Assembly: GCF_010667575.1 (NCBI RefSeq)
Contig: NZ_JAABNT010000008.1
Location: 1-64,000, forward strand
Direction: 5' to 3'
DNA: 64,000 nucleotides
From: Sulfitobacter sediminilitoris
Lineage (GTDB): Bacteria > Pseudomonadota > Alphaproteobacteria > Rhodobacterales > Rhodobacteraceae
Positions within the stretch are counted from its first letter, which is position 1; each line of letters opens with the position of its first letter. This document shows, one piece after another, positions 1 to 64,000 of the stretch. The notes under the pieces are model-generated. The model was not told the origin of the DNA, ran no database searches, and saw only the letters and a program-made list of their open reading frames with translations. Both the position numbers and the translations under genes were made by a program.

Positions 1-75
1 TCTCAACTCGACCCAATTTCAAACTCAATCGTGCCGCCGCTCTTGCTGAGTGGCGCGGTCTCGGCGTGAATTAAT

Positions 76-92
76 GGACAGTGCCACTGTCC
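76..92. repeat. Perfect 7-bp inverted repeat
   Basis: GGACAGT, a 3-base spacer, then ACTGTCC. It lies in the first 233 bases of the window, where I can support no gene. It could be an operator or a short hairpin; there is no T-run on either side, so it is not a convincing terminator. Confidence 0.4.
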
Positions 93-192
93 TTGCAGAG
101 ACGAGTTCGAATTGGTCTGACAGCACCCATCTGTGCCGTACCTTTCAAGACACCCGCGCATCGCATCGAGGTTCAGATTGACCAAATGCCTC

Positions 193-227
193 TGGCACTT
201 CGAACTCAACAAATCTGGCAAGTGCCA
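193..227. repeat. 8-bp inverted repeat with 19-bp spacer
   Basis: TGGCACTT at 193-200 pairs with AAGTGCCA at 220-227. The GTGCCAC core of the upstream repeat (81-87) recurs here (223-228), and both copies lie near a GAGTTCGAA/TTCGAACTC pair (103-111 and 199-207). The bases 1-233 therefore look like a degenerate inverted duplication with no coding signal. Confidence 0.3.
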
Positions 228-233
228 CGGCAC

Positions 234-257
234 AAAAAAAGCGCCCAAGGGGCGCTC
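234..257 (-). terminator. Rho-independent terminator of the DUF882 gene
   Basis: A GC-rich stem (AGCGCCC with GGGGCGCT, two-base loop) is followed on the minus strand by seven T. It lies about 25 bases after the stop of the minus-strand gene that ends at 282, so it is placed to end that transcript. Confidence 0.85.
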
Positions 258-281
258 TAATCCACTTTATTTGGGGCAGGG

Positions 282-851
282 TTACCCGCCCCAGCTGCGC
301 ACAACACCGCAGTCCATGTGAACGAAGTTGGAACCGGAATAACGTCCGACGCCGCCGCCCTGACAGGCAATTGCAGCCTTTGCCATTTGGTTCACCGACC
401 GCGTGGAAAGCCGCAGATCAGCCGCTTGACCGCGCATATGAAGGGAATTCTTCGCCACACCACGAGAGCGGGAGCGCAGCATCGCGTTTGTTTTTGGGCT
501 CCGGTAGCCGGACAGCAGCATGTAGGGTTCATTCACGTCGAGCAGGTTATGAGCAGCTGCCATGATGTCCACAGTGCGCAGATCGATGCTTTTGACACCG
601 TCAGTGCGCCAGTCGCGCATGAAATAGTTGACCTCTTTCACAGCATCTTTGATGTACTGTCCTTCGATCCAGTAGATCATGTCGATCCGCTCGCCCGTGC
701 GGCCAGAATACATCTTGATCCGTCGGATATCGCCGCCGCCACGAAGAAAGCCTGCTGCGTTCGAAAAAGTAGGAGCTGCTGTTACTGCTGTTGCTGCGAA
801 TGCGCCAAGAAGCGCGCGCCGGGTCATCCCCGTGGAGCTTTTGCCAGTCAT
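282..851 (-). CDS. DUF882 / YcbK-like M15-family peptidase with Tat signal
   Basis: Predicted exported zinc peptidase of the DUF882 (peptidase M15_2, YcbK) family, about 189 residues, probably acting on peptidoglycan cross-bridges or side chains in the periplasm. The N-terminus reads MTRRALLGAF after a short polar stretch, a twin-arginine-like signal with a hydrophobic core and an Ala-rich cleavage region. The C-terminal half carries the M15 metal pattern: H and D in SLHMRGQAADLRL and the HMD of NFVHMDCGVVR. The start at 851 is chosen because GGGACAG lies at ribosome-binding distance and the signal peptide begins there; a longer frame to 1004 has no such support. It is divergent from an L,D-transpeptidase gene, which fits cell-wall remodelling. 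Family assignment is firm; the substrate is inferred. Confidence 0.9.
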   Translation of the reverse strand: MTGKSSTGMTRRALLGAFAATAVTAAPTFSNAAGFLRGGGDIRRIKMYSGRTGERIDMIYWIEGQYIKDAVKEVNYFMRDWRTDGVKSIDLRTVDIMAAAHNLLDVNEPYMLLSGYRSPKTNAMLRSRSRGVAKNSLHMRGQAADLRLSTRSVNQMAKAAIACQGGGVGRYSGSNFVHMDCGVVRSWGG

Positions 852-1182
852 GTGATCGTCTGTCCCGTTTCTGCCTGTTTGGCGTCTGCCTGTGACTGTG
901 ATGTTACACAGCCATGTAATCTCTCGTCCCCGGATGCGAAGGGTTATGGCATAGCCCGAATCGTCAACCAACCCTTTAATCTGTTGGGTTCCATGAATAT
1001 GCAATTTTAGGCAATTTTCTGCTCAAAATACGCTCATGCGTTTAAGTCACGGTTAAAGATCAGGTGTTGTTTTGGCATCAGGTACGCAAATGTTCTTGCT
1101 TTGACGTCATTGTTATTGGACTCATCCGATCCCCGTACTGAAAAATCGGTAGCATAGACCACGTTGCGAACGGTGAATTTGA
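852..1182. other. Divergent intergenic region, no gene seen
   Basis: This 331-base stretch separates two divergent cell-wall genes and must hold both promoters. TTGACG at 1101-1106 resembles a -35 box, but nothing close to TATAAT lies 17 bases downstream, so I do not call a promoter. It is AT-richer than the flanking genes. No RNA gene or convincing small frame was seen. Confidence 0.5.
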
Positions 1183-2793
1183 ATGCGGTTTTTGGTTTTG
1201 TTGCGCCTCATGGCGCTCATCATGATGCTTGGCGTGTCGATCGGCGCAAGCCTTGTGCCGTCTGTAGCGCAAGCGCAGGTGACCGCGTTCAAACAGGCCG
1301 TGGCCGAGGCCGCCTCTAGAGATGAAGACATCGCAGCTTTCTACCGGCAGAACGGCTTTGCCCCGCTCTGGACCGGTCCGGGTGAGGTTGACCGGGAACG
1401 CCGCGCGCAGTTGATGCGGGCCATCAGAACTGTCTCTGATCATGGGCTACCCGTCGCTCGTTACGATCCTGATGCATTGATGAACATGCTGGCATCCGTG
1501 CGCACGGCCCGTGACCGTGGTCTGGCCGAGGTCGAGTTGAGCCGCGTTTTCCTGCAATACGCCGGTGACATTCAGACCGGTATGCTGATCCCCAACCGAA
1601 TTGACCGTGCGATGGTACGTGAGGTTCCTTATCGTGATCGGACTGGATATCTCACCGGGCTCAGCACCGCCCAGCCTGCGTCCTTCTTTCGTGCGCTTCC
1701 TCCGACCAGCATGGAATATAATGCGTTGATCAAGGAAAAGGTCGCGATGGAGCGGCTGCTGCACGCCGGTGGGTGGGGGCCGACGGTCCCTGCAAAATCG
1801 CTCAAGCCGGGTGACAGTGGAAACGCGGTGATCGCTCTGCGTAACCGTCTGATCGCGATGGAATATCTAGAGCGGACCAGCACACGCACCTACGATGCAG
1901 ATGTTCAGGCTGCTGTACAGCAGTTTCAGATCGATCACGGTTTGAACGATGATGGCGTCGTTGGTGCCGCAACCATGCAGCAGATCAATGTCAGCGTAGA
2001 AAAGCGACTGCAATCGGTGCTTGTGGCCCTTGAGCGCGAACGCTGGTTCAACACGGAACGGGGCAAGCGGCACGTCCTTGTAAACATCCCCGATTTCTCG
2101 GCCAAAATCATGGATGATGGCAAGGTCACCTTTCAAACCCGCTCTGTCGTTGGGGCCAACAAGGAGGACCGGCCGACGCCTGAATTCTCGGATGTGATGG
2201 AGCATATGGTCATCAATCCAAGCTGGTTTGTGCCTCGATCCATCGCGACAAAGGAATATCTGCCAGCGCTCAAGCGCAACCGAAATGCCGCGGGCCATAT
2301 CCAGATCACGGACAGCCGTGGGCGGGTGGTCAATCGGGGTGCCGTAAATTTTGCTGCCTACAACGAGCGGAACTTCCCCTTCGCGATGCGCCAGCCGCCC
2401 AGCCGGTCCAACGCGCTGGGTCTGGTGAAATTCATGTTCCCCAACAAGCACAACATCTATCTGCATGATACGCCGGCCAAGAGCCTTTTTGCCCGCGACG
2501 TACGCGCGTTCAGTCATGGGTGCGTTCGTTTGGCGCAGCCATTCGATTTTGCCTATGAACTGCTCAGCAAGCAGGAAGCTGATCCCAAGGGGTACTTTCA
2601 ATCTGTCTTGCGTACCGGGCAAGAGACAAAGGTCGATTTGAATGAACCGGTGCCGGTGCATTTGATCTATCGCACCGCCGTGACAAATGCGCGGGGTCAC
2701 ACCGAGTACCGGGCGGATGTATACGGACGCGACTCAAAGATATGGGATGCGCTCAGCCGGGCAGGGGTGGTCTTGGGCGGCGTTCAGGGTTAA
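1183..2793 (+). CDS. L,D-transpeptidase (YcbB-like, YkuD domain)
   Basis: Predicted periplasmic L,D-transpeptidase of 536 residues that would make 3-3 peptidoglycan cross-links or attach proteins to the wall. Order of parts: signal peptide (about 1-32, ending SVAQAQ), an N-terminal scaffold as in YcbB (about 33-200), a peptidoglycan-binding domain (about 205-265, starting KPGDSGNAVIALR), then the YkuD catalytic domain. The catalytic motif SHGCVR spans 444-449 with Cys447 as nucleophile, and the conserved upstream His lies in YLHDTPAK. Length and domain order match the large LdtD/YcbB class rather than the short Ldt enzymes. The start precedes the hydrophobic signal core; its ribosome-binding site is weak. 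It is followed 31 bases later by lpxD. Confidence 0.93.
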   Translation: MRFLVLLRLMALIMMLGVSIGASLVPSVAQAQVTAFKQAVAEAASRDEDIAAFYRQNGFAPLWTGPGEVDRERRAQLMRAIRTVSDHGLPVARYDPDALMNMLASVRTARDRGLAEVELSRVFLQYAGDIQTGMLIPNRIDRAMVREVPYRDRTGYLTGLSTAQPASFFRALPPTSMEYNALIKEKVAMERLLHAGGWGPTVPAKSLKPGDSGNAVIALRNRLIAMEYLERTSTRTYDADVQAAVQQFQIDHGLNDDGVVGAATMQQINVSVEKRLQSVLVALERERWFNTERGKRHVLVNIPDFSAKIMDDGKVTFQTRSVVGANKEDRPTPEFSDVMEHMVINPSWFVPRSIATKEYLPALKRNRNAAGHIQITDSRGRVVNRGAVNFAAYNERNFPFAMRQPPSRSNALGLVKFMFPNKHNIYLHDTPAKSLFARDVRAFSHGCVRLAQPFDFAYELLSKQEADPKGYFQSVLRTGQETKVDLNEPVPVHLIYRTAVTNARGHTEYRADVYGRDSKIWDALSRAGVVLGGVQG

Positions 2794-2824
2794 ATCTCGC
2801 CGCACACCGTGAAGGGGTGCTGCA

Positions 2825-3916
2825 ATGTCCTATACGATTGCCGAAATTGCCAAAGCGCTGGGAGCGGAAGCTGTCGGTGATACGTCCCTGGTTATTGCAG
2901 GTGCCGCTGAGCCGCAGAGCGCTGGACCCGAAGACCTGGCTCTTGCGATGAGCCCTAAGTATGCGGAATCACTGGCTGAGGGCGCGGCACAGGCCGCGAT
3001 GCTCTGGGTCGGGGCGGATTGGCAGGCGATGGGGCTGGAAGCGGCCATCATTCCGGGCCGTCCGCGCTTTGCGATGTCTGGCCTGACCCGCATGTTGGAT
3101 GCGGGCCAGGGCTTTGCACCGGGCATCCATCCGTCTGCGATAATCGACCCTGATGCGGATCTGGCTAATGACGTCAGTGTTGGCCCTCTTGCCATTATCT
3201 CTGCGGGCGCACGGATTGGCGCTGGTTCCGTCATCGGGCCCCATTGTTTTATCGGTGAGGACGTCACGCTGGGCGAAGGGGCCTATCTGCGCGAACAGGT
3301 CAGCATCGGGGCGCGGGTCACGATTGGCAAGCGGTGCATCATTCAACCCGGTGCACGGATCGGCGGGGATGGATTCTCCTTCGTGACCGCCGAGCCATCC
3401 GCTGTCGAGGCCGCGCGGGAAACACTGGGTGATCAGGGCGACACGAAAGCGCAGCCTTGGATCAGGATCCACTCACTTGGGTCTGTGAGCATTGGTGACG
3501 ATGTCGAGATCGGGATGGGCAGCACCATCGACTGCGGCACGATCCGGGACACAACCATTGGGAATAACACCAAGCTCGATAATCAGGTGCATTTGGGTCA
3601 TAATGTCAGCGTTGCGGACAACTGTCTGCTCTGCGGGCAAGTCGGTATCGCGGGTTCTGCCCAGATTGGCAGCAATGTTGTCCTGGGTGGCCAGTGCGGC
3701 GTCAGTGACAATATTTTTGTGGGCGATGGGGTCATCGCCGGCGGCGGCACAAAGCTGATGTCAAACGTCCCGGCGGGCCGCACCATGCTGGGCTATCCCG
3801 CCACACAGATGGACAAACAAGTGGAGCAGTACAAATTGCTGCGCCGCTTGCCACGCCTGTTGCGCGAATTCGCTGAACTACGAAAGGCTGTTTCCAAACC
3901 TGACGAGGATGACTAA
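2825..3916 (+). CDS. lpxD: UDP-3-O-acylglucosamine N-acyltransferase LpxD
   Basis: Third enzyme of lipid A synthesis: it transfers a 3-hydroxyacyl chain from acyl carrier protein to the glucosamine nitrogen of UDP-3-O-acyl-GlcN. The 363 residues hold an N-terminal uridine-binding domain (about 1-105), then hexapeptide repeats forming a left-handed beta helix (about 110-335), then a helical C-terminal tail rich in Arg/Leu that contacts ACP in the family. The catalytic His is in VHLGHNV (His259 by position). Length is close to the 340-350 usual for the family. It is followed by a dedicated ACP and a ketosynthase rather than by fabZ-lpxA, so the standard lpxD-fabZ-lpxA-lpxB cluster is not here. 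Confidence 0.93.
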   Translation: MSYTIAEIAKALGAEAVGDTSLVIAGAAEPQSAGPEDLALAMSPKYAESLAEGAAQAAMLWVGADWQAMGLEAAIIPGRPRFAMSGLTRMLDAGQGFAPGIHPSAIIDPDADLANDVSVGPLAIISAGARIGAGSVIGPHCFIGEDVTLGEGAYLREQVSIGARVTIGKRCIIQPGARIGGDGFSFVTAEPSAVEAARETLGDQGDTKAQPWIRIHSLGSVSIGDDVEIGMGSTIDCGTIRDTTIGNNTKLDNQVHLGHNVSVADNCLLCGQVGIAGSAQIGSNVVLGGQCGVSDNIFVGDGVIAGGGTKLMSNVPAGRTMLGYPATQMDKQVEQYKLLRRLPRLLREFAELRKAVSKPDEDD

Positions 3917-3949
3917 ATCAGGCGCAGAACGACAGCTTAGGACAGGCCC

Positions 3950-4207
3950 ATGAGCATCAAGGATCAGGTCATCGCAATCATTGCTGAACAGGCTGTGCTG
4001 GAGCCTGAAGACGTGACGATGGACAGCACGCTGGAAAGCCTTGGCATCGACAGCCTCGGACTGGTTGAGAGTATTTTTGCCATTGAAGAGGCGTTCGACA
4101 TCACCGTGCCTTTCAATGCAAATAAACCGGAAGACTCTGATTTTGATATCTCATCAGTGCAGAGCATCATCGCGGGTATAGAACGCCTGAAGGCAGCACA
4201 GGGTTAA
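3950..4207 (+). CDS. Acyl carrier protein (AcpXL/NodF-like)
   Basis: An 85-residue acyl carrier protein. The phosphopantetheine site is Ser35 in LGIDSLGLVE. The next segment, FAIEEAFDITVPF, resembles the special carriers AcpXL and NodF more than housekeeping AcpP, which is usually very acidic and about 78 residues. It lies 33 bases after lpxD and 3 bases before a ketosynthase. The plausible job is to carry a specialised acyl chain made by that ketosynthase and used by LpxD or a later lipid A acyltransferase. That role is inferred from gene order and has not been demonstrated. Confidence 0.9.
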   Translation: MSIKDQVIAIIAEQAVLEPEDVTMDSTLESLGIDSLGLVESIFAIEEAFDITVPFNANKPEDSDFDISSVQSIIAGIERLKAAQG

Positions 4208-4210
4208 GCA

Positions 4211-5422
4211 ATGAAGCGTGTCGTGATCACCGGCGCGGGCACGATCAACGCGCTAGGCCTGTCGGTGCCCGACACTCTTCAAGCGATGCGCGAAGGGGTT
4301 TGTGGCATTGGTCCCTTGGACATTCGGGATGTTGAACGTCTGCAAATCCAGATTGGCGGCCAGGTCAAAGGATTCGAGGCTGAAGGCCGCTACAATCGCC
4401 AGCAGATATCGCTGTATGATCGGTTCACGCAATTTACGCTCGCGGCCGCAAAAGAGGCGATCGAGCAATCCGGTCTGACGTTCTCGGGCGAGCTTTCCGC
4501 CAGATCCGGTGTGGTGCTGGGCACGGCGGGCGGCGGGGTGTCGACGTGGGATGACAATTACCGCGCCGTCTATGAAGAGGGAAAGAACAGGGTTCATCCC
4601 TTTGTTGTTCCCAAGCTGATGAACAATGCCGCAGCCAGCCATGTCAGCATGGAATGGAACCTCAAGGGGCCATCGTTTACCGTCTCAACCGCCTGCGCAT
4701 CGTCAAATCATGCGATGGCACAGGCTTTTTCGATGGTCCGTTCCGGCATGGCGCCCGCGATGATCACCGGTGGATCGGAATCGATGCTATGCTTTGGTGG
4801 CGTAAAGGCCTGGGAAGGGCTGCGCGTGATGAGCCGTGATGCCTGTCGTCCATTTTCCGCCAACCGCAATGGTATGGTGCAGGGCGAAGGGGCGGGGATC
4901 TTTGTCTTTGAGGAGTTTGAACGCGCCCGAAAGCGCGGTGCCGATATTCTTTGCGAAATCGTTGGTTTTGCGATGTCATCCGATGCCAGCGATATCGTCA
5001 TGCCGTCCAAAGCCGGGGCTGCACGCGCGATTTCAGGCGCGCTGCAGGATGCGCAGCTGAACCGCGATGAGGTCTGTTATATCAACGCACATGGCACTGG
5101 CACCGCAGCGAATGACAAGACGGAATGCGCTGCTGTTGCGGATGTCTTTGGGCCGCATGCGGATAGGCTCATGATCTCTTCAACAAAGTCCATGCATGGT
5201 CATCTGATCGGTGGTACGGGTGCAGTCGAACTGCTGGCCTGCATCATGGCAGTGCGCGATGGTGTGATTGCACCCACCATCGGCTACGAAGAACCTGATC
5301 CGGAGTGTGCCCTTGACGTGGTGCCCAATGAGGCCCGTGAGGCCAAGGTGAACGTGGCTCTCAGCAACGCTTTCGCGTTCGGCGGTATGAACGCTGTCCT
5401 TGCACTGCGAACCGCGCCATGA
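4211..5422 (+). CDS. Beta-ketoacyl-ACP synthase (FabF/NodE-like)
   Basis: A condensing enzyme of 403 residues that extends an acyl-ACP with malonyl-ACP. The Cys-His-His triad of KAS I/II is visible: Cys162 in STACASS, His in NAHGTGTAANDKTE, and His in KSMHGHLIGGTG with the conserved Lys. Its pairing with a private ACP recalls the NodF-NodE pair of rhizobia and the AcpXL-FabF cluster for very-long-chain lipid A acyl groups. No dehydratase, reductase or LpxXL-type acyltransferase is adjacent, so the chain would need the general Fab enzymes for the other steps. Strong bidirectional terminator just after the stop. Confidence 0.92.
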   Translation: MKRVVITGAGTINALGLSVPDTLQAMREGVCGIGPLDIRDVERLQIQIGGQVKGFEAEGRYNRQQISLYDRFTQFTLAAAKEAIEQSGLTFSGELSARSGVVLGTAGGGVSTWDDNYRAVYEEGKNRVHPFVVPKLMNNAAASHVSMEWNLKGPSFTVSTACASSNHAMAQAFSMVRSGMAPAMITGGSESMLCFGGVKAWEGLRVMSRDACRPFSANRNGMVQGEGAGIFVFEEFERARKRGADILCEIVGFAMSSDASDIVMPSKAGAARAISGALQDAQLNRDEVCYINAHGTGTAANDKTECAAVADVFGPHADRLMISSTKSMHGHLIGGTGAVELLACIMAVRDGVIAPTIGYEEPDPECALDVVPNEAREAKVNVALSNAFAFGGMNAVLALRTAP

Positions 5423-5450
5423 AAAAGGCCGCCAAATGTGGCGGCCTTTT
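5422..5450. terminator. Bidirectional terminator
   Basis: An 8-bp perfect stem (GGCCGCCA / TGGCGGCC) with loop AATG, flanked by five A on the left and four T on the right. It lies between convergent genes (ketosynthase on plus, IalB-family on minus) and can serve both. Confidence 0.88.
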
Positions 5451-5473
5451 CCAATTTCGGCATTTCGCGGTTC

Positions 5474-6100
5474 TTATTGCTCGACCACTGAAACCTTGTC
5501 GTAGCTGGCAGTGAAGCCTGACAGAGACAACGAAAGCTTTACCTGCTGATCAGGCGCAAGCGCCGGGACGATCGTAATGACGGCCTCTTTTCCGCGTTTG
5601 AAGGCGGCAACATCTTCGGCGGTGAGACCCAGTCGTGCATAACAGCCAACCGGATTACAGAACGCATAGGGATACCGCCGCGCTTTACCACCATCTACAG
5701 CAACGGTCAGTTGCTGGGGCAGGGAGGTTTCAAGCGGAACCACGATGGTTGCGCCGGCTTTGGCCTTGCCGCCATCGGGCAAACGGAAAAGGGAAATTTC
5801 GGCTACAGGTGCGCCCTGACCATCGTCCAAAAGCTGGTACATCTGGCAAGGGTCGGTTTCAGTGTCGGTTTTGATGCACCGCATTTCCCATGCACCGATC
5901 ACTTCCTTGGTGTAGGGTTTGCCCAGTTCAGGATCTGCGTCCGCATCTTCGCCAAGGCTCAACTGGTTTTCAATCTGGGTGGCAGCGCCAGCCTGCGGCG
6001 TCGCCTCTTCAGTTGCTGTTGCTGTCTGGGCCGTCACCACCTGGGGTGCCATCAGGGCGAGTGCTGCGCAAAGCGGCCAAGCGGTAAAAAACTTGCTCAT
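5474..6100 (-). CDS. Invasion-associated locus B (IalB) family protein
   Basis: A secreted 208-residue protein of the IalB family (named after a Bartonella protein linked to erythrocyte entry, but widespread in non-pathogenic alphaproteobacteria). It has an N-terminal signal peptide ending near VVTAQ, a low-complexity Ala/Glu/Thr linker (about 26-60), then the IalB domain starting around WEMRCIKTDTETDPCQMYQL. Paired Cys residues (MRC...DPCQ and FCNPVGCYAR) are placed for disulphides, consistent with a periplasmic location. Its role here is unknown; the invasion name should not be read as evidence of pathogenicity. Confidence 0.85.
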   Translation of the reverse strand: MSKFFTAWPLCAALALMAPQVVTAQTATATEEATPQAGAATQIENQLSLGEDADADPELGKPYTKEVIGAWEMRCIKTDTETDPCQMYQLLDDGQGAPVAEISLFRLPDGGKAKAGATIVVPLETSLPQQLTVAVDGGKARRYPYAFCNPVGCYARLGLTAEDVAAFKRGKEAVITIVPALAPDQQVKLSLSLSGFTASYDKVSVVEQ

Positions 6101-6229
6101 GTCAAATCCATGTTTGTTGCTTTAGCGCCGTCTACCATGCCGTCGATGCAATGTCAGTGTCGATCCACAATATTTTGATATCTGGGAGGCAAAGAGCCGC
6201 CTATGATTTTGGAGATAAATTCAGGCACC

Positions 6230-6263
6230 AAAAAAGAAAAAGAGGACGCTGTGCATCCTCTTT
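6230..6263 (-). terminator. Minus-strand terminator-like hairpin
   Basis: An 8-bp stem (AAAGAGGA at 6239-6246, TCCTCTTT at 6256-6263). On the minus strand it is followed by a long T-rich tract interrupted by one C. No minus-strand protein gene ends nearby, so it may end a small RNA or a very short unrecognised gene. Confidence 0.55.
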
Positions 6264-6303
6264 CCCAAATTTATTCTCCCCGTCGAACTGGGCCGACTTA
6301 TGC

Positions 6304-6315
6304 CGTAACGTTACG
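6304..6315. repeat. 12-bp perfect palindrome
   Basis: CGTAACGTTACG reads the same on both strands. It could be a binding site for a dimeric regulator. It lies between the two minus-strand terminator-like hairpins, about 250 bases before the DUF853 gene and 200 bases upstream of the IalB-family gene. Confidence 0.3.
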
Positions 6316-6401
6316 AAAGCTGATGCAAGGGGTCAACCGTAAAAGTACTAATAAAAACAATAAGATAACTATTGAGCCGACGCGCCAGACCCGTTGAATG
6401 G

Positions 6402-6430
6402 AAAAAGGGCCGCACCCAAAGGCGCGGCCA
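6402..6430 (-). terminator. Minus-strand terminator-like hairpin
   Basis: Arms GGCCGC (6408-6413) and GCGGCC (6424-6429) with an inner CC/GG pair, followed on the minus strand by five T. A transcript would have to start between about 6560 and 6430. On that strand the segment contains TTTCCTCCC, complementary to a Shine-Dalgarno sequence. A small RNA is possible but unproven. Confidence 0.55.
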
Positions 6431-6562
6431 GTCTGACAGGGAGGAAATGCCCCGGGGCGCAAAAGGACATATGCATCCGGGGCAATTAGACTATGGCATG
6501 CAAAGGTTAACTTTGTATGCTCAGCCAGAATTGAATGTTGACACCGCCGGAGAGGACCACGC

Positions 6563-8113
6563 GTGACCAAAGACATCTTTATCGGAGGCGGTGGCGAGGA
6601 TTATGCCACGCAACAATTTCTCAACATCGGATACGCTAACCGGCACGGCTTGGTGGCAGGGGCAACCGGCACCGGCAAGACGGTCACGCTGCAAATCTTG
6701 GCCGAAGGGTTTTCTGCGAAGGGCGTCCCGGTTTTCCTGTCTGACGTGAAGGGTGACTTGTCCGGCCTCGCGAAATCCGGAAGCGCCGATCACAAACTGC
6801 ACGAGGCGTTTACCAGTCGCGCTGAGAAGATTGGTTTTACCGATTACACCTATGATGCCTTTCCCGTCACGTTTTGGGACCTTTATGGCAAACAGGGTCA
6901 TCCCGTGCGCACCACGGTGTCCGAGATGGGCCCTTTGTTGCTGGCTCAGCTTCTGGGTCTGACCGAAGCGCAGGAGGGCATTCTCAACATTGCTTTCCGT
7001 GTGGCCGATGAAGACGGTTTGCCGCTGCTTGACCTAAAAGACCTGCAAGCGCTGCTGGTTTGGATTGGGGAAAACGCAAGAGATCTCACACTGCGGTATG
7101 GCAATGTTTCGGCAGCTTCTGTCGGTGCGATCCAGCGGCGTCTTCTGGTGCTCGAAAATCAAGGCGCTGCGGACCTTTTTGGTGAACCGGCACTGGCACT
7201 TGAAGACCTCATGCGAACGGACGCGGACGGGCGTGGTGTGATCAATATCCTTGCCGCTGATCAGTTGATGGGCGCGCCAAAGCTTTACGCGACTTTTCTG
7301 CTTTGGCTGTTGTCGGAACTCTTTGAGGAACTGCCAGAAGTGGGCGATCCGGACAAACCCAAACTGGTGTTCTTTTTTGACGAGGCACATCTATTGTTCG
7401 ATGATGCGCCAAAGGCGCTGGTCGACAAGGTTGAACAGGTCGCGCGCCTTATCCGCTCCAAGGGTGTCGGCGTGTACTTCATCACTCAGAACCCCGCTGA
7501 CGTTCCCGATGACATTCTTGGTCAGCTTGGCAACCGGGTTCAACACGCCCTCCGGGCTTTTACTGCCAAGGATCGCAAGGAATTACGGATGGCAGCCGAA
7601 ACCTACCGCGAGAACCCGCGCTTCTCGACTGAAGAAGCAATTCGCGAGGTTGGTGTGGGCGAGGCAGTCACATCATTCCTTCAAAAGAAAGGTGTGCCGG
7701 GCATTGTGGAGCGCACGCTGGTTCGACCTCCATCGTCGCAACTTGGCCCCATTGATGTTTCTGAACGCGAAGCCTTGATGGCCCAATCGGAAATGGCAGG
7801 GAAATACGAAAAGCGGCTGGACCGCGAAAGCGCGTTCGAGATACTGCGCAAACGCGCCGATCAGGCCGCCGCCGAAGCCGCCAAGGCAGAAGCTGAAGCC
7901 GAGGCCGCCGAAACCCCGATGCTGCGCGAGTTCAACAATGCCCGACGCTATGCAGGCAAGGGCGTTCCTCGCTCGACCTCTCGCCCGACGCGGCGGAAAT
8001 CAGAAGAAGGTTTTGGCACTGCCATGGCGCAAGTCGTTATCAAGGAACTCAAAGGTACGACCGGTCGCCGGATCGTGCGCGGGATACTTGGGGGCCTTTT
8101 TAGAGGCCGCTGA
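6563..8113 (+). CDS. DUF853 HerA-like ATPase (YjgR family)
   Basis: A 516-residue P-loop NTPase of the DUF853/YjgR group, related to HerA helicases and FtsK-type pumps. Walker A is [12 protein letters not shown] (about 31-42) and Walker B is [12 protein letters not shown] (about 268-279), followed by the sensor-like segment [19 protein letters not shown]. After residue 425 comes an Ala/Glu/Lys-rich probable coiled coil ([17 protein letters not shown]), then a basic tail. The family's function is not established; DNA translocation or remodelling is inferred from the fold. The gene stands alone with its own terminator. Confidence 0.9.
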
Positions 8114-8127
8114 CAGAACCAGACAAT

Positions 8128-8157
8128 AAAAGGGGGGCACCAGGCCCCCTTTCTTTT
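8128..8157 (+). terminator. Rho-independent terminator of the DUF853 gene
   Basis: A G-run arm and GGCCCCC arm with a small loop (ACCA), followed by TTTCTTTTT. It starts about 15 bases after the stop codon. Confidence 0.85.
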
Positions 8158-8213
8158 TGGGTGAGGATAGTTCTCGCATCGCCTGCGGCAAACGCGCGCT
8201 GGGGAGATCGGGT

Positions 8214-9518
8214 CTACTTTTCCGGGATCAGACCACGCGGACTAAATCGCAACACCAGCAAGAGCACGAGCCCCATGGTCAACAGTCGCATATGCGCCGC
8301 TGACTCAATAAGGTGCTCTTTGAGCGGTGACCCTTCGGCCATCCCGGACGTGATGGCATTCATCAGCCACAGGCCCATCGGTTCCACCTGTACCCAAAGG
8401 AACCAGATCAGGAAGCCACCCAGCACAGCGCCAAGGTTGTTGCCTGATCCGCCGACGATCACCATCACCCAGACAAGAAAGGTGAACCTGAGCGGCTGAT
8501 AGGTACCCGGCGTAAGCTGGCCATCCATCGTGGTCATCATCGCTCCCGCGATCCCGCAGATCGCAGAACCAAGGATAAACACTTGCAAATGCCGTGCGGT
8601 CACGTCCTTGCCCATTGCTTCGGCGGCAACCTCGTTGTCGCGGATCGCGCGCAGCATGCGGCCCCAGGGCGAATGCAAGGCACGCTGCGCCATCCACATC
8701 AGGATCAGCAGAACGGCGGCGAAGAGGATGATATACAGGAACTTCACCCACAGCGTCGAGCTTTCCACCGGATCAAAACCAAGACCTGCTGCACGCTCCA
8801 CGAAGGCCGCGCTGTTCTGAAGATCAATCTCGTATGGCACAGGGCGCGGTACCCCGATCACGTTTTTCACACCACGCGTCAGCCAGTCCTCGTTTTTCAA
8901 GACGGCAATAATGATCTCGGCAATGCCAAGGGTCGCAATCGCCAGATAATCCGATCGAAGACCCAGTGCGGTCTTGCCAATAATCCAGGCCGCAGCCGCC
9001 GCGAAGAGCCCGCCGACAGGCCAGGCGATAAGCACCGGCAGACCCAAACCGCCAAGGTAGCCGGTCTGGGCAGGGTTAATCTCTTCGATGCGCTCAACCG
9101 ACGGATCCAGAAGACCACGGAACAAAAAGAAGCCTGCGACCAGAACACCGATCACCGCCAGTGTCCGCAGCCACCCGGCATCCATGCGCTTCATCACGAA
9201 AATCGCCAGCAAGATTGTCCCGGCACCCAAGAGTAGCGCACCCAAAACGCCCCAGCCGCCAGCGGCAAAGGCCCCTTCGGTGGGAGGCATCCCTACCAGC
9301 ACGGCCGCCAGTCCCCCCAAGGCGACAAAGCCCATGATGCCAACGTTAAAGAGACCGGCAAAGCCCCATTGCAGGTTCACCCCCAGCGCCATGATGGAAG
9401 AGATCAGCCCCATCGCGATGATCAGCAAGGCCGAGTTCCAGCTTTGCTGGAAGCCCACGCTCATGATCAGCAGGGCGACGGCTGCAAAAAGTAGCGTATT
9501 TTTCAGTGTATCGTTCAT
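8214..9518 (-). CDS. livM: Branched-chain amino acid type ABC permease LivM
   Basis: Inner-membrane permease, 434 residues, last gene of a liv operon. Many hydrophobic segments are visible, with a conserved core including GLRSDYLAIATLGIAEII and GRMLRAIRDNEVAAEAMGKD, the cytoplasmic EAA-like loop that contacts the ATPase. A segment near residues 115-170 (LRTLAVIGVLVAGFFLFRGLLD) makes it longer than the usual 310-420. ATGA overlap with livH upstream (start 9518, livH stop 9515-9517), so translation is probably coupled. Substrate could be branched-chain amino acids or another small amide or amino acid; this family's specificity cannot be read from sequence. Confidence 0.92.
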   Translation of the reverse strand: MNDTLKNTLLFAAVALLIMSVGFQQSWNSALLIIAMGLISSIMALGVNLQWGFAGLFNVGIMGFVALGGLAAVLVGMPPTEGAFAAGGWGVLGALLLGAGTILLAIFVMKRMDAGWLRTLAVIGVLVAGFFLFRGLLDPSVERIEEINPAQTGYLGGLGLPVLIAWPVGGLFAAAAAWIIGKTALGLRSDYLAIATLGIAEIIIAVLKNEDWLTRGVKNVIGVPRPVPYEIDLQNSAAFVERAAGLGFDPVESSTLWVKFLYIILFAAVLLILMWMAQRALHSPWGRMLRAIRDNEVAAEAMGKDVTARHLQVFILGSAICGIAGAMMTTMDGQLTPGTYQPLRFTFLVWVMVIVGGSGNNLGAVLGGFLIWFLWVQVEPMGLWLMNAITSGMAEGSPLKEHLIESAAHMRLLTMGLVLLLVLRFSPRGLIPEK

Positions 9519-10525
9519 ACCGCTTGCCCCTTAAATAGACCCGTGGGCTTGAACAAAAGCACGATCAGCAGAATGACGAAGCTAACCGCAAATTTATAAT
9601 CGGTGCTCAACAGCTGGACGAGCCCGCTGGGTTCAAGCGATTCAGGCATCAGGTAGACCAGTATCTTCTTCCATGCGTAGGTGATCGTCACTTCCGAAAA
9701 GGCGATCACAAAACCGCCTGCGATGGCACCAACTGGATTGCCCAATCCGCCAACAATGGCGCTGGCAAAGATCGGCAGAAGAAGCTGGAAGTAGGTGAAT
9801 GGTTTGAAGCTCTTGTCGAGACCGTAAAGGACGCCTGCAATGGTCGCCAAAGTCGCGACGATCATCCATGTGATCATCACCACCCGCTCGGGGTTGATGC
9901 CCGACAGCAAGGCCAGATCCTCGTTATCGGAATAGGCGCGCATGGATTTGCCCGCGCGGGTCTTGTTGAGGAACCAGAACAGCAGGATCACGACGATGAT
10001 AGCCGTGACGATCGTGATGCCTTGCGTTGTCTTGAACGACAGGCCTTCATCCAGACCCGTGGCACGTTTGAATTCACGCGCAGATATGATGAACCGCTGG
10101 CCGTCAAAAAAATTCTGGTCATCCGCGCCAATGATAAAACGCGTCACCCCGTTGTAGATAAAGGTAATACCCAGCGAAACAATCACGAGGATCACCGGCT
10201 TGGCTTTCTTCACCCGGTAGAACTTGTAGACGGCCCGGTCGGTGCCCAGAAGCAGCAGAATGGCGAAGGCGATACCGAAGGGCAGGGCAAGCAGCGCAGT
10301 GGGCAGCGGCCTTAGCGAGATGCCCCAGCTTTGGAACAGCCAAGTGACCAGCACCGTGGCCATCGCCCCCAGCGCCATTGTGTCACCATGGGCGAAGTTT
10401 GAAAACCGCAGGATGCCATAGACCAGCGTCACGCCCAATGCGCCAAGCGCAAGTTGAGAGCCATAGGCGACACCGGGGACAAACACGTAATTCAGAAAGG
10501 CCACGATTGCATTGAGAAGATCCAT
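9515..10525 (-). CDS. livH: Branched-chain amino acid type ABC permease LivH
   Basis: Partner permease, 336 residues, with about eight hydrophobic segments and the family signature GILRFSNFAHGDTMALGAM near the N-terminus. The conserved loop GKSMRAYSDNEDLALLSGIN is the ATPase-contact region. The start at 10525 is chosen over a longer frame because it lies 4 bases after the livF stop and behind a G-rich ribosome-binding site. It overlaps livM by four bases. Confidence 0.93.
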   Translation of the reverse strand: MDLLNAIVAFLNYVFVPGVAYGSQLALGALGVTLVYGILRFSNFAHGDTMALGAMATVLVTWLFQSWGISLRPLPTALLALPFGIAFAILLLLGTDRAVYKFYRVKKAKPVILVIVSLGITFIYNGVTRFIIGADDQNFFDGQRFIISAREFKRATGLDEGLSFKTTQGITIVTAIIVVILLFWFLNKTRAGKSMRAYSDNEDLALLSGINPERVVMITWMIVATLATIAGVLYGLDKSFKPFTYFQLLLPIFASAIVGGLGNPVGAIAGGFVIAFSEVTITYAWKKILVYLMPESLEPSGLVQLLSTDYKFAVSFVILLIVLLFKPTGLFKGQAV

Positions 10526-10529
10526 GTTC

Positions 10530-11348
10530 TTAGCCCCCCAGGAAGGATTTGCGGACTTCAGGATCGGCCAGAAGTTCCTTGCCCGTCCCGGTATAGGCAT
10601 TTGCCCCCTGCACCAGCACGTAGCCTTTGTCTGCGATTTCAAGCGCCTGCCGTGCGTTCTGTTCGACCATCAGGATCGGAATGCCTGTGCGCGCCACCTC
10701 GATAATCCGGTCGAAAAGTTCGTCCATCACGATGGGCGACACACCCGCCGTCGGTTCATCTAGCATCAGCACCTTGGGCTGCGTCATCAGCGCGCGACCC
10801 ACGGCGACCTGCTGGCGCTGGCCGCCCGAGAGTTCACCTGCCGCCTGCAAGCGCTTTTCCTTGAGGATCGGGAAAAGGTCATAGACCTGCGCCATGGTAT
10901 CGCTGAAATCATCCGTGCGGATGAAGGCCCCCATTTCAAGGTTTTCCTCTACCGTCATCGACGTGAATATGTTGGACGTCTGCGGGACAAAGCCCATTCC
11001 CTTGGCCACACGCGCCTGCGGCGAAAGATCAGTAATGTCCTCTCCATCAAGCTTCACATGGCCCTGACGCATATCGAGCATGCCAAACACCGCCTTCATG
11101 CCCGTTGACTTCCCAGCGCCGTTTGGCCCAACGATCACGGCTATTTCGCCCTGATCCACCGCAATGGTGCAATCGTGCAGGATGTCCGGCCCGTTGCCGT
11201 AGCCTGCGGTCATGTTCTCCCCAATCAGGAAGGGGCCGCCGGGGGCAGGGCGGGTTTGTCCGCTTCGTTGCGGTATCTCGCTGCCCATCCCTTTGGGATT
11301 GGCGATTGATACGTCCTTGTTGCCGCGGTCGCCGTAGGGATCGCTCAT
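10530..11348 (-). CDS. livF: ABC transporter ATP-binding protein LivF
   Basis: One of the two ATPases of the transporter, 272 residues. Walker A is GPNGAGKST, the signature is LSGGQRQQV and Walker B is VLMLDEPTAG. About 45 residues precede the ABC core (MSDPYGDRGNKDVSIANPKG and on, Gly/Pro/Arg-rich), which most LivF proteins of 230-240 residues lack. The start at 11348 is preceded by AGAGG at good spacing. It lies 16 bases after a small secreted protein gene that interrupts the usual livG-livF pair. Confidence 0.92.
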   Translation of the reverse strand: MSDPYGDRGNKDVSIANPKGMGSEIPQRSGQTRPAPGGPFLIGENMTAGYGNGPDILHDCTIAVDQGEIAVIVGPNGAGKSTGMKAVFGMLDMRQGHVKLDGEDITDLSPQARVAKGMGFVPQTSNIFTSMTVEENLEMGAFIRTDDFSDTMAQVYDLFPILKEKRLQAAGELSGGQRQQVAVGRALMTQPKVLMLDEPTAGVSPIVMDELFDRIIEVARTGIPILMVEQNARQALEIADKGYVLVQGANAYTGTGKELLADPEVRKSFLGG

Positions 11349-11364
11349 ATTAGGCCTCTTTTCT

Positions 11365-11928
11365 TCATTCTGTCGCCACTCGTGTCTGGTCGGGGCTGGC
11401 GCAGGTTGTCTCGTCAACGCAGGCGTCACGCAGCATGGTCAAAACCGCATAAGACTCTGCATCGATACTGTCCCATTCAAGATTGCGCGGCCCGTCGAGC
11501 CATAGCATGATCCGGGCGTCGGCAACTTCGGCAAGCATCACGGCACTGACCGTTTCCACATCATCGTAGCGGTCCCGCTGGAGCGAGCGAAAGGCTTTGC
11601 CCGCCGGTAACTCCAGAACGTCCTGTTGTTTCACGGCAAGCGGCGCGTTGCCATCCGCCTCGACCAGTTCGGAATAGGTCACAAACTGCTCTTGTAGCGT
11701 TGTGAGTTCGTCCTTGATTTCCGACCCCGGCCAGTCCTCGGTGAAGTTCAGGATATAGTCATCCAGCAAAAGCGTCGCCCCGTCGCCATAGGGATCCCAT
11801 TTGGCGTCAGACCATGCGGTGTCTCCGGCGCACATCCAGATGTTTTCAGACAGCTGATGGCAGGCAGACGCCGTTTGGGGTAGGGCAAGGGCCGTGGCCA
11901 CAACAGTCGCGTAGACCAGCGGCCTCAT
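11365..11928 (-). CDS. Secreted protein of unknown function inside the liv operon
   Basis: I do not recognise this 187-residue protein. It has a clear signal peptide (MRPLVYATVVATALALP, cleavage near TASA), so it should be periplasmic. The mature form begins CHQLSENIWMC and ends with DACVDETTCASPDQ, giving two Cys pairs that could form disulphides. The middle is acidic with no motif I can name. It overlaps livG by four bases (ATGA) and sits 16 bases before livF, so it is made with the transporter. A periplasmic accessory role for the binding protein or permease is a guess from position. Confidence 0.8.
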   Translation of the reverse strand: MRPLVYATVVATALALPQTASACHQLSENIWMCAGDTAWSDAKWDPYGDGATLLLDDYILNFTEDWPGSEIKDELTTLQEQFVTYSELVEADGNAPLAVKQQDVLELPAGKAFRSLQRDRYDDVETVSAVMLAEVADARIMLWLDGPRNLEWDSIDAESYAVLTMLRDACVDETTCASPDQTRVATE

Positions 11929-12737
11929 GCGCCCACCTGATCCTTGTTCTTCAGGCCCGTGCCAAGATAGGCCTCGATCACCTGCTCATTGGCCTTGATT
12001 TCATCCAGCGTGCCGGTGGCCAGCACGCGGCCCTCGGCCATACAGATGACCGGATCGCAGAGCCGTCCGATAAAGTCCATGTCGTGTTCGATCACGACAA
12101 AGGTATAGCCACGTTCCTTGTTCAGCCGAATGATCGCGTCGCCGATGGTATTGAGCAGCGTACGGTTCACCCCCGCACCCACCTCGTCCAGAAAGACGAT
12201 CTTGGCGTCGACCATCATCGTCCGGCCCAGTTCCAGCAGTTTTTTCTGCCCGCCCGAAATCTGGCCCGCCTTTTGCTCTGCCAGATGTTCGATCGTCAGG
12301 AACTCAAGCACCTCGTCTGCTTTTGCTTTGAGCGCGCGTTCCTCATCAGCAATCCGCTTGCGACCGAACCACGTGTTCCAGAGCGTCTCACCCGATTGCC
12401 CGCCGGGGACCATCATCAGGTTCTCGCGGCAGGACATGGAATGAAATTCATGTGCGATCTGGAAGGTGCGCAGCAGCCCCTTGTGAAACAGATCGTGCGG
12501 CGGGATGCCGGTGATCTCCTCACCATCCATGTAGACCTTGCCCGATGTTGGTTTAAGAACACCTGCGATCACATTAAAAAGCGTCGTTTTTCCAGCACCA
12601 TTCGGTCCGATCAACCCGGTGATGGAGCCCCGGTCGATGCTCATGCTTGCCCCATCTACCGCGTGAAAGCCGCCGAAATGCTTGTGCAGATCGTCGACAA
12701 CGATCATGTGCTCCGCTTCGTGCACCATCAGTCCCAT
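11925..12737 (-). CDS. livG: ABC transporter ATP-binding protein LivG
   Basis: Second ATPase, 270 residues. Walker A is GPNGAGKTT, the signature is ISGGQKKLL, Walker B is IVFLDEVGAGVN, and the LivG-type switch is VVIEHDMDFIG. The C-terminal extension YLGTGLKNKDQVGA is typical of LivG. Start is either 12737 or the second Met at 12728; I keep the longer. A hairpin separates it from livK upstream, which probably lets the binding protein be made in excess. Confidence 0.92.
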   Translation of the reverse strand: MGLMVHEAEHMIVVDDLHKHFGGFHAVDGASMSIDRGSITGLIGPNGAGKTTLFNVIAGVLKPTSGKVYMDGEEITGIPPHDLFHKGLLRTFQIAHEFHSMSCRENLMMVPGGQSGETLWNTWFGRKRIADEERALKAKADEVLEFLTIEHLAEQKAGQISGGQKKLLELGRTMMVDAKIVFLDEVGAGVNRTLLNTIGDAIIRLNKERGYTFVVIEHDMDFIGRLCDPVICMAEGRVLATGTLDEIKANEQVIEAYLGTGLKNKDQVGA

Positions 12738-12798
12738 CCCCGTCTCTGGCGCATTGGCCAGCTGATCATTTCGATCTTAATTCTTGGTCTTTATGCCA

Positions 12799-12826
12799 AG
12801 ACAGCCCGCACGAGGGCGGGCTGTCT
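12799..12826 (-). terminator. Intercistronic hairpin between livK and livG
   Basis: An 11-bp perfect stem (AGACAGCCCGC / GCGGGCTGTCT) with a 6-base loop, right after the livK stop. No T-run follows on the minus strand. It therefore looks like an attenuator or mRNA-stabilising 3' hairpin rather than a full terminator, a common arrangement between binding-protein and membrane genes. Confidence 0.7.
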
Positions 12827-12844
12827 CAATCTCACAGCAGAGCC

Positions 12845-14038
12845 TTACTTGAAACCGATGGTTTCGTTCTTGCCGTCTTTTACTTCGATCATGCGATATG
12901 TACCGGCAGATTCACCGGGGCCGATCAGCTCAACAGCAGAAGCGCCGACGTAATCGACATCTGTGCCTGCCTTGATCAGCTCAAGTGCCTTGGCCAGCTC
13001 ACCTGGATAGATTTTCTCACCCGGAGCATTCGCAACTTCAAGGATCTTGTCCTTGTAGGCCGCCGGATCGGTGGAGCCTGCCGCCTGCATCGCCATCATG
13101 AACAGCGCTGCCGCGTCGTACCCTTCGGGTGTATAGGGCGATGTGCCGTCAAAGCCCTCGGCTTCGGCCATGGCTGTGAAGGTCTCGATACCGTTACCCT
13201 GCGAACCGGCGATCTGACCGTAAGAGCCATCAAGGTCCGGACCGATTGTCTTGGGCAGGTTTTCACCGATCATGCCGCCGGGCAGACCGAAAGTATCCCA
13301 TGCGCCCGCATCCAGCGCGGATTTGATGATGCCGGCACCACCCTGGTCAAGGTAGCCCGCGACAACCAGCAGGTCACCGCCAGCAGATGCCAATGCGCCG
13401 ACCTCGGCAGAGTAGTCCGCCTTGCCGTCTTCGTGCGCTGCTACGATGGTCACTTCGCCTCCAATGGCCTTGAAGGAGGATTCAATCGCATCCGCCAGAC
13501 CCTTGCCGTAGTCGTTGTTGGTGTAGGTCAGCGCGATGGACTTCACGCCACGCTCCTGCAGGATTTCCGCCATCACTTCGCCTTCACGGGCGTCGGAAGG
13601 GGAGGTCCGGAAGAACAGGCCGTTGTCTTCCATGGTGGTCAAGCCGGGGGATGTCGCGGAGGGCGAAATCATGACCATGCCGTTGGGGATCGCAACGTTC
13701 TGCAGAACCGCGCCTGTCACACCGGAACAGTCCGCACCGACGATGCCGGAGACGCCTTCGGCGATCAGACGCTCAGCAGAGGCCACGGCCACACCGTTGT
13801 CGATACAGGCCGAATCCGCACGGATCGAGGTTACTTTCGCGCCGTCCAGCAGCATGCCGCTGTCGGTTACTTCTTTCATTGCCATTTCGGCACCGGCCGC
13901 CATGGGGCCGGTCAGCGATTCAATCGGACCGGTAAAGCCGAACAGTACGCCAAGCTTGATGTCTTTCGCGTGGGCATCGGCAAGTGCGCCGGATGCCATC
14001 AATGCTGTGGCCGCAGTGGCCATAAGCAGGTTTTTCAT
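12845..14038 (-). CDS. livK: Branched-chain amino acid type ABC substrate-binding protein
   Basis: Periplasmic binding protein of the Leu/Ile/Val type, 397 residues, first gene of the operon. Signal peptide MKNLLMATAATALMASGALA, then IKLGVLFGFTGPIESLTGP, the usual opening of this fold. Later segments such as IVGADCSGVTGAVL and ALTYTNNDYGKGLADAI form the two-lobed core. It ends with a beta-strand-rich tail (GTYRMIEVKDGKNETIGFK). Strand, spacing and the downstream hairpin all fit a livK-GF-HM transcript. The ligand is not readable from sequence. Confidence 0.92.
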   Translation of the reverse strand: MKNLLMATAATALMASGALADAHAKDIKLGVLFGFTGPIESLTGPMAAGAEMAMKEVTDSGMLLDGAKVTSIRADSACIDNGVAVASAERLIAEGVSGIVGADCSGVTGAVLQNVAIPNGMVMISPSATSPGLTTMEDNGLFFRTSPSDAREGEVMAEILQERGVKSIALTYTNNDYGKGLADAIESSFKAIGGEVTIVAAHEDGKADYSAEVGALASAGGDLLVVAGYLDQGGAGIIKSALDAGAWDTFGLPGGMIGENLPKTIGPDLDGSYGQIAGSQGNGIETFTAMAEAEGFDGTSPYTPEGYDAAALFMMAMQAAGSTDPAAYKDKILEVANAPGEKIYPGELAKALELIKAGTDVDYVGASAVELIGPGESAGTYRMIEVKDGKNETIGFK

Positions 14039-14120
14039 GTGGTTCTCCCTTGTTGGAACTTGATGTTCGCGGCGGAGGGTAAGCGGCGATTTGCCAAAAG
14101 AAAAGAGGTTTTTAGAGGCT

Positions 14121-14157
14121 CAATCAGGCTCATAACAGGGCTTTGAACACCTGATTG
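14121..14157. promoter_or_regulatory. 8-bp inverted repeat in livK / dehydrogenase divergent region
   Basis: CAATCAGG (14121-14128) and CCTGATTG (14150-14157) form a perfect dyad, with 21 bases between, in the 181-base divergent region. The position suits an operator acting on either gene. A purine-rich ribosome-binding site (GGGAGAAAAAG) precedes the start at 14220. Confidence 0.4.
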
Positions 14158-14219
14158 TGGTAAATCCGAGCGTTAAGGTTAGATTTCCTGCATGAACGTC
14201 CGTTACCGGGAGAAAAAGA

Positions 14220-15317
14220 ATGCGAATTTCGACAAAGTTCACCAATGTCCTGCTGGCGGCAAGTACTGCCTTGATGATGGCCTGTGCGGCAGCAGCACAA
14301 GAAAATTGGCAAATTCAACCGGTGGGTACGGGGCTTGATACGCCGTGGGCTGTCGCGCCGCTACCAGAAGGGGGCGCGCTGATCACCGAACGTGATGGTG
14401 ATCTGATCCTGCATAAAGATGGTCAAAGCGTAGCGATCGGGGGTGTTCCGCGGGTGGCCGCGCAAGGGCAGGGAGGTTTGCTGGACATCACGCTCGCGCG
14501 TGACTTCGCAAGCTCGCGGAGGCTCTACCTGACGTATGCCAAACCGCAATCTGGCGGCGGCAGTGGCACCGCGCTCGCTCGGGCTGAATTCCCGCAAGGT
14601 GACACCCGGTTGCGCAACGTGCAGGAGATATTCGCCATGAAACCCGGCAGGAGTGGCGGGCGGCATTTTGGCTCTCGGGTGGTCGAGGCCCCGGACGGTA
14701 CGCTGTATGTCACCATTGGCGACAGGGGCGACCGACCAGCAGCGCAGGACCTATCGCGCCACAACGGCAGCGTGATCCGGGTCGCTACAGATGGCAGCAT
14801 TCCGCGCGACAACCCCTTTGTGAACAGCGATTTCGCCTTGCCCGAGATCTGGTCATATGGCCATCGCAACCCGCAGGGCGCCGGGCTTGATCTGCAAGGC
14901 AATCTTTGGGTGGCGGAACATGGTGCGCGTGGCGGAGATGAGGTGAACGCGGTGCGCAAAGGGGCCAATTTCGGCTGGCCGGTCATTTCATATGGCCGAC
15001 ATTATTCGGGGGCCAAGATCGGCGAGGGCACGCGTAAGGAAGGCATGGAGCAGCCGGTGTTCTATTGGGATCCGTCCATCGCTCCTTCAGGTCTATTGGT
15101 CTATTCCGGCAGAATGTTTCCCCAGTGGCGCGGCGATATGTTCGTGGGGTCGCTGAAATTTGACTATATCATCCGGTTGTCCGGCAATCCGCTGCGTGAA
15201 GTCGAACAGATCAAGACGGCGGAGACATCAAGGGTACGCGATATTGTCGAGGCTCCGGATGGCTCCATCTGGTTCGTGTCCGAGGGACAGGGGGCGGTTT
15301 ACCGGATGTTTCGGTAA
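14220..15317 (+). CDS. PQQ-dependent sugar dehydrogenase (Asd/GDH-B family)
   Basis: Secreted six-bladed beta-propeller oxidoreductase of the glucose/sorbosone dehydrogenase family, 365 residues, predicted to oxidise aldoses in the periplasm with PQQ. N-terminal signal peptide, then GLDTPWAVAPLPEGGALITERDG, the typical first blade. Further family signatures are GRSGGRHFGSRVVEAPDGTL, WSYGHRNPQGAGLD and AEHGARGGDEVN. The C-terminus IVEAPDGSIWFVSEGQGAVYR closes the propeller. Monocistronic. No PQQ synthesis genes are in this window. The LMMAC near the signal end is a poor lipobox, so I favour a soluble protein. Confidence 0.9.
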   Translation: MRISTKFTNVLLAASTALMMACAAAAQENWQIQPVGTGLDTPWAVAPLPEGGALITERDGDLILHKDGQSVAIGGVPRVAAQGQGGLLDITLARDFASSRRLYLTYAKPQSGGGSGTALARAEFPQGDTRLRNVQEIFAMKPGRSGGRHFGSRVVEAPDGTLYVTIGDRGDRPAAQDLSRHNGSVIRVATDGSIPRDNPFVNSDFALPEIWSYGHRNPQGAGLDLQGNLWVAEHGARGGDEVNAVRKGANFGWPVISYGRHYSGAKIGEGTRKEGMEQPVFYWDPSIAPSGLLVYSGRMFPQWRGDMFVGSLKFDYIIRLSGNPLREVEQIKTAETSRVRDIVEAPDGSIWFVSEGQGAVYRMFR

Positions 15318-15358
15318 GTCGCTTCGCGAATGCGGCGAAGGTCGGCTTCGAGTCCTCT

Positions 15359-15877
15359 TTACCGCGATGCCGTGACGTAGCGAACGTCTGGTATCCGTAT
15401 ACCGATGAACAGTTTCTCGTTAACTTCGACCTTCGACAGCGAACAAATCACCGCATTCCGAGCTGTCTCAATATAGCTGGTATCCCCGTGTATAAGCGAA
15501 AGGTTCATGCCGCCCTCGATTAGAATCATGACTTGCTGTGCAACCGCAGACGGATTGTCCAAACCGGTTGAGGCAAATCGATCCAAAAGCCAGTTCTCGA
15601 TGTTCATTTTATGGGAATGTGCCGGGTGACGTGCCGGGTGACCGGGCATGTCAGCAAGCTCTGCAGCAATCCGAGAGCAACCCGAGCACAACAAATGCCT
15701 CCCGTCGGCCCATTTCTTGATCTCACGAAAAAGATGGTCAACCATGCGAACAGGATACTTTGCGGCGAACCGCAAACATGTGTCGGCGTCGTGATCTTTG
15801 TAAGACAAAAAACGCAGTGTTGCATCTATTGTGAAGAGCGGCATTTGGGTTCTATCCCTCACCGCAAAGCGACCCAA
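15359..15877 (-). pseudogene. TetR-family regulator remnant lacking the HTH domain
   Basis: The C-terminal two thirds resemble a TetR ligand-binding domain: CSGCSRIAAELADMPGHPAR, HKMNIENWL, then VAQQVMILIEGGMNLSLIHG. TetR proteins are usually about 190-210 residues and begin with a three-helix DNA-binding domain. Here the first 60 residues show no such pattern, and only 30 bases separate the frame from the next gene, so the HTH has no room. It is probably a 5'-truncated and decaying gene; a short effector-binding protein is less likely. Two tandem copies of a 12-bp unit (15619-15642) encode HPAR-HPAH. Confidence 0.6.
15619..15642. repeat. 12-bp tandem direct repeat (2 copies)
   Basis: GTGCCGGGTGAC is present twice in tandem inside the TetR remnant, followed by a partial third (CGGG). 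Confidence 0.5.
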
Positions 15878-15907
15878 GAAGCCCGCCCTTTCGCCCTACG
15901 CAACAAA

Positions 15908-17662
15908 CTATTCTTCCGGAATGCCGAGCGTGCGTAGGTATACCGCGATGTCTTCCAACGCCTGCGCGGAGAATACCATTGCTTCCTTGTACCGTTTGAT
16001 GGTCAGGTCGGGATAGGACTTTAACATCGCATCCCTAGAGGTTTCCGCCTCAACTACTCGACCGGCAGCCAAGAGCGCGGGTGCGAGATTACGATGGATC
16101 CAAAAGGCATTGGGCCGCTCCATTAAAGCACGCAGGTACAGGTCGGCAGAAGCGTCGAAGTCACCGGAAACTTGATGTGCAGCGGCCATGCCGACGAGGT
16201 TGTTGAAATTCATTGGATCAAGAGGGCTCAGGCGCATGGCATGTTCGAAATGGCCAAAAGCTGCAGCGGGCCGGTCGGCGTAGACCTCCAGCCAGCCCAA
16301 TCTGCTGAGCGCCCAGGCGGAATTGGGGTCAAGTGCAATTGCGCGTTCCAGCAAGATGCGTGCGGTCCCGTAGTTACGTGCAAATGTGTGCACCACGCCC
16401 AGCACCGATAGGATCAGAGGGTCATCCCCCGATAGCCCGGCGGCTTTTTCCGCCATCTCCAGGCCGCGGGCCTTGACGGCCACAATGTCATCGGACCAGT
16501 TATAGACCGAATGCTGCGACCAGCACCAAGCCGACAGCGCCAATGCCAAGGGATAGTCAGGATCAATTTTCAGAGCATTCTCAAGCAATTCCAGAGCCAT
16601 GGCGGATTCTTCCTGCTCTTGCATCCAGACATGACGCATCGCGCGCATGGCATAATCGTAGGCCCCCATGTCATGCGGGCGTTTGCGTAAGGCGCGGTCT
16701 ATCTCGGCCCGCTGGATCGACGGTTGCAATGCGCCTGCGACCTGTTCCGTGATCCGGTCCTGCAGATCGAACAACTCGCTGTCCGCACCATCGTATTTTT
16801 CAGCCCATAGGTGGGCACCGGTTGTCGTTTCAATGAGCTGGACGGTAATCCGCAGTTTCCCGCCGGCGCGCTGAACTGACCCTTCAAGTACATAACCAAC
16901 GCCCAATTCACGACCGATGTCGATTACGTTCATGTGCCGACCTTTATAGGCAAAGGCGGAATTGCGGGCGATGACAAAGAATGACCGGATCCGCGACAGG
17001 GCGGCTGTCAGCCCTTCAACCACACCATCGGCAAAATAGTCCTGATCGGGGTCGCTGGACATGTTGTCAAAGGGCAGAACCGCGATTGAGGGTTTGTCGG
17101 GCAAGGCCAACCTGTGCGGCGTATCGTGGGTTTGGGTATTCGGCCAGCGGAACACGCGGACCTTGCGCACAATGTTTTTCAACACCCGTTCGCCAACATC
17201 TGCAAACTCGATGTCGACCTTACCGTTCACATGTTCATGAGCAGTGGCGCTCAGTGCGACGCCACCGGGGGTACACACTTCCTGGATACGCGCGGCAACG
17301 TTAACTCCGTCGCCGAAAATGTCCGTTCCTTCAAGGATCACGTCGCCCAGATTGATCCCGATGCGCAAGGCAACCGCCTTTTCGGGCGGAATATCGGCAT
17401 TAAAGCTATGCATCTGTTCCTGTATCGCAATTGCGGCACCGACCGCATCAACAACACTGGAAAAGATTATGATCGCCCCGTCTCCCATCAGTTTCACAAT
17501 CCGTCCCTGATGGCGCAACACCTGAGGCGAAACGATGTTTTTCTGCAACCGCTTGAGTGTCGCCAGAGTGACTTCCTCATCCGCACCCATCAGACGGGAA
17601 AAGCCCACAACATCTACAGAGATGATCGCCGCGAGTTGCCGTTGGGTGCGCCGTGTGGACAT
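15908..17662 (-). CDS. Class III adenylate/guanylate cyclase with TolB-like and TPR regions
   Basis: A 584-residue soluble signalling protein. Residues about 8-170 are a class III nucleotide cyclase: metal-binding Asp17 in IISVDVVGFSRLM and Asp61 in KLMGDGAIIIF, plus GINLGDVILEGTDIFGDGVN. Residues about 195-320 hold the TolB-N-like segment that begins LPDKPSIAVLPFDNMSSDPD and ends before SELFDLQDRITEQVAGAL. The rest (about 340-560) is helical TPR-like repeats. This three-part build is common in Rhizobiales and Rhodobacterales. It makes cAMP or cGMP in principle; the input signal is unknown. It has no membrane segment. Confidence 0.9.
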   Translation of the reverse strand: MSTRRTQRQLAAIISVDVVGFSRLMGADEEVTLATLKRLQKNIVSPQVLRHQGRIVKLMGDGAIIIFSSVVDAVGAAIAIQEQMHSFNADIPPEKAVALRIGINLGDVILEGTDIFGDGVNVAARIQEVCTPGGVALSATAHEHVNGKVDIEFADVGERVLKNIVRKVRVFRWPNTQTHDTPHRLALPDKPSIAVLPFDNMSSDPDQDYFADGVVEGLTAALSRIRSFFVIARNSAFAYKGRHMNVIDIGRELGVGYVLEGSVQRAGGKLRITVQLIETTTGAHLWAEKYDGADSELFDLQDRITEQVAGALQPSIQRAEIDRALRKRPHDMGAYDYAMRAMRHVWMQEQEESAMALELLENALKIDPDYPLALALSAWCWSQHSVYNWSDDIVAVKARGLEMAEKAAGLSGDDPLILSVLGVVHTFARNYGTARILLERAIALDPNSAWALSRLGWLEVYADRPAAAFGHFEHAMRLSPLDPMNFNNLVGMAAAHQVSGDFDASADLYLRALMERPNAFWIHRNLAPALLAAGRVVEAETSRDAMLKSYPDLTIKRYKEAMVFSAQALEDIAVYLRTLGIPEE

Positions 17663-17681
17663 TTGATATGTTCCCTATTCA

Positions 17682-19118
17682 TCAACGTATTGCAGTTTCA
17701 GAAGTCGCTTCTATCGAGACCTGTCTCCAGGCAGCGCGGATCGCCGATGTGGCAATTGAGACATCCTCATCGGCGATGGCACCGGAAATCACAGAGATCC
17801 GCATGACCCACTCACCGCGCCAAGTCGCGCCTGCAACAAAGATGATACCGTCCGCAACCACGCGGTCCATGACGGCTGCAGCCAGTACCTTTCGTCGCTC
17901 AGCGCCATCGCCGTCATGGCCGAAACGCAAGATGACCTGATTGAGGACGACATCGTTCATCACCAGAATGCCCGGCACCTGTGCCAAGTCCGCTGCGATC
18001 CGGCGGGCCAGCGCACAGTGCTGACGAACCATCGCGGCAACGCCACTGCGCCCCAGCGATCTGAGCGCGGCCCAGGTGGGAAGACCACGTGCCCTGCGTG
18101 ACAACTCGGGCACCAGATAAGATGGAGCTCTGTCACTCGCCTCCCTCGCAGGCAGGTAGCTGGCCGAGATGGCCATGCTACGCTGGAGCGCATCTGCATC
18201 GCGGACGATCGCATAACCGGAATCGAATGGGACCTGCAGCCATTTATGCCCGTCCACGACCCAGGAATCCGCTCTCTCGATACCATCGGTCAAGGTTCTC
18301 AGGTCCGGCACGGCGCGCGCCCAAAGCCCGAAAGCTGCATCTATGTGTAGCCAGGCACCATTTTCTTGTGCGATATCTGCCAGAGTTGCAAAGGGATCAA
18401 AGGATCCGGTGTTGATCTGCCCTGCCTGCGCGATGATCAATTTCGGACCCTCGCAGGCCGCACAGCGACGGGCCAGGTCGCGGGCCAGCATCCGGCCTTG
18501 ATTGTCTGTGTCCACGCGTACGACGCGGCGTTCACCAAATCCCAGATAGCGCAGGGCCGACAGGACTGAAGCATGCACATCATCACTGACGAAGACATGC
18601 ACCTGAGGTGCGCCAAAAAGCCCGTCAGCTTCGCAATTCCACCCATCGCGACGGAGCAACGCGCCGCGCGCGGCGGCGAGTGCCGCAAAGTTGCCTGCGG
18701 TGGCTCCGGTGACAAATCCCACGGCAGCCTCACGCGGCAGATCCAGGATCTCCAGCAACCAGCCTGCCGCGGTTTCCTCGACTGCCGCAGCCGTCGGCGT
18801 TGCCGAATGCATCGCCGCATTCTGGCCCCATGCCGACGCCAGCCAATCGGCCGCGACACTCACCGGGGAAGAGGCGCCCATCACCCACCCAAAGAACCTG
18901 GGGTGGGTGATGGGCATCAGGCCGACCTCGCCAAGGTCGGCAAGCTCATTGATCACATCGCAATCCGGCGTACCGGTCTCGGGCAAACGCCCCGCGAAAC
19001 GCGCGCGCATCTGTTGGTAGTCCAGCTGTGGCTTTACCGGCTGATCCGCAACCGAAGACCTGTACGCCACAGCCCGCTGATACGCGACTTCAAAAACATC
19101 CATGACAGCTTTGCTCAC
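17682..19118 (-). CDS. PLP-dependent amino acid decarboxylase (group II)
   Basis: Group II decarboxylase of 478 residues (aromatic amino acid / glutamate / cysteine sulfinate decarboxylase superfamily). The PLP Lys is K292 in VVDGHKWLQVPFD. Other landmarks are THPRFFGWVMG near the N-terminus, GFVTGATAGNFAAL (phosphate-binding turn) and WLHIDAAFGLWAR, whose Asp contacts the pyridine nitrogen. Substrate cannot be assigned from these motifs. Its start overlaps the cysteine synthase stop by four bases (ATGA), so the two are translationally coupled, which points to a sulfur-containing or cysteine-derived substrate. That link is inference. Confidence 0.88.
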   Translation of the reverse strand: MSKAVMDVFEVAYQRAVAYRSSVADQPVKPQLDYQQMRARFAGRLPETGTPDCDVINELADLGEVGLMPITHPRFFGWVMGASSPVSVAADWLASAWGQNAAMHSATPTAAAVEETAAGWLLEILDLPREAAVGFVTGATAGNFAALAAARGALLRRDGWNCEADGLFGAPQVHVFVSDDVHASVLSALRYLGFGERRVVRVDTDNQGRMLARDLARRCAACEGPKLIIAQAGQINTGSFDPFATLADIAQENGAWLHIDAAFGLWARAVPDLRTLTDGIERADSWVVDGHKWLQVPFDSGYAIVRDADALQRSMAISASYLPAREASDRAPSYLVPELSRRARGLPTWAALRSLGRSGVAAMVRQHCALARRIAADLAQVPGILVMNDVVLNQVILRFGHDGDGAERRKVLAAAVMDRVVADGIIFVAGATWRGEWVMRISVISGAIADEDVSIATSAIRAAWRQVSIEATSETAIR

Positions 19119-20197
19119 TCCAGTTGCGCGTCTGGTGTGGACATCGAGATGGCAAGCTCTTCGGCATCCATGTCCTCGGCGATGTTTTCAAACATCGGAG
19201 TGCTCAGATACCGCTCGCCGGTGTCCGGCAACATGCACAGGATGACAGAGCCAGCCGGAGCCTTTTCAGCAACGGCCAAAGCCACGGCAAAGGTGCCTCC
19301 TCCGGAGATACCGGTAAAAATGCCCTCTTTCTGGGCAAGGTCTTGCGCGCACTTTATTGCATCTGGGCCAGCGACGGGGATCAATTCGTCATAATATCCG
19401 CCCGTCACAGCCTCCTCCAGCACTGCGGGGATAAAGTCAGGTGTCCATCCTTGAATGGGATGCGGTTCGAATGCCGGGTGACTTACGGCAGGTGCGTTGT
19501 TGGTCTCGCGTTCTTGCGCATGACCACTTCCCAACAATTGCGCGTTGGCAGGTTCGGTCAGGATGATCTTGGTTTCAGGCCGCTCTTTGCGCAGCACCCT
19601 TCCGATACCGGAAATCGTGCCACCTGAACCATAGCCGGTTACGAAATAGTCCAGAGCCGATCTGTCGAAATCCGCGACAATCTCGCGACCCGTGGTCGCT
19701 TCGTGAATGTCAGCATTGGCGTCTGTCTCGAACTGTGAGGCGAGAAACCAGCCATGTTCCTTGGCCAGGGCAGCGGCCTTTTTGTACATGCCCACACCTT
19801 TCAGGGCCCGGGGTGTCAACACAACCTTTGCCCCCAGCATCCGCATCAGACGCCGCCGCTCAATCGAAAAACTGTCTGCCATGGTGACTACCAGCGGATA
19901 GCCCTTTTGCGCGCAAACCATGGCCAAACCAATGCCGGTATTGCCGCTGGTCGCTTCAATGACCGTCTGGCCCGGCTTGAGGGTCCCGGACCGTTCAGCC
20001 GCCTCGATGATGTTTACCGCAAGCCGGTCCTTGACCGATCCGGCCGGGTTGAAGGCTTCTGCCTTCACATAGACCGTCGCGCCCTTTGTCGGGATATTGT
20101 TGACGCGGATCACAGGTGTGTCCCCGATCGTCTCCAGCACGCTGTCAAACAGTCGGCCGCGCCCATGTGTGGTTCGGATGCCTTGCTTGTGTTCCAT
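19115..20197 (-). CDS. cysK: Cysteine synthase family (CysK-like)
   Basis: PLP-dependent beta-substitution enzyme of 360 residues. PLP Lys56 lies in NPAGSVKDRLA, the substrate loop is EATSGNTGIGLAMV, and the phosphate-binding loop is GYGSGGTISGIGR. Ser/Gly-rich GISGGGTFAVALA near the C-terminus is also typical. CysK is normally about 310-350 residues, so this is slightly long, with an extra N-terminal segment (MEHKQGIRTTHGRGRLFDSV) and an acidic C-terminal tail. It is the first gene of a two-gene operon with the decarboxylase. O-acetylserine sulfhydrylase activity is likely; a specialised beta-substitution is an alternative given the partner. Confidence 0.9.
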   Translation of the reverse strand: MEHKQGIRTTHGRGRLFDSVLETIGDTPVIRVNNIPTKGATVYVKAEAFNPAGSVKDRLAVNIIEAAERSGTLKPGQTVIEATSGNTGIGLAMVCAQKGYPLVVTMADSFSIERRRLMRMLGAKVVLTPRALKGVGMYKKAAALAKEHGWFLASQFETDANADIHEATTGREIVADFDRSALDYFVTGYGSGGTISGIGRVLRKERPETKIILTEPANAQLLGSGHAQERETNNAPAVSHPAFEPHPIQGWTPDFIPAVLEEAVTGGYYDELIPVAGPDAIKCAQDLAQKEGIFTGISGGGTFAVALAVAEKAPAGSVILCMLPDTGERYLSTPMFENIAEDMDAEELAISMSTPDAQLE

Positions 20198-20380
20198 TGG
20201 TCATTTCCCTGTTGTGAGATCGCCGATTGATCAATCGACCGTGGCAGTTGATTTCGTGGTCCGTTCGGAGCAACAGACCGAGCGTTGGATGATATTTACC
20301 TTACAGATCGCTGCGGGACTTGCTTGAGGGCAACTTGAGTTTTCCGTGGTTTTTGGTGCAGTTGGTAGTAAGCATGACAT

Positions 20381-21946
20381 ATGCGTTACCGCTTTGACCC
20401 TTTCACTTTGGACGTTGCCCGCGGGTTGCTTCAGTCTGCTGGCCAGGACATCGCGATCGAGCCGCGAGGCTTTGCGCTGTTGGCACTCCTGGTCGCGAAC
20501 AACGACAGGATCGTGACCAAGGATGAGATTGTTGCGGTTGTCTGGGACGGGCGGATCGTGTCAGATGCCGCAATTGCCACAGTGATCAAGACGACGCGAA
20601 AAGCCCTCGGTGACGATGGGTTGGAGCAAAAATTCATCCGCACGGTGCGCGGGCGGGGCGTGCGGTTTGTCGGAGCAGTTACTCCAAGTGTCCCTGCCGA
20701 GGTGCGCCAACCTGAAACAGCGCCTGCACCATCGGCGCTGGTAGCACCCTCATCGCGTCCGTCCCTTGCCGTCCTGCCCTTTCGCATGGTGGGGTATTCC
20801 CAAACCTTCAGCGCAATTTCTGATGCTATACCGGCAGAGTTGATTTCATGTCTGTCGCGCCTGCGCTGGCTGACCATAGTTTCACGTGGCTCTACGTTTC
20901 GTTTTCGCGATAGCGAGACTGATCTGGCGGCGGTCCACTCTGCACTTGGGGCCAATTACTGCCTGACGGGGCTGGTTGAAATTTTCGGCGCCGTGATCGC
21001 GGTTTCGGTCGAATTGTCAGACACCCGGAGCAAGTCCGTCGTCTGGAGCGAGCGTTTTTCAGGCACGATCAGCGACGTCAACGAGACCAGAAATGACATT
21101 GTGACCCAATTGATCTCGGCACTTGAACTTTATGTTCCGCTCAACGAGGCGAAACGGGCGCGCTTGCGTCCCCCTGAAAATCTTGATGCCTGGAGCATTT
21201 ATCATCTGGGCCTGCAGCACATGTACCGGTTCAACAAGGCTGATAATCTGATCGCAGCCAGCCATTTTGAAAAGGCCACGCTTCTGGATCCTGACTTTGC
21301 CCGGGCCTTTGCCGCGCGGTCGTTCACCAGCTTTCAAAACGCGTTTCTCAAGTACAGCGCCGATGTGGCCGCGGAAACCGACAACACGCGCCGGTTCGCC
21401 GAAAAAGCCGTAGAGTTGGACGCGATGGACCCCTTTGCAAACTTCACGCTTGGCCGTGCGCATTGGCTCAGAAGTGACCCCGAGGCCGGGATGCCCTGGA
21501 TTGATCGCGCGATTGAGCTGAGCCCGAATTTTGCGCAGGGATTTTATGCGCATGGCTGGGGCGACGTGATGGCGGGACGCGGTGCCGAGGCGCTGCAGCG
21601 GCTTCAAAAGGCCATTGCCCTCAGTCCGTTGGACCCGTTCTTGTACGCTATGCAAAGCGCCTGCGGTCTGGCCTATTTGCAGATGGAAGACTACGAAAAC
21701 GCCGTGCTCTGGGCTGAGAGGGGTGCCCGCGCTCCGGGATCTCATTTTCTCATCGGAGCCATTGCAGCGATGATCTGTCAAATCAACGGTGACGACGAAA
21801 AGGCCTCCCATTGGGCAAAGACGACGAAAAACCGTAGGTCTGATGCCTCTGTGGCGATGTTCTTCGACGCCTTTCCGTTTGAAGATCAACAGATGCGATC
21901 TCAGATTACTGCTGCTTTGCTCTCGGTTGGGTTCCAAGCCGACTAA
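20381..21946 (+). CDS. Winged-helix (OmpR/CadC-type) regulator with TolB-like and TPR regions
   Basis: A 521-residue protein. Residues about 1-100 are a trans_reg_C winged helix (RYRFDPFTLDVARGLL ... RKALGDDGLEQKFIRTVRGRGVRFVG). A Pro/Ala linker follows (about 105-128), then a TolB-N-like segment starting RPSLAVLPFRMVG, then TPR-type helical repeats to the end. There is no transmembrane helix, unlike CadC. The module after the linker is the same type as in the cyclase at 15908-17662, with the output domain exchanged. It is divergent from cysK with 183 bases between, so it may control the cysK-decarboxylase operon; no operator was identified. Confidence 0.88.
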   Translation: MRYRFDPFTLDVARGLLQSAGQDIAIEPRGFALLALLVANNDRIVTKDEIVAVVWDGRIVSDAAIATVIKTTRKALGDDGLEQKFIRTVRGRGVRFVGAVTPSVPAEVRQPETAPAPSALVAPSSRPSLAVLPFRMVGYSQTFSAISDAIPAELISCLSRLRWLTIVSRGSTFRFRDSETDLAAVHSALGANYCLTGLVEIFGAVIAVSVELSDTRSKSVVWSERFSGTISDVNETRNDIVTQLISALELYVPLNEAKRARLRPPENLDAWSIYHLGLQHMYRFNKADNLIAASHFEKATLLDPDFARAFAARSFTSFQNAFLKYSADVAAETDNTRRFAEKAVELDAMDPFANFTLGRAHWLRSDPEAGMPWIDRAIELSPNFAQGFYAHGWGDVMAGRGAEALQRLQKAIALSPLDPFLYAMQSACGLAYLQMEDYENAVLWAERGARAPGSHFLIGAIAAMICQINGDDEKASHWAKTTKNRRSDASVAMFFDAFPFEDQQMRSQITAALLSVGFQAD

Positions 21947-22151
21947 ACCGCAATAATCTAAACCTTTCAGCCCATAGAAGGTGCACCTTGAGAAGGGACA
22001 ATAACGTGCTCCGAACCCAGATAGCTCTAAACCAATAGATCCGCCGCTGAATAGTGATAGCTGCCATTGGCGCAGGTGCAGCGAAATGGCGCTTCGTCCG
22101 CGTTGCCGACACTGGCGCATCTTGCCGCGAAGGTCGGGAGTGAGCCCATAG

Positions 22152-22697
22152 CTACATCGAAAGCTTGACTGAGCAGATCGTCTGCAGCTCACGATTGGCA
22201 ATCTGCACAACCCTCAAACTATCGATTTCTGCAATGATGGGAAGAGTTCCTATTGACGCTAAACTTACATCTTCCAATTCAGAAAGATTGCTGTTTGCAC
22301 CAACAGTCATATGCGGACGAAAAGGAATATCAGTATCAAATTCGTCGCTGTGCGGGCCTTCATATAGGTCACGATGTAATGCTGTAAGCTGCTTGGCACC
22401 TTTGGTACATAAGAGAGAAATTTTATGGACTTTTTCAAAAGGGTCGTAGCATATCTCACTTTTCGAAAACTCAGTAGAAATCGCTGAAGTCTTTGAAGCT
22501 ACCTGATCGCAGATCGCCGCAATCTCTTCGGGAGACGATTTCCGAACTCCAAACACGAGTGTTATGTGGGGGGCTACAAGTTGCGCTCTTTCAGGCTCGT
22601 GCGTCTGGCGAAACGCAGCAAGGGACCGCGAAATCTTCGCCTCAAGTTTTGGGTACGCCAGTACATAGATCATCCGACGAGTTTCGGGTATCTGCAC
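22152..22697 (-). CDS. 2H phosphoesterase (2'-5' RNA ligase-like) protein
   Basis: A 181-residue member of the 2H phosphoesterase superfamily. Two HxT motifs are present at the expected spacing: PHITLVFG (about 43-50) and FRPHMTVG (about 127-134). Such enzymes cut or join 2',3'-cyclic or 2'-5' phosphodiester bonds. A GTG start at 22697 has GAGG five bases upstream; the ATG at 22673 lacks such a site. The gene is visibly AT-richer than its neighbours, and an IS element starts about 30 bases upstream, probably having replaced its native promoter. Acquired DNA is likely. Confidence 0.78.
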   Translation of the reverse strand: MQIPETRRMIYVLAYPKLEAKISRSLAAFRQTHEPERAQLVAPHITLVFGVRKSSPEEIAAICDQVASKTSAISTEFSKSEICYDPFEKVHKISLLCTKGAKQLTALHRDLYEGPHSDEFDTDIPFRPHMTVGANSNLSELEDVSLASIGTLPIIAEIDSLRVVQIANRELQTICSVKLSM

Positions 22698-22728
22698 TCA
22701 ATCCTCAAGGTCTGCTCCGTCCGGATGC

Positions 22729-24224
22729 TGTTGAAAAAGTTGGCCGGGGATTTCGTTTGAATTGATGGGCAAACGGTTTCTGCCCTGCTCTTCACACGGG
22801 ATTTGGTCTGAGCTTGGCAAGTTTGCGAAGGTTCTGGACTGTTGCTGCGAGGTGGAACTCATCTTTGGCGCCGTTTGGCCCCCTAAGGCGGAGGCGGTCG
22901 AGGCCGATGATGCGTTTGAGGTGGGCAAAGAGCATCTCTACCTTCTTTCTCGCGTAGCTTGAGGCGACATAGGCATCGGTCTTCGCGATATCCCGTGCTT
23001 TTTGGCGGGCGTCTTCATGCCTGGATCGGGCGATCTTCCGGGTCGCCTGGTTGGGCGTGCATCTGGGCTTCAGCGGACACGCAGCGCAATCCTGTTTCCG
23101 GGCATAGTATTTCTTGACACCATCCTTGCCGAACGCCGGTCGTCCCTTTGAGATATTCCGCCAGTACGGCCTCAGTTCCTTTCCGCCGGGACATTTGTAT
23201 GCATCGGTGTCGGGATCGTAGGTGAAGTCGGTGGCAGGAAACGCGCCGTCCTTGCGCTCGGACTTGTCGAAGACCGGGATGTGGGGTTCGATGCCTTGCT
23301 CTTTCACAAGCCAGCCGAGCATCTCCGCCGCACCATAGGCTGTGTCTGCGGCCAGCATCCATGGGTGCAGGTCGAAACGATCCTGGGTTCTCACCAGCAT
23401 GTCGCGCACGGCCCCCACTTCCGCCTGCCGTATCGGCGCAGTCGCTTCGACATCGACGATGATCGCATGATCCAGATCGACAAGGTAGTTGGTGCTGTAT
23501 GCAAAGAAGGGCCTGTCTCCGTTGGCGCCAGTCAACCGCGCGGCCGGGTCGGCGGGCGAGATCGCCTTCGGCTTTACCGGTGTCGCCGCGCCAAAGGCCG
23601 CATCGTCGAGCGTGTCGAGGTATTCCTGCGTCGCCCGGTTTGCCGCATCTGCTGCCGACCAGTCCGAGAAGTCCACCTTCGTATAGCGGCTTGCATCAGC
23701 CTTGATGAGCGAAGCATCTGCTCCGAAGCTCTCGCCGCCGACCAGTCCCTCGGCAATGCAGCGCGCCAGAACCTGCTCGAACAGATGCCGGAAGAGGTTG
23801 CTGTCCCGGAAACGTCCGTGTCGGTTCTTAGAAAAGGTGGAGTGATCGGGCACTGCGTCCGTCAGATCGAGACGACAGAACCAGCGATGCGCAAGGTTCA
23901 GATGCACCTCTTCACAGAGTCGCCGCTCAGACCGGATGCCAAAGGCGTAGCCGACGATCAGCATCCGGATCATCAGTTCCGGGTCGATCGAGGGTCTGCC
24001 TGTCGAGCTGTAAAACGGCGCGAGATGCGCACGCATGCCGCCAAGCGCGACAAACCGGTCGATCGACCGCAAAAGGTGATCTGGCGGCACGTGGTCCTCG
24101 AGTGAGAACTCGTAAAACAGCGCGCCCTGCGCCACCTGCCTCGGTCCCATCATCGCCAGACCTCCCTTGCCTCAGGGCAAGTGAATCAGCCGATCACGCA
24201 ACGCTCAAGCAGAGTTTTTCAACA
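22729..24224 (-). mobile_element. IS1182-family-like insertion sequence
   Basis: About 1.5 kb, bounded by imperfect terminal inverted repeats: TGTTGAAAAAGT at the left end and AGTTTTTCAACA at the right (10 of 12 match as inverted copies). It carries one intact transposase on the minus strand. I saw no clear target-site duplication outside the ends (left flank ends GGATGC, right flank begins CTATCT). Family is judged from the transposase architecture. Confidence 0.82.
22792..24153 (-). CDS. IS1182-family-like transposase
   Basis: A 453-residue DDE transposase. The N-terminal DUF772 region reads TGRPSIDPELMIRMLIVGYA and SERRLCEEVHLNLAHRWFC, the classic opening of the IS1182/IS5-related group, followed by PDHSTFSKNR. 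Candidate catalytic acids are in SFGADASLIKAD, MLAADTAYGAAE and, near the C-terminus, ARKKVEMLFAHLKR (the Glu). A Cys-rich segment (QDCAACPLKPRCTPN) and the RLRGPNGAKDEFHLAAT ending are also typical. No stop or frameshift is visible, so the element may be active. Confidence 0.92.
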   Translation of the reverse strand: MMGPRQVAQGALFYEFSLEDHVPPDHLLRSIDRFVALGGMRAHLAPFYSSTGRPSIDPELMIRMLIVGYAFGIRSERRLCEEVHLNLAHRWFCRLDLTDAVPDHSTFSKNRHGRFRDSNLFRHLFEQVLARCIAEGLVGGESFGADASLIKADASRYTKVDFSDWSAADAANRATQEYLDTLDDAAFGAATPVKPKAISPADPAARLTGANGDRPFFAYSTNYLVDLDHAIIVDVEATAPIRQAEVGAVRDMLVRTQDRFDLHPWMLAADTAYGAAEMLGWLVKEQGIEPHIPVFDKSERKDGAFPATDFTYDPDTDAYKCPGGKELRPYWRNISKGRPAFGKDGVKKYYARKQDCAACPLKPRCTPNQATRKIARSRHEDARQKARDIAKTDAYVASSYARKKVEMLFAHLKRIIGLDRLRLRGPNGAKDEFHLAATVQNLRKLAKLRPNPV

Positions 24225-24272
24225 CTATCTCCGCAATGCTGACCTTGGAAATTTGCAAATCCAGCGCGCGTT

Positions 24273-25277
24273 TCAGATCGAGAGCCGCGCCGCGTGACTG
24301 CCGCGCTCGCGATAGGGCGTCGTCTCGTAATGTGCACGGTAGCATTTTGAGAAGTGGGAAGGCGAAGCAAATCCGCAGGCCAGTGCGACGTTGATTACGC
24401 TCATATCTGTCTGCATCAGCAGGTTGCGCGCCTTTTGAAGGCGCAGTTCCATGTAATAGCGCTTGGGCGAACGGTTCAGATAGCGGCGAAACAGTCTTTC
24501 CAACTGCCGCGTGGACATCCCGACTTCCTTGGCCAACAATGAAGGACTGATCGGCTCTTCTATGTTGTTCTCCATCATCTGGATGACCTGTGACAGTTTC
24601 GGATGGCGCACGCCGATGCGCGTCGGCACAGACAGGCGCTGGGTGTCCTGGTCGGTGCGTATCGATGAATAGATCAGTTGATCCGCCACCGCGTTGGCAA
24701 GTTCTTCGCCATGGTCGTCTGCGATCAGCTTGAGCATCAGATCGATCGACGATGTCCCGCCCGCGGTTGTCAAGCGATTGCCATCGACGACAAAGACCGA
24801 CTTTGTCAGGTCGACCTCCTGAAACTCCTCGGCAAAGCTATCCTGATTTTCCCAGTGGATCGTCGCCCTCTTGCCGTCCAGCAACCCTGCCTTGGCAAGC
24901 GCATAGGACGCTGTGCAAAGACCGCCGACGACCAGCCCCTTACGCGCCTCCCGGCGCAACCAGCCCAGCATCTTTTTGCTCGTGGCCTCCTGCACATCCA
25001 TGCCGCCGCAGACCATGATCGTATCGTCGCGGTTCAATTCGCCCATATCGTGATCAAGTTGAAACAGCGTACCGGCTGAACAGGCTACGGTACCGCCGCC
25101 TTCACCCATGGTGGTCCAAGAGTACAGCTTCTTTCCGCTCATCCTGTTGGCGATCCGCAAACTATCGATCGCTGTCGCAAAACACATCAGGCTAAACTGG
25201 TCGAGCAGGACAAAGACAAAACGGCGGGGCTTGTCTGTATCTACAGGGATACGTGTGGCTGAGCGCGGCGCAGACAT
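24273..25277 (-). CDS. GlxA-family transcriptional regulator (DJ-1/PfpI + AraC)
   Basis: A 334-residue regulator with an N-terminal DJ-1/PfpI-like domain (about 15-190, containing FVFVLLDQFSLMCFATAID and GGLCTASYALAKAGLL) and a C-terminal AraC DNA-binding domain (about 225-325). Two helix-turn-helices are seen: SPSLLAKEVGMSTRQLERLF and SVINVALACGFASPSHFSKC. The build is that of GlxA and of GbdR-type choline/betaine regulators; the target is unknown. The start at 25277 is supported by AAAGGA at good spacing. It is divergent from the DAHP synthase gene with about 190 bases between. Confidence 0.88.
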   Translation of the reverse strand: MSAPRSATRIPVDTDKPRRFVFVLLDQFSLMCFATAIDSLRIANRMSGKKLYSWTTMGEGGGTVACSAGTLFQLDHDMGELNRDDTIMVCGGMDVQEATSKKMLGWLRREARKGLVVGGLCTASYALAKAGLLDGKRATIHWENQDSFAEEFQEVDLTKSVFVVDGNRLTTAGGTSSIDLMLKLIADDHGEELANAVADQLIYSSIRTDQDTQRLSVPTRIGVRHPKLSQVIQMMENNIEEPISPSLLAKEVGMSTRQLERLFRRYLNRSPKRYYMELRLQKARNLLMQTDMSVINVALACGFASPSHFSKCYRAHYETTPYRERGSHAARLSI

Positions 25278-25469
25278 CGCGGCGTCCTTTGTTCTTGTTC
25301 TTCTTAAGTCCCAAAGTCCGGTCACTTTGAAACATGACCTAAACCTTGCTCACGCCCGTGGGGCCGCGTCAAGAGGCGGTAAAAGGGTTCTGGTCACCGG
25401 ACACGGCCTTTTGTATAGAGATAGCCCTGATAGCGCTGACAAGCAGCGCGCCGACCGGAGTACAGAACA

Positions 25470-26840
25470 ATGAGCACATGGAGCAAATCAAGCTGGCGCG
25501 ACAAACCGCGGATCCAGATGCCTGATTATCCTGATCAAGCCGCCCTTGAGGCCGTCGAAGCGCAATTGGCACGGTATCCGGTTCTGGTCTTTAGCGGCGA
25601 GGCCCGTCGCCTGAAAAAGCATCTGGGCGCTGCCAGCCGCGGCGAAGCGTTTTTGCTGCAGGGCGGCGACTGTGCCGAGAGCTTTGAGCAATTCAGCTCG
25701 GACGCGATTCGAGACACCTTCAAGGTGATGTTGCAGATGGCCATCGTGCTGACGCACGGGGCGAAGGTCCCTGTGATCAAGCTGGGGCGCATGGCAGGAC
25801 AATTCGCCAAGCCGCGTTCTGCGCCCACAGAGACGGTCGATGGGGTGGAATTGCCCAGCTACCGTGGTGACATCATCAACGATCTGGACTTCACGGCGGA
25901 TGCCCGAATTCCAAACCCCGAAAAAATGCTGCGCGCCTACACGCAGGCGGCTGCCACGCTGAACCTGTTGCGGGCCTTTTCAACTGGTGGTTATGCGGAC
26001 GTGCATCAGGTGCATGGATGGACGCTGGGCTTCACCGACAATGAGAAAGCTGAAAAATACCGTGAGATCGCGAACCGCATCTCCGATACGCTGGACTTCA
26101 TGTCTGCCGCTGGCGTGACATCGGATACTGCGCATACGCTGTCATCGGTCGAATTCTACACCAGTCACGAGGCATTGTTGCTGGAATACGAAGAGGCGCT
26201 TTGCCGGCAGGACAGCATGACGGGGAAGTGGCTTGCCGGGTCCGGTCACATGATCTGGATCGGGGACCGCACACGTCAGCCTGATGGCGCACACGTGGAG
26301 TTCGCCTCGGGCGTGCTCAACCCCATCGGCCTCAAGTGCGGCCCCAGCATGACGAGCGATGATCTGAAAAAACTGATGGCGAAACTGAACCCTCAGAACG
26401 AGGCAGGTCGCCTTACCCTGATCGCACGGTTCGGTGCAGGATCGGTGGGTGAGCATTTGCCGCGCCTGATCAAGACGGTGCAGGAAGAAGGGGCCAACGT
26501 GGTCTGGACCTGCGACGCGATGCACGGGAACACGATCAAGTCGTCATCTGGCTACAAGACGCGGCCGTTTGAGAGCGTCTTGCGTGAGGTCCGCGAATTC
26601 TTTGGCGTCCATGCGGCTGAGGGGACAATCCCCGGCGGCGTGCATTTCGAGATGACCGGCCAGGATGTCACTGAATGTACCGGCGGTGTCCGGGCAGTGT
26701 CAGACGAAGATCTCTCGGACCGGTATCACACCGCCTGTGATCCACGTCTGAATGCAAGCCAGTCGCTCGAATTGGCCTTCCTTGTTGCCGAGGAGCTGAC
26801 CGCGCGCCGTGAAAAACAGTCTGCCAAGGCAGCAGGCTGA
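25470..26840 (+). CDS. Class II DAHP synthase
   Basis: First enzyme of the shikimate pathway (phosphoenolpyruvate + erythrose 4-phosphate to DAHP), plant-like class II type, 456 residues. Typical segments are [19 protein letters not shown] at the N-terminus, [15 protein letters not shown] (metal Cys), [38 protein letters not shown] and [18 protein letters not shown]. Length matches the family. Monocistronic, with a strong terminator 24 bases after the stop. Feedback control cannot be judged from sequence. Confidence 0.94.
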
Positions 26841-26863
26841 AGTCACAGCCAGAAGAAACACGC

Positions 26864-26894
26864 GCCGCCAAAGTACCTTTGGCGGCGTTTTCTT
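26864..26894 (+). terminator. Terminator of the DAHP synthase gene
   Basis: A perfect 11-bp stem (CGCCGCCAAAG / CTTTGGCGGCG) with loop TAC, followed by TTTTCTT. It lies between convergent genes; the left side lacks a long A-run, so it mainly serves the plus strand. Confidence 0.9.
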
Positions 26895-26928
26895 GTCTCA
26901 AGCAAATTAATTCCGGTGTTTTCGGAGC

Positions 26929-27636
26929 TTAGTCTTCGGACTTGATCAATCGAAGATACGTTGGACGCCGTTTGGGATCTTTCGGCGCAAATGGCGCCTG
27001 ACCTTCTGACATTCCCGCTCGAGGGACATTGGTCAGTGGCGGCAGCCCGACTGCGGGACTGGGCCGGGTCGCAGGCATAGGGGGCTGACCAGCGGCAATG
27101 TTCAGCACTTGCTTCGACGTGATGTCGAACCGGCGGGGGGCTGGTCCGATCTCGCCTTTGCTGACGAAACATCCCAGCACCCGACTTACATCGCCTAAGT
27201 CGCTTTTCAGCGGTAACAGGAGCATCCTCGCCTCAAGCCGAGTGCGATCAGGTCCGTCGGAGGAGGCAAGGTTGAGCGTGCCGATGGCCGGGGTCTGAAA
27301 AACGACTTCAAGCAGGTCGGATACACTGGCCCGTGCGGCCGGCATAAAAAAGGCAGTCAGCGGCATGCCGCGCGCCTCCATGCCCATCACGTCGTTCAGA
27401 TGACTGCCCGCGATGCGCAGGCGGGCAATGCCGGGTGCAATGCGCTCAAGGATAAACGCGTTTTCGAGGGCCTGTTCGATGCCCCGTGGGTCAATGTCGG
27501 ATCTTTTGGGCAGCAGCCGGGCACCACGCACGGCTTCCCAATAGGCTTCGACCTGCGCGATGGCAGCATATCCGGTTTCTGGCTGGTAGTCTGACATAGC
27601 AACCACATTCTGCGCGTTATGAGGGTAGTTGTCCAT
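26929..27636 (-). CDS. PAS-domain protein (PAS_5 / DUF1332 type)
   Basis: A 235-residue protein whose first 150 residues fit the PAS_5 family common in alphaproteobacteria: YWEAVRGARLLPKRSDIDPR followed by ENAFILERIAPGIARLRIAG and the GMPLTAFF loop. The second half is Pro-rich and probably disordered (GQPPMPATRPSPAVGLPPL). There is no output domain, so it would act through a partner. The start at 27636 is chosen because AAGGA lies upstream at good spacing; the frame continues to 27726 without such a site. Function unknown. Confidence 0.8.
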   Translation of the reverse strand: MDNYPHNAQNVVAMSDYQPETGYAAIAQVEAYWEAVRGARLLPKRSDIDPRGIEQALENAFILERIAPGIARLRIAGSHLNDVMGMEARGMPLTAFFMPAARASVSDLLEVVFQTPAIGTLNLASSDGPDRTRLEARMLLLPLKSDLGDVSRVLGCFVSKGEIGPAPRRFDITSKQVLNIAAGQPPMPATRPSPAVGLPPLTNVPRAGMSEGQAPFAPKDPKRRPTYLRLIKSED

Positions 27637-27870
27637 GAGCTGTGATCCTTGCCTTCCGATGTGCGGAGCATGCAACGACCCATCAAATGATTGTCGCATC
27701 GATCCCGACACCTGCACCGCCCCCACGCCGCATCCTTAGCAAGGACTTAATACCACAATTTTGACGCATTTCGCCTTATTTCCGAAACTGTGGTTAATCC
27801 CGTCCGGGGCTTGCCCCGCTTGGGTGTTTCACCCTATTGCGAAGCCAGCACGCACGAAGGATCGAGCAAA

Positions 27871-28761
27871 ATGATCAAATCTATGACAGGTTTTGCCTCT
27901 CGCAGTGGGGCCAAAGCCCCCTTCAGCTGGGGCTGGGAGCTGCGCAGTGTGAACGGACGCGGCCTTGATCTGCGCCTTCGGGTGCCGGATTGGGTTGAAG
28001 GGCTTGAGGCCGGTTTGCGCAAAAGGCTCGGCGCCGCTGCCGCACGGGGCAACATCACCTGCAATCTGCGTCTGAACCGTGAAGAAGGTGGCGGCGGGCT
28101 GGAGTTGAACGAGGATCAGCTGCAAGCTTTGCTGGTGGCGCTCCAACAAATCGAAGCGCGTGCAATGGATGCGGGTGTGTCGCTTGCACCATCCAAGGCC
28201 ACCGATATTGTCACCATGCGCGGTGTGCTTGAGCAGTCCTCAGCGGAGGAGGACACCGCACCGCTTTGCACGGCGTTGCTGGCTGACTTCGAAGCCGTGA
28301 TAGAAGACTTTGATGCGATGCGCGCCCGCGAGGGGGCCGCCCTTGCCGATGTATTGAGCGCGCAACTGACAGAGGTGGAGGCGCTGACATCAGAAGCCGC
28401 AGGCCTGTTGGATCAGCGACAGGCCGATATGGCCGCCAGCCTGCGCACTAATCTGTCGCGGATCTTGGACAATACTGATGGTGCAGAGCCTGACCGGGTC
28501 GCGCAGGAATTGGCGCTGATTGCGGTAAAGTCGGACATTACCGAAGAGATTGACCGGCTGACCGCCCATGTAAGTGCTGCGCGTGAGTTGTTGGGCCAAG
28601 GTGGTCCGGTGGGTCGCAAGCTCGATTTTCTGATGCAGGAATTTAACCGCGAGGCAAACACATTGTGTTCAAAGGCGCAGAATAAGGCGTTGACGCGCGT
28701 TGGCCTTGCGCTGAAAGCCGTCATCGACCAGATGCGTGAGCAGGTTCAAAATGTGGAATAA
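27871..28761 (+). CDS. YicC-family endoribonuclease
   Basis: A 296-residue member of the YicC (UPF0701) family, now regarded as endoribonucleases. The N-terminal signature IKSMTGFASRSG and ELRSVNGRGLDLRLRVPD and the C-terminal GRKLDFLMQEFNREANTLCS and SKAQNKALTRVGLALKAVID are all present. The start at 27871 has GAAGGA upstream. It is followed 3 bases later by gmk, the usual yicC-gmk pairing in bacteria. Confidence 0.92.
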   Translation: MIKSMTGFASRSGAKAPFSWGWELRSVNGRGLDLRLRVPDWVEGLEAGLRKRLGAAAARGNITCNLRLNREEGGGGLELNEDQLQALLVALQQIEARAMDAGVSLAPSKATDIVTMRGVLEQSSAEEDTAPLCTALLADFEAVIEDFDAMRAREGAALADVLSAQLTEVEALTSEAAGLLDQRQADMAASLRTNLSRILDNTDGAEPDRVAQELALIAVKSDITEEIDRLTAHVSAARELLGQGGPVGRKLDFLMQEFNREANTLCSKAQNKALTRVGLALKAVIDQMREQVQNVE

Positions 28762-28764
28762 GCC

Positions 28765-29418
28765 ATGACCCCCCCCCAAGCTGACCGACGCGGCCTTCTT
28801 ATCATTCTCAGTTCCCCGTCCGGTGCGGGTAAATCGACCCTTGCCAGACGGTTGATGGCCTGGGACGAGACTCTGCAATTCTCTGTGTCCGCAACGACCC
28901 GAGAACCGCGCCCCGGAGAGGTGAACGAGAAAGACTATTTCTTTGTGGGCGAGGCCGAGTTCCGCAAATGGGTGGCGGAGGGCAGGATGCTTGAGCATGC
29001 CCATGTGTTTGGCAATTTCTATGGCTCTCCGCAGCCGCCTGTAGAAACCGCCATCGAGGCCGGGCGCGACGTGCTTTTTGACATCGACTGGCAAGGTGCA
29101 CAGCAAATCCGCAACTCTGCGCTGGGGCCTTATACCCTGTCGATCTTTATCCTGCCGCCTTCGATAGCCGAGCTGCACCGCAGGCTGGTAAACAGAGGGC
29201 AGGATGATGCTGAAACGATCGCCAAGCGGATGCAGAAAAGCTGGGATGAGATCAGCCATTGGGACGGTTATGATTATGTTTTGATCAACGATGATCTGGA
29301 CGAGACCGAAGAGAAATTGAAAACTATCATCAAAGCCGAAAGGCTCAAATTCGCTCAGCAACCGCGGCTGTCTGATCATGTCCGCGCTTTGCAATCCCAG
29401 TTCGAGGACCTCACATGA
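28765..29418 (+). CDS. gmk: Guanylate kinase
   Basis: Phosphorylates GMP to GDP with ATP; cytoplasmic and essential. The P-loop is [17 protein letters not shown], and the GMP-binding part is [20 protein letters not shown]. It is 217 residues, normal for the family. The start overlaps nothing, but the stop overlaps the carbonic anhydrase start by four bases (ATGA), so this is a three-gene operon yicC-gmk-gamma carbonic anhydrase. Confidence 0.95.
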
Positions 29419-29936
29419 CCGTATATTCTTTGGGCGATGCCCAACCAACCATCGACGAAAGCGCCTGGATCGCGCCAGACGCCAATGTGATCGGCAACAT
29501 CGTGCTTGAGGCAAAGTCTTCGGTCTGGTTCGGGTCGACCTTGCGGGGTGACAATGAGGTCATCCACGTGGGAGAGGGCAGCAATGTTCAGGAAAACTGT
29601 GTTTTCCACACGGATCAGGGTTATCCGCTAACTATCGGCAAGAACTGCACCATCGGTCACAAGGTCATGCTGCACGGCTGCACCATTGGCGACAACAGCC
29701 TTATCGGAATGGGCGCCACTGTTCTGAACGGGGCCAAGATCGGCAACAACTGTTTGATCGGGGCTGGTGCGCTGATCACGGAGAACAAGGTGATCCCGGA
29801 TGGATCGCTGGTGATGGGATCGCCAGGCAAGGTCGTGCGACAGTTGGATGAGAAAGCGATCCAGATGCTGACGGGCAGCGCACTGCATTATTCTGAAAAT
29901 GCCGCCCGGTTCCGGCGGGATATGAAGCCTATTTAA
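29415..29936 (+). CDS. Gamma-class carbonic anhydrase-like protein
   Basis: A 173-residue left-handed beta-helix trimer protein of the gamma carbonic anhydrase/YrdA group. Hexapeptide repeats run through about 10-140 ([20 protein letters not shown] and on). Candidate zinc ligands are the His in VFHTDQG and the two in [10 protein letters not shown]. Whether it hydrates CO2 or serves another role (many YrdA proteins show no activity) cannot be told. The C-terminal helix [20 protein letters not shown] is typical. Coupled to gmk by an ATGA overlap. Confidence 0.9.
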
Positions 29937-29939
29937 AGG

Positions 29940-30989
29940 ATGCCAGACCGCGCCCTTTTGCCAGACATTCTGGCTGCGCTGCCGCTGCCCGCACTGGCGA
30001 TTGATCGCAATGAACGGATCGTTGCCATCAATGATAAGGCGCAGTCTTTGGTCGCGACCGGTGCGGTTGGACGCCATTTCGTGACCGTCCTACGGCAGCC
30101 CACTCTGGTTGAGGCCGTTGAAAACACGCTTCAGGATGGAAAGCCGCGCCGAGCCGCGTTCTTGGCAGGCGATGTGGGCAAGGAACTGACCTTTGACGTG
30201 ACTCTGCGCATGGTTGAGGCCACCGGCACGCTGATCCTCAGTTTTCAGGATATCACCCACGAAGCAGAAGCGGGCCAGATGCGGAGGGACTTCGTTGCCA
30301 ACGTCAGCCATGAGCTGCGCACGCCGCTCACTGCCTTGATGGGTTTCATTGAAACCCTGAGTGGCCCGGCAAAGGACGATCCTGCCGCAAGGGAGCGGTT
30401 TCTAAACATCATGTCTGGTGAAGCGGAGCGGATGAACCGGTTAGTGGGCGATTTGCTTTCGCTCAGCAGGGTCGAGGCCGAAGAACGCATCAAGCCGACA
30501 ACGTCCGTGAATCTCACCGATATCCTGACGATCACCTTGCGCAATCTGAACCCGCTTGCCGTTGATAACGATGTAAAACTGGTAGCTGAATTCGGCACTG
30601 ACCCCCTGCCGCTTCGTGGCGACCCGGATCAGTTGCTTCAAGTTTTCACGAACCTCGTCGAAAATGCGATCAAGTATGGTGGCAAGAACAACACCGTCGA
30701 GATCAAAACGGAAACCAGTCTGCGTGACCCGGCTCTCCGCGGTCCGGCTATGCGGGTTTCAGTTGTCGACCATGGTCCGGGGATTGATCCGGTGCACCTG
30801 CCACGCCTGACAGAGCGATTCTATCGCGCCGACAGTCACCGCAGCCGTGCGCTCGGTGGTACTGGGCTGGGCCTCGCCATCGTGAAACATATCCTGAGCA
30901 GGCACCGTGGAAGGCTGAAAATTATGTCAGAACTCGGCAAAGGCGCGTGTTTTAAGGTGATTTTGCCGCTGGATGGTGCGGAGGTCTGA
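29940..30989 (+). CDS. phoR: Phosphate regulon sensor kinase PhoR (no membrane segment)
   Basis: Histidine kinase of 349 residues. A PAS-like domain occupies about 8-105 (ALAIDRNERIVAINDKA ... TLILSFQDITHEAEA). The phosphoacceptor His is in NVSHELRTPLTALMGF (about residue 123), and the ATPase boxes are NLVENAIKYGG (N), DHGPGIDP (G1) and GGTGLGLAIVKH (G2). E. coli PhoR starts with two membrane helices; none is seen here, so membrane attachment would need PhoU or the Pst permease. Three bases follow the previous stop. The neighbours pstSCAB-phoU-phoB make the assignment firm. Confidence 0.9.
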   Translation: MPDRALLPDILAALPLPALAIDRNERIVAINDKAQSLVATGAVGRHFVTVLRQPTLVEAVENTLQDGKPRRAAFLAGDVGKELTFDVTLRMVEATGTLILSFQDITHEAEAGQMRRDFVANVSHELRTPLTALMGFIETLSGPAKDDPAARERFLNIMSGEAERMNRLVGDLLSLSRVEAEERIKPTTSVNLTDILTITLRNLNPLAVDNDVKLVAEFGTDPLPLRGDPDQLLQVFTNLVENAIKYGGKNNTVEIKTETSLRDPALRGPAMRVSVVDHGPGIDPVHLPRLTERFYRADSHRSRALGGTGLGLAIVKHILSRHRGRLKIMSELGKGACFKVILPLDGAEV

Positions 30990-31022
30990 AAAGATTTCCG
31001 CAAATTGCGCTCAATTCTGCGG

Positions 31023-31055
31023 CTGTCATAAAACTGTAACGTACCTGTCACAAAA
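31023..31055 (+). promoter_or_regulatory. Triple Pho box upstream of pstS
   Basis: CTGTCATAAAACTGTAAC at 31023-31040 matches the PhoB-binding consensus (two CTGTCAT-type repeats 11 bases apart) almost fully. A third CTGTCACAAAA begins at 31045, again 11 bases on. Phosphorylated PhoB should bind here and activate pstS under phosphate shortage. A possible -10 (TAGATG near 31073) lies about 18 bases further. Confidence 0.9.
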
Positions 31056-31132
31056 GCACAGCACGCCGGACCTAGATGGGCTGCAAGATCACCATGGGGG
31101 TGATTGCCGAAATTCCAATGACAGGAAACATC

Positions 31133-32173
31133 ATGTCACTGACAAAACTCACCACTTCCGCGCTGGCCATTGCGGCCATGTCTGCCACAGCCGCCGCCGC
31201 GCGCGACCAGGTGCAAGTTGCCGGTTCTTCAACCGTTCTGCCCTACGCATCCATCGTCGCCGAAGCATTTGGTGAAAATACCGACTTCCCGACGCCTGTC
31301 GTGGAATCGGGCGGTTCTTCCGCGGGTCTCAAGCGCTTTTGTGAGGGCGTGGGCGAGAACACCATCGACATCGCAAACGCCTCTCGTGCGATCCGTGAAA
31401 AAGAGATCAAGGCTTGCGCGGAAAACGGCGTGACCGACATCATCGAAGTGCGTATCGGCTATGACGGCATCGTCTTCGCATCGCAGATTAACGGCCCTGC
31501 GTATACCGCGTTCCAGCCTTCCGATATCTTCAACGCGATTGGTGCCAAGGTTCTGGTGGACGGCAAGATCGTTGACAACACGTACAATGCCTGGTCCGAG
31601 TTCAATAGCGATTTTCCGAATGCAGAAATCGCCATGTTCATCCCAGGTACCAAGCACGGCACCCGCGAAGTCTTTGAAGACAAGGTGCTGCTGAAGGGTT
31701 GTGAAGACACCGGTGCGATGCAGGCGATGATGGACGCAGGCATGACCGAAGACGATGCCGAGGACGCATGCCTTGATGTGCGTCAGGACGGCAAGTCCGT
31801 GGACATCGACGGTGATTACACGGAAACGCTGGCACGGATCGACGCGAACACCGACGGCATAGGCGTGTTCGGCCTCGCGTTCTACGAGAACAACCAGGAC
31901 AAGCTGAAAGTTGCGACAATGGGCGACGTGTCGCCGTCGACCGAAACCATCGCGTCTGGTGAGTACCCGGTGTCACGTCCGCTGTTCTTTTATGTCAAGA
32001 AAGCACATATCGGCGTGATCCCAGGCCTGAAGGAATTCGCGCAGTTTTTCGTTGCTGATGAACTGGCTGGCCCTTCCGGTCCTCTGGCCAACTACGGCCT
32101 CGTTTCGGACCCAGAGTTGAGCGAGACACAGAAAGCCGTTGCAGAGGAAAGAACGCTTGGTGCTGGTTCCTAA
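31133..32173 (+). CDS. pstS: Phosphate ABC transporter binding protein PstS
   Basis: Periplasmic phosphate-binding protein, 346 residues. Signal peptide MSLTKLTTSALAIAAMSATAAA, then DQVQVAGSSTVLPYA and VESGGSSAGLKRFCEGVG, the phosphate-contact loops of the family. IGYDGIVFAS and FIPGTKHGTREVFEDKVL also fit. The start at 31133 has CAGGAAA upstream; an upstream ATG at 31076 is poorer. The gene lies 93 bases after the triple Pho box, and a hairpin after its stop probably favours its expression over pstCAB. Confidence 0.93.
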   Translation: MSLTKLTTSALAIAAMSATAAAARDQVQVAGSSTVLPYASIVAEAFGENTDFPTPVVESGGSSAGLKRFCEGVGENTIDIANASRAIREKEIKACAENGVTDIIEVRIGYDGIVFASQINGPAYTAFQPSDIFNAIGAKVLVDGKIVDNTYNAWSEFNSDFPNAEIAMFIPGTKHGTREVFEDKVLLKGCEDTGAMQAMMDAGMTEDDAEDACLDVRQDGKSVDIDGDYTETLARIDANTDGIGVFGLAFYENNQDKLKVATMGDVSPSTETIASGEYPVSRPLFFYVKKAHIGVIPGLKEFAQFFVADELAGPSGPLANYGLVSDPELSETQKAVAEERTLGAGS

Positions 32174-32200
32174 GTCTGGCATCTGCCTGATCTGATTTAT

Positions 32201-32223
32201 GGGGGCGGCTCAGCGTTGCCCCC
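32201..32223 (+). terminator. Hairpin between pstS and pstC
   Basis: GGGGGC and GCCCCC arms with an 11-base loop, no T-run after. It looks like a partial terminator or mRNA stabiliser that lets pstS be made in excess of the membrane parts. Confidence 0.6.
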
Positions 32224-32265
32224 GGTTCTCATTCCGGACAAACGTCCAACTGTTGCGGGGGCGAC

Positions 32266-33738
32266 ATGCCGCTTTTCTGGCTTTTCATCATCGTATTGGT
32301 CATTGCCTTGCTTGGCTATTTTGCCGGACGGATGCGCGTCATGCAGGGTGCAGGCGGTGACCGCCGCAACATGCATTCCCTGCCGTCCTATTATGGTGGC
32401 AACGTTGCTATCAAGGGAGCGGCACCGGCATTGTTGCTCATGCTGCTTTGGATGCTGATCCAGCCTTTCTACGTCAATTACACCGTATCGAACCAAATAC
32501 CGGACAGCGCCATCGCTGACAGTTCCTCACGCAACCTTGTTCTGTCCGAGGTGCGGCGCACTGCCAATGGTCTGGATTTGGCTGTTCAAACCGGTGCTTT
32601 GACCTCTGATGATGCCAATGACGCACAGGCGAACATTGCTGATATAACGGCGGCACTGAAAGAAGCGGGCGCTGTCCTGACATCGGATATCACACAGCCT
32701 GTTCTGAGCGCCGCGCAAAGCTACCGCAGCATGAATGCTACGGGCTATACCCTGATGTCGGTCGCGGTCATAATCGTTGCGGTACTGGGCGTTCGTTGGG
32801 GGCTGCGCGAGGCGAGGCCTGAGTTCCGCGCCCGCAATGTCGTGGAACAGGCCGTTCGGTGGCTCCTGATCGCCGCTGCATCTATCGCAGTGCTGACGAC
32901 GCTTGGAATTGTTTTGTCGCTGGTTTTCAACACGATTGAATTCTTTCGGCTCTATCCGGCTGTGGACTTTTTCTTTGGCACCAACTGGGCCCCCAGCTTT
33001 TCCGGACGCGGTGGCAGCTCTGACCTTGGTGTTATCCCGCTGCTCTGGGGCACGTTCTATATCTCGATCGTGGCGCTCGCCGTGGCGATCCCGATCGGAT
33101 TGTTCGCGGCGGTTTATCTCTCGGAATATGCAAGCCATGGCGTCCGGTCCGTGGCAAAGCCGCTGCTGGAGATACTGGCGGGTATTCCCACCATCGTTTA
33201 CGGTCTCTTCGCCTTGCTGACAGTTGGACCCTTGCTGGTTTCGGTCTTCGGACGCGACGGTCTGGGCATCATGCAGGCGGGGACCGCAGTTGTTACTGCC
33301 GGTCTGGTGATGGGCATCATGCTGATCCCCTTTGTCAGTTCATTGTCGGACGACATCATCAACGCCGTGCCACAGGCTCTAAGGGATGGATCCTACGGTC
33401 TGGGTGCCACCAAGTCAGAGACGATCAAACAGGTCGTGCTGCCCGCCGCTTTGCCGGGCATCGTCGGGGCCATCTTGTTGGCCGCATCGCGTGCCATCGG
33501 TGAGACGATGATCGTGGTGCTGGGGGCAGGGGCTGCGGCGCGGCTTTCCCTGAACCCGTTCGATGCCATGACCACGGTCACTGCCAAGATCGTCAGCCAA
33601 TTGACCGGCGATGCTGATTTCGCCAGCCCCGAAGCCCTCGTGGCCTTCGCTCTGGGGATGACGCTGTTTGTCATCACCCTGGCACTGAACATTTTCGCGC
33701 TCTTCATCGTGCGCAAGTACCGGGAGCAATATGACTGA
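32266..33738 (+). CDS. pstC: Phosphate ABC transporter permease PstC
   Basis: Membrane permease of 490 residues, much longer than E. coli PstC (319). The first 200 residues hold an extra helix, a soluble segment (IADSSSRNLVLSEVRRTANG) and two further helices, the DUF3708-type extension of alphaproteobacteria. The permease core starts near 260 with the ABC-contact motif AVPQALRDGSYGLGATKSET (about 365-384). It overlaps pstA by one base (TGATG). Confidence 0.92.
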   Translation: MPLFWLFIIVLVIALLGYFAGRMRVMQGAGGDRRNMHSLPSYYGGNVAIKGAAPALLLMLLWMLIQPFYVNYTVSNQIPDSAIADSSSRNLVLSEVRRTANGLDLAVQTGALTSDDANDAQANIADITAALKEAGAVLTSDITQPVLSAAQSYRSMNATGYTLMSVAVIIVAVLGVRWGLREARPEFRARNVVEQAVRWLLIAAASIAVLTTLGIVLSLVFNTIEFFRLYPAVDFFFGTNWAPSFSGRGGSSDLGVIPLLWGTFYISIVALAVAIPIGLFAAVYLSEYASHGVRSVAKPLLEILAGIPTIVYGLFALLTVGPLLVSVFGRDGLGIMQAGTAVVTAGLVMGIMLIPFVSSLSDDIINAVPQALRDGSYGLGATKSETIKQVVLPAALPGIVGAILLAASRAIGETMIVVLGAGAAARLSLNPFDAMTTVTAKIVSQLTGDADFASPEALVAFALGMTLFVITLALNIFALFIVRKYREQYD

Positions 33739-35072
33739 TGTCTGATGCAAGCCTCACCAGCGGTGCTGCACCCACCCGAGCCAAGAAATCACTCATGGCG
33801 GTGGACGTACGCACCCGCAAACGCAATGCAGCCGAAAAACGGTTTCGGGCCTATGGCATCGCCGCGATTGTAACCGGGATGTTCTTCCTGATCGTGCTGG
33901 CGGTTTCAATCGTGCGCTCCGGGCTGCCGGCGTTCTCGCACACTGTCGTTAGTGTTGAATTCAACCTGACCGAAGAACAGTTCGCCGACGCGGAAAGCCA
34001 ATTGTTCAAGACCAAGGCATACGAAGCTTTGCTCATTGAGGAAATTCGTTCGGCTTTGGTTGCGCGTGGGCTTGATGTCGAATTTGACAGTGACGCCATC
34101 GCACGCCTGTTGGGCAAACCGGGCGGCACGCTGCGCGAGCATTACCGCGCCAACGAGCAAGATTTGGGGCAACCGGTGCGTTTTGAGCTTGCTGCAGCCT
34201 CACGGGTCGATGGGTATCTGACAGGGCGCGTAACCCGCGACACCCTGCAGGACAGTCGGTTTCTGCAGGGATCGGACCTCGACCTGATCGATGCACTCGT
34301 CGACGCGGATATCATCACGCGGGCGTTCAACTGGAACTTCATCATGGGTGCCGATACTGGCGTCGACAATCCGGGCGGGGCCGGGATCGGGGCGTCTGTC
34401 ATCGGCTCGTTCTTCATGATGCTGGTGGTTCTGGTCCTGTCGCTGCCAATCGGCGTTGCCGCCTCAATCTATCTTGAGGAATTTGCCCCTCAGAACCGGT
34501 TTACCGACCTCATCGAGGTGAATATCTCAAACCTTGCAGCAGTGCCTTCAATCGTTTTCGGTATTCTGGGCCTGGCGGTCTTCATCCAGTTCATGCAGCT
34601 TCCTCAATCGGCGCCGCTGGTGGGTGGTCTGGTGCTGACGTTGATGACCCTGCCAACGATCATCATCTCAACCCGCGCATCGCTTAAATCCGTGCCACCG
34701 TCGATCCGTGATGCGGCGCTTGGGGTGGGGGCATCCAAGATGCAGGCGGTGTTCCACCATGTGCTGCCGCTGGCGATGCCGGGCATCCTGACGGGCACGA
34801 TCATCGGTCTTGCGCAGGCATTGGGGGAAACGGCTCCGTTGCTGCTGATCGGCATGGTCGGTTTCGTGGCCCGCGGGTACCCTGATGGCGTCATGTCGGG
34901 CTTTGTCGATCCGAACTCGGCGATGCCTGCACAAATCTACACCTGGGCGGCGCGTGCCGACGCCAGCTTTTACGAGAAAGCATGGGGTGGCATCATCATC
35001 TTGTTGCTGTTCCTTTTGACCATGAACATCATAGCGATCATCTTGCGGCGCAAGTTCGAGCGGCGCTGGTAG
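33738..35072 (+). CDS. pstA: Phosphate ABC transporter permease PstA
   Basis: Partner permease, 444 residues versus 296 in E. coli. A long soluble domain after the first helix (about 70-195, from [20 protein letters not shown]) matches the DUF3333 extension. The permease core follows, with [19 protein letters not shown] as ABC-contact loop and [12 protein letters not shown] near the end. Its function is phosphate import with PstC and PstB. The role of the extension is unknown. Confidence 0.92.
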
Positions 35073-35082
35073 GACCGGGCTC

Positions 35083-35880
35083 ATGAAAGACACTTTTATT
35101 GCGGAGAAAGACGTGGACCAAAAAACCGTGAAAATCGCGGCTCGCGACGTGCAGGTCTGGTACGGCGACAACCACGCCATCAAAGACGTGAACGTTGATA
35201 TTGAGGACAAAACCGTCACGGCGTTCATCGGACCGTCTGGCTGTGGAAAGTCAACTTTCTTGCGTTGTATCAACAGGATGAACGATACAATTGATATTTG
35301 CCGCGTCACCGGTGACATCCGCATTGATGGCGAAGACATCTATGACCGCAAGGTCGATCCGGTGCAGTTGCGCGCCAAGGTCGGCATGGTGTTCCAAAAG
35401 CCGAACCCTTTCCCAAAATCGATCTATGACAACGTGGCCTACGGCCCGCGCATTCACGGGCTGTCCCGCAACAAGGCGGAACTGGACGAAATCGTGGAGC
35501 GTGCGCTCAAGCGCGCCGCGATCTGGAACGAGGTCAAAGACCGCCTGACTGCACCCGGCACTGGTTTGTCTGGTGGCCAGCAGCAGCGCCTGTGCATCGC
35601 CCGCGCCGTTGCAACAGAGCCGGAAGTCCTGCTGATGGACGAGCCGTGCTCTGCTCTTGACCCGATTGCCACCGCGCAGGTGGAGGAATTGATTGACGAA
35701 CTGCGGCAGAACTATTCGGTCGTGATCGTCACACATTCGATGCAGCAGGCTGCCCGGGTCAGTCAGAAGACAGCCTTTTTCCACCTCGGCCATCTGGTTG
35801 AATTCGGGGAAACGGACAAGATATTCACCGCCCCCGAAGACGAGCGGACGGAAAGCTACATCACAGGCCGTATTGGATAA
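35083..35880 (+). CDS. pstB: Phosphate ABC transporter ATPase PstB
   Basis: ATPase of 265 residues. Walker A is GPSGCGKST, the signature is [14 protein letters not shown] and Walker B is [34 protein letters not shown] and [10 protein letters not shown] are PstB-specific. It drives phosphate import and, with PhoU, informs PhoR of supply. An internal GTG could be an alternative start, since the first 10 residues are poorly conserved in the family. Confidence 0.94.
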
Positions 35881-35884
35881 TATC

Positions 35885-36592
35885 ATGCCAGATCAACACA
35901 TTGCATCTGCGTTCGACCGTGATCTTGAGGCCGTTCAGGCCCAGATCATGAAAATGGGCGGTATGGTCGAAGACGCGATCCGCCTTGCTGCCAAATCGCT
36001 TGAGACCCGCGACGAGGAACTTGCACAGAAAGTCCGGGGTGCGGACCGTGCGATTGACGCGCTTGAACTTCAGATCAACGAAAGCGCTGCACGTGTCATC
36101 GCGCTTCGCGCGCCCACGGCCATTGACCTGCGTCTGATCCTGAGCGTGATCAAGATCAGCGGCAATCTTGAGCGCATCGGCGACTACGCAAAGAACATGG
36201 CCAAGCGGACCGGCGTTCTGGCCACATTGCCCACGGTGAACGACAGCGCCGGTGCAATCCGTCGTATGGCGCAGGCGGTTGAGGGTATGCTGAAGGATGC
36301 CTTGGACGCCTATATCCGGCGGGACGCGGAACTGGCGATGGATGTCATCGCCCGCGACGAAGATGTCGATCAGATTTACAATGCGTTGTTCCGCGAATTC
36401 CTGACCTTCATGATGGAAGACCCGCGCAACATCACCGCCTGCATGCACCTGCATTTCATCGCCAAGAACACCGAACGCATGGGCGATCACGTGACGTCGA
36501 TTGCTGAACAGGTGGTTTATCTGGTGACGGGCGAACACCCCGATGAATCGCGGCCGAAGGCGGACCAGACTTCGATCGTGGCAGAGGAATAG
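35885..36592 (+). CDS. phoU: Phosphate signalling protein PhoU
   Basis: A 235-residue all-helical protein of two PhoU repeats. The metal-binding EXXXD patterns are visible in NLERIGDYAKNMAKR and NTERMGDHVTSIAEQ. It links the Pst transporter to PhoR and represses the regulon when phosphate is plentiful. Start at 35885 is 4 bases after the pstB stop; a longer frame into pstB is rejected. Confidence 0.93.
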   Translation: MPDQHIASAFDRDLEAVQAQIMKMGGMVEDAIRLAAKSLETRDEELAQKVRGADRAIDALELQINESAARVIALRAPTAIDLRLILSVIKISGNLERIGDYAKNMAKRTGVLATLPTVNDSAGAIRRMAQAVEGMLKDALDAYIRRDAELAMDVIARDEDVDQIYNALFREFLTFMMEDPRNITACMHLHFIAKNTERMGDHVTSIAEQVVYLVTGEHPDESRPKADQTSIVAEE

Positions 36593-36596
36593 GCTG

Positions 36597-37286
36597 ATGT
36601 CTGTAACTCAGCCCCACGTTTTGTTGGTTGAGGACGAGCCAGCGCAGCGCGAGGTGCTGGCGTACAATCTGGAGGCTGAAGGCTATGCCGTCAGCCGCGC
36701 AGAGAACGGCGAAGAGGCGATGCTACAGGTCGCCGAGATCACGCCCGATCTGGTCATACTCGATTGGATGATGCCGCTGATGAGCGGGATCGAAGTGTGC
36801 CGCCAGCTGAAAACCCGTGATGACACCAAGAATATCCCGGTGATCATGCTCTCCGCCCGGTCCGAAGAAGTGGACGCGGTGCGCGGGCTTGAAACGGGGG
36901 CCGATGACTATGTCGTCAAACCGTATTCCCTACGCGAGTTGATGGCGCGTGTGCGTACGCAGTTGCGCCGGTCCCGCCCGGCTGCAACTGGTGAATTGCT
37001 GATCTATCAGGACATTACACTCGACCCGGAGCGGCACCGGGTGACGCGGGGCGATCAGGAACTCAAGCTTGGTCCAACTGAATACCGACTGCTGGTCACC
37101 TTGCTTGAAAAGCCGGGCCGGGTCTTGAGCCGCGATCAATTGCTTGATCTGGTTTGGGGCCGGGACATCTATGTTGATACGCGGACCGTTGACGTTCATA
37201 TCGCACGCTTGCGCAAGGCGCTGACCCAACACGGTGGGGACGATCCCATTCGTACCGTGAGGGGCGCGGGATATTCCCTAGGCTGA
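36597..37286 (+). CDS. phoB: Phosphate response regulator PhoB
   Basis: OmpR-type response regulator, 229 residues. The receiver (about 1-120) has acidic residues EDE and phosphoacceptor Asp in LVILDWMMPLMSG; the conserved Lys is in DDYVVKPYS. The winged helix (about 130-229) includes RVTRGDQELKLGPTEYRLL and VDVHIARLRKAL. It would bind the Pho box upstream of pstS. Start at 36597 is chosen 4 bases after the phoU stop (phoU-phoB coupling). Confidence 0.93.
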   Translation: MSVTQPHVLLVEDEPAQREVLAYNLEAEGYAVSRAENGEEAMLQVAEITPDLVILDWMMPLMSGIEVCRQLKTRDDTKNIPVIMLSARSEEVDAVRGLETGADDYVVKPYSLRELMARVRTQLRRSRPAATGELLIYQDITLDPERHRVTRGDQELKLGPTEYRLLVTLLEKPGRVLSRDQLLDLVWGRDIYVDTRTVDVHIARLRKALTQHGGDDPIRTVRGAGYSLG

Positions 37287-37328
37287 TCCGGCGCCAGCAG
37301 ATCGTTGTGATTTTGTTTCCTCTCCCAT

Positions 37329-37365
37329 CGCTGCTGCGCTACCACTTGGGAGCCAGCAGCGGAGG
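37329..37365 (+). promoter_or_regulatory. Stem-loop abutting the amidohydrolase ribosome-binding site
   Basis: CGCTGCTG (37329-37336) pairs with CAGCAGCG (37354-37361). The last G of the stem begins the Shine-Dalgarno GGAGG (37361-37365), five bases before the ATG at 37371. The stem could limit ribosome access, or it may be the end of a phoB 3' hairpin. Confidence 0.35.
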
Positions 37366-37370
37366 AATTC

Positions 37371-38999
37371 ATGGCCGACATCACGGTATTTGCAGCGAAA
37401 AAGATCATCACCATGGACCCCAACAGGCCCGAAGCCACCCACGTGGCCGTGTCTGAGGGGAAGATCCTCGCCGTGGGCGGCGCGGATTGCGCCGATGCCT
37501 GGGGGCAGGTGACGCACGATGACAGCCTTTCAGATCATATCCTGATGCCGGGTTTCGTCGAAGGGCACGCGCATATGATGGCGGGCAAGATGTGGGATTT
37601 TGCCTATGCAGGCTATCATGATCGGATTGATCCCAAAGGCACCCTTCACAAAGGGATGACCACCATAGACGAGGTGATCGCCCGTCTGAAAGAACGTGCC
37701 GCTGCGTTGCCACCGGGTGAGCCGTTGATTGCCTGGGGCTTTGACCCGATTTTTCTGCCGTCGGAGCGGCTGAACCGCCATCATCTGGACGATGTCGCCG
37801 CGGACCGGCCGATCGCGGTGCTTTTCTCGAATTTTCATCTGATGTGCGTGAACTCGGCGGCGCTGGAACTGGCGCAGTATTCGGAACAGAGCAATATCGA
37901 AGGGGTCATCAAGGGAGACGATGGGCAACTGACCGGGGAACTGCAGGAAATGGCGGCCATGTTCCCGGTGATGCGGCGGGTGGGCCTGGATTTCAGAACT
38001 TTGTCTCAGGGTGAAGACGCATTGCGATCCTACGCCGACGTGTGCCGCAGGGCCGGTATCACGACCGTAACGGACCTGTATTCGTCTATGGAGGAAGAAG
38101 ATCTGGATGTCATGCTGCGTGTAACATCAGCCCCTGATTTCGGCATTCGTATCGTCCCGGCCCTTGGGGCCACGGGACAGCAGCCAGAGGCGCTCGCCGC
38201 GCGCGCACTCGCGCTCAAGGCCAAATCGACGGACAAGCTGCTGCTTGGCGCTGTCAAGCTGATGACCGATGGCTCGATCCAAGGATGGACCGGACGTGTT
38301 AAATGGCCGGGCTACGTGGGTGGACAGCCCAATGGCATCTGGAATTCCACGCCGGAAGAGATTTTCGCGCTGTGCGAAGCGATGCAGAAGCACGGGGTGC
38401 AGATGCACATCCACGTCAACGCTGATGAGGCCTCGGAGGTGTCGCTTGATGCGTGTGAGGCGGCGGCGCGCAAACATCCGTGGCCGGGGGCACGCCACGT
38501 GTTCCAGCATTGTCAGATGATGGGACCGGACCAGTTCGCCCGTGCACGGGAACTGGGGATCTGTACCAACCTTTTTGCCAATCATATCTGGTACTTTGGG
38601 GATCAGCACGTTGCCTTAACGATCGGGGAGGATCGGGCAAGCCGGATGGACGCTGTAAGGTCTGCCTTGGACGCTGGGGTGAACGTCGCCATCCATTCGG
38701 ACGCGCCGGTGACCCCGATGGGGCCACTATTTACCGCATGGTGTGCTGTCAATCGCAAGACGATGTCTGGCCGGACCCTTGGGGAGGCACAGAAGATCAC
38801 CGTAGAGGAGGCCTTGCGTCTGATCACGCTGGGCGCTGCCTTCACACTGAAACTGGATGATGAGATTGGCAGCATAGAAACAGGAAAGATCGCTGATTTC
38901 GCCATTCTGGGAGAAGATCCGCTGAGTGTCGCTCCGGACGCGCTCAAGGACGTGCCGGTTCTGGGTACGGTGTCGGGCGGACGGGTTCTTTTGGCATGA
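37371..38999 (+). CDS. Amidohydrolase (YtcJ-like, Amidohydro_3)
   Basis: Metal-dependent hydrolase of 542 residues. The N-terminal metal motif is GFVEGHAHMMAG; HIHVNADEASEVSL and the VFQHCQMM and IHSDAPVTPMGPL segments give further His/Asp ligands of the TIM barrel. The C-terminal ADFAILGEDPL is a family landmark. Substrate unknown; the YtcJ group contains formamidases and exoenzyme-like amide hydrolases. It overlaps the CobW gene by four bases (ATGA), which suggests the chaperone supplies its metal. Confidence 0.85.
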   Translation: MADITVFAAKKIITMDPNRPEATHVAVSEGKILAVGGADCADAWGQVTHDDSLSDHILMPGFVEGHAHMMAGKMWDFAYAGYHDRIDPKGTLHKGMTTIDEVIARLKERAAALPPGEPLIAWGFDPIFLPSERLNRHHLDDVAADRPIAVLFSNFHLMCVNSAALELAQYSEQSNIEGVIKGDDGQLTGELQEMAAMFPVMRRVGLDFRTLSQGEDALRSYADVCRRAGITTVTDLYSSMEEEDLDVMLRVTSAPDFGIRIVPALGATGQQPEALAARALALKAKSTDKLLLGAVKLMTDGSIQGWTGRVKWPGYVGGQPNGIWNSTPEEIFALCEAMQKHGVQMHIHVNADEASEVSLDACEAAARKHPWPGARHVFQHCQMMGPDQFARARELGICTNLFANHIWYFGDQHVALTIGEDRASRMDAVRSALDAGVNVAIHSDAPVTPMGPLFTAWCAVNRKTMSGRTLGEAQKITVEEALRLITLGAAFTLKLDDEIGSIETGKIADFAILGEDPLSVAPDALKDVPVLGTVSGGRVLLA

Positions 39000-39877
39000 A
39001 CCAACTGCCGCTGACGGTTATCAGCGGGTACCTCGGGGCGGGAAAAACCACCCTGATCAATGCCTTGCTAGCCGATCCTCATGGGCTCCGCCTGATGGTA
39101 CTGGTCAATGATTTCGGTGCCATCAATATCGACAAGGCGCTGATCGAGGCCGAGGATGAGAACGTCCTTGCGCTGACAAATGGCTGCGTGTGCTGTACCA
39201 TGGGCGCTGATCTGTTCATGGCGCTGGGTGATGTGCTGGACCGCACTCCGCAGCCTGATCATCTCATTATTGAGGCAAGCGGCATCGCAAACCCCAAAGC
39301 CATCGCGAACACCGCCATCGCTGAGCCTGATCTGCGTTACGCGGGGATTGTTACTCTGGTTGACGCGTTGAATATCACAGATCTGCTGAGCGATGCTTTG
39401 GTCGCACCACAGGTGCACGAACAGATTGCGGCGGCAGATCTGTTGATACAGACAAAACGGACCGATAGGGATCCTCAACTTGACGCTCTTTTCATCAAGA
39501 ACGGCTTGCAACTGCCTGAAATAATTGAGCCAAATGTCATCTCTCTACTGACCTTGGATGTCAGCGCGCCAAAGACAGGCCCAACTGAGGCACGTCATCC
39601 TGACTACGTAAGCTGGCATCACCGCTCAACCGACATCATCGCCCATGACCGGCTGATTTCTGCGATAGCACATCGACCGGAGGGGCTTTACCGAGCGAAA
39701 GGATACGTTCGGACGGAACAAGGCAGCTTTGCATTGCATATTGTCGGCAATCATTCAGACCTTGGCCCCGTGTCTGAAGTATCTCGAACCGAGGTCGTCG
39801 GACTTGGGGTCGGTCGCCGGATTACGCGTGAAGACATTCAGAACTGGTGGCTGCAGTCTGTCGCATCTTCGATTTGA
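38996..39877 (+). CDS. CobW-type G3E GTPase (metallochaperone)
   Basis: GTPase of 293 residues. The P-loop is VISGYLGAGKTTLINALL; the metal-binding CxCC motif is NGCVCCTMG; the guanine-specificity motif TKRTD is in LLIQTKRTDRDPQL; and the C-terminal CobW_C domain follows (about 190-285). The family delivers metals, often zinc or cobalt, to apo-enzymes. Its ATGA overlap with the amidohydrolase marks that enzyme as the probable client. Confidence 0.9.
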   Translation: MNQLPLTVISGYLGAGKTTLINALLADPHGLRLMVLVNDFGAINIDKALIEAEDENVLALTNGCVCCTMGADLFMALGDVLDRTPQPDHLIIEASGIANPKAIANTAIAEPDLRYAGIVTLVDALNITDLLSDALVAPQVHEQIAAADLLIQTKRTDRDPQLDALFIKNGLQLPEIIEPNVISLLTLDVSAPKTGPTEARHPDYVSWHHRSTDIIAHDRLISAIAHRPEGLYRAKGYVRTEQGSFALHIVGNHSDLGPVSEVSRTEVVGLGVGRRITREDIQNWWLQSVASSI

Positions 39878-39926
39878 TCGGTTGAGCCTGATTAAATCCA
39901 ATGAATTTGTGCCGGTAGGAGATGGC

Positions 39927-39941
39927 TTAATCCTGCATTCA
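39927..39941. promoter_or_regulatory. Possible CtrA box upstream of cheB
   Basis: TTAA, seven bases, TTCA resembles the CtrA consensus TTAA-N7-TTAA with one mismatch. It lies about 83 bases before the cheB start. CtrA control of motility genes is common in Rhodobacteraceae. Short degenerate motifs occur by chance, so this is weak. Confidence 0.25.
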
Positions 39942-40023
39942 TTCTTCTGATCCATATGTGTCGGCATCGGCCTCACGCATTGCCCGTTCGGCTGGTGTAT
40001 TATGAGCAAAGCGGGAACGCGAA

Positions 40024-41118
40024 ATGCACAATGACGCAGGGCCCCTGCCTTTGCAGAATATCCATTACGTTAAAAAGAAGGTCGTGATCGTTGACGATTC
40101 ACGCACGATAAGGGGATTGCTGCGGATCGTTCTGGAACAAGACTCCCGGCTTGAGGTCGTTGGCGAAGCCGACAGCGCGGCAACCGCGCGGGAGGTGATA
40201 AAGCAGACAGACCCGGACGTCATCACACTTGATATCGAAATGCCTGGCATGAATGGACTGGCCTTTCTTGAAAAGCTGATGTTGCTGCACCCGATGCCGG
40301 TTGTGATGATATCCAGTACCACGCAAAGCAATTCCGAAGCGACAATCACAGCGCTGTCTCTGGGGGCGGTTGACTGTATTTTGAAGCTAACATCCGCTGC
40401 TGATGAAGGCGCTTGTCGGGAAATTTCCCGCAGGGTTTTCTCTGCGGCTTGCAGTACCGTACAGGTTTTGAGCAAGGCACCTGCCATTCCACCCTCACCG
40501 CTAAGCCAGAAAGCCAAGTCAATGCCGATCATCCTGATCGGGGCCTCCACGGGTGGGGTTGCAGCACTTGAATGCGTATTGGCGGATTTACCTGCAAATG
40601 GTCCGCCTGTGGTCATCGTACAGCATATGCCAGGGGCGTTTCTGGTCAGTTTCTCCCAAAAGCTGAACCGGCAGTTGCCTCAGGATGTCGCCCTTGCCCG
40701 CGAGGATGAGCTGTTGGGTTATGGTCAGATCAGGCTGGCCCCCGGACTTGGCCGACACACTGGCGTGAACAAGTCTTCGGGTCGGTGGCGGTGCCGATTC
40801 TCTACGCCCTCGGAGGGTGATTTGCATTGTCCATCCGTAGATGCCCTTTTTCAGTCAGCTGTCCCCTTCAGCCGGGATGTGGTTGCCGTGATACTCACCG
40901 GACTGGGGCGTGATGGTGCCGATGGGATGCTGAACCTGAAGCAGTCAGGCGCCCTGACACTGGGTCAAGATGCGGACAGTAGCGTGGTCTACGGTATGCC
41001 ACGTGCTGCATGGGAGGCCGGTGCGGTGCGCGAACAATTGCCGCTGTCTCAGATCGGCGCGGCCACCAACCGCGCTGTTGAGGAGCACGCCAAGCGATCA
41101 AGGGGCAGGGACTTATGA
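40024..41118 (+). CDS. cheB: Chemotaxis methylesterase CheB
   Basis: Protein-glutamate methylesterase/deamidase, 364 residues. Receiver domain (about 17-140) with VDDS and Asp in VITLDIEMPGMNG; catalytic domain (about 170-355) with nucleophile Ser in LIGASTGGVAALE, His in VIVQHMPGAF and Asp in TGLGRDGADGM. It resets receptors by removing methyl groups that CheR adds. First gene of a two-gene operon with cheD (ATGA overlap). Confidence 0.93.
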   Translation: MHNDAGPLPLQNIHYVKKKVVIVDDSRTIRGLLRIVLEQDSRLEVVGEADSAATAREVIKQTDPDVITLDIEMPGMNGLAFLEKLMLLHPMPVVMISSTTQSNSEATITALSLGAVDCILKLTSAADEGACREISRRVFSAACSTVQVLSKAPAIPPSPLSQKAKSMPIILIGASTGGVAALECVLADLPANGPPVVIVQHMPGAFLVSFSQKLNRQLPQDVALAREDELLGYGQIRLAPGLGRHTGVNKSSGRWRCRFSTPSEGDLHCPSVDALFQSAVPFSRDVVAVILTGLGRDGADGMLNLKQSGALTLGQDADSSVVYGMPRAAWEAGAVREQLPLSQIGAATNRAVEEHAKRSRGRDL

Positions 41119-41633
41119 ATCAACCTCGTCTCGTGATCACTCAGGGTGAGTATTGCACAAGTGCGGACCCGAACGCGACCATCTCGACCCTATTGGGGTC
41201 ATGTGTTGCTTGTTGCCTTTGGGATCCTGTCGCCGGGGTTGGTGGCATGAACCACATTCTGCTTGCCGCAAGATCCAACAGTCCGGCCACGGCTTCAAAC
41301 CTGTTGGGCATCAATGCGATGGAGCTGCTGATCAATGACATTCTGAAGCTTGGTGCATTGCGCAGTCGTCTGTTATCAAAGGCCTTTGGCGATGCGCAGA
41401 TGGTCACCGGGTTGTCTGATATTGGGCCTGAAAACTGTGCCTTTGCTTTGGAGTATCTTGAAAGCGAAGGGATTGAATGTGTCGCAAAATCGCTTGGTGG
41501 CAACTATGCACGGCAGGTCGTTTTCACGCCTTCGACTGGTGCCGTGCGCGTCAAGGCCCAGCAGCGCCTTGAGGTCGAGGCACCGCCTCCGCCGGCGGAG
41601 CCTTCTTCAGGCAATGGGCTTGAGTTGTTCTAG
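41115..41633 (+). CDS. cheD: Chemoreceptor glutamine deamidase CheD
   Basis: A 172-residue CheD. The catalytic Cys is in LLGSCVACCLWDP (the first Cys), the partner His in GGMNHILLA, and the Thr is expected further along. The C-terminal tail (VEAPPPPAEPSSGNGLELF) is Pro-rich and not part of the fold. It converts receptor Gln to Glu and can bind CheC-type partners. It overlaps cheB by four bases and converges with the minus-strand che genes. Confidence 0.92.
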   Translation: MNQPRLVITQGEYCTSADPNATISTLLGSCVACCLWDPVAGVGGMNHILLAARSNSPATASNLLGINAMELLINDILKLGALRSRLLSKAFGDAQMVTGLSDIGPENCAFALEYLESEGIECVAKSLGGNYARQVVFTPSTGAVRVKAQQRLEVEAPPPPAEPSSGNGLELF

Positions 41634-41674
41634 ATTTGCTTGCTGGTCTGGGTGACGGGGCTGGCCGACCTTTG

Positions 41675-42040
41675 TTAAAACAGATCGACGTCGCCGATTG
41701 CCGCCCGATTCAATGGTTGCACGTGTTGCGGCGCGGATGCGTTCAGCAAATGTTTTGTCGCATCCAGCCGCAGTCTGGAGGCAATATCGAGAGACATTGC
41801 TCCTGTGCAGTCTTGCGACAGCAAATGTGACAAAAGTGCCAAGTCTTCGAGCGACTGACGGATGAAATCCAATCGTTGCAATCTGGTGATCCCAGCGGAT
41901 GGCTTTGTTAATTCAGCCCCCAATTCCTCACCGATCACATGCTCGATGGCGTGCACATCACTTGCCAATACGTCCAGCTGATCAGACATCCGGCGCATCA
42001 GGTCTGGCAATGATAATGCGGTTGAACCTTCGCTAATCAA
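41675..42040 (-). CDS. Unknown protein coupled to cheY
   Basis: I do not recognise this 121-residue protein. It is predicted to be mostly helical: LPDLMRRMSDQLDVLASDVH, IEHVIGEELGAELT and DFIRQSLEDLALLSHLLSQD, a pattern that could form a four-helix bundle like Hpt or CheZ, but no phosphoacceptor His motif (HxxKG) or CheZ motif is seen. It overlaps cheY by four bases (ATGA), so it is translated with it, which suggests it acts on or near CheY (phosphatase, docking or sink partner). This is inference. Confidence 0.75.
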   Translation of the reverse strand: MISEGSTALSLPDLMRRMSDQLDVLASDVHAIEHVIGEELGAELTKPSAGITRLQRLDFIRQSLEDLALLSHLLSQDCTGAMSLDIASRLRLDATKHLLNASAPQHVQPLNRAAIGDVDLF

Positions 42041-42423
42041 AGCCTGCCGACCACGGCCTCAATACAATTACGTAGGTCATCGGGTTGAAATGGCTTTTTG
42101 AGGTAGTTGTTCATCCCCAGTTTCTTGCCGTGATCAATGATTTGCTGTTCCGCCCGCTCGGTGATCAGCACGAAACCAACCTTCTGTGTTTTAGGGGACG
42201 CGCGCAGATAGTGCAGCAATTGCAGGCCATCCATTTCCGGCATGTTATAGTCCGAGATTACAAGATGTGCGGGTTTGCTGGCCAGTGCATGCAAAGCCTG
42301 CTTGCCGTTCTCGGCTGTGGCAACATTGCGCACGCCAAAAGCGTCCAAAGCCTGTGTGATCAGGCCGCGACTGGTCGACATATCATCCACCACCATAATT
42401 CGAATTTGATCGCGCAGTGCCAT
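42037..42423 (-). CDS. cheY: Chemotaxis response regulator CheY
   Basis: Single receiver domain, 128 residues. Acid pocket VVDD (12-14), phosphoacceptor Asp58 in HLVISDYNMPEMDG, conserved Thr in FVLITERAE and Lys in NNYLKKPFQ. It would carry the signal from CheA to the flagellar switch. A second, different CheY lies upstream of cheA. The 54-base gap to cheR may hold a ribosome-binding region only. Confidence 0.92.
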   Translation of the reverse strand: MALRDQIRIMVVDDMSTSRGLITQALDAFGVRNVATAENGKQALHALASKPAHLVISDYNMPEMDGLQLLHYLRASPKTQKVGFVLITERAEQQIIDHGKKLGMNNYLKKPFQPDDLRNCIEAVVGRL

Positions 42424-42477
42424 GGGTAAGCATCCTTGAAAAAGAGAAAGTCTTGTTTGGAACGGTCTTCAGCGCAC

Positions 42478-43329
42478 TTAAGGCGCTTGCGGTCGGTAAG
42501 TTGTCGGACCTGTACACTCGAAACCAAAGGTGCCGGGCTCTGAAATTCGCTCCGAATGACCAAGAAATAGAATCCCGTCAGGGGACAGAGCTTCACGAAA
42601 ACGTGGCCAAAGGCGGGACTGGGTCGCGGCGTCGAAGTAGATCACCACGTTTCTGCAAAAGATCACATCGAAACGCTTGGTCATTGGCCATGCTGACAGC
42701 AGGTTCAATTCATTCACGCGGATCATATCCGATAGAATTGGACGGACTTTGTAATGGGGCTCGGTATCGTCCGAGTGGTCCTTAACAAAGTACTTCGTCA
42801 TCATCCCTTCGGGTACCCCGCGCATGAACCGCTCAGGGTAGATGCCGTTGCGCGCAAATTGAACCACTTCGGGATCGATATCCGTGGCAAGAATTCTGAT
42901 GTCCAGTTTCGCAGCGTCTGGGGTATGCTCCAAAAGACTGATGGCGGCAGAGAGGGCTTCTTGGCCATTGGAACAGCCCGCCGACCAGATCCGCATCGCG
43001 CCACCCGCGCGCAAGGCAGGAAGCCTGTTTTCGAATTCCTGAACCAACGTATCGAAGTGATGATTTTCCCTGAAAAAGTGGGACACATTTGTTGTCAGAG
43101 CAGAGATCAGATGCCGTCGTTCTGCCTGTCCTGCTTCTGATCGCAGCAAATCGCTGTAAGCGGTGAAGCTGGATAACCCCAGGTCTCGCAACCGGTGCCG
43201 GAGCCTAGATCGGATCATCGAGCTTTTTTCTTCAACCAGAGTTAAGCCGCTTTCGCGGTATGCAAGATCTGCAATCGCGCGGAAGCTTGCCGGGTCCAGT
43301 TCTGCTGAGCCGTGTACCTCTGAATTCAT
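42478..43329 (-). CDS. cheR: Chemotaxis methyltransferase CheR
   Basis: SAM-dependent methyltransferase of 283 residues. An N-terminal helical domain (about 1-80) is followed by TTNVSHFFRENHHFDTL, the SAM-binding WSAGCSNGQEALSAAI, FDVIFCRNVVIYFD and FLGHSERI, all CheR signatures. It methylates receptor Glu residues. ATGA overlap with cheW. Confidence 0.94.
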   Translation of the reverse strand: MNSEVHGSAELDPASFRAIADLAYRESGLTLVEEKSSMIRSRLRHRLRDLGLSSFTAYSDLLRSEAGQAERRHLISALTTNVSHFFRENHHFDTLVQEFENRLPALRAGGAMRIWSAGCSNGQEALSAAISLLEHTPDAAKLDIRILATDIDPEVVQFARNGIYPERFMRGVPEGMMTKYFVKDHSDDTEPHYKVRPILSDMIRVNELNLLSAWPMTKRFDVIFCRNVVIYFDAATQSRLWPRFREALSPDGILFLGHSERISEPGTFGFECTGPTTYRPQAP

Positions 43330-43784
43330 GCCGCAACGCCTTCAAGCACGTTGATGGTTGAGGCCAGATCAAGGACGCGGATCATCCGCTCATCTATCAA
43401 GGTAAGCGCGCTGACCACTGCTTCCGCAATGTCCGAGGATAGTTCTGGCGGGGGCTGCATGTCTTCTGGTGACATAGCCACGATGTCAGATACGGCGTCG
43501 ACCAAAAGCCCGGTCATCGTCTCTTCCAGCTTGACGACAATGATCACGTTGCGCGCGTTCTGCTCGCGCTTTGGCAGGCCCAAACGCGCCGAAAGGTCCA
43601 TCACGGGCAGGACGGTGCCGCGGAGGTTGATGACGCCCTTCATGTAATGGGGGGCATGGGGCAGGGGGGGTGCGTGGGTCCACCCCCTGATTTCCCGGAC
43701 TGACAGGATATCGAGGGCGTATTCCTGCTCGGCGATGCGAAAGGTCAGCAGTTCAATGCTGTCGGGTCCTGTCTGTGTGCTCAT
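43326..43784 (-). CDS. cheW: Chemotaxis coupling protein CheW
   Basis: A 152-residue CheW built of the two SH3-like subdomains. Typical parts are LLTFRIAEQEYALDILSVRE, GVINLRGTVLPVMDLSARLG and GLLVDAVSDIVAMS. It bridges receptors and CheA. Overlaps both cheA (start region) and cheR by four bases. Confidence 0.93.
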   Translation of the reverse strand: MSTQTGPDSIELLTFRIAEQEYALDILSVREIRGWTHAPPLPHAPHYMKGVINLRGTVLPVMDLSARLGLPKREQNARNVIIVVKLEETMTGLLVDAVSDIVAMSPEDMQPPPELSSDIAEAVVSALTLIDERMIRVLDLASTINVLEGVAA

Positions 43785-46048
43785 GCGGAAAGACCTTCTG
43801 ACGAATAGGCGGGGGAGGTGCGCGGCATGGGGCCAGCGTTTGCGATGATGTCTGAAGGATCAAGGATCAGGGCAATTTGGCCGTCACCCAGAATGGTCGC
43901 GGCAGCGATGCCCGGAGCGCGGTGAAAACTGTCATCCAGCCCCTTGATCACGACTTGTCGCTGGTCCTGGATATTGTCGATCACCAGTGCTGCTCTGCTT
44001 TCATCCTCTTGGGCGGTCAGCAGGGCAACGGAGCCTTCGAAATCTGTCACCGGCTCCCGGTAACCCAACGCGTGCCCTAGATCGAACAGGGGCGTGAAGC
44101 CGCTGCGAACCTCGATTACATTATGGCCGGGCCGCAGCATTTTGACGCCCTCATTCTCAAGGGTGAGTGTTTCGACAACAAGGTTGAGCGGCAGGACGAG
44201 TGTTTCTCCGGCCACCTCGACCACCATGCCATCAAGTACGGCAAGCGTAAGGGGGAGCGAGATTGAAAAGGTGGTGCCTTTTTCGGGTTCAGACGTGATG
44301 GTAATGCGCCCGCCCAAAGCCTGAATGGCCGTACGCACCACATCCATCCCAACGCCACGGCCTGACAGGTCAGAGACTACGGATGCAGTTGAGAACCCCG
44401 GCAGGAACAATAGGTTATCTATTTCGCTATCACTGAGGTTTGCGTCGGGTGCGATCAATCCCTTGTCGATTGCGATCTGCAAAACTTTTGGGCGGTTGAT
44501 GCCAGCACCGTCATCCGCGATCTCTATCACCACACGGCCCGACCGGTGCGCGGCCGTGAGGTTCACACGCCCCTGCGGTTCCTTGCCTGCTGCGATACGG
44601 TCGTCCCGGGATTCAAGTCCATGATCGACCGCATTTCGGATCATATGTGTCAATGGATCAGCCAGCCGTTCAATCACGGTCTTGTCGACTTCGGTCGCCT
44701 CTCCGAATATTTGCAAGCGTACGTCCATGCCGACCGCAGCAGAGGCCTCGCGCACGATCCGGGACATGCGCTGAAAGAGTGATTTCACCGGCTGAGCCCG
44801 GATCATCATCACGGAATCCTGGATGTCTCGGGTCAGCCGCTGGAATTCCTCCAGACCGCTCATCGCGTCGGAATGCGGCGAAATTCCTGATTGTTCAGGG
44901 CTCTGGCTGAGCATAGCCTGATTGATCACCAGCTCACCTACGAGATTGACAAGCCGTTCAATCCGGTCGAGATCGACGCGGACGACGGATTTGGCGGCAG
45001 GGGCGGCCGCTGGCTTTGCCGACTTGTCTTTGACCGGAGCTCTTTCTGCTGGCGTTGTCTCTTCTGTCTGCTGTTCATACGCCAAAGATGCCGGCGCACT
45101 TTGTGGGGCAGGAAAAGGAGCGCTGCGAGATTCTGGCGGTGGTCCAAGCGTTTCAGGTGGCGTGATTTCCGGCAGATTATGAGGGATGTCCGAGTGATTT
45201 TGATCCGCATGCGCAGGACCATTCCCCGCAGCGATTTCAAGCGTGCAGAGCCCCTCGACAAATTCGAAGATGGATCTTATTTCCCCTTCGTCAGCGTCAG
45301 TAGCAAGGTTGATTGTCCAGCTTAGATGAGGCAACTCTGGCGTCAGGTCGGCCAAGTCAGGTAGTTCGGAAGCGTCACAAACTACTTGGGCTTCACCCAG
45401 ATCCCCCAGATTTCGCAGCAATAAAGATGGTTCGTTCCCGGTCTCAAAAAGTTCTGCTTTGGGGGTGAAGACGATCGTGTAAGTCTCAGAGGCACTGTCA
45501 TTTTCAGTGTTGAAGTCTGGTGGTGGCGGTAGGTCATCAAGCGAAGGGAACGCGTCACTGTCTTCGCTGACGTCGTCTCCATTCAGATCAAGATCAAGCG
45601 CCAACCCCATTGGTTGAAAGTCAATATCTTCCTCGGCCGCCTCCTCTTCAGGCGGGGTGTCTCCCAGAAAGGCATCCAGTGCTTCGAGCAGTTGAACGGT
45701 TTCTTCTTCAGGCAAGGGCGCCTCATCGCGGCTGATCCGGACAAGATCTGATAAGTGGTCGGCTGCCTGGAAAAAGACCTTCAGCGCGTCGGGGTCGACC
45801 AGCAGACGGCCTGCGCGCACTTCATCCAGAACGGTTTCGTACCGGTGGGCAAACCGTACCAGCGCTTCAAGGCCGAATGCGCCTGCACCGCCTTTTATGG
45901 AATGAACTGCCCGAAAAACGATGTTGATGGTTTCGGGATCATCCTCACCTTCATCCATCATTTGCAAACCGTCTTGCAGTGCTTCAAGCAGTTCCTCGCA
46001 TTCGATAAAGAACGAAGCGCGGATTTCGGCCATTGGATCAGTGGTCAT
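43781..46048 (-). CDS. cheA: Chemotaxis histidine kinase CheA
   Basis: A 755-residue CheA. Hpt (P1) domain with His49 in FRAVHSIKGGAGAFG; a long acidic linker (about 135-350, Asp/Glu/Pro-rich) which seems to hold one weak P2-like segment (TYTIVFTPKAELFETGNEP); dimerisation helices (about 370-430, DLDRIERLVNLVGELVINQ); HATPase with HMIRNAVDHGLES and GRGVGMDVVRTAI; C-terminal CheW-like P5 domain. It phosphorylates CheY and CheB. First in a tight overlap chain with cheW and cheR. Confidence 0.94.
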   Translation of the reverse strand: MTTDPMAEIRASFFIECEELLEALQDGLQMMDEGEDDPETINIVFRAVHSIKGGAGAFGLEALVRFAHRYETVLDEVRAGRLLVDPDALKVFFQAADHLSDLVRISRDEAPLPEEETVQLLEALDAFLGDTPPEEEAAEEDIDFQPMGLALDLDLNGDDVSEDSDAFPSLDDLPPPPDFNTENDSASETYTIVFTPKAELFETGNEPSLLLRNLGDLGEAQVVCDASELPDLADLTPELPHLSWTINLATDADEGEIRSIFEFVEGLCTLEIAAGNGPAHADQNHSDIPHNLPEITPPETLGPPPESRSAPFPAPQSAPASLAYEQQTEETTPAERAPVKDKSAKPAAAPAAKSVVRVDLDRIERLVNLVGELVINQAMLSQSPEQSGISPHSDAMSGLEEFQRLTRDIQDSVMMIRAQPVKSLFQRMSRIVREASAAVGMDVRLQIFGEATEVDKTVIERLADPLTHMIRNAVDHGLESRDDRIAAGKEPQGRVNLTAAHRSGRVVIEIADDGAGINRPKVLQIAIDKGLIAPDANLSDSEIDNLLFLPGFSTASVVSDLSGRGVGMDVVRTAIQALGGRITITSEPEKGTTFSISLPLTLAVLDGMVVEVAGETLVLPLNLVVETLTLENEGVKMLRPGHNVIEVRSGFTPLFDLGHALGYREPVTDFEGSVALLTAQEDESRAALVIDNIQDQRQVVIKGLDDSFHRAPGIAAATILGDGQIALILDPSDIIANAGPMPRTSPAYSSEGLSA

Positions 46049-46057
46049 GACGCGTCT

Positions 46058-46423
46058 CTATCCTGCAACCATCTGAAGCGCTTTGACCAGTTTTTCGGGG
46101 TCAAATGGCTTCACGATCCACCCGGTCGCCCCGGCTTCACGCGCCCGCTTCTTCAGCTCGGGGGCGGCCTCTGTCGTAAGCATAAGAATGGGGGTTGAGC
46201 GGTGTTTGCTTTGATCACGCACTGCGTCAATAAAGCCGAAACCATCCATTCGCGGCATGTTGATGTCCGTGATGATGGCGTCCGGTTCAATCCCGCTCAG
46301 GACTTCAATTCCGTGCACACCATCGTCGGCGGTGTGAACGGTGAACCCCTCAGGAAGCAAAGCCAGTTTGATCAAGTCGCGCATCGTCCGGCTGTCGTCT
46401 ACTGCAAGTATTTCAAGAGTCAT
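46058..46423 (-). CDS. CheY-like single-domain response regulator
   Basis: Single receiver of 121 residues: VDDSRTMRDL, phosphoacceptor Asp53 in AIITDINMPRMDG, Thr in LMLTTEAAPEL and Lys in GWIVKPFDP. It differs clearly from the CheY at 42037-42423. The start at 46423 overlaps the STAS gene stop by four bases, and cheA starts 9 bases after its stop. It could be the motor-binding CheY, with the other as a phosphate sink, or the reverse. Confidence 0.92.
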   Translation of the reverse strand: MTLEILAVDDSRTMRDLIKLALLPEGFTVHTADDGVHGIEVLSGIEPDAIITDINMPRMDGFGFIDAVRDQSKHRSTPILMLTTEAAPELKKRAREAGATGWIVKPFDPEKLVKALQMVAG

Positions 46424-46695
46424 ACGCTGCCCTCCGCCAAGCTTTTGGGCGTAAAACCCATTGATTTCAGCTGTGCCAAAACGGTGTCCGGTGCATTGAT
46501 GATCTGGAAAGATCTGTTTGCGGCCTTGGCGCTGCGGGCTGCGGCGATAAACACCTGCAGGCAAAGGGCACCGATCATCGTCACCTTCTCAAGATTTACG
46601 ATGACGTCATGATCTGCGACAGACTGAAGCTGATCGTGAAGAGCAGACGCAGCTGTCAAATCCAGCTTACCTTCGGGCATCACGGGATCAGTCAT
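46420..46695 (-). CDS. STAS-domain protein at the head of the che operon
   Basis: A 91-residue STAS protein (anti-sigma-antagonist fold): LTAASALHDQLQSVADHDVI, then NLEKVTMIGALCLQVFIAAA, where the usual phospho-Ser position of SpoIIAA-type proteins is occupied by Gly/Ala (MIGALC), and a C-terminal NAPDTVLAQLKSMG. STAS proteins accompany cheA in some alphaproteobacterial clusters; the role is unclear. It is translationally coupled to the following cheY. Confidence 0.82.
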   Translation of the reverse strand: MTDPVMPEGKLDLTAASALHDQLQSVADHDVIVNLEKVTMIGALCLQVFIAAARSAKAANRSFQIINAPDTVLAQLKSMGFTPKSLAEGSV

Positions 46696-46781
46696 CAGAC
46701 ATCGCCATCGGCAAGGAACAGGCAGGGGTCATAGAAAGGCTCCGCATCTGGTTGGATGCGCAGGTTCTAGGGGGAGGCCCG

Positions 46782-46796
46782 TTAATTCTGAGTTAC
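46782..46796. promoter_or_regulatory. Possible CtrA box upstream of the che operon
   Basis: TTAA, seven bases, TTAC: one mismatch from TTAA-N7-TTAA. It lies about 87 bases upstream of the STAS gene that starts the minus-strand che operon. Confidence 0.35.
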
Positions 46797-46843
46797 TGCG
46801 TTGCTGTCTGTGAGCACTTTTTGTGCCGCAAGTGCGGAATGTC

Positions 46844-46874
46844 AAAAAGGGGCCTGCATTTTGCAAGCCCCCTT
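46844..46874 (-). terminator. Terminator of the methyl-folate operon
   Basis: Arms AAGGGGCCTGCA and TGCAAGCCCCCTT with a short T loop, followed by five T on the minus strand. It ends the transcript of the three-gene operon whose last stop is at 46900. Confidence 0.8.
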
Positions 46875-46899
46875 AACGATGCTTTGTCAGGTCGCTGTG

Positions 46900-47979
46900 T
46901 TATCCGCGGCGGCGTCCACCGGTGCGCCCGGCACGGCCACGGCCTTCCTGACCGGCTTTCGGAGCGACCTTATTGAACTTGATCCATTCGCCGCCATGCG
47001 GGTCCCGGTCAAACAGGAAGTTTGCGGCGCGGATCGCTTCCATTTCCTTGCCGGGCCGCGGCTTGGTAGAGCCGAGCCCGAAAAGCTGCACGAATACTTC
47101 GTCGTCCATGCCTTCGGGCAGCACAACACCGAGCGCATCCAACTCCGCTTTCTTTTCAGCAATCTTGGCCGCGTTTACCGGCAGGGCCACCGGGTTCATG
47201 ATGGCCGAAGTCATCCCGGCACCCATTGCCATCGGCAGGAAGGCATTGTTGATGCCATGGCGGTTGGGCAAGCCAAAAGAAATGTTGGATGCACCGCAGG
47301 TAGTATTCACACCCAGTTCCTCGCGCAGGCGGCGTACCAGCGTAAAGACCTGATGGCCTGCGGTGGCCATGGCCCCGATTGGCATCACCAAAGGGTCCAC
47401 CACGATATCATGGGCGGGGATGCCAAAATCGGCGGCCCGTTCCACGATCATTTTCGCCACGGCGAACCGGACATCCGGGTCTTCAGAGATGCCAGTATCA
47501 TCGTTTGAGATGGCGACAACCGGCACGTTGTATTTCTTGACCAGCGGGAGAACCAGCTCCAGACGCTCTTCTTCACCTGTGACAGAGTTGAGCAGCGGAC
47601 GACCTTCGCAGGCTTCCAAACCTGCCTCAAGTGCGCCTGGCACTGAGCTGTCGATGCAGATCGGTGTGTCAGTGACCGCTTGCACACGCTTGATCAACTC
47701 CGGCATCAACATCGGCTCGACAAAGTTATTGTCGGCATAGCGGGGATCTTCGGACATCTTGTTCGAGAACACCGCACCAGAGTTCACATCCAGAACGGTG
47801 GCACCCGCATTGGCCTGGGCGACGGCATCAGCCTCTACACGAGAGAAATCGCCGCGCTCCAGCTCTTCGGAAAGGATCTTGCGACCCGTTGGGTTGATCC
47901 GCTCACCGATGACGCAGAACGGCTCATCAAAGCCGATCACGGCGGTTTTGGTTTTGGATTCGATGATGGTGCGGGTCAT
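46900..47979 (-). CDS. Methyltetrahydrofolate:corrinoid methyltransferase-like protein
   Basis: A 359-residue TIM-barrel protein of the dihydropteroate synthase/MeTr fold. Landmarks are IGERINPTGRK, VLDVNSGAVFSNK, PICIDSSVPGALEAGLE, LLNSVTGEEERLE and IVVDPLVMPIGA, all typical of AcsE/MtgA-type methyltransferases that move methyl groups between tetrahydrofolate and a corrinoid protein. The tail is very Gly/Arg-rich (GRGRAGRTGGRRRG), which I have not seen in the core family. The corrinoid protein gene is not in this window. It is the last gene after a MetF-like reductase. Confidence 0.85.
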   Translation of the reverse strand: MTRTIIESKTKTAVIGFDEPFCVIGERINPTGRKILSEELERGDFSRVEADAVAQANAGATVLDVNSGAVFSNKMSEDPRYADNNFVEPMLMPELIKRVQAVTDTPICIDSSVPGALEAGLEACEGRPLLNSVTGEEERLELVLPLVKKYNVPVVAISNDDTGISEDPDVRFAVAKMIVERAADFGIPAHDIVVDPLVMPIGAMATAGHQVFTLVRRLREELGVNTTCGASNISFGLPNRHGINNAFLPMAMGAGMTSAIMNPVALPVNAAKIAEKKAELDALGVVLPEGMDDEVFVQLFGLGSTKPRPGKEMEAIRAANFLFDRDPHGGEWIKFNKVAPKAGQEGRGRAGRTGGRRRG

Positions 47980-47993
47980 TTCAGGTCCTTGGT

Positions 47994-48917
47994 TCAGGCG
48001 TTTGCAGGAACGGCAGAGGTGCCGCCGTTTTCAATTGCCCAGTTGGCGTTGGTCTTGATCCCGCCAAGCGGGAAGAAGTGCACGTTGGTGATGTTGAAGT
48101 CGGGGTTCGCGGCCTTGTGTAGAGCCAGTTCCCGGATGACGTCGGTTGGCTCGTAGGGCAGCAGCAGCTTGGTCACATCCATCGCGCGTTTCTGCAGCAC
48201 TTTCAGTGACGGGCCCACGCCGCAGGCAATGGCGAATTTGATCAGGGTCTGCAATTTGGCAGGACCGGCGATACCGATGTGAACGGGCAGGGAGATCCCG
48301 GCTTCTTTCAAGCTGTCAGCCCATCCGATGATTGGCTTGGCGTCGAATGCGAACTGCGTCGCGATCGCCATCTCGGCATCGGTGCGGGTCTGGAAGTCGT
48401 TCTTCCATTTCAGCGCAGCGTCGACGTTCGCGGTGCCGGTTGCGTCGATATCGCGGTTTCCCTCAGGGTGGCCTGCCACATGCAAACGGGTAAACCCTGC
48501 CTCATCAAAAAGCCCTGTTTCCATCAGTTGCATGGAATCGCTGAACTCACCGAGAGGCTGCGCCACACCACCGGCCAGCAGCAGCCCCTGGCGCACGTCC
48601 GCTTCGCCCTGATAGCGGGCGATCCAGTCGGCCAATGTCGCGCGGTCCTTGATGATCCTTGCGGGAAAGTGCGGCATAACCTTGTAGCCGTCGGCATTTA
48701 GTCGTTTGGCTGTGGCGACCATCTCCTCGATGGGCGTGCCTTCGATATGAGCGATGTAGACGCGGGTGCCTCCGGGCAGCAATGCGCGGAAATCCTCGAC
48801 CTTCTCGGCGGTGCGGGGCATTACCTCGATGGAGTAGTCCTTCAGTAGGGCTTCAATCTCTGCCCCTGCAATCGGGGCGGCAGGGGCTTCCTTGCGGCGG
48901 AAATTCAACAAAGCCAT
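47994..48917 (-). CDS. Methylenetetrahydrofolate reductase (MetF-like)
   Basis: A 307-residue flavoprotein-like TIM barrel. YIAHIEGTPIEEMVATAKRL, GYKVMPHFPARIIKD, LLLAGGVAQPLGEFSDSMQL and FTRLHVAGHPEGNRDID fit the MetF family; ATQFAFDAKPIIGW is the folate-contact region. The start at 48917 is preceded by AAAGGA; an upstream Met lacks one. It probably interconverts methyl- and methylene-tetrahydrofolate, passing methyl groups taken up by the neighbouring methyltransferase. Direction is not known. It is a divergent relative of the MetF that feeds methionine synthesis. Confidence 0.82.
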   Translation of the reverse strand: MALLNFRRKEAPAAPIAGAEIEALLKDYSIEVMPRTAEKVEDFRALLPGGTRVYIAHIEGTPIEEMVATAKRLNADGYKVMPHFPARIIKDRATLADWIARYQGEADVRQGLLLAGGVAQPLGEFSDSMQLMETGLFDEAGFTRLHVAGHPEGNRDIDATGTANVDAALKWKNDFQTRTDAEMAIATQFAFDAKPIIGWADSLKEAGISLPVHIGIAGPAKLQTLIKFAIACGVGPSLKVLQKRAMDVTKLLLPYEPTDVIRELALHKAANPDFNITNVHFFPLGGIKTNANWAIENGGTSAVPANA

Positions 48918-48948
48918 GATGGTATCCTTTATCATGTGGCTCCGGGCC

Positions 48949-49245
48949 TCAGGCCCAGCCGTCGTTTGCAATCAGCGCTTTTATGCGCTCACGGTCATAT
49001 TCTGCGTCCAGACGGGCCGCTTCGGCGTCTGCCACTGCGTCTGGTTCTCCCTCGACGGGAAACGGCTCTGCTTTGCGCCATTCAGCAAGATAGGCATCCG
49101 TATCCTCGGCCCCCACTTTCATTGCCGCCCGGTCAATTGCCTGCTCAAACCGTTCCGGCAGTTGCCGCTTTGATCCGCGCCGGCCTTTGCCAACGATGAC
49201 CTGAGCGGGGATGTCGCGCCAGTAAACGATTGTGACGTCGGGCAT
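48949..49245 (-). CDS. Small virulence-factor-family protein (PF13769-like)
   Basis: A 98-residue protein that opens VTIVYWRDIPAQVIVGKGRR, the signature of the short family annotated as virulence factor (PF13769), a misleading name: it travels with MetF and corrinoid methyltransferase genes in Rhodobacteraceae. The rest is charged and helical. It is first in the three-gene minus-strand operon. Function unknown; a link to methyl transfer is inferred from the neighbours. Confidence 0.72.
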   Translation of the reverse strand: MPDVTIVYWRDIPAQVIVGKGRRGSKRQLPERFEQAIDRAAMKVGAEDTDAYLAEWRKAEPFPVEGEPDAVADAEAARLDAEYDRERIKALIANDGWA

Positions 49246-49759
49246 TGGAGTGATTCCTCGGCTTTGCTTTCAACGGTGTCTAACGGGTGAGGCGTCTGGC
49301 TCAGTGCCGTTTTTCGACCTGCGGGACTTCATCCGCGACGTCCCTTACCTAGCGGAGCCGGTGACGGCCTTTAAGGGGTCGGAAGGGTCAAAATATTCAA
49401 CATCGTCGTGAGGTGCAGCGCATGCTTGCCAAATGCAGGCTTCGACTGACTACGACCAGCGGCTTGCTCTTGGCAGCACGCCTGAAGACCTTGCTTTTTG
49501 AGTTTGATATGTGCCTTTCGCAGATCCACGGCGGGCTTCGGCGGATGTCCTCAACAGTCTTAGACACGGCACAGGAAATGTCTCTTGCGCGATACATCGT
49601 CTGCGTTAGCCGAATGATGCCCCCTGTGCAGGTTTGATCCTGCAATATCGCGCCACCTATCTGGCATTCCGATTTTCGCCTTCCTGCAACACCTTGGCGC
49701 TTGCGCGAACCCCTTTCCGCCACTACCTTAAGGTCAACTCGATATGAAAGGCGCGAACC
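49246..49759. other. 514-base intergenic region, nothing supported
   Basis: It separates a minus-strand methyl-folate operon from the plus-strand ppx gene. I looked for a cobalamin, SAM, SAH or tetrahydrofolate riboswitch on the minus strand and saw no B12 box or other core. A short GGGAC/GTCCC hairpin lies around 49321-49346. No convincing coding frame was found. Confidence 0.5.
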
Positions 49760-50881
49760 ATGGCGCCACAGCGTCCCAAAGGTGCGGGCGCGCTCGACAA
49801 GGACAACATACCGGCTCTGAGCCCCGCGCCAGTTCCGTCCAGATCGTCCGAGCTATATGCGGCCCTCGATCTGGGCACAAATAGCTGCCGCATGTTGATC
49901 GCTCAGCCCAAGGGGAGCGGTTTTCACGTGGTAGACAGCTTCTCGAAATCCGTCCAATTGGGGGCGGGGCTTGAGAAAACCGGGCGATTGTCGCGCGGAT
50001 CAATGGCGCGTACCGTTCAGGCATTGCGCATCTGTCAGCAAAAGCTCAAACGCAACAAGGTCAGTCGTATGCGGCTGGTCGCAACCGAAGCCTGCCGTCG
50101 CGCACTGAACGGCGAAGAATTCATGCGCCGTATTCAGCGCGAGACTGGTCTGCGGCTAGATATCATCAAACCGGAAGAAGAAGCGCAGCTTGCCGCGATT
50201 TCCTGTGCGCCTCTGGTCAACCGCAAGACTGAAAACCTGTTGGTGGTGGATATCGGCGGTGGTTCAACCGAACTGGTATGGATCGACATCTCGAAAGTAC
50301 CCAAGAGGGAACGCGCACAAAGTATCATGCGCCTGCATTCCGGGTTCAAGCAGGCCGCGTCAGACGTGCCATCCGCAAAAGTGGTCGACTGGATTTCAGT
50401 GCCTCTTGGGGTCGCAACATTGCGCGACCAGTTCAACGACGTCGAAGACGATGCGGCCCGCTTTGCGCTGATGAGTTGGTTCTTCGAAGAAAATCTTCAG
50501 GATTTTACTCCGTATCAATCGGCCCAGCCGCAAGAGCGGTTTCAGATTGTCGGGACTTCCGGCACCGTGACTACGGTCGCGGCGAGCCATTTGGGACTGA
50601 AGCGGTATGACAGGACCAAGATCGACGGGTTGCGCATGACATCCGAGCAGATTGACAAGGTGATCCATTCGTATCTGGCGATGGGTCCGGGAGGTCGGCG
50701 TGCGGACCCCCGGATCGGGTCGGACCGCGCGGCCCTGATCATGTCTGGTGCGGCCATCCTGCAGGCGTTGATGCGCTGCTGGCCAACCGACCGGATGAGC
50801 GTCGCAGACCGCGGTCTGCGAGAAGGATTGCTGTATGCACAAATGAGCGCGGATGGCGTATTGGAAGAGGGGGTCAGCTGA
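49760..50881 (+). CDS. Ppx/GppA-family phosphatase
   Basis: A 373-residue member of the exopolyphosphatase/guanosine pentaphosphatase family. The ASKHA signatures are [15 protein letters not shown] (phosphate 1), [13 protein letters not shown] (phosphate 2) and [11 protein letters not shown] (phosphate 3). It lacks the extra C-terminal domains of long Ppx. A Pro/Ser-rich stretch of about 30 residues precedes the fold. Whether it uses polyphosphate or pppGpp cannot be told. Its stop overlaps the rlmE start by one base. Confidence 0.9.
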
Positions 50882-51609
50882 TGACCAAGACACCGACAGG
50901 TAAAAACACGTCCGGACGTGGGCAGCGTGAACTCAAGGTCAAGGTCAAATCCGCCCGTGGCCGCAAGCTGAGTTCGACCCGCTGGTTGCAACGGCAGCTG
51001 AACGACCCCTATGTCAAACGGGCGCAGGCCGAAGGCTATCGCGGGCGCGCAGCCTACAAGATTATGGAATTGGACGACAAGTTCCGCTTCCTCGTACCTG
51101 GTGCCCGGATCGTGGACCTGGGTGCGGCCCCCGGTGGCTGGTGTCAGGTCGCGGTCAAACGCTGCAACGTGCTGGGCGAGCGTGGCGGCAAGGCTGTTGG
51201 TACCATTCTTGGGATCGACCTGCAGGAAATGGAACCAATTGCAGGTTGCGAATTGCACCAACTCGATTTCATGGAGGATGACGCAGACCTCAAGGTCAAG
51301 GAATGGCTTGGCGGCAAGGCAGATGTGGTGATGTCCGATATGGCGGCCGCGTCTTCGGGGCACAAACAGACCGACCACTTGCGTATTATCGCGCTTTGTG
51401 AGGCGGCTGCTTACTTTGCCTTTGACGTGCTGGACGAAGGCGGCACTTTTGTTGCCAAGGTGCTGGCCGGTGGCACGGAGGGCGATTTGCAAAAGCTGCT
51501 CAAACAGCGTTTCACCAAGGTGGCCAACATCAAACCACCGGCGAGCCGGTCTGACAGCTCTGAAAAGTTCGTCGTCGCCACCGGTTTCCGTGGCGATACT
51601 GACGACTGA
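50881..51609 (+). CDS. rlmE: 23S rRNA (uridine-2'-O-)methyltransferase RlmE
   Basis: Methylates U2552 of 23S rRNA with SAM in late 50S assembly. 242 residues, longer than E. coli RlmE (209) because of an N-terminal basic extension (about 1-40, [20 protein letters not shown]). Core: SRSAYKI-type segment [20 protein letters not shown] site [30 protein letters not shown] and [14 protein letters not shown]; the K-D-K-E tetrad is consistent. ppx-rlmE is a common pair in alphaproteobacteria. Confidence 0.94.
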
Positions 51610-51698
51610 TCCGATTTACCCGTCCTTAAAATGTGAGGCCTAGTGTGCCGTCGCACGCGGTGGCTGACGCCGCAAGTCTCACATTCGAAGGAACTCTC

Positions 51699-52268
51699 AT
51701 GCTCAGATCAACACTCTTCGCCCTTTCCGTGCTGGTGGCGCCCGTGGCAAATGCCGCCGATGTTCCCCCGGCGATGTCTCAGTACATTTACGATGACCTG
51801 ATGACCTGGATTAACGACACACGGATTGTCGCAGCCGTCACGGCACAGAACAGCCAGACCAGCCGCCTCAGTCAGGATGACATCATCGCCCGCGATAATG
51901 CCTGGCGCGCCGAAGTCGGGCAATCCAGCACGCCGATGATCGACGGTGTGCTGAACGCGCCGCTGTCAGCGTTTTTGCGGGAACACCTTGAGAAATCGGG
52001 TGGCCGGATCACCGAGGTTTTCGTCATGGATGGCAAAGGGCTTAATGTTGCAGCAAGCGGTGTCACGTCGGACTATTGGCAAGGAGACGAGGCAAAGTTT
52101 CAGGAAACGTATTCCAAGGGCGCAGGTTCTGTTTTCATTGATGAAGTCGAACTGGACGAAAGCACCCAGACCTATCAAGGTCAGGTGTCCTATGCGGTGA
52201 CAGATCCGGTCAGCGGCGCTGTTGTTGGCGCGATCACCGTGGGTTTGGACGCAGGCGCGTTCTTTTGA
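51699..52268 (+). CDS. Secreted single-Cache-like sensor domain protein
   Basis: A 189-residue protein with signal peptide MLRSTLFALSVLVAPVANA. The rest looks like a PDC/Cache sensor fold: a helical start (YIYDDLMTWINDTRIVAAVT), then GRITEVFVMDGKGLNVAASG, DYWQGDEAKFQETYSKG and the closing AVTDPVSGAVVGAITVGLD. Cache domains normally sit on receptors or kinases; here no membrane segment or output domain follows, so it would be a free periplasmic binding protein. The start at 51699 has GAAGGA upstream. Ligand unknown. Confidence 0.78.
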   Translation: MLRSTLFALSVLVAPVANAADVPPAMSQYIYDDLMTWINDTRIVAAVTAQNSQTSRLSQDDIIARDNAWRAEVGQSSTPMIDGVLNAPLSAFLREHLEKSGGRITEVFVMDGKGLNVAASGVTSDYWQGDEAKFQETYSKGAGSVFIDEVELDESTQTYQGQVSYAVTDPVSGAVVGAITVGLDAGAFF

Positions 52269-52551
52269 TCCACTGACCGATTGAAAAAGGGGCGGTCCGC
52301 CGGGCCGCCACCCTCTGCTGTTCAGGCTTGGCGTCACCTGGTGTCATGTTGAGCGATCGCACCGCACGGGTGATCATCTGAGCCGCCGCAGCGTCGTCAA
52401 GATATTGCGCCGACGCCGCCTTGGCCTTTTCCGCCGGGCGCTGGCCCATCTGCTCTTGCCGCAAAAGGGCAAAGAACTTGGCGTGGCGTGTTGTCCCAAA
52501 TCTATCAACGTTATCCATAAAGGCGCGGTCTTTCTTGGTAAGGCCGCTGAA
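52234..52551 (-). pseudogene. Possible C-terminal gene remnant
   Basis: On the minus strand an open frame begins after a stop near 52552 and reads EFSGLTKKDRAFMDNVDRFG then FFALLRQEQMGQRPAEKAKA. Codon use to about 52330 is strongly GC-rich at third positions, like real genes here, yet there is no good start and it runs through the hairpin at 52284 into the end of the previous gene. I think it is the decayed end of a lost gene. Family not recognised. Confidence 0.35.
52284..52309 (-). terminator. Hairpin with minus-strand T-run
   Basis: An 8-bp stem (GGCGGTCC / GGGCCGCC, one G-U pair) with loop GCC, followed by five T on the minus strand. It lies 15 bases after the Cache-protein stop, but the T-run fits a minus-strand transcript, perhaps the remnant at 52311-52551. 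Confidence 0.6.
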
Positions 52552-52627
52552 TTCTCAGGAAATTATGGCCCGACCAAGACGGTCAGGGGGCCATTTGGGG
52601 ATATGCTCCACGAAACCGGCCGCGCAA

Positions 52628-52660
52628 TCTGACGTTCTCTGACGTTCTCTGACGTTCTCT
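52628..52660. repeat. 10-bp tandem repeat, 3.3 copies
   Basis: GACGTTCTCT is present three times in exact tandem at 52631-52660, preceded by the last three bases of another unit. Ten bases is one DNA turn, so the copies face the same side. It lies about 124 bases before the cupin gene. Confidence 0.85.
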
Positions 52661-52783
52661 GGCGGTGTGCCGGCCGCGCATGTCATGGTCATGCGGGGGT
52701 CTTTGCCCAACATCAATTTCGGTGCTAAGCTTCCCCCATTAGGGGCCCAAGACCTCTCAAAACGCCTGATTGGGAGCTGGTTA

Positions 52784-53101
52784 ATGTGCAACGACGTAAC
52801 GAGTGGCACTGCAGTACCGACCGTACTCATCGACAATGATCGCACGCGCGTGACCGAATGGCGGTTCGCGGGACAGGGTGACAATACCGGTTGGCACCGC
52901 CATGAGTATGACTACATCGTGGTTCCAACGGCGGACGGCGTGCTTGAGATCTTAGATGCAGAGGGCAACATCACCCAATCAGAGTTGAAGACCGGAGTCC
53001 CCTATTTCCGCCAGAAAGGCGTCGAACATGATGTGATGAACGGCAACGACCGCGAATACGCTTTTGTCGAGATCGAGCTCCTCGAACCCTCAACGGCATG
53101 A
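52784..53101 (+). CDS. Small single-domain cupin
   Basis: A 105-residue cupin. The metal motif of the first half is GWHRHEYDYIVVP, and a second-half His is in GVEHDVMNG. The beta-barrel strands between fit a small one-domain cupin such as ectoine-synthase-like or sugar-binding members; the reaction cannot be named. Start at 52784 is chosen for the GGGAG upstream and because earlier in-frame codons are not conserved in type. It precedes an AraC regulator and hyuAB on the same strand. Confidence 0.85.
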   Translation: MCNDVTSGTAVPTVLIDNDRTRVTEWRFAGQGDNTGWHRHEYDYIVVPTADGVLEILDAEGNITQSELKTGVPYFRQKGVEHDVMNGNDREYAFVEIELLEPSTA

Positions 53102-53232
53102 CCTTGTTTCCGACCGTACCCCATCCAAAGTTTTGCGCGCATTTCGCCAAGAAAACGAAAGGTACTCAGATCATCTTTTCCAAAGACAAGGGGGTAATCC
53201 GGACCGGATGACCATCCTGATAGGGTAGGACT

Positions 53233-54195
53233 ATGGAATTCTCGACCGCCAATTGCAGCGCCACGGACAAAAACCGGATCTGGGCCCAGACACTGTCTGA
53301 GACCTATTTCCCGTTGTCTGCCGAATGTCACAACGTGTCAGAATTTGAAGGAACGCTGAGTTCATGGTCCCTTGGTATCCTTGGGCTCTCGCAGATGGAA
53401 TGCGATGGCGTATTGTATCATCGCAAGCGGTCTCACTTTGCGAATGAAAAAGACAGCAGCCTGTTGATTACCATCCCTCACAAAGGCGACGTTCATTTCA
53501 AACAGGCGTCGCGGGACACCAGATGCGGCCCGGGTGGTTTTCTGGTTGAGCGTGGCGACATGCCTTATGAATTCTGGCACGGCAAACGCAACAAGCTTTG
53601 GGTGCTCAAGGTTCCAACAGCAAGTGTTCGGTCGCGGCTGGGTGCGACTGACCGGCTTGGTTCGCTGACCTTTGATGGCACCACGGGTGTCGGAGCCTAC
53701 TTCATGGGGGCGGTACGCAATACCATCGAATGCATTGATGAGATCAACAGTGCTGGGCGCGATATGGCGGGCCAGCATCTGCTGGAGCTGTTGTGTCTGT
53801 CGATGCGCAGCGATGACCGTATTCTGGACAGCCACTCGTCGACCATCCGGGCTGCGCATCTGCAGCGCGCTGAACAGTTTATTCGGGACAATCTGGCCAA
53901 TCCGAACCTGAATTCGCAGCTGGTCGCGGAATCCTGCGGGATATCGCTGCGATATCTGCAACAGCTTTTTGCCGAGAATGATCATTCAATCGTGGGATAC
54001 ATCCGCGACAAAAGGCTGACGCGCTGTGATGAGGCGCTCAAGATTGCGAACGACACGTCGACCGTTGCCCAAATCGCCCACAAGTGGGGGTTTTACGATC
54101 ATGCACAATTCTGCAAACACTATCGCAAACGCTTTGGCTGCACGCCAACTGACACCCGCCGACAAAGCCGCAGCGACGCCATAACCGGGGGGTGA
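53233..54195 (+). CDS. AraC-family transcriptional regulator
   Basis: A 320-residue regulator with an AraC-binding-like N-terminal domain (about 20-190) of the FeaR/NphR type, and the C-terminal double helix-turn-helix (about 215-310): NSQLVAESCGISLRYLQQLF and TVAQIAHKWGFYDHAQFCKH, ending KRFGCTPTDTRRQ. Such proteins activate catabolic genes. It lies 102 bases before hyuA on the same strand, so it probably controls the hyuAB operon in response to its substrate. Confidence 0.88.
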   Translation: MEFSTANCSATDKNRIWAQTLSETYFPLSAECHNVSEFEGTLSSWSLGILGLSQMECDGVLYHRKRSHFANEKDSSLLITIPHKGDVHFKQASRDTRCGPGGFLVERGDMPYEFWHGKRNKLWVLKVPTASVRSRLGATDRLGSLTFDGTTGVGAYFMGAVRNTIECIDEINSAGRDMAGQHLLELLCLSMRSDDRILDSHSSTIRAAHLQRAEQFIRDNLANPNLNSQLVAESCGISLRYLQQLFAENDHSIVGYIRDKRLTRCDEALKIANDTSTVAQIAHKWGFYDHAQFCKHYRKRFGCTPTDTRRQSRSDAITGG

Positions 54196-54297
54196 TCCCC
54201 AACTAATCTAGGACGTCTCACGCTGAAGAACCTCCCTTTTCGGAGGCATGGCTTTGCTGTGCTTTGCAACTTGGGGATAACAAAAGGACAGGGAAAA

Positions 54298-56325
54298 ATG
54301 ACCAAGACAAGGGTTGCCGTCGATGTAGGCGGCACATTCACCGATGTGTGCATCATGGACGAAGACACAGGTGAAATCCGTATCGAAAAGACCCCTTCGA
54401 CCCCTGATGATCCAATGCGGGCGATTTTGACCGGGGTCACGGAGGCCGATATCGATCTGGCAGATGTGACGATGTTTTCGCACGGCACCACGGTGGCGAC
54501 GAACGCATTGATCACACGCAGGCTGCCGCGCACCGCGATGGTCTGCACCGAGGGATTTCGCGATGTTGTCGAAATCCGCCGATCGAACAAGGAAGACCTC
54601 TGGGATACCTACAAGGACGTCGCCAAACCCTATATCCCGCGCCGTGACCGGCTTACGGTGACCGAACGCATAGATGCGGCAGGCAAGGTATTGCAGGAAC
54701 TGGACGAGGATCAGGCGCGCAAGGTTGCCGAAATCCTAAAAAAGCGTGGCGTTCAGGCGATTGCCGTTTGTTTCATCAATTCCTACGTCAACGGCCAGAA
54801 TGAACGGCGCATGAAAGAGATCCTCCAAGAGGTCATGCCGGATGTGCACATTTCCATTTCGTGCCAGATCATGCCGGAAATCTTCGAGCATGAGCGATTT
54901 TCAACAACGATGGTGAATGCCGCTGTGTCGCCGGTGGTGGTTGATTACGTATCGCGCCTCAGTGACAAGCTGTCGGACGGGGGGTATTCGCGCGATCTGC
55001 TGCTTCTTCATTCAGGCGGTGGTGTCATGACACCTGCCAGCGTCAAGGATTTCGCGGCGCGTCTGGCAGGATCGGGCATTGCAGCTGGTGCCATCGCCAG
55101 CCGTTTCATCGGCAACCTGTGCGGTTATGAGAATTCAATCGGCTTCGACATGGGCGGCACCAGCACGGATGTTTCCTTGGCCTATCAGGGCGAATCGACC
55201 GTTACGAAAGACTGGTACATTGAATTTGGTTACCCGATCCGGTTTCCCAGCATTGAGGTGCTGACTATCGGAGCCGGCGGCGGATCGCTGGCATGGAAGG
55301 ACGAGGGCGGCAGTCTGCGCAACGGACCACAGTCTGCGGGTGCCAACCCCGGACCCGCCTGCTACTCGAACGGAAACGAGGTGGCCACGAACAGCGATGC
55401 AAATGTGGTCTTGGGACGTTTGGGTACCAGCCTTGCCGGGGGGGATATCCAGCTTGATGCAGCATTGGCCGAAAAGGCGGTGCGGGACACGGTGGCTGAA
55501 CCATTCGGGATGGAACTGCGCGCTGCGGCCGAAGCCATCATCGACGTGGCCAATGCCAATATGGCCAACGCGGTGCGCCTGCTGTCCATTGCTCGGGGAT
55601 ATGATCCGCGTGACTTTGCACTGGTTGCTTTTGGCGGGGCAGGGGCGTTGCATGGGGCTGCGGTGGCCAAGGAGCTTTCGATCCCGGTTGTCATTGTGCC
55701 ACCAAACCCCGGCGTGACTTCGGCCATGGGCTGTCTGCTGGTCGACATTCAACACGATTTCTCGGACAGCTTTATGGCAGATGCTGCCTCGACCAAGCCC
55801 GAAGACCTTGAGGCTGCGTTCAGAAAGATCGAGGAAGAGGCCATTGCCCGCTTGCGACACGAGGGTGTGGCACCGGAAAATACCGTGCTCCAGCGCACGG
55901 TCGAGATGATGTATCAAGGTCAGTGGCGCTCGCTTGCGGTGCCAGCCCCGGCCAAGATCACCAGCACAAGCGACCTGATCGAAGGTTTCCACAACCAGCA
56001 TGAGCGTGAATACAATTTCCGCCGTGAGGACGCCCCGGTCAGCGTGTTCCGGGTTGGCGTGAAGGCGACCGGTGTTGTGCCCAAGGCCGAACTGCCCTCG
56101 CACCAGGTCGTTGTGCACAGGCCCGAACCCACAGGCCAGCGCGACGTGTGGTTCAATGGCAAGGCAAACACGTCTGATGTCTACGATCGCGCCCTTTTCA
56201 AGGCTGGGGCCGAATTCACAGGTCCGGCGATTGTCGAACAGGTGGATTCAACCGTTCTGGTCCCACCGAACGCGACCGCTGCCGTCGATCAATTTATGAA
56301 CATTCTTATCCGCGTGAAGGATTGA
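54298..56325 (+). CDS. hyuA: Hydantoinase/oxoprolinase subunit A (HyuA-like)
   Basis: ATP-dependent amide-ring hydrolase subunit A, 675 residues. It opens with an acetate-kinase-like fold: VAVDVGGTFTDVCIMDEDTG; further landmarks are FSHGTTVATNALITRRL, GFDMGGTSTDVSLAYQGE and LVAFGGAGALHGAAVA. With HyuB it would use ATP to open a five-membered ring such as a hydantoin or 5-oxoproline; acetone and acetophenone carboxylases are relatives. The start at 54298 has AGGGAA upstream. Substrate not readable. Confidence 0.92.
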   Translation: MTKTRVAVDVGGTFTDVCIMDEDTGEIRIEKTPSTPDDPMRAILTGVTEADIDLADVTMFSHGTTVATNALITRRLPRTAMVCTEGFRDVVEIRRSNKEDLWDTYKDVAKPYIPRRDRLTVTERIDAAGKVLQELDEDQARKVAEILKKRGVQAIAVCFINSYVNGQNERRMKEILQEVMPDVHISISCQIMPEIFEHERFSTTMVNAAVSPVVVDYVSRLSDKLSDGGYSRDLLLLHSGGGVMTPASVKDFAARLAGSGIAAGAIASRFIGNLCGYENSIGFDMGGTSTDVSLAYQGESTVTKDWYIEFGYPIRFPSIEVLTIGAGGGSLAWKDEGGSLRNGPQSAGANPGPACYSNGNEVATNSDANVVLGRLGTSLAGGDIQLDAALAEKAVRDTVAEPFGMELRAAAEAIIDVANANMANAVRLLSIARGYDPRDFALVAFGGAGALHGAAVAKELSIPVVIVPPNPGVTSAMGCLLVDIQHDFSDSFMADAASTKPEDLEAAFRKIEEEAIARLRHEGVAPENTVLQRTVEMMYQGQWRSLAVPAPAKITSTSDLIEGFHNQHEREYNFRREDAPVSVFRVGVKATGVVPKAELPSHQVVVHRPEPTGQRDVWFNGKANTSDVYDRALFKAGAEFTGPAIVEQVDSTVLVPPNATAAVDQFMNILIRVKD

Positions 56326-56328
56326 GCC

Positions 56329-58290
56329 GTGAACACTACAACACCACAGGAACTGGACCCGGTCACATTCGAGGTTCTCAAAAATTCATTCATCACGTCG
56401 GTCGACCAGATGGCCGAGCAGATGCTGCGGACATGTTATTCCTTTGTGATCTACAACCGTGATTTTTCCAACGCCCTGCATGACGCCGACGGCAATTGCG
56501 TGGCCCAGGGTAACGCGGATATCGCGGTCCACGTCGGCACATTGCATTACACTTGCAAGGACGTGATCCGGGCCTTTGAAGGCGATATGTATCCCGGTGA
56601 CGTCTATGCGATAAATGACCCTTATGCCGGTGGCACCCACTTCAGCGACGTGCGATTGATCCGACCCATCTTTGATGAGGAAACGCTCATCGGCTTTTCC
56701 CAGTCAAACGGGCACTGGTCCGATTTGGGCGGCTCTGTGCCCGGATCCTTCAACGTGACGGCCCATGAAATGTTCGGAGAGGCCGTGCGCATCACGCCGA
56801 TCCGGCTGTTCCACAAGGGCAAGTTCTGCTCGGATGTTGCCAACATGATCGCGGCCAATACCCGTGATCCTGCATCCATCATCGGGGACATTCATTCTCA
56901 GGCGCAGGCCACGCAGGTCTCTGAACGCGAACTGCAGAGACTGGTTGGAAAATATGGCCGGGGACAGGTTCTTCAGGGCATGAACGAGGTGCAGGATTAC
57001 GTCGAACGTGCCGTGCGCCAGCGCATCCTGGAACTGCCTGACGGCACATGGGAGGCAGTGGACTACATCGACCGTGATCCCGGTGCCGGAGAAGGCATGA
57101 TCCCCATTCACATCAAGATGACAATCAAGGGCGATCAGATCACCTATGATTTCGAAGGGAGTCACCCGACGATTTCGTCAATCTATAACTCCGCGCATGG
57201 CGCCACATTCTCAGCCGTCGTTGCGGGGATGAAGACGTTCTTTCCGGACCTCCCACTCAACAGCGGCTTCTACCGGATGGTTGATATCAAAGCGCCGAAA
57301 GGCAGTGTCGTCAGCGCTGAGTGGCCGATCGCGGTAACCGGATTTCTGATGCCGTTCGAAAAGATCATGAACGCCATTTTCGAGATGTGGTCCAAGATCA
57401 TGCCGGAACGTGCCATCGCCTGTGCCTTTAACCTCGAATATCTGCTGGCAGGGGGCAATGACCTGCGCAAGCCCGACAAGCCCATCTACATGTTCTATGA
57501 ATGGCTGCCCGGCGGTTGGGGTGGGCGCAACGGCAAAGATGGAAGCGACGTAACCACCGCCTGTTTTGGCACAGGCCTGATGTCACAGCCCTCGGAAGGG
57601 AACGAGCGGGTCAATCCCACCCGCGCGGATGAGTTCCAGATCAAGCAAGACAGTCCCGGACCGGGCAAATGGCGCGGCGGCGCCGGTGTTATCAAGGCAT
57701 CAACGCTGCTGGAGGCGGAGAATACCGTTATCTCTTATATCTGTGACCGCGAAAGGGCCGTAGTATGGGGCATCGAGGGCGGCTTGCCTTCCATGCCGCA
57801 CGGGCTGATGATCGAACATTGCGACACGGGGGAAGAGAAATGGCTTGGCTCTGTTTTTTCCAACTACAAAATCAAAAGCGGGGATCGCTTCACCCGTCCG
57901 ACTGCGGGCGGTGGTGGATTTGGCGACCCGCTTGAGCGGGACGTAGATCAGGTCAAGGAAGATGTCATAGACGAATACGTCTCGGTTGAGCGGGCCAAGA
58001 CGGACTATGGCGTGGTCATCAACGTGATTGACCGCGACATGCTGGAATATGAGGTGGACCATGACGCGACTGAAAAGGCACGCGCAGAGATACGTGCAAA
58101 CCGTGTTGCATGGGCGCGGATGGACCCCGAAAATGTCGCGCAGATGTTCAAGGATGGCCAGATCAACGAAATGGACGCAGTGCGGCGGTATGCCGTCATC
58201 CTAGATTGGGGCACGGGCGATCTGATGCCAAAATCAACGGAGCAATTCCGCGAAAGCTTTGAGCGGCGCTCGGTCGCGCATTGGAATTGA
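56329..58290 (+). CDS. hyuB: Hydantoinase/oxoprolinase subunit B (HyuB-like)
   Basis: Partner subunit, 653 residues, GTG start 3 bases after the hyuA stop. Typical segments are LDPVTFEVLKNSFITSVDQM, DVYAINDPYAGGTHFSDVRL, SNGHWSDLGGSVPGSF, PTRADEFQIKQDSPGPGKWR and PTAGGGGFGDPLERD. HyuB supplies the metal site where the phosphorylated substrate is hydrolysed (family knowledge). The C-terminal 60 residues carry extra sequence beyond the GGGGFG block. It converges with the LysR gene. Confidence 0.92.
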   Translation: MNTTTPQELDPVTFEVLKNSFITSVDQMAEQMLRTCYSFVIYNRDFSNALHDADGNCVAQGNADIAVHVGTLHYTCKDVIRAFEGDMYPGDVYAINDPYAGGTHFSDVRLIRPIFDEETLIGFSQSNGHWSDLGGSVPGSFNVTAHEMFGEAVRITPIRLFHKGKFCSDVANMIAANTRDPASIIGDIHSQAQATQVSERELQRLVGKYGRGQVLQGMNEVQDYVERAVRQRILELPDGTWEAVDYIDRDPGAGEGMIPIHIKMTIKGDQITYDFEGSHPTISSIYNSAHGATFSAVVAGMKTFFPDLPLNSGFYRMVDIKAPKGSVVSAEWPIAVTGFLMPFEKIMNAIFEMWSKIMPERAIACAFNLEYLLAGGNDLRKPDKPIYMFYEWLPGGWGGRNGKDGSDVTTACFGTGLMSQPSEGNERVNPTRADEFQIKQDSPGPGKWRGGAGVIKASTLLEAENTVISYICDRERAVVWGIEGGLPSMPHGLMIEHCDTGEEKWLGSVFSNYKIKSGDRFTRPTAGGGGFGDPLERDVDQVKEDVIDEYVSVERAKTDYGVVINVIDRDMLEYEVDHDATEKARAEIRANRVAWARMDPENVAQMFKDGQINEMDAVRRYAVILDWGTGDLMPKSTEQFRESFERRSVAHWN

Positions 58291-58340
58291 TGCTTATGAA
58301 CAAGAGCCTGCCCCGAACACAAAGCGGGACAGGCGAATGG

Positions 58341-59267
58341 TTACGCGAATTCTTCGGGGCGCGCGGTGCCCATCTGGGGCGTCCCGAAAAGACTGCGGAA
58401 GTAACTTCGAAAGGCGGTCATCTCAGGTGTAAAACTTTCATCGCGCCGCCAGACAAGTCCCACGTCCATGGCAGGCACATCATCAATGATCTCTGTTGTC
58501 TCAAGCCGCCGTCCTTCCAGCGACCAGGGGCGATAAACCATGTCGGACAGGATTGACACACCCTGACCATTGGCCACCATTGACCGCACGGCCTCAATCG
58601 ACGACGTGCGCATGATGACCTGCGGCTCCATGCGGCACCGCGCCCAATACCGCTGCGAGGTATGGGCAGCCTCGTCTACGGTGAGCATCACATAGGGCTC
58701 ACGCGATATCTCCTCCAGCGTGACCTTTTCGCGTGACAAAAGGTGATGGCGCGAAGGAAGCCAGAGACGTCGGGGAGAGCGGATCAGGGTTTCGGTCGAA
58801 ATCTCAGGATTGGTAATATTCGACGTCAGCGCCACACCGATATCAATCTGGCCAGATACCAACGCGTCCTCAAGCGCTGTTCGAGACATTTCACGCAAAT
58901 TCAGCTTTATGTCCGGGAGTGTTCGGGCCAGCCGATCCAGGTGCACAGGAAGGAAGTACCCCATGACCGTATATGACGCGGCCAGATCCAGTGTCCCCTT
59001 CAGCGCGACGGCCTCGCTGGTCTGAAGAGAATCCTCGACCTTGGCAATGACGTCATAGCCGGACGCAAGAAATCTTCGTCCCGCCTCTGTCAGCGTCATG
59101 CCGAGGGAGGACCGCTGAAAAAGACGCACGCCCAGAACAGCCTCCAGTTCACGGATCGCAGCCGTTACGGCCGATTGCGAAACCGAAAGCTCGATTGCGG
59201 CCCGACTGACTTGCCCAAGCTCGGCAGTTGCAATGAAATATTTCAGATGCCGCAGGTTGTAAGACAT
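58341..59267 (-). CDS. LysR-family transcriptional regulator
   Basis: A 308-residue LysR regulator. The winged HTH (about 1-60) is NLRHLKYFIATAELGQVSRA, then SVSQSAVTAAIRELEAVLGV. The substrate domain (about 90-295) follows. Start at 59267 has a good AAGGAG. It is divergent from pxpA with a LysR-type palindrome between, so it most likely controls the pxpA operon and its own gene. The effector is probably the substrate or its product. Confidence 0.92.
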   Translation of the reverse strand: MSYNLRHLKYFIATAELGQVSRAAIELSVSQSAVTAAIRELEAVLGVRLFQRSSLGMTLTEAGRRFLASGYDVIAKVEDSLQTSEAVALKGTLDLAASYTVMGYFLPVHLDRLARTLPDIKLNLREMSRTALEDALVSGQIDIGVALTSNITNPEISTETLIRSPRRLWLPSRHHLLSREKVTLEEISREPYVMLTVDEAAHTSQRYWARCRMEPQVIMRTSSIEAVRSMVANGQGVSILSDMVYRPWSLEGRRLETTEIIDDVPAMDVGLVWRRDESFTPEMTAFRSYFRSLFGTPQMGTARPEEFA

Positions 59268-59291
59268 GCTCGGTACTCCTTGAAACGGGAA

Positions 59292-59308
59292 TATCAGAAA
59301 AACTGATA
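59292..59308. promoter_or_regulatory. LysR-type operator (T-N11-A)
   Basis: TATCAG, five A, CTGATA: a perfect 6-bp inverted repeat in the LysR/pxpA divergent region. The T (59294) and A (59306) are 11 bases apart, matching the LysR T-N11-A rule. It lies about 25 bases from the LysR start and 84 from pxpA. Confidence 0.75.
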
Positions 59309-59391
59309 GTGACACCACAGAAAAAAGAACTTCTGCGCAAGCATGTTTTGTGGCTACCCTTGGGTAAAGCATTGGTCTGGGGGCCTTGAAG

Positions 59392-60165
59392 ATGTTTCGA
59401 ACCACTGTCGATCTGAACTGTGATATGGGCGAAGGCTTTGGCCACTGGAGCTACGGTGATGCGCCGGATTCAGCGTTGATGCCGCTTATCAGCTCGGCGA
59501 ACGTCGCCGCTGGTTTTCACGCAGGTGATCCAAACCAGATGGACGCGGTTGTCGGACTGGCCGCTGAACACGGTGTGGGGCTGGGTGCGCATCCCGGATA
59601 TTACGATCTGCAGGGGTTTGGGCGACGCACGATCAAGGCAAAGCCCGAAGAGCTGGTGAACGATGTGGTCTACCAAACCGGTGCGCTTCGCGAATTTGGC
59701 CGTCGCCACGGCATTGCGCTGCAACATGTGAAACCTCATGGCGCACTTTACATGGATTTTGCGGTGAGTTCCGACATGTCACGCCAGTTGGTCGATACAC
59801 TGCAGGCCACCGGACCTGACTTGTTTCTTTACTGTATGTCCGTGTCCGAGACGTATCGTATTGCTCGTGAGGTGGGCCAGCCTGTGATCCGTGAATTCTA
59901 TGCCGATCGCGACTACGACAATTCCGGTTCCATCGTATTTGCGCGCAAGATGCGCAAACTCGACCCCGAAGAGGTGGCGGAAAAATGCGTGCGCGCCTGC
60001 GTCGAGGGCAAGGTCAAAACCGTTGATGGTGATGACATTGAGATACCGTTCGAATCCATCTGTTTTCACTCTGATACGCCCGGCGCGCTGGCCATCGGCA
60101 CCGCCGTACGTGCGCAACTTACGGCGAATGGTGTGACCATCGCCGCACCAAGCCATACTTCCTGA
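59392..60165 (+). CDS. pxpA: LamB/YcsF family 5-oxoprolinase subunit A (PxpA)
   Basis: A 257-residue member of the LamB/YcsF family (PxpA), TIM-barrel-like. [14 protein letters not shown] is the usual opening; [49 protein letters not shown] and [14 protein letters not shown] give the His/Asp cluster of the active site. With PxpB and PxpC it forms ATP-dependent 5-oxoprolinase in Bacillus subtilis (family knowledge). The ATG at 59392 is preferred to an in-frame TTG at 59386. It is the first gene of the operon. Confidence 0.92.
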
Positions 60166-60199
60166 ATTCCGATCCATCACTGTCGAAAGGACCTGACCC

Positions 60200-60436
60200 T
60201 TGGCAAAACAAATCCAATCTCCGCTTCCGGGCACCTTCTATCGCAAACCGGCACCTGAAGAGCCAAACTTCATAGAAGACGGCGCAAGCATCGCCGTTGG
60301 CGATACTATCGGGCTGGTTGAGGTTATGAAGACCTTCCACGAGGTGAAAGCCGAAACAGCCGGTGACAACGCACGTTTTCAGGCCGAAAACGAAGCGCCT
60401 GTGATGGCGGGCGCCGTACTGGTGGAAATGGACTGA
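60200..60436 (+). CDS. Free biotin carboxyl carrier domain protein
   Basis: A 78-residue biotinyl/lipoyl domain. The attachment Lys44 is in LVEVMKTFHEV, a variant of the common AMKM motif; MKTF-type sites are seen in short AccB-like carriers. SPLPGTFYRKPAPEEPNFIE is the first half of the hammerhead. It starts with TTG behind GAAAGG. It stands between pxpA and a biotin carboxylase and lacks the N-terminal Ala/Pro linker of housekeeping AccB, so it is likely dedicated to this operon. Confidence 0.88.
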   Translation: MAKQIQSPLPGTFYRKPAPEEPNFIEDGASIAVGDTIGLVEVMKTFHEVKAETAGDNARFQAENEAPVMAGAVLVEMD

Positions 60437-60440
60437 TCGC

Positions 60441-61805
60441 ATGGACCTGACCGGCAAATCGCTATTTATCGCCAATCGGGGCGAAATAGCGGTCCGCATC
60501 AACCGCGCGGCCAAGGCGTTGGGCCTGAGTGTCATTCAGGGTCACTCCGAGGCAGACGCCGATATGCTGGCCGTCCGGATGGCCGATCGTGCTGTTGAAC
60601 TGGGCCCGCCAGCTGCGAACAAGTCGTATCTTGATGTTGCACGCGTGGTTGCCGTCGCAAAAGAGGCGGGTGCGGATGCTGTACATCCCGGCTACGGGTT
60701 CCTTGCAGAAAATGCGTCCTTTGCGGCAGCAGTGGAAGCGGCTGGCATGATCTTTGTCGGACCAACTGCAGATACGATTTCGCGGATGGGTGACAAGGTT
60801 GCGGCACGCGAAGCGGCAATTGCCGCCGAAGTGCCGACATCGCCTGGCAGCGATGGGCGGATCGAAGGCGTAGACGAGGGCCTGAAAGTTGCGGCCGCAA
60901 TCGGGTATCCGCTGATGATCAAGGCGGCGGCAGGCGGCGGCGGCCGTGGTATCCGCGTGGCCGAGAGCGATGACGATTTGCGCCGCCTGATCCCGCAGGC
61001 ACAAAGCGAGGCAGCCGCAGCTTTTGGCGATGGCGGGCTTTATATCGAACGCATGGTCCGCGATGCGCGCCACATCGAGGTGCAGGTTTTGGGGGACGGC
61101 AGTCGCGCCGTGCACCTTTTTGAACGCGAATGCTCTCTGCAACGTCGCCGGCAAAAGGTCTGGGAAGAAGCACCAGCTGCCTGCCTGAGCGATGCCGCCC
61201 GCACGCGGGTGTGCGATGCATCCGTACGCATGGCCGAAGCAGTAAATTACCGCGGGGCAGGGACGCTGGAATTCCTCTATGAACCGGAACGCGATGAATT
61301 CTACTTTATGGAGATGAATACCCGAATTCAGGTCGAACACCCCGTTACAGAGATGATCACGGGTGTCGATCTGGTACAGGAGATGATCCGCATTGCCTTT
61401 GGGGAACCTCTGCGTCTGGCTCAAGACGACGTATCAATGAGTGGTCATTCCATCGAAGTGCGCGTCAACGCGGAAGACCCTTCAAACAACTTCATGCCAT
61501 TTCCCGGCCTTGTTGGTGCGATGGCGATGCCCGCCAACGCCCGATTTGATACGATGTTGTATGAAGGCTATGCGATTCCGCCGTTCTACGATTCACTTCT
61601 GGGTAAACTGATCGTGCACGGGGCAAACCGTGAAGCAGCGATGAACGCTCTTGCGACCGCCCTTGACGAGATCCGTATCGAGGGGCTGAAGACCACTTTG
61701 CCGCTGTTTCGCGCGTTGGTGCGCGACGCGGACATCCGGGCTGATAAGGCCACAACATCCTATCTTGAGACGTGGCTGGAAAGCCATGCAATCGACGCCG
61801 CCTGA
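60441..61805 (+). CDS. Biotin carboxylase (AccC-like)
   Basis: A complete biotin carboxylase of 454 residues: N-terminal SLFIANRGEIAVRINRAAKA, ATP-grasp with the Gly loop IKAAAGGGGRGIRVAE, EMNTRIQVEHPVTEMITGVD, and the C-terminal PSNNFMPFPGLVG. It carboxylates the biotin of the neighbouring carrier using ATP and bicarbonate. No carboxyltransferase of the AccAD type is nearby; instead pxpBC, related to the carboxyltransferase of urea carboxylase, follow. It starts four bases after the carrier. Confidence 0.92.
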   Translation: MDLTGKSLFIANRGEIAVRINRAAKALGLSVIQGHSEADADMLAVRMADRAVELGPPAANKSYLDVARVVAVAKEAGADAVHPGYGFLAENASFAAAVEAAGMIFVGPTADTISRMGDKVAAREAAIAAEVPTSPGSDGRIEGVDEGLKVAAAIGYPLMIKAAAGGGGRGIRVAESDDDLRRLIPQAQSEAAAAFGDGGLYIERMVRDARHIEVQVLGDGSRAVHLFERECSLQRRRQKVWEEAPAACLSDAARTRVCDASVRMAEAVNYRGAGTLEFLYEPERDEFYFMEMNTRIQVEHPVTEMITGVDLVQEMIRIAFGEPLRLAQDDVSMSGHSIEVRVNAEDPSNNFMPFPGLVGAMAMPANARFDTMLYEGYAIPPFYDSLLGKLIVHGANREAAMNALATALDEIRIEGLKTTLPLFRALVRDADIRADKATTSYLETWLESHAIDAA

Positions 61806-61855
61806 GCGCGGCAGCATATCGCCGGGCTCGACCGTTCGGCAAGGAGGCGCAACAT

Positions 61856-62731
61856 ATGAAAACACGGTATTCCTTTGGCGGTGACGAACATATATTTGTC
61901 GAGGTTGATGAAGAAATGTCGCTGGACGCTTTCTTCAAGAGCCTTTCGATGACCAATGCAGTCCGTGACAGCAACATTGAGGGCGTAACAGAAATCTGTC
62001 CCGCGAACGCGTCGTTCCAGATCAAGTTCGACCCGGACCAGATCCATCCGAACGATATGCTGGCAGAACTGAAAAAGCTCGAAAGCACAGCAGAGGCTGC
62101 TGAAAAGCGAATGACGACGCGGATCATCGAAGTCCCGGTGTACTACAATGATCCCTGGACGCATGAGACATTGATGCGTTTTCGCGAACGCCATCAGGAC
62201 CCCGATGGGACGGACCTTGAATATGCGGCGCGTATCAATGGGTTCGACACGGTCGATCAATTCATCGAAGCGCATCACGCCAATCCATGGTTCGTGTCTA
62301 TGGTCGGCTTCGTGTCGGGCCTTCCGTTTCTCTATCAACTTGTTGAACGCGAGCGGCAGCTGCAGGTCCCAAAGTATCTGCGTCCTCGCACCGACACGCC
62401 AAAATTGACAGTGGGCTATGGTGGCTGTTTTTCCTGCATCTATTCGGTCCGTGGCGCAGGCGGCTACCAGATGTTCGGCATCACACCGATGCCAATCTTC
62501 GATCCTGAGCAAAAGACCAGCTATCTCAAGGACTTCATGGTGTTCTTTAAGCCGGGTGACATCGTCAAGTGGAACCCCATCGACCGCACGGAATATGACC
62601 GCATTCTGAAAGAAGTTGAGGCAGGAACCTACGAGCCAAAGATTGCAGAGGTCGAATTCGATCTGGATGCGTTCAACAAGGATATCGAGGGCACGAATGC
62701 CAAGCTGAAGGAGGCGCTCAATGTCGGTTAA
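61856..62731 (+). CDS. pxpB: PxpB / KipI-like allophanate hydrolase subunit 1 domain
   Basis: A 291-residue AHS1 (KipI) protein, cyclophilin-like. An N-terminal segment (about 1-85, YSFGGDEHIFVEVDEEMSLD) precedes the usual TRIIEVPVYYNDPWT, then GFVSGLPFLYQL, the PKYLRPRTDTPKLTVGYGG strand and GGYQMFGITPMPIFDPEQKT. It is longer than the 230-250 of PxpB/KipI. In urea carboxylase this fold and AHS2 form the carboxyltransferase. The start at 61856 has a perfect AAGGAGG. It overlaps pxpC by 11 bases. Confidence 0.9.
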   Translation: MKTRYSFGGDEHIFVEVDEEMSLDAFFKSLSMTNAVRDSNIEGVTEICPANASFQIKFDPDQIHPNDMLAELKKLESTAEAAEKRMTTRIIEVPVYYNDPWTHETLMRFRERHQDPDGTDLEYAARINGFDTVDQFIEAHHANPWFVSMVGFVSGLPFLYQLVERERQLQVPKYLRPRTDTPKLTVGYGGCFSCIYSVRGAGGYQMFGITPMPIFDPEQKTSYLKDFMVFFKPGDIVKWNPIDRTEYDRILKEVEAGTYEPKIAEVEFDLDAFNKDIEGTNAKLKEALNVG

Positions 62732-63692
62732 GGTAATAAAACCCGGATTGTTGACAACTGTGCAAGACCTTGGGCGGCCCGGATATTTCCATTTGGGTAT
62801 CCCAATGGGCGGCGCTATGGATCGCCTGGCGCTGCGTGCGGGCAATATGCTGGTGGGCAACGACGAAGATGCGGCAGCACTTGAGGCTGTGTTCATGGGG
62901 CCAGAGCTTGCCTTTGAAGCTGATGCAGTGGTTGCCGTCACTGGCGCCGAGATGCCCATATTCGTCGATGACGAAGAACAGCAGGGCTGGACAGCTTTTG
63001 AGATCAAGGCGGGACAGGTGCTGAGCTTTGGTTTTCTCAAGTCCGGCGCACGTGCCTATATCGCAATTTCCGGGGGCATCGACACGCCGCCTGCTTTGGG
63101 ATCGCGGTCGACTTATGCGATTGGGGCACTGGGTGGTGTTAATGGTCGCGCGATTGCGGCTGAAGACGTTTTGCCATTGGGTCAGGCAGGCACGTCCAAG
63201 ACCGGAGCGACTGTGCCGCCGGAGTTGCGCCGTGGTCCCGGATCACCTGCGGAACTGCGGGTTTTGCCGGGGTTATACTGGCATCGCATCACGGAGGCCG
63301 CGCAAGAACATTTTTTTGAAGACGATTGGACAGTTGCACCTGAAGCTGACCGGATGGGCTACCGCTTCCGCAATGGCCGTCCACTTGAATTTGTCGAACG
63401 TGAACAGCCCTTTGGCGCGGGATCGGATCCGTCAAACATTGTCGATGGCTGTTATCCCTATGGCTCTGTTCAGGTGCCCGGTGGGACAGAACCGATCGTT
63501 CTGCATCGCGATGCGGTTTCAGGCGGCGGGTACTTTATGATCGGAACGGTGATATCGGCAGATATGGACCTGATCGGACAGCTACAGCCGCATGTGCCGG
63601 TGAAGTTCGTCAAGGTCGACATGGACACAGCACTGGACGCGCGGCACGAACGTGCTGCCCAGATCGATGCCATGCGGGCCGCATTACGGTGA
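62721..63692 (+). CDS. pxpC: PxpC / KipA-like allophanate hydrolase subunit 2 domain
   Basis: A 323-residue AHS2 (KipA, biotin-dependent carboxyltransferase) protein: VIKPGLLTTVQDLGRPGYFH, GIPMGGAMDRLALRAGNMLV, YIAISGGIDTPPALGSRSTY and the final CYPYGSVQVPGGTEPIVLHR. With PxpB it should make the carboxyltransferase or ring-activating part. Length is typical. Its stop overlaps the next start (GTGA). Confidence 0.92.
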   Translation: MSVKVIKPGLLTTVQDLGRPGYFHLGIPMGGAMDRLALRAGNMLVGNDEDAAALEAVFMGPELAFEADAVVAVTGAEMPIFVDDEEQQGWTAFEIKAGQVLSFGFLKSGARAYIAISGGIDTPPALGSRSTYAIGALGGVNGRAIAAEDVLPLGQAGTSKTGATVPPELRRGPGSPAELRVLPGLYWHRITEAAQEHFFEDDWTVAPEADRMGYRFRNGRPLEFVEREQPFGAGSDPSNIVDGCYPYGSVQVPGGTEPIVLHRDAVSGGGYFMIGTVISADMDLIGQLQPHVPVKFVKVDMDTALDARHERAAQIDAMRAALR

Positions 63693-64000
63693 CCTCTGCG
63701 GCGGCCTCCACCTTGGCGGCACCGCCGGTGCACAAGGAACTGGCACCCTTACGGCTGCTTGGGACCTCGGTAACACAGGTAGAGGCCGTCAAGTCCGCCG
63801 CCGAAGCGGATCTGGGCATCGCGCTTGATTTTGTAACGCTTGATGGCGCGGCAGCCCAGCGACGTGGTGCGCTACAGCCGCGCAGTTTTGATGTCTATGA
63901 TCAGTGGTTTCACGATCTTGACCTTGTCTGGCCCACCGGATCGCTGCAGCCAATAGAGATCGCGCGCCTGCACCGTTGGGAGGACATCAACGAGCTGCCC
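63689..64000 (+). CDS. ABC transporter substrate-binding protein (partial at window end)
   Basis: The first 104 codons of a solute-binding protein, cut off by the window. A GTG start overlaps the pxpC stop by four bases. It reads PLRLLGTSVTQVEAVKSAAE and SFDVYDQWFHDLDLVWPTGS, then IEIARLHRWEDINELP, which resembles family 1/polyamine-type binding proteins. Those normally begin with a signal peptide; none is present before the first conserved block, so either the true start is unusual or the protein stays inside. It points to uptake of the operon's substrate. Confidence 0.75.
   Translation, partial: MTSAAASTLAAPPVHKELAPLRLLGTSVTQVEAVKSAAEADLGIALDFVTLDGAAAQRRGALQPRSFDVYDQWFHDLDLVWPTGSLQPIEIARLHRWEDINELP

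Follow-up and report, generated by a model that had tools for sequence, protein, structure and literature searches.

A recurrent five-gene operon coding for a putative dissociated biotin-dependent N-carboxylase and a PxpA-type hydrolase

Urea carboxylase, as found in the urea amidolyase of K. lactis (PDB 3va7, 5i8i), combines a CT_A_B plus CT_C_D carboxyltransferase (CT) fold and a catalytic lysine with a biotin carboxylase (BC) and a carrier. The operon described here resembles it in all of these features and in the clade of its CT, but consists of five separate polypeptides, uses a BC of the AccC branch and has PxpA instead of allophanate hydrolase; its parts also stay below the TIGR02712 cut-off of 1303.85 bits (BC 519.3, PxpC 233.9, PxpB 124.5). 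With the prokaryotic 5-oxoprolinase PxpABC the operon shares the PxpA family and its conserved positions as well as CT_C_D and CT_A_B subunits, whereas its PxpB is longer, carries Lys for Arg at the column of the general base and belongs to another clade, and a dedicated BC and carrier are added. Caprolactamase and HyuAB, ATP-dependent lactamases whose relatives adjoin the operon, resemble its proposed role in that they open lactams at the expense of ATP, but they belong to different protein families and work without biotin. A carboxylated lactim intermediate is among the points discussed for caprolactamase (PMC8453981). Going by its entry title and chain names, PDB 9yx5 (M. smegmatis long chain acyl-CoA carboxylase complex, MSMEG_0435-MSMEG_0436 bound) likewise contains KipI/KipA-type proteins complexed with a biotin-carboxylase alpha subunit, although the KipI/KipA-type protein is Arg-type by alignment. 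In the literature searched, which excluded subscription papers and preprints, we found no link of BC or BCCP with PxpABC; an earlier description is possible.

The window, a stretch of 64,000 nucleotides from Sulfitobacter sediminilitoris, holds pxpA, carrier, BC, pxpB and pxpC on the + strand at 59392..63692 (Table 1), separated by 34, 4, 50 and -11 nt. Pfam assigns LamB_YcsF, Biotin_lipoyl, three biotin-carboxylase domains, CT_C_D and CT_A_B to them, every one above cut-off. Coordinates, gaps and domains thus agree with the original prediction of a tight operon of pxpA, a free carrier, a complete BC, pxpB and pxpC.

Table 1. The operon and its flanking genes in the window.
Feature	Position	Strand	Evidence or remark
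HyuA-like subunit (hydantoinase/oxoprolinase/caprolactamase alpha type)	54298..56325	+	PF01968, PF05378, PF19278; NF050156 best, below cut-off
HyuB-like subunit	56329..58290	+	PF02538; NF050157 best, below cut-off
LysR regulator, divergent, this operon's probable regulator	58341..59276	-	PF03466 and PF00126
pxpA-like LamB/YcsF hydrolase subunit, 257 aa	59392..60165	+	PF03746, 289.7 bits
Free biotin carrier, 78 aa, TTG start, predicted biotinyl Lys44 in EVMKT	60200..60436	+	PF00364 above cut-off
Biotin carboxylase (BC), 454 aa	60441..61805	+	three BC domains; NF009471 above cut-off
Carboxyltransferase subunit CD ('PxpB', long), 291 aa, Lys173	61856..62731	+	PF02682
Carboxyltransferase subunit AB ('PxpC'), 323 aa	62721..63692	+	PF02626
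Solute-binding protein, start only (continues to C78:64885)	63689..64000	+	opens downstream ABC transporter block

The five-gene operon is real and not a chance arrangement, since a search of other genomes recovered the same order in 75 of 80 loci, these being the best 80 of at least 584 confirmed PxpB relatives in a one-genome-per-species collection and therefore biased towards close relatives. In the remaining five, BC-pxpB-pxpC is present and the contig ends upstream. Two loci (L059 and L063) share one contig, the PxpB sequences of L136 and L138 are identical, and the fragment G127:C361 was left out of the locus set. In a sample of 190 genomes of the same class, picked independently of this gene, a carrier match above 100 bits occurs in 12, each time adjoined by a CT_C_D gene; three more matches over the cut-off (88-92 bits) have no adjacent CT_C_D gene. 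The full order is found in ten of these 12 operon genomes, and in G001 pxpA lies about 5 kb upstream. G027 retains carrier, CT and PxpA, but its 4.7-kb contig lacks a BC and the 95%-complete genome has none above the NF009471 cut-off, which suggests that a BC can perhaps be borrowed. All five parts also occur, in differing gene orders, on plasmids of two haloarchaea (Haladaptatus and Natronorubrum) and, rearranged, at locus L156 in one genome of the same class.

The CT relates the operon to urea carboxylase. Window PxpB scores 124.5 bits with the urea carboxylase model TIGR02712 against 73 bits with the PxpB model TIGR00370, and its Lys173 aligns with KlUA Lys1605, the residue that probably serves yeast urea amidolyase as general base. 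This column is Lys in all 97 operon rows (95 of them distinct, one being a second, decayed-looking copy of L109) and in 7 of 7 urea carboxylases, and all 32 ordinary PxpB rows taken from the class sample have Arg there; L163, incomplete and with a gap at the column, was left out of the Lys count and of the PxpB tree. Lys is likewise present in both haloarchaeal copies. Genome G081 has Lys-type CT pairs at loci L157 and L159, with no BC, carrier or PxpA match in the stretch examined, and Leu at the base column at L158. In the PxpB tree, which took in 25 of the 97 operon rows, the window 'PxpB' groups with urea-carboxylase CTs apart from ordinary PxpB (SH-aLRT 100). The names PxpB and PxpC are therefore misleading, as the window PxpB is closer to the CT part of urea carboxylase.

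The structural comparison agrees with the earlier statement that PxpB and PxpC share the urea-carboxylase CT fold: a Foldseek search with a predicted PxpB model gave urea amidolyase and urea carboxylase as top matches, and the fold of window PxpC resembles both YbgK and urea carboxylase. PxpB/KipI chains reach TM-scores of at most 0.60 by query length, but full-length ones attain 0.78-0.82 by target length; since the lower scores are partly due to shorter chains, Foldseek was rejected as a sharp test. By profile, PxpC scores 273 bits with TIGR00724, 233.9 with TIGR02712 and 214.4 with NF045499. Both subunits fall below the cut-offs for ordinary PxpB (73 of 145.55 bits, TIGR00370) and PxpC (214.4 of 500, NF045499), yet the genome's second set fails both as well (79.2 and 178.4 bits), so the test is weak and the PxpB equivalog cut-off was discarded as proof of difference.

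The BC of the window aligns with the solved BC 2c00 at 464.9 bits and retains the catalytic motifs, whose residues we take to have the roles generally assigned to them. BC and carrier exceed the cut-offs of NF009471 and NF005457 (111.9 bits for the carrier, cut-off 87), both called 'acetyl-CoA carboxylase', a name and not a tested function. In a tree that took in 24 operon rows plus L116, which had been mislabelled 'other', and left out the short L035, the operon BCs separate as a distinct clade (SH-aLRT 99), nearest to AccC rather than to urea-carboxylase BC. At the sequence level, the proposal of a dissociated urea-carboxylase-like enzyme finds support; for the BC half, a simple splitting-up of urea carboxylase was rejected, and the enzyme would be a composite. 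L156 has a BC from a different branch, suggesting that this CT recruited a BC twice. Carriers are present in 91 of 96 operon loci, the other five ending early upstream, and their motif reads EVMKT in 66, EVMKS in 23, and EIMKT and EAMKT in one each; the AccB-like carriers of L162 and L199 have EAMK. As far as parts, linkage, catalytic lysine, BC motifs and CT kinship to urea carboxylase can be read from sequence, the hallmarks of a biotin-dependent carboxylase all appear to be present: BC catalytic motifs, a biotinylation lysine and a carboxyltransferase.

Genes for biotin supply accompany the set in some lineages. Of 96 operon loci, 18 have bioY in the vicinity, compared with none of 30 control loci (L162, which has biotin genes, and L163 included); it lies within 6 kb in 5 of the 12 class-sample operon genomes, where about 0.07 were expected by calculation. 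On an Acidiphilium plasmid bioB follows pxpC. Biotin parts also adjoin some Arg-type PxpBC sets. Plasmids of Shinella, Bartonella and Neorhizobium carry PxpA, CT, BC and carrier in one gene row as the operon does, but with Arg at the base column and fused subunits (PxpB-PxpC, BC-BCCP), and with a D-glutamate-cyclase-family gene and an NRAMP-type transporter, which point to 5-oxoproline. The biotin link is hence not limited to this operon type, nor is Lys the sole biotin-linked state; the idea that Lys173 strictly marks the use of biotin was dropped, and the residue marks only the urea-carboxylase-like clade. The argument that a dedicated carrier and BC make the biotin step real finds support in the separate housekeeping accB-accC pair, the CT clade and its lysine, the BC motifs, the biotinylation motif, the bioY and bioB neighbours and the retention of the set in reshuffled orders. 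Overall, the earlier interpretation is upheld in part, the predicted carboxylase having good support at the sequence level.

The hydrolase subunit matches NF003814 (5-oxoprolinase subunit, LamB/YcsF family) with 287.4 bits, above the cut-off of 226. In the PxpA tree, 28 operon rows, including the window and the haloarchaea, split from 27 others (SH-aLRT 99). Across operon and ordinary PxpA 28 positions are conserved, 13 of which are D, E, H or K, in a count that omits the second PxpA copies at L109 and L129.

The surroundings of the operon vary among loci and do not point to any one substrate. An opposite-strand LysR gene is clustered upstream in 56 of 91 loci at distances of up to 8.6 kb, and homologues of the solute-binding protein in 24 of 91, with a median position directly after pxpC. 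It is uncertain whether the HyuA-like and HyuB-like neighbours take part in the operon's pathway. GABA transaminase and succinate-semialdehyde dehydrogenase (at least 50% identity) each occur at 12 of 95 operon loci, 11 of which have both; neither gene occurs at any of 30 control or 7 urea-carboxylase loci, but those stretches are less numerous and shorter (378 kb and 121 kb against 1803 kb of operon loci). For some lineages these neighbours hint at 2-pyrrolidinone, which is no more than a lead and does not apply to the window: among the 12 class-sample operon genomes a single gene exceeds the TIGR00700 cut-off, on contig C12 of the window genome and far from the operon. With GABA genes at 12 of 95 loci and absent near the window operon, deducing the substrate from neighbours was abandoned.

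From its sequence, the operon probably encodes a dissociated biotin-dependent N-carboxylase with a coupled hydrolase, similar to urea amidolyase but with PxpA replacing allophanate hydrolase. For biotinylation, acceptor atom, step order and substrate we infer the following scheme. BC would carboxylate biotin on Lys44 of the carrier, using ATP and bicarbonate. Once the carrier has brought carboxybiotin to PxpB-PxpC, Lys173 would act as general base while CO2 passes to an amide nitrogen in a small lactam or cyclic amide. PxpA would then hydrolyse the activated N-carboxylated amide, and CO2 would be lost from the resulting carbamate. In sum, ring opening would be driven by ATP with bicarbonate as catalyst. 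Weighed against this reading were the Arg-type biotin sets, G027 without BC, the CT pairs of G081, the AccC-like BC and the varied neighbours.

Since biotin parts adjoin Arg-type sets, ordinary 5-oxoprolinase might be biotin-dependent too. In its widest form this idea covers the whole PxpABC family, ordinary bacterial 5-oxoprolinase included: a biotin carboxylase, either dedicated or taken from AccB-AccC, would spend the ATP, PxpB-PxpC would carboxylate the lactam nitrogen and PxpA would hydrolyse the N-carboxylactam, making phosphorylation of 5-oxoproline unneeded. We regard this as unlikely. Conversely, the operon might be an ordinary PxpABC that phosphorylates 5-oxoproline directly beside incidental biotin genes. 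Its PxpA does retain the positions conserved in ordinary PxpA, and a 2026 paper gives phosphorylation of 5-oxoproline by PxpB and PxpC as the current assumption (PMC13274462). However, the biotin genes remain with the set across bacteria and archaea in several orders, the CT falls into the urea-carboxylase clade and elsewhere in the genome a further pxpBCA set follows a TRAP transporter, which leaves this explanation highly improbable.

A true split urea carboxylase, converting urea to allophanate, would account for the CT clade and the catalytic lysine, both common to urea carboxylase. It is nevertheless very doubtful: the window genome carries urease, none of its 12 allophanate hydrolase matches exceeds the TIGR02713 cut-off (best 188.7 against 511.05 bits), PxpA takes the hydrolase's place in 75 of 75 complete loci, and dozens of columns invariant in operon rows differ from urea carboxylase. 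The same constancy of PxpA, found also in both haloarchaeal sets, makes it improbable that the carboxylated product is itself the goal and PxpA serves another compound or step, even if the operon PxpAs fall into separate branches. Least probable of all is a spare accBC pair for acetyl-CoA carboxylase. Both NCBIfam names and the position of BC nearest the AccC branch fit it, but the genome has its own accB-accC on contig C23, the operon BC stands apart as a separate clade (SH-aLRT 99), the two genes are constantly linked to CT and PxpA, and 89 of 91 carriers have EVMKT or EVMKS in place of the EAMK of the AccB-like carriers.

If the proposed N-carboxylase is correct, biotin-driven amide activation, known for urea, would reach another substrate class with a different hydrolase. 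The set occurs in many bacteria and some haloarchaea, and annotated records of its genes read 'acetyl-CoA carboxylase' and '5-oxoprolinase'. It also makes directly testable what use PxpB and PxpC, as proteins with a carboxyltransferase fold, make of ATP during 5-oxoproline hydrolysis.

The operon that the original prediction had read as a dissociated urea-carboxylase-like enzyme is present with all five of its parts, and translation places the biotinylation residue of the carrier at Lys44, as proposed. Successive genes are spaced by 34, 4, 50 and -11 nt. Sequence evidence strongly favours a dedicated N-carboxylase that depends on biotin and is coupled with PxpA, for which we infer the chemistry, the order of steps and the substrate.

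Parts of the window operon (window positions)
Feature	Position	Strand	Details
pxpA	59392-60165	+	Pfam-confirmed
Biotin carrier	60200-60436	+	78 aa; biotinylation predicted at Lys44; Pfam-confirmed
Biotin carboxylase (BC)	60441-61805	+	Pfam-confirmed
'pxpB'	61856-62731	+	291 aa; Pfam-confirmed
'pxpC'	62721-63692	+	323 aa; Pfam-confirmed

The affinity of the carboxyltransferase (CT) subunits was analyzed on several levels. Under NCBIfam models, window PxpB reaches 124.5 bits for urea carboxylase (TIGR02712) versus 73 for PxpB (TIGR00370). The genome's other PxpB has 79 bits for the PxpB model and no urea carboxylase match listed; both proteins score below that model's 145.55 cut-off. In a class sample of 190 alphaproteobacterial genomes, selected independently of this gene, CT_C_D matches comprise 57 rows: 12 of the operon type (120-147 bits), seven in fused urea carboxylases (136-147), four in one genome, G081 (136-163), two in G127, both fragments, and 32 ordinary ones (155-251, apart from 145 in G183 and 132 in G036). 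A quickly built tree of 65 PxpB rows, without bootstrap or outgroup, splits the operon (25), urea carboxylase (7) and G081 (4) rows from 29 ordinary rows with an SH-aLRT of 100. For the predicted PxpB structure (mean pLDDT 90.6) the top structural hits are urea amidolyase and urea carboxylase (TMq 0.82), against at most 0.60 for PxpB/KipI chains, in part because these are shorter. The predicted PxpC is as close to E. coli YbgK as to urea carboxylase (TMq 0.86-0.88), so its fold does not discriminate.

The likeness to urea amidolyase and urea carboxylase extends to the catalytic column. The available text on urea amidolyase names Lys1605 as the most likely general base of the CT site, and the K1605A variant retains 0.095 of kcat (Table 2 in PMC5770610). 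Lys1605 of structure 5i8i aligns with Lys173 of window PxpB, and the column holds Lys in 97/97 operon rows (95 distinct) and 7/7 urea carboxylases, and Arg in 32/32 ordinary rows. Of the G081 copies, three carry Lys here and one Leu, and one incomplete row (L163) has a gap. Further columns (window numbering) that operon and urea carboxylase have in common, unlike the ordinary sets, include PxpB Y204, where 97% of 29 ordinary rows have Trp, and PxpC D242, where 97% have Ser.

The window BC aligns along almost its full length to solved BCs (464.9 bits) and retains catalytic motifs including MGDK, MIKAAAGGGG, QRRRQK and EMNTRIQVEHPVTE. In a 57-row tree the operon BCs form a single clade (SH-aLRT 99) beside AccC (93) and apart from the urea-carboxylase BC. 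The BC of L156, a locus of G081, instead falls among the BCs of urea carboxylase and acyl-CoA carboxylase (96), and operon-type CT seems to have acquired its BC twice. Of 96 loci, 91 have a carrier, and those without one are the five with a contig end upstream; 66 carriers show the motif EVMKT and 23 EVMKS. The biotin-uptake gene bioY (PF02632, confirmed on a representative) lies at 18/96 operon loci versus 0/30 control loci, whose stretches are shorter, and 0/7 urea-carboxylase loci. The 12 class-sample genomes with the operon total about 52 Mb and hold 15 bioY genes. In five of them a bioY gene sits no more than 6 kb from the operon, in four of these immediately 3' of pxpC; by calculation, about 0.07 would be expected by chance within 20-kb stretches. 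An Acidiphilium plasmid carries bioB directly 3' of pxpC; the window's own genome has bioY on another contig (C56), away from the operon.

The gene order recurs in other genomes, where the original prediction had suggested looking for it. Window PxpB as query gave at least 584 confirmed relatives among genome contigs; in the best 80 of these the order pxpA-carrier-BC-pxpB-pxpC occurs in 75, and the remaining five read BC-pxpB-pxpC with a contig end upstream. Of 591 plasmid records that match, 66 reach 60% identity or more. In the class sample, a carrier match above 100 bits occurs in 12/190 genomes, always adjoining a CT_C_D gene; three weaker matches over the cut-off (88-92 bits) have no such neighbour. 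The order is complete in ten of these 12 genomes; G001 has its pxpA some 5 kb upstream of the rest. G027 has carrier, pxpB, pxpC and pxpA (L054 348-3243), with no BC on its 4.7-kb contig and none above the NF009471 cut-off in the genome; the top match (600.9 versus 686 bits) adjoins its accB, and the housekeeping BC may serve the set. Two haloarchaeal plasmids (L197 5290-10192; L198 7962-13109) hold all five window-type parts; their BC is encoded on the opposite strand, the carrier lies 3' of pxpC, and the PxpBs are 53% identical to that of the window. In L156 the order is pxpA-BC-pxpB-pxpC-carrier. G081 has four CT pairs of the urea-carboxylase clade (L156, L157, L158, L159), of which one alone adjoins biotin parts within the stretches analyzed; the four may share one BC and carrier. 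Another locus (L109 3884-5977) has an extra, decayed-looking pxpA-pxpB-pxpC without own biotin genes beside a complete operon.

The view that carrier and BC are dedicated parts agrees with a separate accB-accC pair on contig C23 of the window's genome. This genome encodes urease, and no allophanate hydrolase over the cut-off was found in it. On contig C12, a second pxpB-pxpC-pxpA set without biotin genes stands behind DctP-DctQ-DctM TRAP transporter genes. As TRAP receptors of Bordetella are reported to bind 5-oxoproline (available part of PMC13274462), this set is more likely than the window operon to be the ordinary 5-oxoprolinase. A PxpA tree splits 28 operon PxpAs, including those of the window, L156 and both haloarchaea, from 27 others (SH-aLRT 99). 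Both groups (91 operon and 27 other rows) share 28 conserved positions, of which 13 are Asp, Glu, His or Lys, so they probably use the same hydrolase chemistry.

Biotin parts also adjoin Arg-type PxpBC: in Lactiplantibacillus, with PxpB over the cut-off; in L162 (723-9451), where TRAP transporter genes precede an AccB-like carrier, BC, Arg-type PxpB, PxpC and PxpA; and on plasmids of Neorhizobium, Bartonella and Shinella, where PxpB is fused to PxpC and BC to BCCP, and where an NRAMP-type transporter and a D-glutamate-cyclase-family gene are present. Three such Arg-type rows (L205 2066-8277, L204 1985-8467, L200 3069-9317), in which these genes accompany PxpA, are apparently 5-oxoproline gene rows with their own BC; growth of C. 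glutamicum on 5-oxoproline is reported to require the NRAMP-type PxpT (PMC13274462, in part). Against a general pattern, no biotin genes were seen within 5 kb of three other Arg-type plasmid loci, whose gene tables are incomplete, and among the 32 ordinary class-sample loci a BC or carrier match occurs at L162 only, several fetched stretches ending at contig ends. Together with PDB entry 9yx5, described as M. smegmatis KipI/KipA-type proteins bound to an acyl-CoA carboxylase complex, the biotin parts beside Arg-type sets make it possible that the ordinary 5-oxoprolinase, too, is run by carboxybiotin, taken from AccB-AccC where a dedicated pair is absent; G027 may be a case of borrowing BC only. 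Against this stand the assumption, in the accessible text of PMC13274462, that PxpB and PxpC phosphorylate 5-oxoproline, and ATP hydrolysis by co-purified PxpB and PxpC, a report cited in the part of PMC8453981 available.

We found no publication joining BC/BCCP to PxpABC in the open-access literature, though the link may have been described earlier. The available part of a Lactiplantibacillus study lists additional genes for BCCP and BC and, as an unconnected finding, pxpB-pxpC (PMC12427679), and that of a 2011 biotin carboxylase study noted paired CT-like genes of unknown function, leaving open whether they partner other BCs (PMC3199775).

The gene neighbourhood of the putative N-carboxylase-PxpA system varies between loci and indicates no single substrate. 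A TorT-like binding protein and a sugar-type ABC ATPase each occur at 50/95 operon loci, further neighbours being a second ABC transporter with short-chain dehydrogenases, HyuAB and, at 7/91 loci, a polysaccharide-deacetylase-type gene. GABA transaminase and succinate-semialdehyde dehydrogenase each occur at 12/95, with representatives over NCBIfam cut-offs. Because ring opening of 2-pyrrolidinone yields GABA, this pair points to 2-pyrrolidinone; no such pair was found near the operon in the window or the class-sample genomes (TIGR00700 cut-off). In Ruegeria sp. TM1040 (L141 6914-10381), the operon is preceded by both genes and by one for a cupin. As a separate observation, on the minus strand of the window (46900-48971), translation alone reads two adjacent genes as pterin-dependent-methyltransferase-like and methylenetetrahydrofolate-reductase-like. 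An amidase lies in or just past the window, as do two HyuAB pairs and an isochorismatase-type hydrolase; the HyuA-HyuB pairs flank the operon region at 54298-58290 and, beyond the window, at L003 14333-18978 (C78:74333-78978), the latter followed by the isochorismatase-type hydrolase. The region is perhaps a catabolic island for N-heterocycles, and the operon would most likely act on a small lactam or cyclic ureide.
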